From Deltaproteobacteria bacterium (lineage in GTDB: Bacteria; Desulfobacterota; DSM-4660; Desulfatiglandales; HGW-15): a DNA stretch of 28,243 nucleotides. This document shows positions 1 to 28,243 of the stretch, piece by piece. Location: the NCBI GenBank assembly GCA_020342025.1, contig CP070840.1, positions 3,446,089-3,474,331 on the forward strand, in the 5' to 3' direction. Under the pieces are notes generated by a model. It saw only the letters and a program-made list of their open reading frames with translations, did not search any database and was not told the origin of the DNA. A program made the translations under genes and the position numbers. Numbering within the stretch: position 1 is the stretch's first letter; each line of letters begins with the position of its first letter.

Positions 1-131
1 TCGGATGGCTCTGTCGGGGCGGCTTGCACTGTGCGCGCAAGCGTCAACCCTAATGCCAGAACCAGGGAGACAGTAATCATGAACGACTGGAGAACTCTTA
101 AACTAATATGGCTGTTGGTATATCGGTTCAC
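1..131 (-). CDS. N-terminal part of an exported protein, cut by the window edge
   Basis: Read on the minus strand, a GTG start at 129-131 opens a frame that stays open to the window edge (43 codons). Upstream on that strand is AAGGAAAGGAG, about 8 nt before the GTG. The peptide has a polar, basic N-terminus (MNRYTNSHISLRVLQ), a hydrophobic core (MITVSLVLALGLTLA) and a plausible signal peptidase I site near VQA-AP, so it is probably exported. Nothing of the mature protein is visible and no function can be given. The start and signal peptide are inferred from sequence pattern only. Confidence 0.6.
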   Translation of the reverse strand, partial: MNRYTNSHISLRVLQSFMITVSLVLALGLTLARTVQAAPTEPS

Positions 132-345
132 GGTGTGCTCCTTTCCTTAGTTTAACACCAAGAAATGGGTGGGTTTCGTGAACAAAAAATCTGAACCAAA
201 CCTAATGTGACCTTGATGATGTCACACCTGGCAACTTTGCTGTTCTTCCAAATGGATTTTTAGCTTGAGTGGGGGTCAGCAGGATCATTGAGGCCCGTAG
301 CATTCCGTCCCCATCTTACGATCGCTTTGGTTTCTTGGAAAAAAC

Positions 346-414
346 TTAAGCTCCCAGCAGAACAGACAATGCTCGCTGGAAGCATGGCGGGCACATTTTG
401 AGAATTTCTTTCAT
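346..414 (-). CDS. Possible 22-residue micro-ORF with CPPC motif
   Basis: On the minus strand ATG at 412-414 starts the peptide MKEILKMCPPCFQRALSVLLGA, ending at TAA 346-348. The Shine-Dalgarno GGAGG lies 7 nt upstream and is very strong. It forms the 3' arm of a perfect 8-bp hairpin (419-440), so initiation could be blocked when the RNA folds. No homologue is recognised. With only 22 codons, chance cannot be excluded; the initiation signal is the main reason to list it. Confidence 0.25.
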   Translation of the reverse strand: MKEILKMCPPCFQRALSVLLGA

Positions 415-418
415 AAGA

Positions 419-440
419 TAACCTCCGTGAATGGAGGTTA
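419..440 (-). promoter_or_regulatory. Hairpin that would sequester a Shine-Dalgarno site
   Basis: The minus strand reads TAACCTCC, loop ATTCAC, GGAGGTTA, then TCTT and ATG. All 8 pairs are Watson-Crick, and the 3' arm is the ribosome binding site of the 346-414 micro-ORF. There is no following U-tract, so a translational switch is more likely than a terminator. That it regulates anything is inference. Confidence 0.4.
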
Positions 441-863
441 ACAGTTGGAATGAAGATTAGGCTCTCATATAGATTATGTTAATGCTCATAAGGTTAATCT
501 ATTTGATTAGAAGGGCGCTAACTGTGAATAAACTGAAATCATGACCATTGTCAAGTAGAATCAGGGCTCAGAATCACTCCCAATTTGGTTACGATTTCGT
601 TAAGTAACCTTCAAAATCAGCAAAGTATAGACTACCCAAATAAGTCTATGCCTTATGCCAGCAAAGAAGTAAGGCTTTGAAGAATTAAATATAGGCCGTT
701 TTAATGATTTACTAATATCAATAGACATTTCGCTTCTCCCTCTTCTTGAAATAATATAAGTTGATCCTGTTATTAACAAGAAATATCAAGCTGTTTTCCT
801 ATCCAAATGGGAAGCCAGGCAGGGTTATAGCAGTGATAGATTTCTTGAAAGGAGATAGTAATC

Positions 864-1739
864 ATGAAACATCCCCTTGAAAAATTTTGGATTAAAGACT
901 TAAGGCAGGTTCTCTGGAACCTTGGTTTAATTGCTTTTGGGAGCGCACTCTGTGCTGTGGCCATCAATGGGATCTTGATTCCCAGAGAGTTTTTAAGTGC
1001 GGGGTTCGTAGGATTAGCCTTGGTGATCTATTACTTTGTGCCAGTTCTGCCTGTTGCATGGCTTTATTTCCTCCTGAATGTGCCCCTTTTCATTATCGGG
1101 TGGAGATTCGTAGGGCGACGATTCTTTCTTTACAGCCTTGCCGGAATGGTCATCTTTTCATGTGCTGTCGAATTCATCCAGGTACCCATTCCCGTTCAGG
1201 ACAAGATCCTGAGTGCGCTTCTGGCAGGAATCATTACAGGAACAGGAGCAGGAGTTATCCTGAGATCCATTGGTTCAGCGGGAGGTCTGGATATTCTTTG
1301 TGTCATCATGCTACAGCGTTTTTCCGTTCGTCTGGGAACCACTAGCCTAGCCTTTAACAGTATTCTCCTAGTGGCAGGGGCTCTTCTTTTTTCACTTGAG
1401 AGGGCCTTGTACACCCTGATCTATATATACGTGGCCTCATACATACTCAATCTCGTCGTCACGGGACTCAGCCAGAGGAAAGCTGTCTTCATTATTTCAT
1501 CACAGTGGGAAGAGATTTCTAAGAAGATACTGTATGAGATAGATCGTGGGTTGACAATTATCAAAGGCCAAGGAGGATACACCGGTCAAGAAGAACAGAT
1601 CGTTTATACAGTCATCACCTTTCGAGAGTATGCCCAACTCAAGGGAATAATCAAAAAAATAGACCCTAAGGCTTTCATGGTGGTTACGGAGACTTTAGAT
1701 GTAATGGGACAACGCATTGGAACTGAACCACATTGGTAA
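864..1739 (+). CDS. YitT family membrane protein (YitT membrane domain plus DUF2179)
   Basis: A 291-residue integral membrane protein. Residues about 15-205 hold several hydrophobic segments, with the glycine-rich GIITGTGAGVILRSIGSAGG stretch typical of the YitT_membrane domain. The soluble C-terminus (about 205-291, from QRKAVFIISSQWEEI on) matches DUF2179, including ITFREYAQLKGIIKKIDP and a late VVTETLDVMG segment. The family is widespread in bacteria, often as paralogues, and its function is uncertain; a transport role has been suggested. The ATG at 864 has AAAGGAG about 10 nt upstream. The gene stands alone. Family assignment is confident; substrate is unknown. Confidence 0.9.
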   Translation: MKHPLEKFWIKDLRQVLWNLGLIAFGSALCAVAINGILIPREFLSAGFVGLALVIYYFVPVLPVAWLYFLLNVPLFIIGWRFVGRRFFLYSLAGMVIFSCAVEFIQVPIPVQDKILSALLAGIITGTGAGVILRSIGSAGGLDILCVIMLQRFSVRLGTTSLAFNSILLVAGALLFSLERALYTLIYIYVASYILNLVVTGLSQRKAVFIISSQWEEISKKILYEIDRGLTIIKGQGGYTGQEEQIVYTVITFREYAQLKGIIKKIDPKAFMVVTETLDVMGQRIGTEPHW

Positions 1740-2088
1740 AATATCTATATAAGTTATCACTTTCTACTTTTAATCGAGAGATATAAAGGCATTTTCATGT
1801 TATGAGAAGGAGGTTTTCAAGTGCCTGGAGCGCAGAATGGATACCAGGGGTCATCAGTCAAAGCCGATAAAGAATATCAAACTTAGTAGAAAGTTTGGCT
1901 GGATTGCGAACTACCCAAAGAATGGTCGAATTTGGCTCTAAGGTAAGGGAGGCAGAGCCACAATATCTTGTGGTATGCTTTTGAGATTTAGAAGCGTAGA
2001 TTTCTTGCCATACCGTTGAATTCCAGCAAAGTGCACAATATATCTGCTAATCGAAAGCGCGATCTTCTGCCTTCCGAGGTCAGCGGAA
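1740..2088. other. Intergenic region between convergent genes, no clear gene
   Basis: These 349 bases lie between yitT (+) and the Nudix gene (-). A GTG at 1821 follows a strong AAGGAGG, but its frame ends after 20 codons at TAG with no recognisable product. It could be a gene remnant or chance. A GGCTCT/AGAGCC inverted repeat near 1932-1957 has no T-tract. No terminator is convincing for either gene. Confidence 0.4.
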
Positions 2089-2631
2089 TTAAGTTTTTTT
2101 AAAGGGGGGGATCGTCCCCATGTGTAAAGGAAAGACCCCTGTAGGGCGGTCCTGGAAATAGAGTCTTAGCGCCTTTCTTATGGAAGGAAAGGCGATTTCG
2201 TCCCAGGGAATCTCCTTTTCCTCGAATAGTTTGACTTCCGCAGTCTCTTCACCCGCCATATACTTTTGATCAAGGAGGCGGGCGCGGAATATGAGATAAA
2301 CTTGGTGGACGTGGGTCAAATCAAAGAGGGTGTAGAGACCCAAGATTTCAACCCTTGCCCTGGCCTCTTCAAAGGCCTCGCGCTTTGCTCCCGCTGTGAC
2401 CGTCTCTCCATTTTCCAGGAAACCCGCCGGGATCGTCCACAGACCAGAACGCGGTTCAATGGCGCGGCGGCAGAGGAGAAGCCTGTCTTCCCATTCCGGT
2501 ATGCAACCAACCACTATCTTGGGATTTTCATAATGAATGGTGTGACACCTGTCACAGACATAACGAGGTCGGTCGTCCCCTGGTGGAACACGAGGCCGCA
2601 CCGGGGCACCGCATGTGCTACAGTAATTCAT
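2089..2631 (-). CDS. Nudix hydrolase with N-terminal zinc ribbon
   Basis: A 180-residue protein. Residues 4-29 form a zinc ribbon (C4xxC7 and C26xxC29), followed by a Nudix fold. The Nudix box at residues 70-92 reads G-x5-E-x7-REAFEE, with the metal-binding glutamates E85, E88 and E89 in place. The consensus glycine after EEx is Arg91. Zinc-ribbon Nudix proteins of this shape resemble the NADH pyrophosphatase (NudC) lineage, but this one is shorter and lacks an obvious SQPWPFPxS motif, so the substrate (a nucleoside diphosphate linked to X) is not predictable. It is the last gene of a minus-strand set with the M1 peptidase and ChaN-like genes, 44 bp after the latter. Its ribosome binding site is weak. 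Confidence 0.88.
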   Translation of the reverse strand: MNYCSTCGAPVRPRVPPGDDRPRYVCDRCHTIHYENPKIVVGCIPEWEDRLLLCRRAIEPRSGLWTIPAGFLENGETVTAGAKREAFEEARARVEILGLYTLFDLTHVHQVYLIFRARLLDQKYMAGEETAEVKLFEEKEIPWDEIAFPSIRKALRLYFQDRPTGVFPLHMGTIPPFKKT

Positions 2632-2675
2632 AAATGCCTGGGTAGCCTTTCGTGTCCATTATACAGCTCAATCCC

Positions 2676-3557
2676 TCACTCTTCTGCGTCCAGCCAAATA
2701 TAGTCCGTATCTTTATCGTCGACAGCGCCCGGCTCTATCCTGCCCGAAATCTGCGGTAAAACAACCGTGTAAGTAAGTTCCGAAAGCTGTCTCAACTGTT
2801 CTGGAATACCTCTTTTCCAGGCATGGCCCGCGCCCGCCAGTAAGACCATGGAAGACTTCGGATGTGCTTTCAAATAATCCAGGGCGTATATCGCCATGGC
2901 CTTGTCCCAGACCAGTTGAGCCTCACAAAAATAGGTGAAGTTGAGCTGACCGTGGGCGTGGGCACCATACGCCCTCTTTATGAAGTCCATATATTCGCGG
3001 TCTACCCTGCAGGTCACATTAGGAATTTTGGTCTTTTCCTCCTTGGAAAGGGATTCAAACCCTCCTAAGACTACCTGCCGTGTCACATCCCTGGGGACGT
3101 TGAGCCCCACTAAGGGAATCCGCTTTTTCCTGGCATACTCAAAGATCATGCTGTAAAGGGGCCATGGAAAGTTCCAGTTATCGTAATATGCCCTATGGAA
3201 GTCTTCCTCTTTCATCTTTCCACTAACCCAGCTGTCAAGGGCATGCTGGCTCTCGGCCCGGAACATCTCCAGACCAATCGCCAAAGAAATTCCGGAATCA
3301 TATAAGGCCTGTATGATCAACAACTGGGCCATGTGGTGACTCTTACGATTGTGGATTTCACCCACAAGGACGACTCTTGCTTGTCTCATCTCTAGGAGTG
3401 CCTGGGCCAGGGAAGTTTCCTTGTTCTTGGTCACCTCAAAGAGGCGCACATTCTTTAAATTTCCACCGACCCAAACGCTGCTGGTAAGGAGGAGTAAAGC
3501 AATGGTGGCTCCGAACAGATGCTTCATGACACGGCTACCCTTTTTTACCTTGAGCAT
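2676..3557 (-). CDS. ChaN/DUF399 family protein (TIKI/TraB-like superfamily), exported
   Basis: A 293-residue protein with a signal sequence at about residues 11-30 (MKHLFGATIALLLLTSSVWV) and no lipobox cysteine. Conserved family motifs are visible: GEIHN (66-70), GLEMF (95-99), QLVWDKAMA (214-222) and GAGHAWKRGIP (242-252). ChaN of Campylobacter is a haem-binding lipoprotein linked to iron uptake, and the wider superfamily includes TIKI metalloproteases. Which activity applies here cannot be read from sequence. The ATG at 3557 has GGAGGGAGAGAG just upstream and overlaps the end of the M1 peptidase gene by 23 bp, suggesting coupled translation; ATG at 3527 is the alternative. Confidence 0.87.
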   Translation of the reverse strand: MLKVKKGSRVMKHLFGATIALLLLTSSVWVGGNLKNVRLFEVTKNKETSLAQALLEMRQARVVLVGEIHNRKSHHMAQLLIIQALYDSGISLAIGLEMFRAESQHALDSWVSGKMKEEDFHRAYYDNWNFPWPLYSMIFEYARKKRIPLVGLNVPRDVTRQVVLGGFESLSKEEKTKIPNVTCRVDREYMDFIKRAYGAHAHGQLNFTYFCEAQLVWDKAMAIYALDYLKAHPKSSMVLLAGAGHAWKRGIPEQLRQLSELTYTVVLPQISGRIEPGAVDDKDTDYIWLDAEE

Positions 3558-5628
3558 CTCTCTCCCTCCAATGATAAATCAACGGTGTCTCGGAAATGGG
3601 CCAGATTTCCTTAACTTTATTACGCCCCTTACTGAAGATGAGGTAGCTGTATTTTCCATAGTGGGTCACCTTCCTGGCCACCTGCCTCGCGTACGCTGGG
3701 GAGAGGGGAAGAAAAAGGGCCACAACGCGACCTCCCCCCATGGGGTGTGCGAAAACGCCGAAAAAGACAGCGGAGGGATGAGAAAATGGATTACCCTGGA
3801 TCGTGAAACCCGATTTCGCCACCGAAACGTGGGGCGGGAGCCCGGAGAGCAGTTCCTCTTTTTCAGGAACACCCACAATGATGAGGTCGTTTTCATGGAC
3901 AGCGCTCATTTTGAGTTGGTCTTCGGGCACAATCTGGAATCTGCGTAATCCGAGCGAAAGTGTGAGGGTTTTTGCGGCATCTTCAATCCCTGGCTGAGCG
4001 TGTTTTGCAATGACAATGAGAACAAAAGGAGATGCCTTTAGGGAATTAATGGAAGGGGGGATCTCCTGCGGATAAAGGCGCCTGAAGCTGTCAAAGTCTG
4101 GATCGACAATGATTCTCTCGGGTTGGTCATCAGAAACTATCTGGAAGGGCGTCTCCTTGTTCAAAACCCTGATCCTCTTCGTTACCTCTTGTCGGCCGCT
4201 TTCAAGGCTAAGATTCAGCTGCAGTGTGTAGAGAGGTCTTGCTTGAACAAGAACCCCGCTCACCCGCCAGGTGTTATTTGAGCGGGAAGAATGAATGCGT
4301 TCCAAAGATAGTAGAGGAGCCCCTTTTTCATAGAGCCACTGTTCGAAAAACCTTTGGAGTGAACACTGGCAGTGGCTTTCAAAGGCCTTTTGAAAATCTT
4401 TCCAGGATGTCTTTTTAAATAACCTGTCTCTGAAGACGTCTCTGAGGGCTGCCCAGAACACGTCATCGCCAAGCTCCTCCCTGAGCATGTGGAAGACCAT
4501 CGCTCCCTTACCGTATCCAATGGCCTGAGAAGCAGGATCATAACGGCTCTGGAACTGTCTAAGGGGGAAATCCTTTTCTGGCGTGACCAGGGTGGCGAAC
4601 TTGCGAAGGATCTGAAGCCTGTAGTCTCGCGCCTCCCCGGGCGATGCTCTTTCTTTATACAGGTAATCTGCCACATAGGTGGTCAAGGCCTCACTCCAGT
4701 TGCCATTCTCGTAGTCCACATAAACCCCGTTCCCCCACCAGCAGTGGGCGATTTCATGCCCCAGACTCGTATCCATGATGAAGGGTAGTCGGATCACGCT
4801 ACTTCCAAGTAGGGTATAGGAGGGGAAACCATATCCAGTGGGGAGAAAATTCTCTACAACCGCAAAGCGATCAAAGGGATAGGGTCCAAATAACTTCTCG
4901 TAAAGGGTCATGTATCTGATAATGGCATCGAGATATGCCTCCGCGAGATGCGCGGTTCCAGGGAAAAAGTAGGAGGCGGCTTTGACAATGCCCTCCGCCT
5001 TTTCTTGCACCACATATCTGGCGGCTGAAAGGGGAAGCCCCTCCACGGGGTGTTTCACTTCCCAGATGGAAAAGGTTCTTCTCTTTTTGGTCTCATGGCC
5101 CAGACACCTGCCCACCGAGATGGCGAGAACGCCTCTAGGGGCATCAACGCGGAGTCGATACGTGGGTTGGCCTTCTGACATTTCAGGGTACCACCCGGAG
5201 CCGGCCTGCAAAAAAGTGCCTTTTTCGGAAATAATCCCTTTGACCCCATAGCTGGGATTATCCGTATTTACAGGGGACTCGGGTATGGGGTCGTCAAAGA
5301 TGCCTTCATAGGTGATCGATACAATCACCACGTTGTCGCGTTGATCAGGCTCGAGGGGAATATGTAGGAACGCGTGCTGAAAGTCATATGAGACGGGCCT
5401 GCTGTTCACTTCCACTTTAGAAACATGAACCCTCTTGGCTAGGTGAAAAGAGAGGCTGGGTGCCTGGTTTGGATTGACCGTTATTCTGTCGGTACCTGTC
5501 AACCGTTTTTCACTCGGAAATAGAATGACTTGTAGGTCGTGATGGAGAGGCTGTGGTGCGGCCTGGACAGCAGAGCAGGAGAACAGGAGCAGCGTCGAAT
5601 ATAGAAAGATTTTGAACAACGACTTCAT
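3535..5628 (-). CDS. M1 family metallopeptidase, exported
   Basis: A 697-residue protein. An N-terminal signal (residues 1-23) has Cys18 in a possible lipobox (LFSC) and also an AxA-like site. A beta-rich N-terminal domain leads to the gluzincin core: HEIAH at 291-295 with the third zinc ligand E313 in GNWSEALTTY, and the probable catalytic Tyr372 in GYGKGAMVFH. The usual exopeptidase motif GxMEN is missing; the corresponding stretch reads LPTGYGFPSYT (262-272). The C-terminal 200 residues form a further beta-rich region plus an unassigned domain. A zinc-dependent aminopeptidase-like role outside the cytoplasm is likely, but the absent GxMEN makes strict aminopeptidase activity doubtful. It is the first gene of a three-gene minus-strand set. 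Confidence 0.88.
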   Translation of the reverse strand: MKSLFKIFLYSTLLLFSCSAVQAAPQPLHHDLQVILFPSEKRLTGTDRITVNPNQAPSLSFHLAKRVHVSKVEVNSRPVSYDFQHAFLHIPLEPDQRDNVVIVSITYEGIFDDPIPESPVNTDNPSYGVKGIISEKGTFLQAGSGWYPEMSEGQPTYRLRVDAPRGVLAISVGRCLGHETKKRRTFSIWEVKHPVEGLPLSAARYVVQEKAEGIVKAASYFFPGTAHLAEAYLDAIIRYMTLYEKLFGPYPFDRFAVVENFLPTGYGFPSYTLLGSSVIRLPFIMDTSLGHEIAHCWWGNGVYVDYENGNWSEALTTYVADYLYKERASPGEARDYRLQILRKFATLVTPEKDFPLRQFQSRYDPASQAIGYGKGAMVFHMLREELGDDVFWAALRDVFRDRLFKKTSWKDFQKAFESHCQCSLQRFFEQWLYEKGAPLLSLERIHSSRSNNTWRVSGVLVQARPLYTLQLNLSLESGRQEVTKRIRVLNKETPFQIVSDDQPERIIVDPDFDSFRRLYPQEIPPSINSLKASPFVLIVIAKHAQPGIEDAAKTLTLSLGLRRFQIVPEDQLKMSAVHENDLIIVGVPEKEELLSGLPPHVSVAKSGFTIQGNPFSHPSAVFFGVFAHPMGGGRVVALFLPLSPAYARQVARKVTHYGKYSYLIFSKGRNKVKEIWPISETPLIYHWRERDAQGKKG

Positions 5629-5806
5629 CTTAATAACCTTCTCAACCCTAAAATTGCTTCGCGAGTTTCATTTTCAACCTATTAGAGATCATTTGGAGCG
5701 CTTTGTCCAGGGCTCTAAGGACGGAACTTTTCCTTGACCTCTCTTTGCTAATTACCTAAATGTAGTTAATCTACCCGACACGAGGGAGGGAAAAAGGAAA
5801 GGAATA

Positions 5807-6727
5807 ATGCCGCCTATGGAAAGAATCGCCGTGGTGGGTGTCGGAGCCATGGGCTCTGTTTATGCAGCCAAATTCTTTGAAATGGATAAGGACTGTATAG
5901 CCCTTGTGGCCAAAGGGGAGCGTTACGCACGGCTCAAGGCACAGGGAGTCATTGTCAACGACAAGCATTACACGTTGCCCGTCCTTGAAGTGGAAGAGAA
6001 GACACCCCCTTCTGATCTCATCATTGTGGCTGTAAAACATCATCACCTTCCAGAAGCCATTCAAGACATGAAGAACCGAATAGGTGACCATACCGTGATC
6101 TTATCCGTCATGAACGGGATAGAGAGTGAAGAACAGATAGGTGCCGTGTATGGGATGGAAAGGGTATTGTACGCCGTGTCAGTGGGTATTGATGCACTTC
6201 GGTGGGAAAACAGGACCACTTATTCAACACAGGGTAAGCTGTATTTCGGTGAAGCAGAGAATCATGATCTGACCGAGCGGGTTACGCGGATACAATCCCT
6301 TTTCGATCGCGCCGGGCTCGTTTATGAGACACCAGAAGATATGATCCGCACCCTCTGGTGGAAGTTCATGATAAACGTGGGGACCAATCAGACTGCGGCC
6401 GTATTGCGTGCGCCTTTTGCCGTCTTACAGAAATCCCAAGAGGCCAAAGAGCTCATGGAATCGGCGATGCGGGAGGTCATGGCGGTTGCGGAAGCGAAGA
6501 ACGTGCATTTATCCCAATCAGACCTGGACAACTGGTTTTCGGTTCTGTCTGGACTGTCCCCGGAAGGGAGGCCCTCCATGCTCCAGGACGTGGAAGCCAA
6601 GAGGAAGACAGAGGTGGAGATGTTTGCAGGCAAAATGATCCAGCTCGGCAAAGCGTTTCATATCCCGGTTCCTGTCAATGAGGCCTTTTTTAGAATAATA
6701 AAAGTCATAGAAGAACATTACGACTAG
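5807..6727 (+). CDS. Ketopantoate reductase family protein (ApbA/PanE-like)
   Basis: A 306-residue NAD(P)-dependent dehydrogenase. The Rossmann motif GVGAMG is at residues 11-16, followed by the ApbA N-terminal domain with VAVKHHH and a VMNGI segment. The C-terminal helical domain starts near WWKFMINVGTNQTAA, which carries the Lys and Asn typical of the family's active site, and contains PSMLQDVEAKRKTEVEMFAG, the classic substrate-domain signature. True PanE makes pantoate for CoA synthesis, but Desulfobacterota often carry several paralogues acting on other 2-oxo acids. An ATG three codons in (5816) is an alternative start. It is first in a possible operon with the MerB-like gene (86-bp gap) and an acyl-CoA synthetase alpha gene. 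Confidence 0.9.
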   Translation: MPPMERIAVVGVGAMGSVYAAKFFEMDKDCIALVAKGERYARLKAQGVIVNDKHYTLPVLEVEEKTPPSDLIIVAVKHHHLPEAIQDMKNRIGDHTVILSVMNGIESEEQIGAVYGMERVLYAVSVGIDALRWENRTTYSTQGKLYFGEAENHDLTERVTRIQSLFDRAGLVYETPEDMIRTLWWKFMINVGTNQTAAVLRAPFAVLQKSQEAKELMESAMREVMAVAEAKNVHLSQSDLDNWFSVLSGLSPEGRPSMLQDVEAKRKTEVEMFAGKMIQLGKAFHIPVPVNEAFFRIIKVIEEHYD

Positions 6728-6813
6728 GAAAAGATCCTTGAGCATCCCGAAAAAGAAGAATTGGTCTCCCACAAACCTAAACCCATAAACCCTAGCCAAA
6801 AGGAGGTATTTCC

Positions 6814-7530
6814 ATGAGCGAACCCACCCTGTTGGACAAGACCTTTCAAGTCATCATGAAGTGCATGGTAGAGACCGGCCAGGCTCCGCACTACACGGAG
6901 ATCGCGTCCGAGCTTGGACTTTCGGTGGAGGAGGGGCGGAAAGCCCTACACGATCTCTTCAAGGCGGGGGTCCCGGGATGGTTGTTTCCCAAGACAGACT
7001 TGATCACCTCCTTTGCCCCGTTCAACAACCTCCCTACCCAGTACCGCATCACGGTGGAAGGTGAGCAGAAGTGGTTCGGCCAGTGAGGGTTCGAGTCGCT
7101 GGCAGTCTGCTGGCTTTTTCCTGGGAAGACGGTCCAGGTGGATGCACCCTGCCTGGATTGTGGATCGCCCGTCAGGGTGAAGATACGCGATGGGGTCGTC
7201 CTGGAAGCGGATCCGGAAGGCCTGATGGGCTATGTGGCCGTGCCCTACTGGAAGTGGTTCGAGAACGGTCCCTATGCCTGAAGCACCATGAATCTCTTCC
7301 GGTCGGTAGAGCATATTCGGAACTGGGAACAATTTGATCCTGCTGCCGAAGAGGGGATCGTTCCCCTCGAGGATCTGGTCAAGCTCTTCTCAGGCCCTTA
7401 TTTTCGCAGGCGCATGGATGCGAACTGGGTCTCCCGAAGTCGGGAGTATGCCCGCGAGATGGTTAAGACCTTTAAGGAATTGGGAATGACGGGTTCTTTC
7501 TGGCGTACGCGCAAACCAGAAGGAAGCTAA
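6814..7530 (+). CDS. MerB-like (alkylmercury lyase family) putative selenoprotein with two in-frame UGA codons
   Basis: One reading frame of 238 residues runs from ATG 6814 (preceded by AAAAGGAGG) to TAA 7528-7530, broken only by TGA at 7084-7086 (residue 91) and 7279-7281 (residue 156). Residues about 5-60 look like the MerB helix-turn-helix domain. The rest follows the MerB lyase domain: U91-GFESL matches the MerB segment with catalytic Cys96 (CALDTL), CLDCGSPV (113-120) matches HCAATGAPV, and U156 followed by LFRSV matches the Cys159 segment followed by FFASV. Glu94 sits at the position of MerB Asp99. Both UGAs thus replace catalytic cysteines and each is followed by a SECIS-like hairpin. 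A gene ended at the first UGA would be just a 90-residue HTH fragment. The alignment is from memory and by eye; the natural substrate is unknown. A doubly mutated pseudogene is the alternative, judged unlikely. Confidence 0.82.
7084..7114 (+). promoter_or_regulatory. UGA 1 plus SECIS-like hairpin
   Basis: After TGA 7084-7086, bases 7098-7104 (GCUGGCA) pair with 7108-7114 (UGCUGGC): 7 pairs, two of them G-U, enclosing the loop GUC (7105-7107). The loop starts after an 18-nt spacer and has G first. As I recall the usual bacterial SECIS description, the apical loop begins about 16-37 nt after UGA and has a G among its first two bases. Both conditions are met. Confidence 0.65.
7279..7318 (+). promoter_or_regulatory. 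UGA 2 plus SECIS-like hairpin
   Basis: After TGA 7279-7281, CUCU (7294-7297) pairs with AGAG (7308-7311). A U/U mismatch and then CC/GG close the tetraloop GGUC (7301-7304). GAAU (7290-7293) can add pairs with AUUC (7315-7318) past a CAU bulge. The loop starts after a 19-nt spacer. A GGUC-containing loop and an unpaired U in the upper stem are also features of the E. coli fdhF SECIS bound by SelB, so this is the better of the two hairpins. Confidence 0.75.
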
Positions 7531-7543
7531 CAAAGGGAGCGGT

Positions 7544-8962
7544 GTGGACACGGATGATGCGAAAGGTCTGATTTCCCAACTGGATGCCCTGTTTAAAGCC
7601 TCATCAGTGGCCATCGTAGGGGCACCCCGAGGAATGAAAATGGGCAAACTCTTTCTGGTGGCCCTACTGGAGCAGGGCTTTCCAGGACAGATCTATCCGG
7701 TCAATCCAGCCGCAGAAGAGATCGATGGGCTCAAGGCTTATCCCAGCGTATCGGCCATCCCCGGACCTGTGGACCTGGCCATCGTTTTGGTTCCACACGA
7801 CCGAGCCCTCCATGTGGTCAAGGAGTGTGGGCGCAAAGGGGTGAAAGGGGCGGTGCTCTTCACCGCGGGATACAAGGAGACAGGGACAGCGGAAGGCAAG
7901 GCCCTGGAACAGGAGCTCGTGCGCGTGGCCCGGTCTTCGGGCATGCGGCTCATCGGGCCCAACGGCATGGGCCTGTACTGCCCCAAGACAGGTCTTTCTT
8001 TCTTTCCTCAGGTTTCCAAGGAACCCGGATCCGTGGGCATCATTTCCCACAGTGGATCCCTGACCAACATCCTGGGACGTTTGGCCTCCCAGAAAGGGAT
8101 CCGATTCAGCAAAGTGGTGAGTTTGGGAAATGAATGCGACCTAACGAGTGCAGACTTCCTCACTTATCTGGGAAGTGATCCGGATACTCGGGTGATCGGC
8201 GCCTATTTAGAAGGGATCAAAGACGGTCCCTTTTTCTTCACCGCTCTCAGAAAGGCCTCTCTGGAGAAGCCGGTGATTCTGTGGAAGTTGGGACTGACCC
8301 ATGAAGGGGGCCGGGCGGCGGCCTCTCACACCGGGGCCCTGGCTGGATCGAGAGGGATATGGGAGGGTGTGGTTCGACAAAGTGGCGCTGTTTCTGTGGT
8401 GGGATTTGAGGCGTGGGTGGACGCCTTGATGGGCTTCTCGTTGCTCCCTTCTGAGCTGGGAGACCGTATGGCGATCATTTCTGGGCCGGGCGGACTGGCC
8501 GTATCGGCCGCCGAGGCCTGCGGAAACAATGGACTCAGGCTGGCTCAACTTTCATCCGAGACGCGTTCCGCTATGGCCAAGTTTGTTCCTCCCACAGGCA
8601 CGAGCCTTCAAAACCCTGTAGACGTGGGGCTTACAGCATCTCTGGATATTGAAATATATGTGCAGGCAGCCAGGAGGGTTGCCTCGGATCCGGGGGTGGA
8701 TACGGTGGTCATCGCGGGCATAGGGCTGAATCCTGGGGGAAACCAAAGATATACGGACGCTATCATCCAGGCCCATAAGGATTCTCAAAAGCCCTTTCTC
8801 ATGGTGAAAATTCCTGGATTCGACCCTGAGCTTGCCAAGAAGTCCTGTGAGGCGGGCGTCCCGTTTTTCGACACGGCAGAGCGCGCCATGGGCACTTATG
8901 CAAAGGTCCGGCGTTATCAGCTCTGGCGTGAGGCGGCGGAGGCGTCAGGCGCCAGGGATTGA
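7544..8962 (+). CDS. Acyl-CoA synthetase (NDP-forming) alpha-type subunit
   Basis: A 472-residue protein with the order CoA-binding Rossmann domain (about 15-150, starting SSVAIVGAPRG, with GPNGMG at 138-143) then succinyl-CoA-ligase-like domains (SHSGSL at 168-173). The phospho-accepting histidine is probably H262 in SHTGALAG. It has no ATP-grasp domain, so it corresponds to the alpha half of ADP-forming acetate-CoA ligases and would need a beta subunit encoded elsewhere to make ATP from an acyl-CoA. The start is GTG 7544 with GGGAG upstream, 13 bp after the MerB-like gene, so the two are probably co-transcribed. Its last 46 bp overlap the convergent metallo-hydrolase gene. The acyl substrate is unknown. 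Confidence 0.88.
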   Translation: MDTDDAKGLISQLDALFKASSVAIVGAPRGMKMGKLFLVALLEQGFPGQIYPVNPAAEEIDGLKAYPSVSAIPGPVDLAIVLVPHDRALHVVKECGRKGVKGAVLFTAGYKETGTAEGKALEQELVRVARSSGMRLIGPNGMGLYCPKTGLSFFPQVSKEPGSVGIISHSGSLTNILGRLASQKGIRFSKVVSLGNECDLTSADFLTYLGSDPDTRVIGAYLEGIKDGPFFFTALRKASLEKPVILWKLGLTHEGGRAAASHTGALAGSRGIWEGVVRQSGAVSVVGFEAWVDALMGFSLLPSELGDRMAIISGPGGLAVSAAEACGNNGLRLAQLSSETRSAMAKFVPPTGTSLQNPVDVGLTASLDIEIYVQAARRVASDPGVDTVVIAGIGLNPGGNQRYTDAIIQAHKDSQKPFLMVKIPGFDPELAKKSCEAGVPFFDTAERAMGTYAKVRRYQLWREAAEASGARD

Positions 8963-10074
8963 ATGGCAGACTCAAAGTTCGTGCTGCCGGTGGCCATATA
9001 TCTGTTGTCTTCCATCAACCCCACATCTCCACAGGCACTCAATAACTCGCAATGGCTGATGATTTCATTCTCAGCCAAAAGCATGCCAAACCCTTTCAAC
9101 AAACACTCTTCAAAATGTTCCACTGCAATTTCATTGGCATTTCTTGGACCTTGTTTTAGGATTTTGAGGATATCGGCACACCTGAAGATGTGATGCCCGA
9201 TCAATTCATCCACCCTTGCGACCAGATTGAGCTCATTCCATCGGCCATCATAAAAAAGCCGATGCGCTGGGAGAACGAGCAGGTCGGGGAATTTTTCTCC
9301 AACCCCCCGTAGTTTTTTGAGAGACTTGATATAGGCTGTGAGCCCGTAGATGGATTGGGCAGTGGTATACTCCGGCTCCAGTACCTTTCTCACATCCCTG
9401 AAGAACGCCTCCCTGGAAGGAACGGGGGTAATACCCGGCAATATAGTGTCCCCCACAATAATCGCCTCATCCCCCAACAGGATGGCCAAGGAATCCGGAC
9501 TGTGTCCTGGCACATGATAAACGTGTGCAGCGTCGCCCATCTCCAGATCGGTGTCTCCAATCGCTACTATCTGCAGCCCGCTCCGCTCTCGTTGATAGTC
9601 TAGACAGTATTCGGCGGTGTAGGACTCTGGCATAAAGCAACGCCAGCATGAGGCGGGAAACCGCCTTCTGCCATCTGGAGGGGCGTGCTCCGGATAGTTG
9701 CGAATGAGGCGATCATAAGTGACGTGGGCCTTCACTGTGGCGCCAGTCCGTTGAGTCATCTCAAAGAGTCCGCCATCATGATCCTCATGCCCGTGGCTGA
9801 TGAGAATAGAATCAAGCGCTTCAGCGGAGAGGCCAACAGACTCCATCATGTGGAGAAGCGTCTTGCCCATACCGTGTTTACCCGTGTCCACCAAAAAACG
9901 TGATTCCGTTAAAACCACGTAATTCCACGTGGGCCCCAGATCCCATTCACCCCCATAGAAATTTTCTGTGGGGAGTCCCAGGATCTCAAGGCCTGAGGGA
10001 AGCCTGAGGCGAATCGGCATATTATTTCCACTGGCGTCACCTTTTGCCAGGATCTCAACGGTGTCCTGCAACAT
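8917..10074 (-). CDS. Metallo-beta-lactamase-fold hydrolase
   Basis: A 385-residue protein with the signature HGHEDHD at residues 94-100 (HxHxDH), a third-site histidine in PGHSPDS (H191) and a metal-bridging Asp in VGDTILPG (D209). The long C-terminal helical extension suggests the large MBL hydrolase group, such as hydroxyacylglutathione hydrolase- or thioesterase-like enzymes; the substrate is not evident. The ATG at 10072-10074 was chosen over the longer frame because it follows GAGGAG by about 11 nt and starts 4 bp after the stop of the upstream acyl-CoA synthetase gene, which the longer version would overlap by over 150 bp. It is probably in an operon with that gene. Confidence 0.87.
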   Translation of the reverse strand: MLQDTVEILAKGDASGNNMPIRLRLPSGLEILGLPTENFYGGEWDLGPTWNYVVLTESRFLVDTGKHGMGKTLLHMMESVGLSAEALDSILISHGHEDHDGGLFEMTQRTGATVKAHVTYDRLIRNYPEHAPPDGRRRFPASCWRCFMPESYTAEYCLDYQRERSGLQIVAIGDTDLEMGDAAHVYHVPGHSPDSLAILLGDEAIIVGDTILPGITPVPSREAFFRDVRKVLEPEYTTAQSIYGLTAYIKSLKKLRGVGEKFPDLLVLPAHRLFYDGRWNELNLVARVDELIGHHIFRCADILKILKQGPRNANEIAVEHFEECLLKGFGMLLAENEIISHCELLSACGDVGLMEDNRYMATGSTNFESAIQSLAPDASAASRQS

Positions 10075-10078
10075 CTTT

Positions 10079-11560
10079 CTATATCTCCTCAGTTCCTCGC
10101 GCTGAACCATCAAGCAGTTTGTTCCGCAGATCTGAATACCAAAGCAGGGCCTGAAGCGCCCTTGCCGCACGAGTAGCCTCGGGAAACACCGTAACTCGCC
10201 GCTGCAAAAGTCCCCGTATGAACGGATCTTCAACGCTTCGATAGGTGTAACCCAAAAAAAGTTTGTCAGAATTTTTCATAAGGGTCGCAACAGATTCGCA
10301 CTGCTCATCCAAGAGCTTACGGCTCTGCTCAGCGATTTGCTCTCGGGGGATGCCCATCTGTTCCAGTGCCCGCCGAATCACTTTCCCTACCGTAAGGAAA
10401 TAGACAAGCAGTATGTCTACGTTCTTGTCTTCAAGGAGCACCTTGGGGATGTCAGCAAAGTATTGCAGTGGGTCTTTGGTAAAGGTGAGATCCACGGGGT
10501 TGTTTCTGCTACTCGTATGGGGGAGGAGAGAATCCAGTTTGTCCAACGTCTCATCAGTGAGGGGCGGAAGCTCAAGACCTGCCCGACCGCACGCGTCTGC
10601 TGCGGCTGCACCGGGCCCACCAGAGTGGGTCTGAATGACCACCCTGCGTCCTTTAGGGATGGGCAGGCTGCCCAGTGCCCAGCAGAAGTCAAAGAGTTCT
10701 GTAACGGATTGCGCCTTTATAATGCCCGATTGACGAAAGATGCCCTCATACAGAAGGTCCGGTCCGGCCATGGCGCCGGTATGGGAAAAACTGGCTCGCT
10801 TGCCTGTTTCTGATCCACCCACATAAAGGGCCACAATGGGCTTGTGGGGAACAATGGCCCTTGCCTTGTCCACAAAGGCGCTACCGCGCTTGATGGCCTC
10901 AATGTACAAGGCAATAACCCTTGTGTGGGGACAAGCCGCCAAGTAATCCAAACAGTCCACAATGTCGATATTTGCCTCATTCCCAAGGCTGAATGCCGTA
11001 CTGAAGCTGAGGCCGTATCTTGAGAGGTAGTTGAACATCTGGGTAACGAGGCTTCCGCTCTGAGATGCCATGCCAATGTACCCAGGAGCGCCCTCATAGG
11101 GCAAGAAAGTGGTGTTCAGCTTGTGGTGTGGGTTGGCCACGCCAATGCAGTTTGGCCCCAGAAAGCGAATCCCGTATCTATCTGCAATTTCTCTGATCTG
11201 TTGTTCCAGGTCCACGCCTTTACCGCCCACCTCCTTGAAACCCCCTGAGACGATGATGGCGCGCTTGATGCCCTTTTTGCCGCATTCTTCCATTGTCTGA
11301 GGGACAATACGTGTGGGCAGCACAAGCACGGCCAAATCTGTCACCTCAGGCAGATCCGAGACGCTCCGGTATGCCTTGAGATTTCTTACATGCTTTTCAT
11401 GGGGGTGGACGGGGTAGATAGCCCCTTCAAAGCCAAGAGCCTGGATAGACGCGAGCAGGTTGGTTCCCATGGAAGTGATACGATTGGATGCCCCAAAAAA
11501 AGCGATGCTTTTTGGATTGGCTATAGGATAGAGGGGGCTCTCTTCAATTGAGTCCAGCAT
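10079..11560 (-). CDS. Acyl-CoA synthetase (NDP-forming) alpha-type subunit, second copy
   Basis: A 493-residue paralogue of the 7544-8962 protein with the same domain order: CoA-binding domain (KSIAFFGASNR near residue 17, GPNCIG at 135-140), ligase domains (ASQSGSL at 165-171) and the probable catalytic H260 in SHTGAMAG. It also lacks an ATP-grasp domain. The ATG lies at 11558-11560, with AGGAAA about 12 nt upstream. It is followed after 4 bp by the metallo-hydrolase gene. A good sigma70-type promoter (11681-11708) drives it, and a terminator-like hairpin (11611-11637) lies between promoter and start, suggesting attenuation. The natural substrate is unknown. Confidence 0.88.
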   Translation of the reverse strand: MLDSIEESPLYPIANPKSIAFFGASNRITSMGTNLLASIQALGFEGAIYPVHPHEKHVRNLKAYRSVSDLPEVTDLAVLVLPTRIVPQTMEECGKKGIKRAIIVSGGFKEVGGKGVDLEQQIREIADRYGIRFLGPNCIGVANPHHKLNTTFLPYEGAPGYIGMASQSGSLVTQMFNYLSRYGLSFSTAFSLGNEANIDIVDCLDYLAACPHTRVIALYIEAIKRGSAFVDKARAIVPHKPIVALYVGGSETGKRASFSHTGAMAGPDLLYEGIFRQSGIIKAQSVTELFDFCWALGSLPIPKGRRVVIQTHSGGPGAAAADACGRAGLELPPLTDETLDKLDSLLPHTSSRNNPVDLTFTKDPLQYFADIPKVLLEDKNVDILLVYFLTVGKVIRRALEQMGIPREQIAEQSRKLLDEQCESVATLMKNSDKLFLGYTYRSVEDPFIRGLLQRRVTVFPEATRAARALQALLWYSDLRNKLLDGSARGTEEI

Positions 11561-11565
11561 ATCTA

Positions 11566-11628
11566 TCAGTTTCCTGCACGGCGGATGGGTCCTGCAAGCA
11601 CCGGGCAGACAAAAAGAAAGCCCTGCAT
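11566..11628 (-). CDS. Possible 20-residue leader peptide
   Basis: On the minus strand an ATG in the loop of the terminator-like hairpin opens the frame MQGFLFVCPVLAGPIRRAGN, which stops at TGA 11566-11568, six bases before the acyl-CoA synthetase ATG. GAGGG lies about 8 nt upstream. The position is typical of an attenuator leader peptide, but codon content shows no clear amino-acid run, and it may be chance. Confidence 0.2.
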   Translation of the reverse strand: MQGFLFVCPVLAGPIRRAGN

Positions 11629-11637
11629 CAGCAGGGC
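11611..11637 (-). terminator. Intrinsic-terminator hairpin inside the leader of the acyl-CoA synthetase gene
   Basis: On the minus strand GCCCTGC and GCAGGGC (7 perfect pairs, tetraloop TGAT) are followed at once by TTTCTTTTT. It lies downstream of the 11681-11708 promoter and upstream of the ATG at 11560, with no minus-strand gene before it, so it best fits an attenuator. Confidence 0.65.
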
Positions 11638-11680
11638 CCTCGCTCTCTCGTTTGGAACCGATGCTTCAGTGGCCCAATGG

Positions 11681-11708
11681 ATTATCTGAATTTCCCAAGA
11701 AATGTCAA
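11681..11708 (-). promoter_or_regulatory. Sigma70-type promoter for the second acyl-CoA synthetase gene
   Basis: The minus strand reads TTGACA (11703-11708), 16 bases, GATAAT (11681-11686). The -35 is consensus and the -10 differs from consensus by one base. The start of transcription should be near 11673, leaving a leader of about 110 nt. Confidence 0.6.
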
Positions 11709-11817
11709 GCCCTTTGTTCCCTCCCAAATCCAACATCTCATTTACGTATCATTGTTGATATGAGCGGGTTTGGGAGGATTTGGATTCATATCCTCCATCG
11801 TTGTATCCTTATTTCCC

Positions 11818-11846
11818 TTGACTTTTGGTGTTTCTTGTTTGATAAA
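11818..11846 (+). promoter_or_regulatory. Sigma70-type promoter candidate for the cooS operon
   Basis: TTGACT (11818-11823), 17 bases, GATAAA (11841-11846). The -35 is preceded by TTCCC, a context shared with promoter candidates at 24336 and 25358. It faces cooS with a leader of about 420 nt that passes through a terminator-like hairpin. Confidence 0.5.
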
Positions 11847-11958
11847 ATTCCGCATCATAATAAAAAAACAGGAGAGAAGTTTTCATCGCCTAAATGTAAC
11901 TGTTTTCTGCCACATTTAAACCTGAGAAGGGTGAAAAATGACTCAAGGCCTTGGCAAA

Positions 11959-11992
11959 CCCCGCATCTAGCAAAACTGGAGCGGGGTTTTTT
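11959..11992 (+). terminator. Intrinsic-terminator hairpin in the cooS leader
   Basis: CCCCGC (11959-11964) pairs with GCGGGG (11981-11986), an inner CTAG/CTGG stem adds pairs, and TTTTTT (11987-11992) follows directly. No plus-strand gene lies between it and the promoter at 11818, so it probably acts as an attenuator of cooS transcription rather than as a gene end. Confidence 0.65.
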
Positions 11993-12070
11993 GTCTATGC
12001 CTTCAGCGGTCCCTTAGAAGATCGCCGATCGTCCAGGGTTACCATCCATTAACCCGCACAAAAGTCCAAT

Positions 12071-12195
12071 GAGGCTGTCGGAAAACGTTCATCTGCTGCG
12101 TTACCCTCATCCCTCGTCATTGCGGCGTACTTCTATGTGCGCCTCATTCCTCGGGATTTCGGAAGCCTTGCATATGGACATTTTCCATCAGCCTC
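12071..12195. repeat. 125-bp palindromic intergenic repeat
   Basis: The left end (GAGGCTGTCGGAAAACGT...) and the right end (...ACATTTTCCATCAGCCTC) are imperfect inverted copies, about 21 of 26 bases matching. An inner stem pairs GGCGTAC with GTGCGCC around TTCTAT (about 12124-12143). The segments CTGCGTTACCCTCATCCC and GCGCCTCATTCCTCGGG resemble a dispersed intergenic repeat I remember from several Desulfobacterota genomes; that recollection is unchecked. Only this copy is present here. Confidence 0.55.
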
Positions 12196-12271
12196 TCAGA
12201 AGCCGGTTTTTCGACAATTTCAATGGCAAGGTGCAACCCGTGACCAAAATAGATCAGTGAAAGGAGGCAAG

Positions 12272-14167
12272 ATGGAAAAGACTATTGATTCTGCTGCCAA
12301 AGGCATTTTAGAGCTGGCAGAGAAGAAGGGTATTCCCACCATATGGGACCGCTTCTCAGCGCAATCGCCCCAATGCGGTTTTGGCGAACTTGGCATTTGC
12401 TGCCGAAATTGTATGCAGGGGCCTTGTCGCATCGATCCCTTTGGACAAGGGGCGACGCTGGGTGCATGTGGCGCATCCGCCGATACAATTGTTGCGCGGA
12501 ATCTGTGTAGGGCGATTGCGGCCGGAACCGCCGCCCACTCAGGCCACGCCAAACATCTGGCCCATACCCTGCTTAAATCAGCCGAGGGTAGAGCCAAAGA
12601 TTACCCCATCAGAGACGAGGACAAACTCATGGCCGTGGCCGGCCGCCTCGGTATTCCCACCGACGGCAAGGAGACCAATGAGATTGCCAAAGCCGTTGCT
12701 GAAGCAGCCCTGGCAGATTTTTCAGAGAAAGAGACGCCCGTAACGTGGGCAGCCACCAACGTGACCCAGGGCAGAGTGGACACATTCCTGAAACTCGGTG
12801 TGGTGCCAACCGGCATCGACTCATCCATCGCCGAGATCATGCACCGCACAAGCTACGGCGTGGACGCTGATCCGGTCAACCTGCTACTTGGTGGCGTTAA
12901 ATGCGCTCTTTCAGATTATGCGGCGTGTCACATGGGCACGGATCTTGCGGATATCCTTTTTGGGACGCCCGCACCAACCGTTACCCAGGCAAACCTGGGC
13001 GTGCTGAAGCCTGACGCGGTCAATATCGCACTGCACGGGCATAATCCGGTCCTCTCGGATGTGATCGTTCAGGTTGCCGGGGACATGGACGATGAGGCAA
13101 AGGCTGCTGGCGCCCCAGCAGGAATTAACCTTGTGGGCATTTGCTGCACGGGTAACGAAGTGCTTGTGCGCCACGGAATTCCTTCCGCAACCCACTCAGT
13201 ATCCCAGGAACTGGCACTGATCACAGGGGCCGTAGATGCCATGGTGGTCGACTATCAGTGCATCATGCCCAGCCTCGGTAGCCTCACGGATTGCGTCCAT
13301 ACGCAGTTCATAACCACCATGCCCATTGCCAAAATCCCCGGGGCTGAGCACGTGGAGTTTGAGGAGTCAAGGGCAGTTGATACGGCGAAGGAGATTATTT
13401 CGAAGGGCATAGAGGCCTTTAAAAGACGAGACCCTCAGAATCTGAACATACCGCCATACCAGGAAACGGCCATGGGGGGCTTCTCCACAGAGGCCATTTT
13501 GGGTGCCCTTTCCAAGGTGGATTCGCAAGACCCGCTGAAACCGCTGGTGGATAACATCGCAAATGGGAATATCTTGGGCGTCTGTCTCTTTGCTGGATGT
13601 AACAACGTTCGCGTGCCACAGGACGAAAACTTTGTCACCATGGCCAAGGAGCTTGCCAAGCAGAACGTCCTGATCCTCGCCACGGGATGCGGAGCTGGGG
13701 CACTGGCCCGTCATGGACTCATGACCCCTGAGGCTACCCAAAAGTATGCGGGAGATGGCCTGAAGGCGGTTTTGACTGCCGTGGGAGAGGCCGCGGGCTT
13801 GGGTAAGCCCTTGCCTCTTGTTTTGCACATGGGCTCTTGTGTGGACAATTCTCGCCCCGCAGACGTGGCCGTGGCGGTGGCCAACAAACTGGGCGTGGAT
13901 ATGGATAAGTTACCGGTGGTGGCTAGTGCGCCTGAGGCCACTTCTGAGAAAGCGATCTCCATTGGTACGTGGGCCGTGGCCGCGGGACTGCCCACTCATG
14001 TGGGCGTCATTCCGCCTGTGCTGGGTAGTCAACTGGTAACTAAGGTTCTCACCGAAGACGTGAAGGGACTGTTGGGTGGGTATTTCATTGTGGACACGGA
14101 TCCCATCTCTTCGGCTGAGAAACTGGTTGAAGTGATCAAGGAGAGGAGAAAGGAGTTGGGAATATGA
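12272..14167 (+). CDS. cooS: Carbon monoxide dehydrogenase catalytic subunit, monofunctional Ni-Fe type
   Basis: A 631-residue enzyme oxidising CO to CO2 with electrons passed to a ferredoxin. All cluster ligands are visible. D-cluster C35 and C43; B-cluster C44, C47, C52 and C66; C-cluster H257 (LHGHNP), C292 (GICCTG), C330 (DYQC), C443 (AGCNN), C473 (TGCGAG) and C523 (GSCVDN), in step with the Carboxydothermus CODH-II ligands shifted by 3-4 residues. Length is typical for CooS. The ATG at 12272 follows AAGGAGG; the longer frame would translate the palindromic repeat and is rejected. It overlaps the ferredoxin gene by 4 bp (ATGA). No cooC nickel-insertion gene or acetyl-CoA synthase gene is near, so the role is CO oxidation or redox balancing rather than a complete Wood-Ljungdahl cluster here. 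Confidence 0.97.
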   Translation: MEKTIDSAAKGILELAEKKGIPTIWDRFSAQSPQCGFGELGICCRNCMQGPCRIDPFGQGATLGACGASADTIVARNLCRAIAAGTAAHSGHAKHLAHTLLKSAEGRAKDYPIRDEDKLMAVAGRLGIPTDGKETNEIAKAVAEAALADFSEKETPVTWAATNVTQGRVDTFLKLGVVPTGIDSSIAEIMHRTSYGVDADPVNLLLGGVKCALSDYAACHMGTDLADILFGTPAPTVTQANLGVLKPDAVNIALHGHNPVLSDVIVQVAGDMDDEAKAAGAPAGINLVGICCTGNEVLVRHGIPSATHSVSQELALITGAVDAMVVDYQCIMPSLGSLTDCVHTQFITTMPIAKIPGAEHVEFEESRAVDTAKEIISKGIEAFKRRDPQNLNIPPYQETAMGGFSTEAILGALSKVDSQDPLKPLVDNIANGNILGVCLFAGCNNVRVPQDENFVTMAKELAKQNVLILATGCGAGALARHGLMTPEATQKYAGDGLKAVLTAVGEAAGLGKPLPLVLHMGSCVDNSRPADVAVAVANKLGVDMDKLPVVASAPEATSEKAISIGTWAVAAGLPTHVGVIPPVLGSQLVTKVLTEDVKGLLGGYFIVDTDPISSAEKLVEVIKERRKELGI

Positions 14168-14661
14168 AGCAGGTCTTTGCCTATTTAGATAAATGCACGG
14201 GCTGCCGCAGTTGCCAGCTCGCCTGTGCCGTTGAACATTCCAGGGGTAAAAATCTCTTTTCGGCCATCATGGAGACGCCCACTCCCCGTTATAGGCTTTA
14301 CATAGAACAGGCGGATGACAAAAAGATCCCCATTACGTGCCGTCAGTGTGAGGCGGCCCCTTGTCTGGACGCCTGTATTTCAGGGGCCCTGTATCGGGAT
14401 GATCGAGGCATGGTCTTACAAAAGGATGAGCGATGCGTAGGCTGTTGGACATGCCTCATGGTCTGCCCTTACGGTGTGGTGGGGCGGCAAAAGGAAAGCA
14501 ACATCGCCGTAAAATGCGATCGGTGTCCGGATCTGGATGTACCGGCGTGCGTCAATGCATGCCCAACCAATGCCCTGGTCTATTCAGAAGTGGAGGAGTT
14601 CGGGGCAGCTGTCAGATCGGCTGTGGCCGGCGTCATATCGAGAGCTGTCGAAGGCGCTTGA
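14164..14661 (+). CDS. CooF-like ferredoxin with four [4Fe-4S] clusters
   Basis: A 165-residue iron-sulfur protein with 16 cluster cysteines in four groups: C11, C14, C17, C21; C59, C62, C67, C71; C91, C94, C97, C101; and C118, C121, C129, C133. This is the HycB/CooF/DmsB-type pattern. It should accept electrons from the CooS D-cluster and pass them to the flavoprotein encoded next. Its ATG overlaps the cooS stop (ATGA), which implies translational coupling, and AAGGAG lies upstream within cooS. No signal sequence is visible, so it acts in the cytoplasm. Confidence 0.93.
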   Translation: MKQVFAYLDKCTGCRSCQLACAVEHSRGKNLFSAIMETPTPRYRLYIEQADDKKIPITCRQCEAAPCLDACISGALYRDDRGMVLQKDERCVGCWTCLMVCPYGVVGRQKESNIAVKCDRCPDLDVPACVNACPTNALVYSEVEEFGAAVRSAVAGVISRAVEGA

Positions 14662-14710
14662 CGAGGCAGTATTCAAACTTGCAGACGAAGAGGAGAATGG
14701 AGGACTCCTT

Positions 14711-15955
14711 ATGAAATATGTCATCATAGGTAACAGTGCGGCTGGAAACGCGGCTGCAAGAAGTATCGTCTCCAAGGACCCGGAAGCCGAGACCCTGATT
14801 TTTTCCGACGAACCCCATGAGTCCTACTACCGCCCCCTGATCCCCAACTTGGTTGATGAGAGCGTGGAGGAGAAACTGCTGTTTCGGGATGAACATAGCG
14901 AACCGCAGGGTGTTGAGCAACACTTGGGGCAAAGGGTTAAGGGCATTGATCCTCAGGAAAAGAAGATCACCCTTGAAGGAGGTGAGCAGATCCCCTATGA
15001 CCGTTTACTGATTGCCACCGGAAGTTCACCCCTCCGCCCTCCTGCAGAGGGCGTTGACGCTGATGGCGTTCACACGATGCGCACACTGGACGATGCTGCA
15101 GCCATTAAGAAGGCCGCAGAGGAAACGGATAGCGTCGTGATCATCGGCGGAGGCCGCGTGGGAATGAAGACGGCATCCGTGCTCAAAAACAAGGGTCTTG
15201 ATGTGACCGTGGTTGAAAAACGCGGTTATCTGGTTCCCTTGCAGTTTGACGGTGTGGCAGGAGAGATATTCACTGCGGCTGTGCAAGAAAAGGGTATAAA
15301 CCTCATCTTGGGTCAAGGCATAAGGGCCGTATTGAGGAGTAACGGTCGGGTCAGGGCCGTTTCATTGGAGGATGGCCAGGAACTGGCCACCCAGTTGGTC
15401 GTCATGGCAACGGGGGTCAGGGCCAATACAGAGCTTGCGCAGACCGCAGGCGTTGCCGTCAATCAGGGGATCCTCGTGGACCCGTTCATGCGGACGAGTG
15501 TGCAGGATATCTTCGCCGCCGGGGACGTGGTTGAAACCCCGGATATTGTGACGAACCAGCCCATCGTGAGCGGCTTATGGACAAACGCTGTGGAAATGGG
15601 AACCATTGCCGGAAGAAATATGACAGGTGAGGAAGCGGATTACGTTGGTGCCTTCGGTGTGCTCAACGCCCTGGAGTTGGCCAATGTCCCCACGGTCTCC
15701 GTAGGACTGGTTGATCCGCCTTCTGGGGATGATTATGAAATTCATGCGGTACGCCACGGAGATCATTATCGCAAATTGGTGTTAAAGGAAGGGGTCCTCG
15801 TAGGCGCTCTGCTCGTGGGAGACATTGAAGGGGCGGGCGTTTACACTGGCCTCATCAAACGAAAGTTTCAGGTGGAATCCTATTTGGAGACCTTGATGGG
15901 GCCGGGGCCAAGCTATGCCAGTTGGCTTCTCAGGGAGTCTCGATTGAATCCCTAA
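14711..15955 (+). CDS. FAD-dependent NAD(P)H oxidoreductase of the CODH operon
   Basis: A 414-residue flavoprotein of the pyridine-nucleotide disulfide oxidoreductase superfamily, NADH-rubredoxin/nitrite-reductase branch. The FAD site is at residues 3-15 (YVIIGNSAAGNAA), the NAD(P) site at 142-155 (VVIIGGGRVGMKT), and the second FAD motif at about 266-275 (DIFAAGDVVE). No redox-active CxxxxC pair is visible. With CooS and the CooF-like protein it forms the known cooS-cooF-oxidoreductase arrangement, thought to link CO oxidation to NAD(P)+ reduction. ATG 14711, 49 bp after the ferredoxin gene, has GGAG about 8 nt upstream; the longer frame would overlap the ferredoxin gene. Confidence 0.92.
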   Translation: MKYVIIGNSAAGNAAARSIVSKDPEAETLIFSDEPHESYYRPLIPNLVDESVEEKLLFRDEHSEPQGVEQHLGQRVKGIDPQEKKITLEGGEQIPYDRLLIATGSSPLRPPAEGVDADGVHTMRTLDDAAAIKKAAEETDSVVIIGGGRVGMKTASVLKNKGLDVTVVEKRGYLVPLQFDGVAGEIFTAAVQEKGINLILGQGIRAVLRSNGRVRAVSLEDGQELATQLVVMATGVRANTELAQTAGVAVNQGILVDPFMRTSVQDIFAAGDVVETPDIVTNQPIVSGLWTNAVEMGTIAGRNMTGEEADYVGAFGVLNALELANVPTVSVGLVDPPSGDDYEIHAVRHGDHYRKLVLKEGVLVGALLVGDIEGAGVYTGLIKRKFQVESYLETLMGPGPSYASWLLRESRLNP

Positions 15956-16283
15956 AAAAGAATGAAATAGATAAGGCCAGTAGAGGCAGAGAAGCATAAG
16001 AGTGCCCCCATTTCCGATGGCCTTTCACTAATCTAGTCGGGATGAAAGAGCCTACAGGGTTCCCGTATGCCCCATTTCTCAAAGAGGAATGGGGCTTGGT
16101 ATCTCAATGAGCATACTTGACAAAAAGAGCGGGTTTAAAGAAGCTAAATCAGGCCCTGATCACAAACTTAATTGCTGGGCGTAAGGGGGAGAGTAGGCGG
16201 TAAAATGAAGGCAAAGGATGTTGCCAACACTTTTGACCGTTACCTAACGTTTGGATCGCAAGGAGGGATGGACAAGCCGGGAC
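15956..16283. other. Intergenic region after the cooS operon
   Basis: These 328 bases contain one strong hairpin (16069-16095, listed separately). A 32-codon frame from ATG 16205 (MKAKDVANTFDRYLTFGSQG...) runs into the start of the HAD gene in another frame and has no recognised product; it could be an upstream ORF. AAGGAGG at 16260-16266 lies about 17 nt before the HAD ATG. Confidence 0.4.
16069..16095 (+). terminator. Strong hairpin downstream of the cooS operon, possible terminator
   Basis: GCCCCATTTCTC pairs with GAGGAATGGGGC around the loop AAA: 12 pairs with one G-U. It sits 114 bp after the flavoprotein stop. A U-tract is missing (TTGGTATC follows), so it may instead be a 3'-end stabiliser or a site for another regulator. 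Confidence 0.4.
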
Positions 16284-16946
16284 ATGGAAGCGGCAATTTT
16301 TGACTACGACGGAACCCTGGTTCATCTAAATATCGACTTTGGCGTCATGCGTCAGGACGTGGAAGCATCCCTGGGTGAGTACGGCATCGCACCAGAAGAT
16401 CTGAAAGGGCTTTACATCTTGGAAATGATCGATGAAGCGACCGGTCGTATCTCGAAAGAGAGCCGTTCGCAAGGTTTAACTTTTTACAGAAAGTCTCACG
16501 AAATTGTAATCCAACATGAGTTGGCTGCCACAAAGGAAGGGAAAATTCTCCCGGGTGTGGTCCAGATGCTCCAGCTCTTGCAGGAACGAGGGGTCAAGGT
16601 GGGCGTCATTACCCGGAACTGTGACAAGGCGGTAAAAATGGTCTTTCCCCATATCGAAAGGCTCTGTGATGTTTATATACCGCGGGATCGCATAAGTCGG
16701 GTCAAGCCGCACCCTGAGCATCTGTGCCTGGCCTTGGAGAAGCTGGGTGTAGAGAACGCCTCGCACTGTTTGATGGTGGGAGACCACGTGCTGGACGTGG
16801 AAGGGGGGAAACGGATGGGGATGAAAACGGCTGGCGTATTGACAGGAAAGACCACACGCCAGCAGTTTACAGAGGCAGGGGCTGATCTCATTTTGGATGA
16901 CGCAACACAGGTCCTTGACCATATCTTCGGGGGGCGAAGGCCGTGA
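16284..16946 (+). CDS. HAD superfamily phosphatase, Gph-like
   Basis: A 220-residue hydrolase with all four HAD motifs: the nucleophile and acid in FDYDGT (D7, D9), the motif II threonine in VGVITRN (T110), the motif III lysine K141 in VKPHPEH, and the motif IV acids in VGDHVLDVEGG (D167, D171). The helical cap between motifs I and II fits the phosphoglycolate phosphatase-like subgroup. ATG 16284 begins the core fold directly but AAGGAGG is about 17 nt away; TTG 16251 would add 11 residues and has no visible ribosome site. It overlaps the next gene by 4 bp (GTGA), so the two are translated together. Confidence 0.88.
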   Translation: MEAAIFDYDGTLVHLNIDFGVMRQDVEASLGEYGIAPEDLKGLYILEMIDEATGRISKESRSQGLTFYRKSHEIVIQHELAATKEGKILPGVVQMLQLLQERGVKVGVITRNCDKAVKMVFPHIERLCDVYIPRDRISRVKPHPEHLCLALEKLGVENASHCLMVGDHVLDVEGGKRMGMKTAGVLTGKTTRQQFTEAGADLILDDATQVLDHIFGGRRP

Positions 16947-17962
16947 AAAGGAATCAATTACCAACGGGAAAACTCGACGTTCACCTCCTGCGTAAATTTC
17001 TCAAACAATATGCCATAACTGATGAAAGAGTCCTTTTGGGCCCGGGGGTGGGGGAGGACGCGGCTGCCATAGATATGGGGGATAAGGTTCTCATAGTGGC
17101 GACTGATCCCATCACCTTTGCCACCGATGAGATCGGCTATTACAGTGTCATGGTCAATGCAAATGACGTGGCCACCACCGGGGCTCAGCCGAGATGGTAT
17201 ACGGTCACCATTCTCCTGCCCGAGAGAGATGCGTCCGAAAGCCTGGTGGATAATATTTTTGGGCAGATATATCGGGCCTGTGAGACCCTTAACGTCTCTA
17301 TCATCGGGGGACACACAGAAATAACCCATGGCCTTGATCGTCCCCTTCTTGTGGGCCAGATGATGGGTGAGGTGCAGAAAGAGACCCTGATCACGACGGC
17401 AGGGGCAGAACCCGGAGATGTTATCCTCCTGAGTAAAGGGATCTGTATTGAGGGGACTTCGGTTATCGCGCGTGAAATGGAGAGAGATTTGTCTTCTCGC
17501 GGCGTTTCCCGGGATCTGGTTGAGCGGGCCCAGCGGTTTCTCTTTGAGCCGGGGATTGGCGTGGTGGAAGAAGCCCGGTTGGCCTGCCGGGCGGGTGGCG
17601 TTCACGCCATGCATGACCCCACGGAAGGGGGCCTGGCCAATGGGCTCCATGAGCTGGCCATGGCAGCCGGAGTTGCCGTTGAAGTGGAGATTGACCGGAT
17701 ACCCATCTATGAGGAATCACGAGTTCTTTGTGAGACCTTTGAACTGAACCCCCTGGGCGTCATTGCTTCAGGCGCTCTTCTTATTACAGCATCACCACCC
17801 GACGCTGAGAAGATCCTGGATAGGGCCGTTCGGCATGGTGTGGCCATGAACAGAATCGGCCGCGTCAAGGGGCGGGGAAATCCTTCGGTGACCATGATAG
17901 CGTCTCATGGAGACGCACCGCTTCCTTACTTTGACAGAGATGAAGTGGTGAAGATATTGTGA
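16943..17962 (+). CDS. AIR synthase (PurM/HypE/ThiL/SelD superfamily) protein
   Basis: A 339-residue ATP-binding enzyme. The N-terminal AIRS half has GPGVGEDAAAIDMGDKVLI and VNANDVATTGAQPRW; the C-terminal half has EPGDVILLSKGI and HAMHDPTEGGLANGLHELA. The pattern is closest to HypE-like stand-alone AIRS proteins. The C-terminus (DEVVKIL) lacks the HypE cysteine needed for cyanide carriage, and the SelD glycine-rich N-terminus with Cys/Sec is absent, so neither hydrogenase maturation nor selenophosphate synthesis can be claimed. It starts with GTG 16943 inside the HAD stop. The pair suggests that the phosphatase and this kinase- or ligase-like enzyme act on one metabolite. Confidence 0.85.
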   Translation: MKRNQLPTGKLDVHLLRKFLKQYAITDERVLLGPGVGEDAAAIDMGDKVLIVATDPITFATDEIGYYSVMVNANDVATTGAQPRWYTVTILLPERDASESLVDNIFGQIYRACETLNVSIIGGHTEITHGLDRPLLVGQMMGEVQKETLITTAGAEPGDVILLSKGICIEGTSVIAREMERDLSSRGVSRDLVERAQRFLFEPGIGVVEEARLACRAGGVHAMHDPTEGGLANGLHELAMAAGVAVEVEIDRIPIYEESRVLCETFELNPLGVIASGALLITASPPDAEKILDRAVRHGVAMNRIGRVKGRGNPSVTMIASHGDAPLPYFDRDEVVKIL

Positions 17963-17992
17963 GGAGAATCGTAGCTAAGTGTTGAGTATTCC

Positions 17993-18021
17993 TTGACATT
18001 TAGATGAAATTAGGGTATTTT
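17993..18021 (+). promoter_or_regulatory. Sigma70-type promoter candidate for the repeat protein gene
   Basis: TTGACA (17993-17998), 17 bases, TATTTT (18016-18021). The -35 is consensus. It faces the gene at 18215 with a leader of about 190 nt that contains C-rich and G-rich stretches (CCCCC near 18108 and GGGGGG near 18127) able to pair. Confidence 0.5.
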
Positions 18022-18214
18022 AATAGGTGTTGATCACAAATTAGGCGTTTTTGAATCGTTCGGGGCGATAAGATAATCTGGCATTTCTGAGCGGGTATTT
18101 TCAGTGGCTCCCCCATCTCGTATAAAGGGGGGCTTGCTTGTTTGAGGGGCCGAAGGTCCCCAAATAGGGGGTTTAAGTCTCCAAACGGGTAGTAATTTTA
18201 TGAGGTCTTAGGTT

Positions 18215-19342
18215 ATGGGCAACGGAACATACCAACTTATTCTCGAAGGCGCGGCCGAAGGCTTTGATCTGCAGGAAGTGAAAGAGAAGCTGGCCGCCTT
18301 TTTCAAAATGAAACCTGAAAAAATGGATACCTTCTTCCAGGGGAGACCGGTCGTGGTCAAAAAGGGGTTGGATAAGGAGACGGCCTTGAAATACAAATCG
18401 GTCTTTGAGCTTGCAGGGGCCGCATGCCGGATTGAGGGATTGGAGGAAGAGGATGAGATTCCTGCGCATATGATCGAAGAGCTGGAAGGGGATGATGGAG
18501 AAGATGATATTCCGGCTCACATGATCGAAGATAGATCATACACTGAAGAAGACGATGATATTCCCGCTCATATGATCGAGGACGGCGAATACACCAAGAA
18601 AGAAGAGGATATCCTCGCTCACACGATTGAAGGGTCAACATGCGCTTCAGAAGCCAGGGTACAAGAGTCCATGGTCTGCCCAAAATGCGATTACAAACAG
18701 GAGAAGGCGCGGACGTGCGTCCGATGTGGTGTTGTTGTGGAAAAATTTCTGAAGCTGGTGGAAAAGAAAGCGAAAGAAGGGGAAGAAGAGGGTATCGAAC
18801 ATGAAATGCCCAAAGTGGTCTTGGGGATAGACAGGAAATTTTACGAGCAAGCCGCTGAAGCGGAGAAAAAGGTCACTGACCAAGCAGGATTTATCAATAA
18901 TCTACTCTCAGACGGGCGCCGCCTCGTGTTCTTAGGTGCAATGGCCTTCTTTGTTCTACTCGGCTTTTTTGAGTTTTTTATTCTGAGAGGGGACCTGGTG
19001 GCCAAAGACAGCATCAGGATAGATAGAAGGAGTGACTACATTGCCATCTTGGTGGACCACCCCTATCAGGAGTACTTGGTGGAGGTGTCTACAGGAAAAA
19101 AACAACGGAAACTAAGCTTTCTGTTGGAAGATCCCCTAGGGCGTATTATCTACGAAGAATCCGAGTACTCCCTCTACAAGGGCAGTAGAAGATTCACCTT
19201 CGAGCCTGAAGAGAGAGGGACATACACCCTCTATATAAACGACGGCGCTATTGGCTTCGGGGAACAGGGATACGCCAGAGTGCGAGTATACATGAACGAC
19301 AACAGGATATTGGGCAGGGTTTTGGGGTTTTTGAATTTTTAG
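18215..19342 (+). CDS. Zinc-ribbon membrane protein with four 17-residue IPAHMIE repeats
   Basis: A 375-residue protein of unusual build. Residues 5-74 form a small domain (YQLILEGAAEGFDLQEV..., PVVVKKGLDKETA, FELAGAACRIE) that I have seen at the N-terminus of other proteobacterial zinc-ribbon proteins. Residues 80-140 are acidic and hold four repeats: IPAHMIE at 82, 99 and 116, and ILAHTIE at 133, spaced exactly 17 residues. A zinc ribbon follows (C155xxC158, C168xxC171), then a charged linker, one membrane helix (about 237-257) and a beta-rich C-terminal domain (265-365) that would face the other side of the membrane. Function is unknown. It stands alone behind its own promoter; the ribosome binding site is weak. 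Confidence 0.8.
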   Translation: MGNGTYQLILEGAAEGFDLQEVKEKLAAFFKMKPEKMDTFFQGRPVVVKKGLDKETALKYKSVFELAGAACRIEGLEEEDEIPAHMIEELEGDDGEDDIPAHMIEDRSYTEEDDDIPAHMIEDGEYTKKEEDILAHTIEGSTCASEARVQESMVCPKCDYKQEKARTCVRCGVVVEKFLKLVEKKAKEGEEEGIEHEMPKVVLGIDRKFYEQAAEAEKKVTDQAGFINNLLSDGRRLVFLGAMAFFVLLGFFEFFILRGDLVAKDSIRIDRRSDYIAILVDHPYQEYLVEVSTGKKQRKLSFLLEDPLGRIIYEESEYSLYKGSRRFTFEPEERGTYTLYINDGAIGFGEQGYARVRVYMNDNRILGRVLGFLNF

Positions 19343-19503
19343 CGGTCATACCCATCTTTCAGCCCCTCCATCCCATTTGCCACCCTCTTTACATGTGGAG
19401 AAAGATTAGCGAATAAATCGGCCTTTTTTCACTTAACCTCACAAGCCCTGTTTTCTCCAAAGTAGACCCCTCTTTAAATCACAAGCATCAAATGCTAAGG
19501 GTG

Positions 19504-19533
19504 TTGACCCTCACGCGTAAAATAAGCTATAAA
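19504..19533 (+). promoter_or_regulatory. Sigma70-type promoter for the DUF5661/flavin reductase genes
   Basis: TTGACC (19504-19509), 18 bases, TATAAA (19528-19533), with the gene start 43 bp further on. Both boxes are one base from consensus. Confidence 0.55.
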
Positions 19534-19575
19534 ACTGTTCTTTGATGAATCAAACGAATAAGAGAGGAGGAGAAT

Positions 19576-20013
19576 ATGGAGCTTCCAGTTTACATCACCG
19601 CGGAAGAGGTGGAGAGGGTATGCAAGAAGTTGAATATAAGCGACTGGACGGCAAAGGATAGGCCAGAAGTGAGCCTGGACGAGGCCAAGGTGATCTTAGC
19701 AGAGGTGAATAAGGAAGGCATGAACATTGAACTTGAAGAGTTCCGAAATGGGCTCCAGGTAGAACTTGAGCATGGTATACAATTCAAGGATGCGAATGTG
19801 ACCAATAACCATCCTATTCTGACTGGCCTTATCGTGCTGGCGCATTTCAAGGAATCCTTGGATTACTATAGGCTTCTTGAGGTGGCTGAGTTGGAAGGCG
19901 ACTTGCTTAAGGCTGTAGTCAAGGGGGATGCTGCAAAGATTCGCGAGTATTACAAAAGGTTGTCCAGCGCGAGGATTGCCCTCAGACAGGCGGAATTGGA
20001 TCGTTTGACGTAG
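19576..20013 (+). CDS. DUF5661-like small protein
   Basis: A 145-residue soluble, mostly helical protein. The segment around residues 55-100 (EFRNGLQVELEHG ... NVTNNHPILTGLIVLAHFKE ... DYYRLLE) carries the pattern I associate with DUF5661, a family of unknown function. ATG 19576 has AGAGGAGGAG upstream. It is followed after 18 bp by the flavin reductase gene, and both probably share the promoter at 19504. The family name is from memory and only moderately certain. Confidence 0.7.
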   Translation: MELPVYITAEEVERVCKKLNISDWTAKDRPEVSLDEAKVILAEVNKEGMNIELEEFRNGLQVELEHGIQFKDANVTNNHPILTGLIVLAHFKESLDYYRLLEVAELEGDLLKAVVKGDAAKIREYYKRLSSARIALRQAELDRLT

Positions 20014-20031
20014 AGGGGAGGGACGAGACCA

Positions 20032-20547
20032 ATGAGTCCAGAATTGGATCGAAGGGCTTTAAGAGATTTGAGTTATGGCCTTTATATTGTCACATCCAGA
20101 GACAAAGAACGGTTGAACGGGCAGATTGTCAACACAGTCATCCAGGTGACCTCTGATCCACCGCGCGTAGCAGTGATCATTAATAAGAAGAACTTGACCC
20201 ACGAGTTCATTTCAAAGAGCAAGTTGTTCAGCGTCAGTGTGTTGGAAGAATCGGCGCCCATGAGCTTTTTCGGGCCCTTCGGATTCAGGTCAGGCAGGGA
20301 CTTCGACAAATTTTCCAAGGTAAAATTCAGGGAGGGGATTACCGGATGCCCACTGGTGACCGAACATGCCCTCTCATGCCTGGAAGCAGAGGTCTTTGAG
20401 GAGATCGACTTGGGGACCCACACCATTTTCATTGGTAACGTGGTCAATTCAGAAGTCTTAACAACGGGTCGGCCACTCACCTATCGCTACTATCATGAAA
20501 ATCTTAAGGGAAAACCCTCCAAAAATGCGCCCACCTACACACCTTAA
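20032..20547 (+). CDS. Flavin reductase / flavoredoxin family protein
   Basis: A 171-residue FMN-binding split-barrel protein. LSYGLYIVTSRDKERLNGQ at the N-terminus, VTSDPPRVAVIINKKNLTHEFI in the middle and CLEAEVFEEIDLGTHTIFIGNV near the C-terminus are the landmarks of the flavin reductase-like domain (RutF/HpaC, and the N-terminal module of high-molecular-weight rubredoxin). In anaerobes such proteins move electrons from NADH or rubredoxin to free or bound FMN. The ATG follows GGGGAGGGACG, 18 bp after the DUF5661-like gene. Confidence 0.9.
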   Translation: MSPELDRRALRDLSYGLYIVTSRDKERLNGQIVNTVIQVTSDPPRVAVIINKKNLTHEFISKSKLFSVSVLEESAPMSFFGPFGFRSGRDFDKFSKVKFREGITGCPLVTEHALSCLEAEVFEEIDLGTHTIFIGNVVNSEVLTTGRPLTYRYYHENLKGKPSKNAPTYTP

Positions 20548-20614
20548 AAGTAGGCAGCAAAAGAAAGTTCGTGAAGAATCATGAGTGTATGACCTCTAAG
20601 GATGGGGATGGTTC

Positions 20615-22069
20615 ATGAGAAAAGGAGAGAAAACCACGTCAAAATGGGATGAATGGGCCCATCTCGATGCGACGGCCCAAGCCGAACTCGTGCGGCGAAA
20701 GGAGGTCCAGCCCATTGAACTAATCGAAGCCGCCATTGAGCGTATTGAACGTCTCAATCCCACACTCAACGCTGTGGTCAAACCCATGTACGAAGAGGCG
20801 CGTGCTGCGGCAAAAGGGAACATCTCCAAAGGACCATTTACGGGGGTTCCCTTCCTGCTCAAAGACCTGCTTGCCGCTTACAAGGGTGTACCCATGAGCC
20901 TTGGTTCTGAACTCACTCGCAATTTCGTACCTGACCACGACAGTGAATTGGTGAAGAGACTAAAGCGTGCCGGTTTGATTATATTGGGCAAGACCAACAC
21001 CCCTGAGTTTGGCATTCTTCCCACCACCGAGCCTCGCCTTTTCGGCCCATGTAGAAACCCCTGGAATACGGAGCGGACGACCGGGGGGTCAAGCGGGGGT
21101 TCTGCTGCTGCTGTGGCAGCCGGCCTGCTTCCCATGGCCCATGGGAACGACGGTGGCGGATCGATCCGGATTCCGGCCTCATGTTGCGGGGTCTTCGGCC
21201 TTAAACCTACTAGGGCGCGCAACCCCCTTGGTCCCCGTTTTACTGAGATCATGGGGGGCCTGGTCGCTGAGCATGCGGTTACACGATCTGTTCGTGACAG
21301 CGCGGGTCTGCTGGATGCCACTTCGGGGCCTGAAGCGGGTGATCCGTATTGGGCACCTCCACCGATGCGCCCCTTTCTTCAAGAGGTGGGTGCGAATCCA
21401 GGAAAACTGCGCATCGCTTTCACCACCAAGGCCGCTTCGGGTGTCAAGATTCACCCGGACTGCGTCAAGGCGGTTGAGGACGCAGCAGCCCTATGCACGG
21501 ATCTCGGTCATGAGGTGGAAGAGGACACTCCAGGAATAGAAGGAAATCTGGTGGTACAAGCCTTTTTGGCGGTCTGGTCGGCGGGGGTTTCATCCACGCT
21601 CGACGGCATAGCCCGTATGACCGGCCAACCGCCCAGTGCGGAGAGGGTGGAGCCTCTGACCTGGGCCGTGTATGAGATGGGGCGCAAGGCCTCTGCATCG
21701 GATTATCTGCTGGCCATACAGTTGCTTCAAGGATTGGGTAGAGTCATGGCCCGTTTTCTGGCGGATTACGACGTTTTGCTCACACCCACGCTGGGAGAAC
21801 CGCCTGTGCCCCTTGGAACCTTTGATTCCCCGCCTGAGAACCCTCTGCAGGGGTTTTTTCGGACAGGGCAATTTGTACCCTTTACGCCAGTTTGCAATTG
21901 CACCGGACAACCCGCCATGTCTGTGCCACTCTTCTGGAACGCGGAAGGCCTTCCTATTGGCACCCACTTTGTGGGGCGCTTCGGCGATGAGGCCACCCTC
22001 TTTCGTCTCGCAGCCCAGCTCGAGGAGGCAAGGCCCTGGGCGAAACGCCGACCAACCGTCTCAGCCTGA
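20615..22069 (+). CDS. Amidase (amidase signature family)
   Basis: A 484-residue enzyme with the full amidase signature and Ser-cisSer-Lys triad: K83 in PFLLKDLLA, the cis-serine S159 in [14 protein letters not shown], and the nucleophile S183 in [14 protein letters not shown]. The spacing of 24 between the serines matches GatA and FAAH. It is not GatA of the tRNA-dependent system, since gatB and gatC are absent, so it is a stand-alone amidase hydrolysing an unknown carboxamide. It precedes the MFS transporter gene by 82 bp in the same direction, which suggests uptake and cleavage of one substrate; this is inference. Confidence 0.93.
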
Positions 22070-22151
22070 AAAGGATTAGGGGTCGTCTTCTGCGTCTCCA
22101 CGCTAACCAAAAGACAATCATGGTCAAGTTGTGGGAGGGAGTTTTTGCATA

Positions 22152-23435
22152 GTGATAGAGAAATCACATAGGTTCTATTACGGTTGGGTGATTGTGGCCG
22201 TCTCCTTTATCACCCTTTTTCTCGCTTTGGGGACGCGATTCTCTTTTGGGATCTTCTATGTGGCCATTCTGGGAGAATATGGTTGGGGGCGGGGTGAGAC
22301 CGCAGGGGCCTATTCACTCGCAATGATCGTCCATGCCTCTTTTGCCCTGGTCACTGGCGTCCTCATAGATCGATTCAGCCCCAGAAGGCTTTTGCCCCTG
22401 GGTGCAACCCTTCTGGTGTTAGGGCTTATAGCGGCCAGTCGCATCACCGCCATCTGGCATCTCTACCTCTGCTTCGGGGTTTTTATCGCCATAGGCATCA
22501 ACAGCATAGGTTTTGGGCCACATATGGCCCTTATTCCAAGGTGGTTTGTTCAGAAAAGGGGGCTGGCAAGTGGTCTGACCCTGTCAGGGATTGGCATGGG
22601 GGCTTTGTTCATTTTGCCCCTGACGGAATTGATTATCGAATCCATGGGCTGGCGTTCTGCCTTCCTCATCCTTGCAGGCATCATCCTCTGCGTAATCATC
22701 CCCGCAACAGCAGTGTTTCAAAGACGTTCCCCAGAGGAAGTGGGCCAATATCCAGACGGCCTTGATCCCAATACGGGAATAAAAGACGCCGTACAACTGG
22801 AAGGTACCCACAAAATTGATCGCCCGCACAGTGCCCCGCAGGATTGGACCTTTAGGGCGGCCCTTCGCACCGGTGCCTTTTGGTGGATAGGTGTGGTGGT
22901 CTTCTGTCATGGTTTTTCGGCCAACATGCTGCTGGTCCATCAGACAGTCCACGTGGTTGACTCAGGATTTAGCCAGATGTTGGGTGCATCACTCCTGGGA
23001 TTCGTGGGACTTCTTATGTCAACAGGGGGTATCTTCTTTGGCTTTCTGTCGGATCGTATTGGAAGGGAATTGGGGTTCACGCTGGGAAGTGGTTCTGCCT
23101 TATTGGGCTTGTTGCTCTTTCTGTTTGTGCGAGATACTTCCGCGCCCTGGATGCTCTATGCCTTCGCACTCCTCTATGGCCTCGGCCAGGGAGGCCTGGG
23201 TCCCATCTACTCCAGCGTTGTGGGCGACCTCTTCTATGGCCCGTCTCTTGGCCGCATCATAGCAACACTTTCCATAGAATACGGATTGGGGGGAGCGCTG
23301 GGCGCCTATCTGGGAGGGTACTTCTACGACAAGATGGGAAGCTATTTCGTCCCCTTCTTGCTTTCTTTGGCCTTTATCAGCCTGGGAATCCTTGGTATTT
23401 GGATGGCTGCACCCCGTCACCGTAAAGACCTCTAA
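22152..23435 (+). CDS. MFS transporter, monocarboxylate/oxalate-formate antiporter-like
   Basis: A 427-residue membrane protein with about 12 hydrophobic helices. The N-terminus FYYGWVIVAVSFITLFLALGT is typical of the monocarboxylate-transporter-like MFS branch; the loop between helices 2 and 3 carries GVLIDRFSPRR and the second half has FFGFLSDRIGRE, the paired MFS signatures. A central cytoplasmic loop lies at about residues 190-235. The start is taken as GTG 22152, about 11 nt after GGGAGGGAG; GTG 22131 would place that ribosome site inside the gene. It probably carries a small carboxylate or amide linked to the amidase next to it. Confidence 0.9.
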   Translation: MIEKSHRFYYGWVIVAVSFITLFLALGTRFSFGIFYVAILGEYGWGRGETAGAYSLAMIVHASFALVTGVLIDRFSPRRLLPLGATLLVLGLIAASRITAIWHLYLCFGVFIAIGINSIGFGPHMALIPRWFVQKRGLASGLTLSGIGMGALFILPLTELIIESMGWRSAFLILAGIILCVIIPATAVFQRRSPEEVGQYPDGLDPNTGIKDAVQLEGTHKIDRPHSAPQDWTFRAALRTGAFWWIGVVVFCHGFSANMLLVHQTVHVVDSGFSQMLGASLLGFVGLLMSTGGIFFGFLSDRIGRELGFTLGSGSALLGLLLFLFVRDTSAPWMLYAFALLYGLGQGGLGPIYSSVVGDLFYGPSLGRIIATLSIEYGLGGALGAYLGGYFYDKMGSYFVPFLLSLAFISLGILGIWMAAPRHRKDL

Positions 23436-23531
23436 TATCGCACCAAAAAGTCAAACCTTTGGGAAGTTTTTCATCTGGCGTCAAGCGCAGCGCTCCTCAA
23501 ACGCAGTGTGCTCCTCGAGCTAAGCGGTCCT

Positions 23532-24131
23532 TCAATCTTCCATATAGCTGTCGGGGTCCTTCATGAAAGTTCTCAGACAGCCTTTGCGACAGAAATAATA
23601 GGTCTTTCCCCTGTAACTCATCCGCCCTGCAGCCATTGCAGGATCCACGGCCATCTTGCATACCGGATCCATGACCCTCAAAGAGGAGGGAAGCTCCAAG
23701 CCGGTCCTGATGATGCGGCTTATGAAAGGCTGAATATCGGCAGACACCCGCCTGTAGGCCAACACGCTGATAGCAATTCCCACCAACAGACCGGCCACGG
23801 CAGGAATAGCCGTGAAGCTCATGCTGACCGTGTCTCTCTGGTTTAACACGGCACTGATGACGAGACCCGCAATCAGCCCTAACACGGGGATGACCAGGAA
23901 AATGGTGATGCTTTTGAGCAAGGCCCCGGGTTTGTGACTTATGGAAACCAGATCGCCCACAGAAGCACCCGGCGAGTTCAAGGCCCTAATAATTACCCTG
24001 GAACTACCACCCGAACAATTACACACATCCACTTCTTCTGCGCAGTGAATACAGGGATCGCTTGCCTCAAGCAATACCTTTACCCTACCATCTTCACTGG
24101 CATCCACCACGAGACCCTGTGACTCCGACAT
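23532..24131 (-). CDS. RseC/MucC-type membrane protein fused to a YHS domain
   Basis: A 199-residue fusion. Residues 1-130 match the RseC/MucC family: a soluble beta-rich start with a cysteine cluster (C27, C30, C37, C39) and two membrane helices (about 72-95 and 105-126). Residues 153-197 form a YHS domain, MDPVCKMAVDP...YRGKTYYFCRKGC, whose cysteines (C158, C181, C185) suggest metal binding as in heavy-metal ATPases and dehydrogenases. RseC-family proteins work in SoxR reduction or with Rnf-type complexes, none of which is present here. ATG 24129-24131 follows GAGGAGCGGG. The gene is alone and divergent from the next hydrolase gene. Confidence 0.87.
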   Translation of the reverse strand: MSESQGLVVDASEDGRVKVLLEASDPCIHCAEEVDVCNCSGGSSRVIIRALNSPGASVGDLVSISHKPGALLKSITIFLVIPVLGLIAGLVISAVLNQRDTVSMSFTAIPAVAGLLVGIAISVLAYRRVSADIQPFISRIIRTGLELPSSLRVMDPVCKMAVDPAMAAGRMSYRGKTYYFCRKGCLRTFMKDPDSYMED

Positions 24132-24269
24132 CTTCCCGCTCCTCGGTCACCACGTATAAACGGCCGCTTCACATCTGAGGATACCTTTAAGTTAGGTATC
24201 TCTTCTAACAAAATAAACCCTGACAAGAAGCATTTCAACCTCAATCTTTATCATTCTGTCTTCTGCCTG

Positions 24270-24307
24270 CCCCGTGAAATCCGCCGCGGGCGGAGATTTC
24301 ACTGGGG
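24270..24307. repeat. Intergenic palindrome, CCCC-R-TGAAAT type
   Basis: CCCCGTGAAATC...CGCC pairs with GGCG...GATTTCACTGGGG around a GCG loop: about 16 pairs with small bulges. It lies between divergent genes, so it is not a gene-end terminator. It shares arms with the palindrome at 25970-26001. Confidence 0.55.
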
Positions 24308-24335
24308 TCCTCTTTACTCTATCATCTGTATTCCC

Positions 24336-24363
24336 TTGACTTTTTGAGGCGTGTGTCTGATAA
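24336..24363 (+). promoter_or_regulatory. Sigma70-type promoter of the 24399 hydrolase gene
   Basis: TTGACT (24336-24341), 16 bases, TGATAA (24358-24363), preceded by TTCCC. Its sequence through the following CGCAT matches the cooS promoter candidate at 11818 at about 26 of 38 positions. Confidence 0.5.
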
Positions 24364-24398
24364 GAAATCGCATGGGAATCCGTCGAAAGGGCGAGTAG

Positions 24399-25238
24399 AT
24401 GATCATACGTTGCTATGGAGCGCGGGGTTCAATCGCCGTATCAGGCCAAGAGTACCTCAAGTATGGGGGAGACACCACCTGTCTTGAGATTCGGAGCAAG
24501 AATGATGAGATCATTATTGTGGATGCGGGTTCAGGGATTAGGCGTCTGGGAAATAAGCTGCTGGGTGAAAACCGATTCGCCTATAGCGTCATCTTCACCC
24601 ATTCCCATCTGGATCACATCATTGGATTCCCGTTCTTCAAACCTGTCTCCCATGAAAGAGTTACCATTGACCTATTGGGATGTCCCACCACCCAGGGAAA
24701 TATCAGGAAGCTCCTATCAAGAGCAATGGGAGCGCCTCTATTCCCTGTCCCGTTTGAGCAACTAAAGGCGAACATCAATTACACCGGGGAGTGTGCCCTT
24801 AGCTTTCATGTTGATACAGTGGAGATCTCCCCAATCAATCTGAGTCACCCCAATGTGGGCATGGGCTATAGGTTTATTGAAGATGGTAAGAAATTCGTCT
24901 TTCTCACGGACAACGAACTCGGGTACAGACACAGGGAAGGCCGAAGTTTCGATGAATACGTGGAGTTTTCAAAGGGGGCGGATTTCCTCATCCATGATGC
25001 CATGTACACCCCGGCGCAGTACGAGACGACAAGAACCTGGGGGCATTCCACTTACATGGATGCCTTGAACCTGGCACTGGCAGCTCGAGTCAAGCGGTTG
25101 GGACTCTTCCATCACGACCATAACCGAGATGACGATGAACTGGATGCTATTGTTCAGGCGTGCCGGGAATTCATCCAAAGGAAGAAAAGCCAGATGGAAT
25201 GCTTTGCCCTTAACCAGACTACCGAACTCACCCTGTAG
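24399..25238 (+). CDS. Metallo-beta-lactamase-fold hydrolase, phosphodiesterase-like
   Basis: A 279-residue enzyme with metal-binding HSHLDH at residues 68-73, VDAGSGIRRLG before it, an Asp in VFLTDNELGY as the bridging ligand and a late histidine in GLFHHDHNRDDDE. The N-terminus MIIRCYGARGSIAVSG and the GGDTTCLEI segment are typical of the branch that contains RNase Z-like and cyclic-nucleotide phosphodiesterase-like proteins. Substrate is unknown. ATG 24399 follows AAGGGCGAG and its own promoter at 24336. Confidence 0.88.
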   Translation: MIIRCYGARGSIAVSGQEYLKYGGDTTCLEIRSKNDEIIIVDAGSGIRRLGNKLLGENRFAYSVIFTHSHLDHIIGFPFFKPVSHERVTIDLLGCPTTQGNIRKLLSRAMGAPLFPVPFEQLKANINYTGECALSFHVDTVEISPINLSHPNVGMGYRFIEDGKKFVFLTDNELGYRHREGRSFDEYVEFSKGADFLIHDAMYTPAQYETTRTWGHSTYMDALNLALAARVKRLGLFHHDHNRDDDELDAIVQACREFIQRKKSQMECFALNQTTELTL

Positions 25239-25357
25239 GCCCTCCTTAGAATTGACTGCCTGGCCTTCCGTTTTTTCCATCTCCCTTATTACTTTATAAG
25301 CCATATTTAATAGGATATAACAAATACATAATAACATATGGGGATGTTCAGTTTCCC

Positions 25358-25386
25358 TTGACTTTCAAAAGGCTTTTTTGGTAACA
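25358..25386 (+). promoter_or_regulatory. Promoter candidate of the 25492 gene
   Basis: TTTCCC-TTGACT (-35 at 25358-25363), 17 bases, GTAACA (25381-25386). The -35 context repeats that at 11818 and 24336. The -10 is weak, so this call depends on the shared -35 block. Confidence 0.35.
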
Positions 25387-25491
25387 AAGCCATAATCGCA
25401 ATAAAATAATATAAAGGTGTGTCAATATCTCCAAAGAAACGACGATATTCCGTCTTGAAGCCTAAAAAGGTTAAGAAGAGGAGGGGATCCA

Positions 25492-25779
25492 ATGGAGGAA
25501 TCTGGAGAAAAGAGGTTTTCCGAATACGAGTTTATTGTGAGGGCCATTAAAAAGCTTCGTCAGCCCCCCTATAAAGGCATCCATTCTGTTTACAGTGGTT
25601 TCAACCAGGCCTTCAGAGCTTACTTTGACAAAGATCCTGTTGAGGCGACGACTCGACTCGCGCAAGAGGGGAAAATTGCCACGCGTCCGGTGAAAGGCGG
25701 TGCCCTCATATATCTCCCTGAGGAGGCGCCAGGGACTGCTGCTTCAGCAAACGTTCTCAACAAGATTTTGGAAGATTGA
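25492..25779 (+). CDS. Small conserved-looking protein with winged-helix-like pattern
   Basis: A 95-residue protein that I do not recognise. It begins with helical stretches (EYEFIVRAIKKLRQ, SGFNQAFRAYFDKDPVEATTRLAQEG) followed by a probable beta hairpin, KIATRPVKGGALIYLPEE, as in winged helix-turn-helix domains. That would suit a small DNA-binding protein, but the match is only by shape. The ATG at 25492 follows GAGGAGGGG and a candidate promoter. It stands alone. Confidence 0.7.
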   Translation: MEESGEKRFSEYEFIVRAIKKLRQPPYKGIHSVYSGFNQAFRAYFDKDPVEATTRLAQEGKIATRPVKGGALIYLPEEAPGTAASANVLNKILED

Positions 25780-25939
25780 TACCTGAAGTAAGCTGAAAAT
25801 TTTAAAGCCTGGAGGTACCGAGAAGAATAATGCCCTTCCTGATAATGGAGGGTGTCGCTGTGGAATATTTGCGCCAAGGTGGGCAGGGTAAACATTCCAC
25901 GGGGCTGACTAATAACTCATAACCAATTAATTTACATTC

Positions 25940-25951
25940 CATTGATCAATG
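25940..25951. promoter_or_regulatory. 12-bp perfect palindrome upstream of the decarboxylase gene
   Basis: CATTGATCAATG is fully self-complementary and lies 83 bp before ATG 26035. It could be an operator half-site pair, but no regulator is identified. Confidence 0.25.
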
Positions 25952-25969
25952 ACTAATGATGGATGCTTG

Positions 25970-26001
25970 CCCCATGAAATGTGAAACCTGTTTCACAGGG
26001 G
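25970..26001. repeat. Intergenic palindrome, CCCC-R-TGAAAT type, second copy
   Basis: CCCCATGAAAT at the left and TTTCACAGGGG at the right pair through CCCC/GGGG and TGAAA/TTTCA. An inner GTGAAA/TTTCAC alternative is also possible. Arms and spacing resemble the palindrome at 24270-24307, which suggests one repeat family. Confidence 0.5.
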
Positions 26002-26034
26002 ATAAATAATAAATGAACTTGGAAGGTTAAAACT

Positions 26035-26874
26035 ATGACCCCCTTCTTTCCAGCCACCAGCGACAGCAAAACAGTCACCTACGGAAAACTGAGCTTTGAT
26101 CTGCCTATTCTCTATTTCCGCGATGACGCTTTTGCCCTCTTTTTCACGGCGGACCGTAACAAGGTGACATCGTTTATGCCATCCCATAGGCTTCACCCAG
26201 TGCTGCTGAGTGCAAGAAAAGCTATGGTGGGAATTGTGGCATTCAACTATATCGACACCACCATAGGACCCTACGGCGAAGTGGCTGTGGTCCTGCCCGC
26301 AGTCTATAACGCCTCTCCCCCGCCCGTCTTCATTCCGGCCCTCTTGGAATCCCGGTATCCAGACTTTGGCATGCTGGTCATGCATCTCCCCGTGACCAAC
26401 GCGTTGGCTCGCGATGCAGGTAGGCAAGAGTGGGGCTACACCAAATTTGTGGCTGATATGCACTTTACCATCACGCCAGAGTTCATGGAATGCCGGCTAT
26501 CAGAGAAAGATCAACACATTTTGACCTTGCGCGTGGCCAGGCGGGGCGTTGCCATGAGAGACAAAAAGCCCCTCGTCACCTTTTCGGTTAAGGAGGGCAA
26601 CTTGCTCAAAACAACTATACCACAGAGGTGTACCACCCGTTCCGCCATCAAGCCCAAAGACTCGGTTTTACAATTGGGCGACCATCCGGTATCTGAAACG
26701 ATCCACGCATTAGGGCTTTCAGAGAGGCCTCTTATGTCCAGGTACTATCTGGAGCGAAGCGGCATCCTCCCCGCAGGTCGAATCATCCAAAGGGGGGTGA
26801 AGCCCCTGGAGGGTTATACGAACAAAAGACGCAAGGGTAAACACTCGGTGGTGTACACCGCTGAGGAAGCCTAG
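26035..26874 (+). CDS. Acetoacetate decarboxylase family protein
   Basis: A 279-residue protein of the ADC-like superfamily. The core segment, ARDAGRQEWGYTKFVADMHF, aligns with the ADC active-site region, with K137 in the place of the Schiff-base lysine. Earlier, GIVAFNYIDTTIGPYGEVAVV is the ADC beta-barrel part with its conserved Glu. Many members of the superfamily are not true acetoacetate decarboxylases, so the reaction may be another decarboxylation, aldol or dehydration step. ATG 26035 follows GGAAGG. No CoA-transferase or thiolase gene is near, so a role in acetone formation is not supported. Confidence 0.85.
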   Translation: MTPFFPATSDSKTVTYGKLSFDLPILYFRDDAFALFFTADRNKVTSFMPSHRLHPVLLSARKAMVGIVAFNYIDTTIGPYGEVAVVLPAVYNASPPPVFIPALLESRYPDFGMLVMHLPVTNALARDAGRQEWGYTKFVADMHFTITPEFMECRLSEKDQHILTLRVARRGVAMRDKKPLVTFSVKEGNLLKTTIPQRCTTRSAIKPKDSVLQLGDHPVSETIHALGLSERPLMSRYYLERSGILPAGRIIQRGVKPLEGYTNKRRKGKHSVVYTAEEA

Positions 26875-27112
26875 GTGTGGAACCTGACCCGCTAGGCAGC
26901 GCGTTTAAGAGCGTGCAAAGTTAGCCCCAGTTTTTCTTCCCCCTTGCAACCCTCGAGCCCTCCTATAATAAATATATATAAAGTTAAAGGCGAAGGAATG
27001 CTTTGCGTGACCCGCAAGTACCTATTTTATATTTGACTCGTCAGGGCCTCTGTACGTATCCAAAAAGGATAGAACATTTGTCAGGTTACAATTTCATATG
27101 AAGGAGGGAAAA

Positions 27113-27295
27113 ATGCCCTACGTAGATGTAAAGGTGGCCGGAAGCCTTACAAAAGACCAGAAGGAAAAGATCGTAGAAGGGATCACCAAATTACTTGAAG
27201 ACGTGGCCGGAAAGCCACCCTCTGTCACTTATGTGGTCATAGATGAAGTGGAAAAAGAGAACTGGGCAGTGGGAGGGAAATTGCTGTCCGGCTGA
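27113..27295 (+). CDS. 4-oxalocrotonate tautomerase family protein
   Basis: A 60-residue protein, the normal length for 4-OT subunits. After removal of Met, the catalytic base Pro1 is followed by YVDVKVAGSLTKDQK, and the C-terminal part PPSVTYVVIDEVEKENWAVGG is the family's second conserved segment. ATG 27113 was chosen because AAGGAGGG lies just upstream and because it exposes Pro1; the longer frame from 27098 would hide it. It precedes the M20 peptidase gene by 65 bp. Substrate unknown; some members isomerise enols, others dehalogenate. Confidence 0.9.
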   Translation: MPYVDVKVAGSLTKDQKEKIVEGITKLLEDVAGKPPSVTYVVIDEVEKENWAVGGKLLSG

Positions 27296-27360
27296 GAGGG
27301 ACAGGCGAATAACGAATAACAGAGGTCAAATGACCAATGACAATTGACTGCGGAGGATCC

Positions 27361-28243
27361 ATGTCCCCATGGGAAAACCACCTCAATGAACACAGGGACC
27401 AATATCTCAAGGAGTTGTGGGACTTCCTGCGCATTGCGAGCATCTCGAGCCTGTCCGATCACGAGCCCCACGTCATGGAGGCGGCAGAATGGGTCGGGGC
27501 CCGAATGCAAGCCGCTGGGATCGAATCAGTCGGGATCATGCCCACGGGGGGCCATCCGGTCGTCTACGGCGATTGGCTTCACGCCCCGGGCAAGCCGACC
27601 GTATTGGTTTACGGGCACTTTGATGTCCAGCCTGTGGACCCTTTGGATTTGTGGGACAGTCCTCCTTTTGAGCCAACTTTGCGGGAGGGCCGCATATATG
27701 CGCGTGGGGCAACAGATGACAAAGGCAATATGTTTATTCCCATCACTGTCACTGAGTCCATACTGAAGGCTGAAAAGTCTCTGCCCCTCAACCTGAAATT
27801 TCTCTTCGAAGGTCAGGAGGAGATCGGAAGCCCCCAGTTGCCCCATTTCATAGCGGCCAATAGGGAGCTGTTCGCCTGCCATCTGGTCTTGAGTGCAGAC
27901 GGCACCCAGCGTGGGGAGGATCAGCCCGCCATGGTCCTGGGCACACGGGGACTCGCCTCCCTGTACGTTGATGTCCAGGGACCGGATCATGACCTTCATT
28001 CCGGGACCTATGGGGGCACGATCGCTAACCCGATCCACGCCCTGATCCAAATCCTGGATTCCATGCATGATCAGGAAGGACGGGTGAGCATTGAAGGTTT
28101 CTACGACGACGTGCGGGCCTTGACCGATGAAGAGCGCGCCGAACTCGCCCGGGTGCCTTTTGACGAAGCCGAGTACCTGAACCAGCTCGGCGCCATTTCC
28201 CTTTTTGGCGAGCCGGGATTCACCACCTATGAACGGGCTTGGG
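27361..28243 (+). CDS. M20 family metallopeptidase, 3' end cut by the window
   Basis: The frame is open from ATG 27361 (GCGGAGG upstream) to the window edge, 294 codons. M20 landmarks are present: VYGHFDVQPVDP (first metal His, with Asp two on), YARGATDDKGN (bridging Asp), and LFEGQEEIGS (the catalytic Glu-Glu pair), followed by SADGTQ and the start of the dimerisation domain (GPDHDLHSGTYGG). This is the dipeptidase/carboxypeptidase (CPG2/DapE/ArgE) superfamily, close to the cytosolic dipeptidase group of about 450-470 residues, so roughly a third is missing. Substrate unknown. Confidence 0.92.
   Translation, partial: MSPWENHLNEHRDQYLKELWDFLRIASISSLSDHEPHVMEAAEWVGARMQAAGIESVGIMPTGGHPVVYGDWLHAPGKPTVLVYGHFDVQPVDPLDLWDSPPFEPTLREGRIYARGATDDKGNMFIPITVTESILKAEKSLPLNLKFLFEGQEEIGSPQLPHFIAANRELFACHLVLSADGTQRGEDQPAMVLGTRGLASLYVDVQGPDHDLHSGTYGGTIANPIHALIQILDSMHDQEGRVSIEGFYDDVRALTDEERAELARVPFDEAEYLNQLGAISLFGEPGFTTYERAW

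Follow-up and report, generated by a model that had tools for sequence, protein, structure and literature searches.

A MerB-like gene from a deltaproteobacterium with in-frame UGA codons at both catalytic cysteine positions, predicted to encode two selenocysteines

We analyzed 28,243 nucleotides of a Deltaproteobacteria bacterium (contig CP070840.1); "the window" is the whole of this stretch, and coordinates count from its first letter. At 6814-7530 on the forward strand lies a merB-like gene: one frame of 238 codons, from an ATG to a TAA at 7528-7530, whose only interruptions are TGAs at 7084-7086 and 7279-7281 (codons 91 and 156). A first-pass annotation had described a 238-codon frame broken only by two TGAs, and re-reading the sequence bore this out. 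The gene's neighbors in the window are ketopantoate-reductase-like and acetate--CoA-ligase-like (by Pfam and NCBIfam), and the next gene, at 7544-8962, terminates in TGA. At 12137-14661 the window also encodes the catalytic subunit of an anaerobic carbon-monoxide dehydrogenase (above the NCBIfam cut-off) and, following it, a protein with ferredoxin-like cysteine motifs; these two genes are in keeping with an anaerobe. The features of the merB-like gene are:

6802-6806 (+): probable ribosome-binding site GGAGG, 7 bases upstream of the ATG at 6814 (from the sequence)
6814-7530 (+): merB-like gene with two in-frame TGAs, 238 codons plus TAA (Pfam MerB match; 29 intact relatives with both TGAs)
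6814-7014 (+): winged-helix-like N-terminal part, residues 1-67
7027-7386 (+): MerB catalytic domain, residues 72-191 (Pfam)
7084-7086 (+): UGA 1, predicted Sec91, in the column of MerB Cys96, the first catalytic cysteine (alignments; TGA in 30/30)
7093-7095 (+): Glu94, in the column of MerB Asp99 (alignment; Glu in 30/30)
7093-7119 (+): SECIS-like hairpin 1 (folding, kept pairs, frozen synonymous codons)
7150-7161 (+): Cys113-x-x-Cys116 (CLDC), an additional conserved thiol pair
7279-7281 (+): UGA 2, predicted Sec156, in the column of MerB Cys159, the second catalytic cysteine (alignments; TGA in 30/30)
7294-7311 (+): SECIS-like hairpin 2 (kept pairs, covariation, frozen codons 161-166)

The textbook enzyme that breaks carbon-mercury bonds, MerB, depends on two cysteines. 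If the UGAs are read as cysteine, the read-through protein matches Pfam's MerB family (PF03243) with 72.7 bits over residues 72-191, a span that includes both UGAs (the gathering cut-off is 27). Among solved structures, MerB2 (PDB 5c17) is the best match by sequence (3.2e-6, or 7.2e-11 with a profile of the family) and also has the best structural Z score against the predicted model (16.9). MerB structures align with this model over residues 1-205 or nearly so, the N-terminal part included, and by this modeling the window protein has the MerB fold. In alignments to MerB2 and MerB, residues 91 and 156 correspond to the first and second catalytic cysteines, and Glu94 falls in the column of the aspartate. 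We take these columns to be those of Cys96, Cys159, and Asp99 of MerB, with their catalytic roles. The first-pass annotation had paired the same residues by eye and had suggested Pfam's MerB family as a check; the computed alignments and the Pfam match agree with it.

We then asked how widely the two UGAs are conserved. When one genome per species was searched, relatives came up in four MAGs (Desulfobacterales, Desulfarculus, Desulfobacterales, and Deltaproteobacteria), and all four have TGA in both columns. We also searched 395 Desulfobacterota genomes in six frames (threshold 1e-10), with matches in 37: 23 genomes have 27 full-length genes with at least two TGAs, three (G377, G390, and G023) have broken or partial copies, and 11 have distant relatives only. 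For comparison we used 30 intact genes, namely these 27, the window gene, and two MAG genes from outside the 395-genome sample. (The broken or partial copies L084, L085, and L089 were excluded; L086, which is counted, is 18 residues shorter ahead of the first UGA.) All 30 genes have TGA and no other codon in both columns. The other 29 come from 25 genomes, and their proteins are 43% to 76% identical to the window protein. Invariant residues include Gln90, Glu94, Trp100, Met159, Phe162, Arg163, and Ser164, and Cys113 and Cys116 are each present in 29 of the 30. In all 435 pairs of genes, pN is below pS in each of the three segments that the UGAs delimit (median pN/pS of 0.22/0.76 ahead of the first, 0.27/0.70 between the two, and 0.33/0.71 past the second), so this is coding sequence under selection on either side of each UGA. 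Conservation on this scale excludes a chance origin of the two TGAs.

These results bear on whether the gene is a pseudogene or contains sequencing errors. Two in-frame stops in a single record would fit such an explanation, as would the frame-broken copies in two of the 395 genomes (G377 and G390). But both TGAs recur in 29 other genes, spread over 25 genomes, and pN is below pS after each TGA, so we consider this explanation very improbable; for the family as a whole, the 29 further genes refute it. The first-pass annotation had allowed that the TGAs might be errors or stops particular to some strains, and at the level of the family this is countered.

Another explanation is that TGA is a sense codon for tryptophan or some other residue and that selenium is not involved. 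Of the 120 database homologues listed (out of 429), 52 do have tryptophan in both columns, which is what a gene caller using a TGA=Trp code would write. In another 62, the first column is cysteine and the protein stops just short of the second. (The rest are four with Cys/Cys, one with serine that ends at the same point, and one with tryptophan and then proline.) However, in the copies that we read from DNA, TGG is absent from both columns (TGA in 30/30), more distant relatives have cysteine, and the next gene in the window uses TGA as its stop. The hairpins and synonymous constraint at each UGA, and the presence of selA and selB in four of four carriers (see below), also argue against a tryptophan code, which we find hardly credible. 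We infer that the 52 Trp/Trp proteins are gene calls made under that code and that the 62 proteins with cysteine first are Cys/Sec proteins truncated at the second UGA. Cys113 and Cys116 are found in 121 of 121 and 120 of 121 proteins, counting the window protein and the 120 matches listed of 429.

The mRNA is under constraint around both UGAs. Synonymous choice was scored at 169 codons, and it is frozen at and after each UGA, in codons 92-100 and 155-166. At the first site, all 26 of the serines at position 95 are encoded by TCG, and Leu96 is encoded by CTG in 29 of 30 genes; at the second, Phe162 is TTC, Arg163 is CGG, and Ser164 is TCG in all 30. Hairpin 1 folds as GCUGGC-GGUCU-GCUGGC, with an apical stem at 7098-7114 (counting wobble pairs) and a loop of the GGUCU type (AGUCU in the window gene). 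This loop presumably resembles that of the E. coli fdhF SECIS. The six apical pairs are kept in all 29 distinct rows of the alignment. Covariation in hairpin 1 is not above that in shuffles, and its folding energy is no lower than theirs (mean z of +0.28).

Hairpin 2 folds as CUCUUCC-GGUC-GGAAGAG in the family, with 98.5% of cells paired. In eight cells both sides have changed and the pair is kept, versus 2.4 in shuffles, with none of 500 as high (these shuffles ignore kinship). Two of five pair measures are not beyond the shuffles (51 of 500 as high). The folding z at this site is -1.2, and control sites away from it reach -0.72. In two genes (L073 and L074), both arms are altered via amino-acid changes. 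The window gene has CUCUUCC-GGUC-GGUAGAG, as it alone has Val165 (GTA, 7306-7308) where the other 29 have glutamate; this gives a U.U mismatch that is absent from the others. The valine codon might be a read error or a recent change. Rfam has no match within the window. Overall, a SECIS hairpin is predicted just after each UGA, from constraint and kept pairs at both and from covariation at the second only.

The carriers also seem to have the machinery for selenocysteine. SelA and SelB are above their cut-offs in all four of the related carriers checked, and SelD is in three of them. The selD genes of those three (L025-L027, in genomes G003, G004, and G002) each contain a single internal TGA, which makes SelD another predicted selenoprotein in those genomes. 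In a first look, with 150 candidates scored per genome, one of the four carriers had a tRNA-Sec above Rfam's cut-off, and ARAGORN calls a tRNA-SeC at the same place. More broadly, 18 of 25 carriers have selC-like DNA (in G081 and G051 the match is limited to short stretches), and 7 of 25 have no DNA match to tRNA-Sec. All 23 of the double-UGA (family A) genomes in the phylum sample have selA, but so do 355 of the 395 genomes overall, so finding selA in carriers says little. Two genomes with distant MerB-like matches only (G073 and G096) had no match to selA; the relative in G073 (L057) is Cys/Cys.

More distant MerB-like genes include some with Cys/UGA in the two columns (L116, L117, L119, and L059) and some with Cys/Cys (L057, L058, L060, L118, L120, and L121). 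Among close relatives, cysteine and UGA thus replace each other at the second column; across clades, they do so at both. (L119, with cysteine and then TGA, is below the cut-off for SaoL, a MerB-like selenoprotein family. L059, which is cut by a contig end and has TGA in the second column, is near-identical to L058, which is Cys/Cys; this could be a very recent exchange of Cys and Sec or a sequencing difference.)

Running the SaoL model over the 395 genomes led us to a second clade with two UGAs (L102-L115). It has 14 genes in 14 of the 395 genomes, of 247-286 codons, with TGA in both columns in all 14 (UxxD ... FU). The three that we scanned match Pfam's MerB family with 49-62 bits. A direct search for this clade returned the same 14 genomes, all with two TGAs, plus two weak matches without TGA. 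All 14 genes have aspartate in the column of Asp99. The pair that closes the loop of their second hairpin is kept as either CGG..TCG (5 genes) or TGG..TCA (9 genes), so that an Arg/Trp change is matched by a silent change in a serine codon. In the tree, this clade is separate from family A, but a single origin was not rejected.

The first-pass annotation had proposed that both thiols of MerB are replaced by selenols. The conserved UGAs in the cysteine columns, the SECIS-like hairpins, and the cysteines of distant relatives all support this, and judging from these sequence data, we conclude that the double-UGA family exists and that its members are almost certainly selenoproteins with two selenocysteines.

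What might such a protein do? Given that it is predicted to have the MerB fold, a chalcogen in each of the two columns, and an invariant acid, we think it likely that it cleaves a carbon-metal bond with its selenol pair. The bond is probably carbon-mercury: our searches turned up no characterized relative other than MerB, and selenols have a strong affinity for mercury. The activity and the substrate are both predicted from fold and residues, and other organometals could be substrates too. In the proposed mechanism, SelB with Sec-tRNA would insert selenocysteine at both UGAs. Sec91 and Sec156 would hold the metal of an organometal cation in the way that MerB uses Cys96 and Cys159, and Glu94 would stand in for Asp99 and protonate the leaving carbon. 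The metal ion would then stay bound to the two selenols until it is removed by small thiols or selenols, or perhaps by the Cys113/Cys116 pair. Compared with thiols, selenols would be expected to have a lower pKa and to bind soft metals more tightly, which would allow the enzyme to draw methylmercury out of sulfide and thiol complexes in a sulfidic cell.

Genomic context does not point to a substrate. Neither mer nor other metal genes are conserved nearby, with no Pfam family in more than two of the 66 near neighbors scanned, and MerA is above its cut-off in 2 of 25 carriers, which is why the proposed substrate relies on the fold and residues. These observations, together with the glutamate in place of Asp99 and a weak match of the N-terminal part to winged-helix DNA-binding folds, would also fit a different role: a double-Sec protein of the MerB fold that senses, binds, or traffics a soft metal or metalloid, as a selenol chelator, instead of lysing a bond. 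We consider this unlikely. Because MerB structures cover residues 1-205 or nearly so, the N-terminal part does not mark the protein as a regulator, and the invariance of the acid (Glu94 in 30/30, aspartate in 14/14 of the second clade) fits a proton donor better than a plain binding site.

HgcA is above its cut-off in 17 of 25 carriers and in 9 of the 46 genomes that have neither clade (p = 8.5e-5). This excess is not significant after restricting genome size or allowing for kinship. We tentatively suggest, as a possibility that is less likely than not, that anaerobic Desulfobacterota have at least two MerB-fold clades of diselenol organomercury lyases, independent of mer operons and mostly of MerA, that strip and demethylate methylmercury in sulfidic cells as a counterpart to mercury methylation by HgcAB in these organisms.

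If the substrate is methylmercury, then the family would bear on the breakdown of methylmercury in anoxic, sulfidic sediment without mer operons. Because a gene caller that treats UGA as a stop would end these genes at codon 90 or 155, they would be missed or appear truncated in surveys of methylmercury demethylation genes. A conserved natural version of MerB with two selenocysteines would also be a clean natural experiment on selenium in metal chemistry. With two UGAs and a hairpin for each, the gene is well suited to testing double recoding in bacteria.

As to whether such a protein has been described, the first-pass annotation knew of no described MerB homologue with two selenocysteines. 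In the literature that we searched, we likewise found no description of selenocysteine at both cysteine positions of MerB, but a MerB-like protein with one selenocysteine is already in print: an excerpt of a 2026 review lists SaoL as a MerB-like selenoprotein with the entries CU and 1, which we take to be the motif and the number of selenocysteines (PMC13188914). An excerpt of a 2022 review also lists an alkylmercury lyase MerB-like selenoprotein (PMC9312934). Term searches of the main texts of Kivenson 2021 (PMC8318568), Peng 2016 (PMC5029168), and deep-Sep (PMC12013277) found no MerB or mercury lyase, and the main text of Zhang and Gladyshev 2008 (PMC2398784) has mercuric transport proteins only.

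Finally, we compared the window protein to the known systems. MerB has cysteine at both catalytic positions, where the window gene has UGA, and has aspartate where all 30 members of the family have glutamate. The window protein also has the extra CxxC at 113/116, lacks a mer operon setting, and scores far below the cut-offs of NCBIfam's equivalog models for MerB (32.5 versus 193 and 24 versus 200). MerB2 likewise has cysteine at both positions, and it has serine, not glutamate, in the column of Asp99. As for SaoL (NF040728), whose cut-off is 140, the window protein reaches 38.3, and its nearest genes are unrelated by Pfam (the SAO models covered five ORFs of the window). In the loci above the SaoL cut-off (L116 and L117), the first column holds cysteine and the second Cys-UGA, whereas the window gene has UGA in both columns and alanine before the second. 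Nevertheless, SaoL is also a MerB-like selenoprotein, with selenocysteine at the second catalytic column, just as we predict for the window protein.
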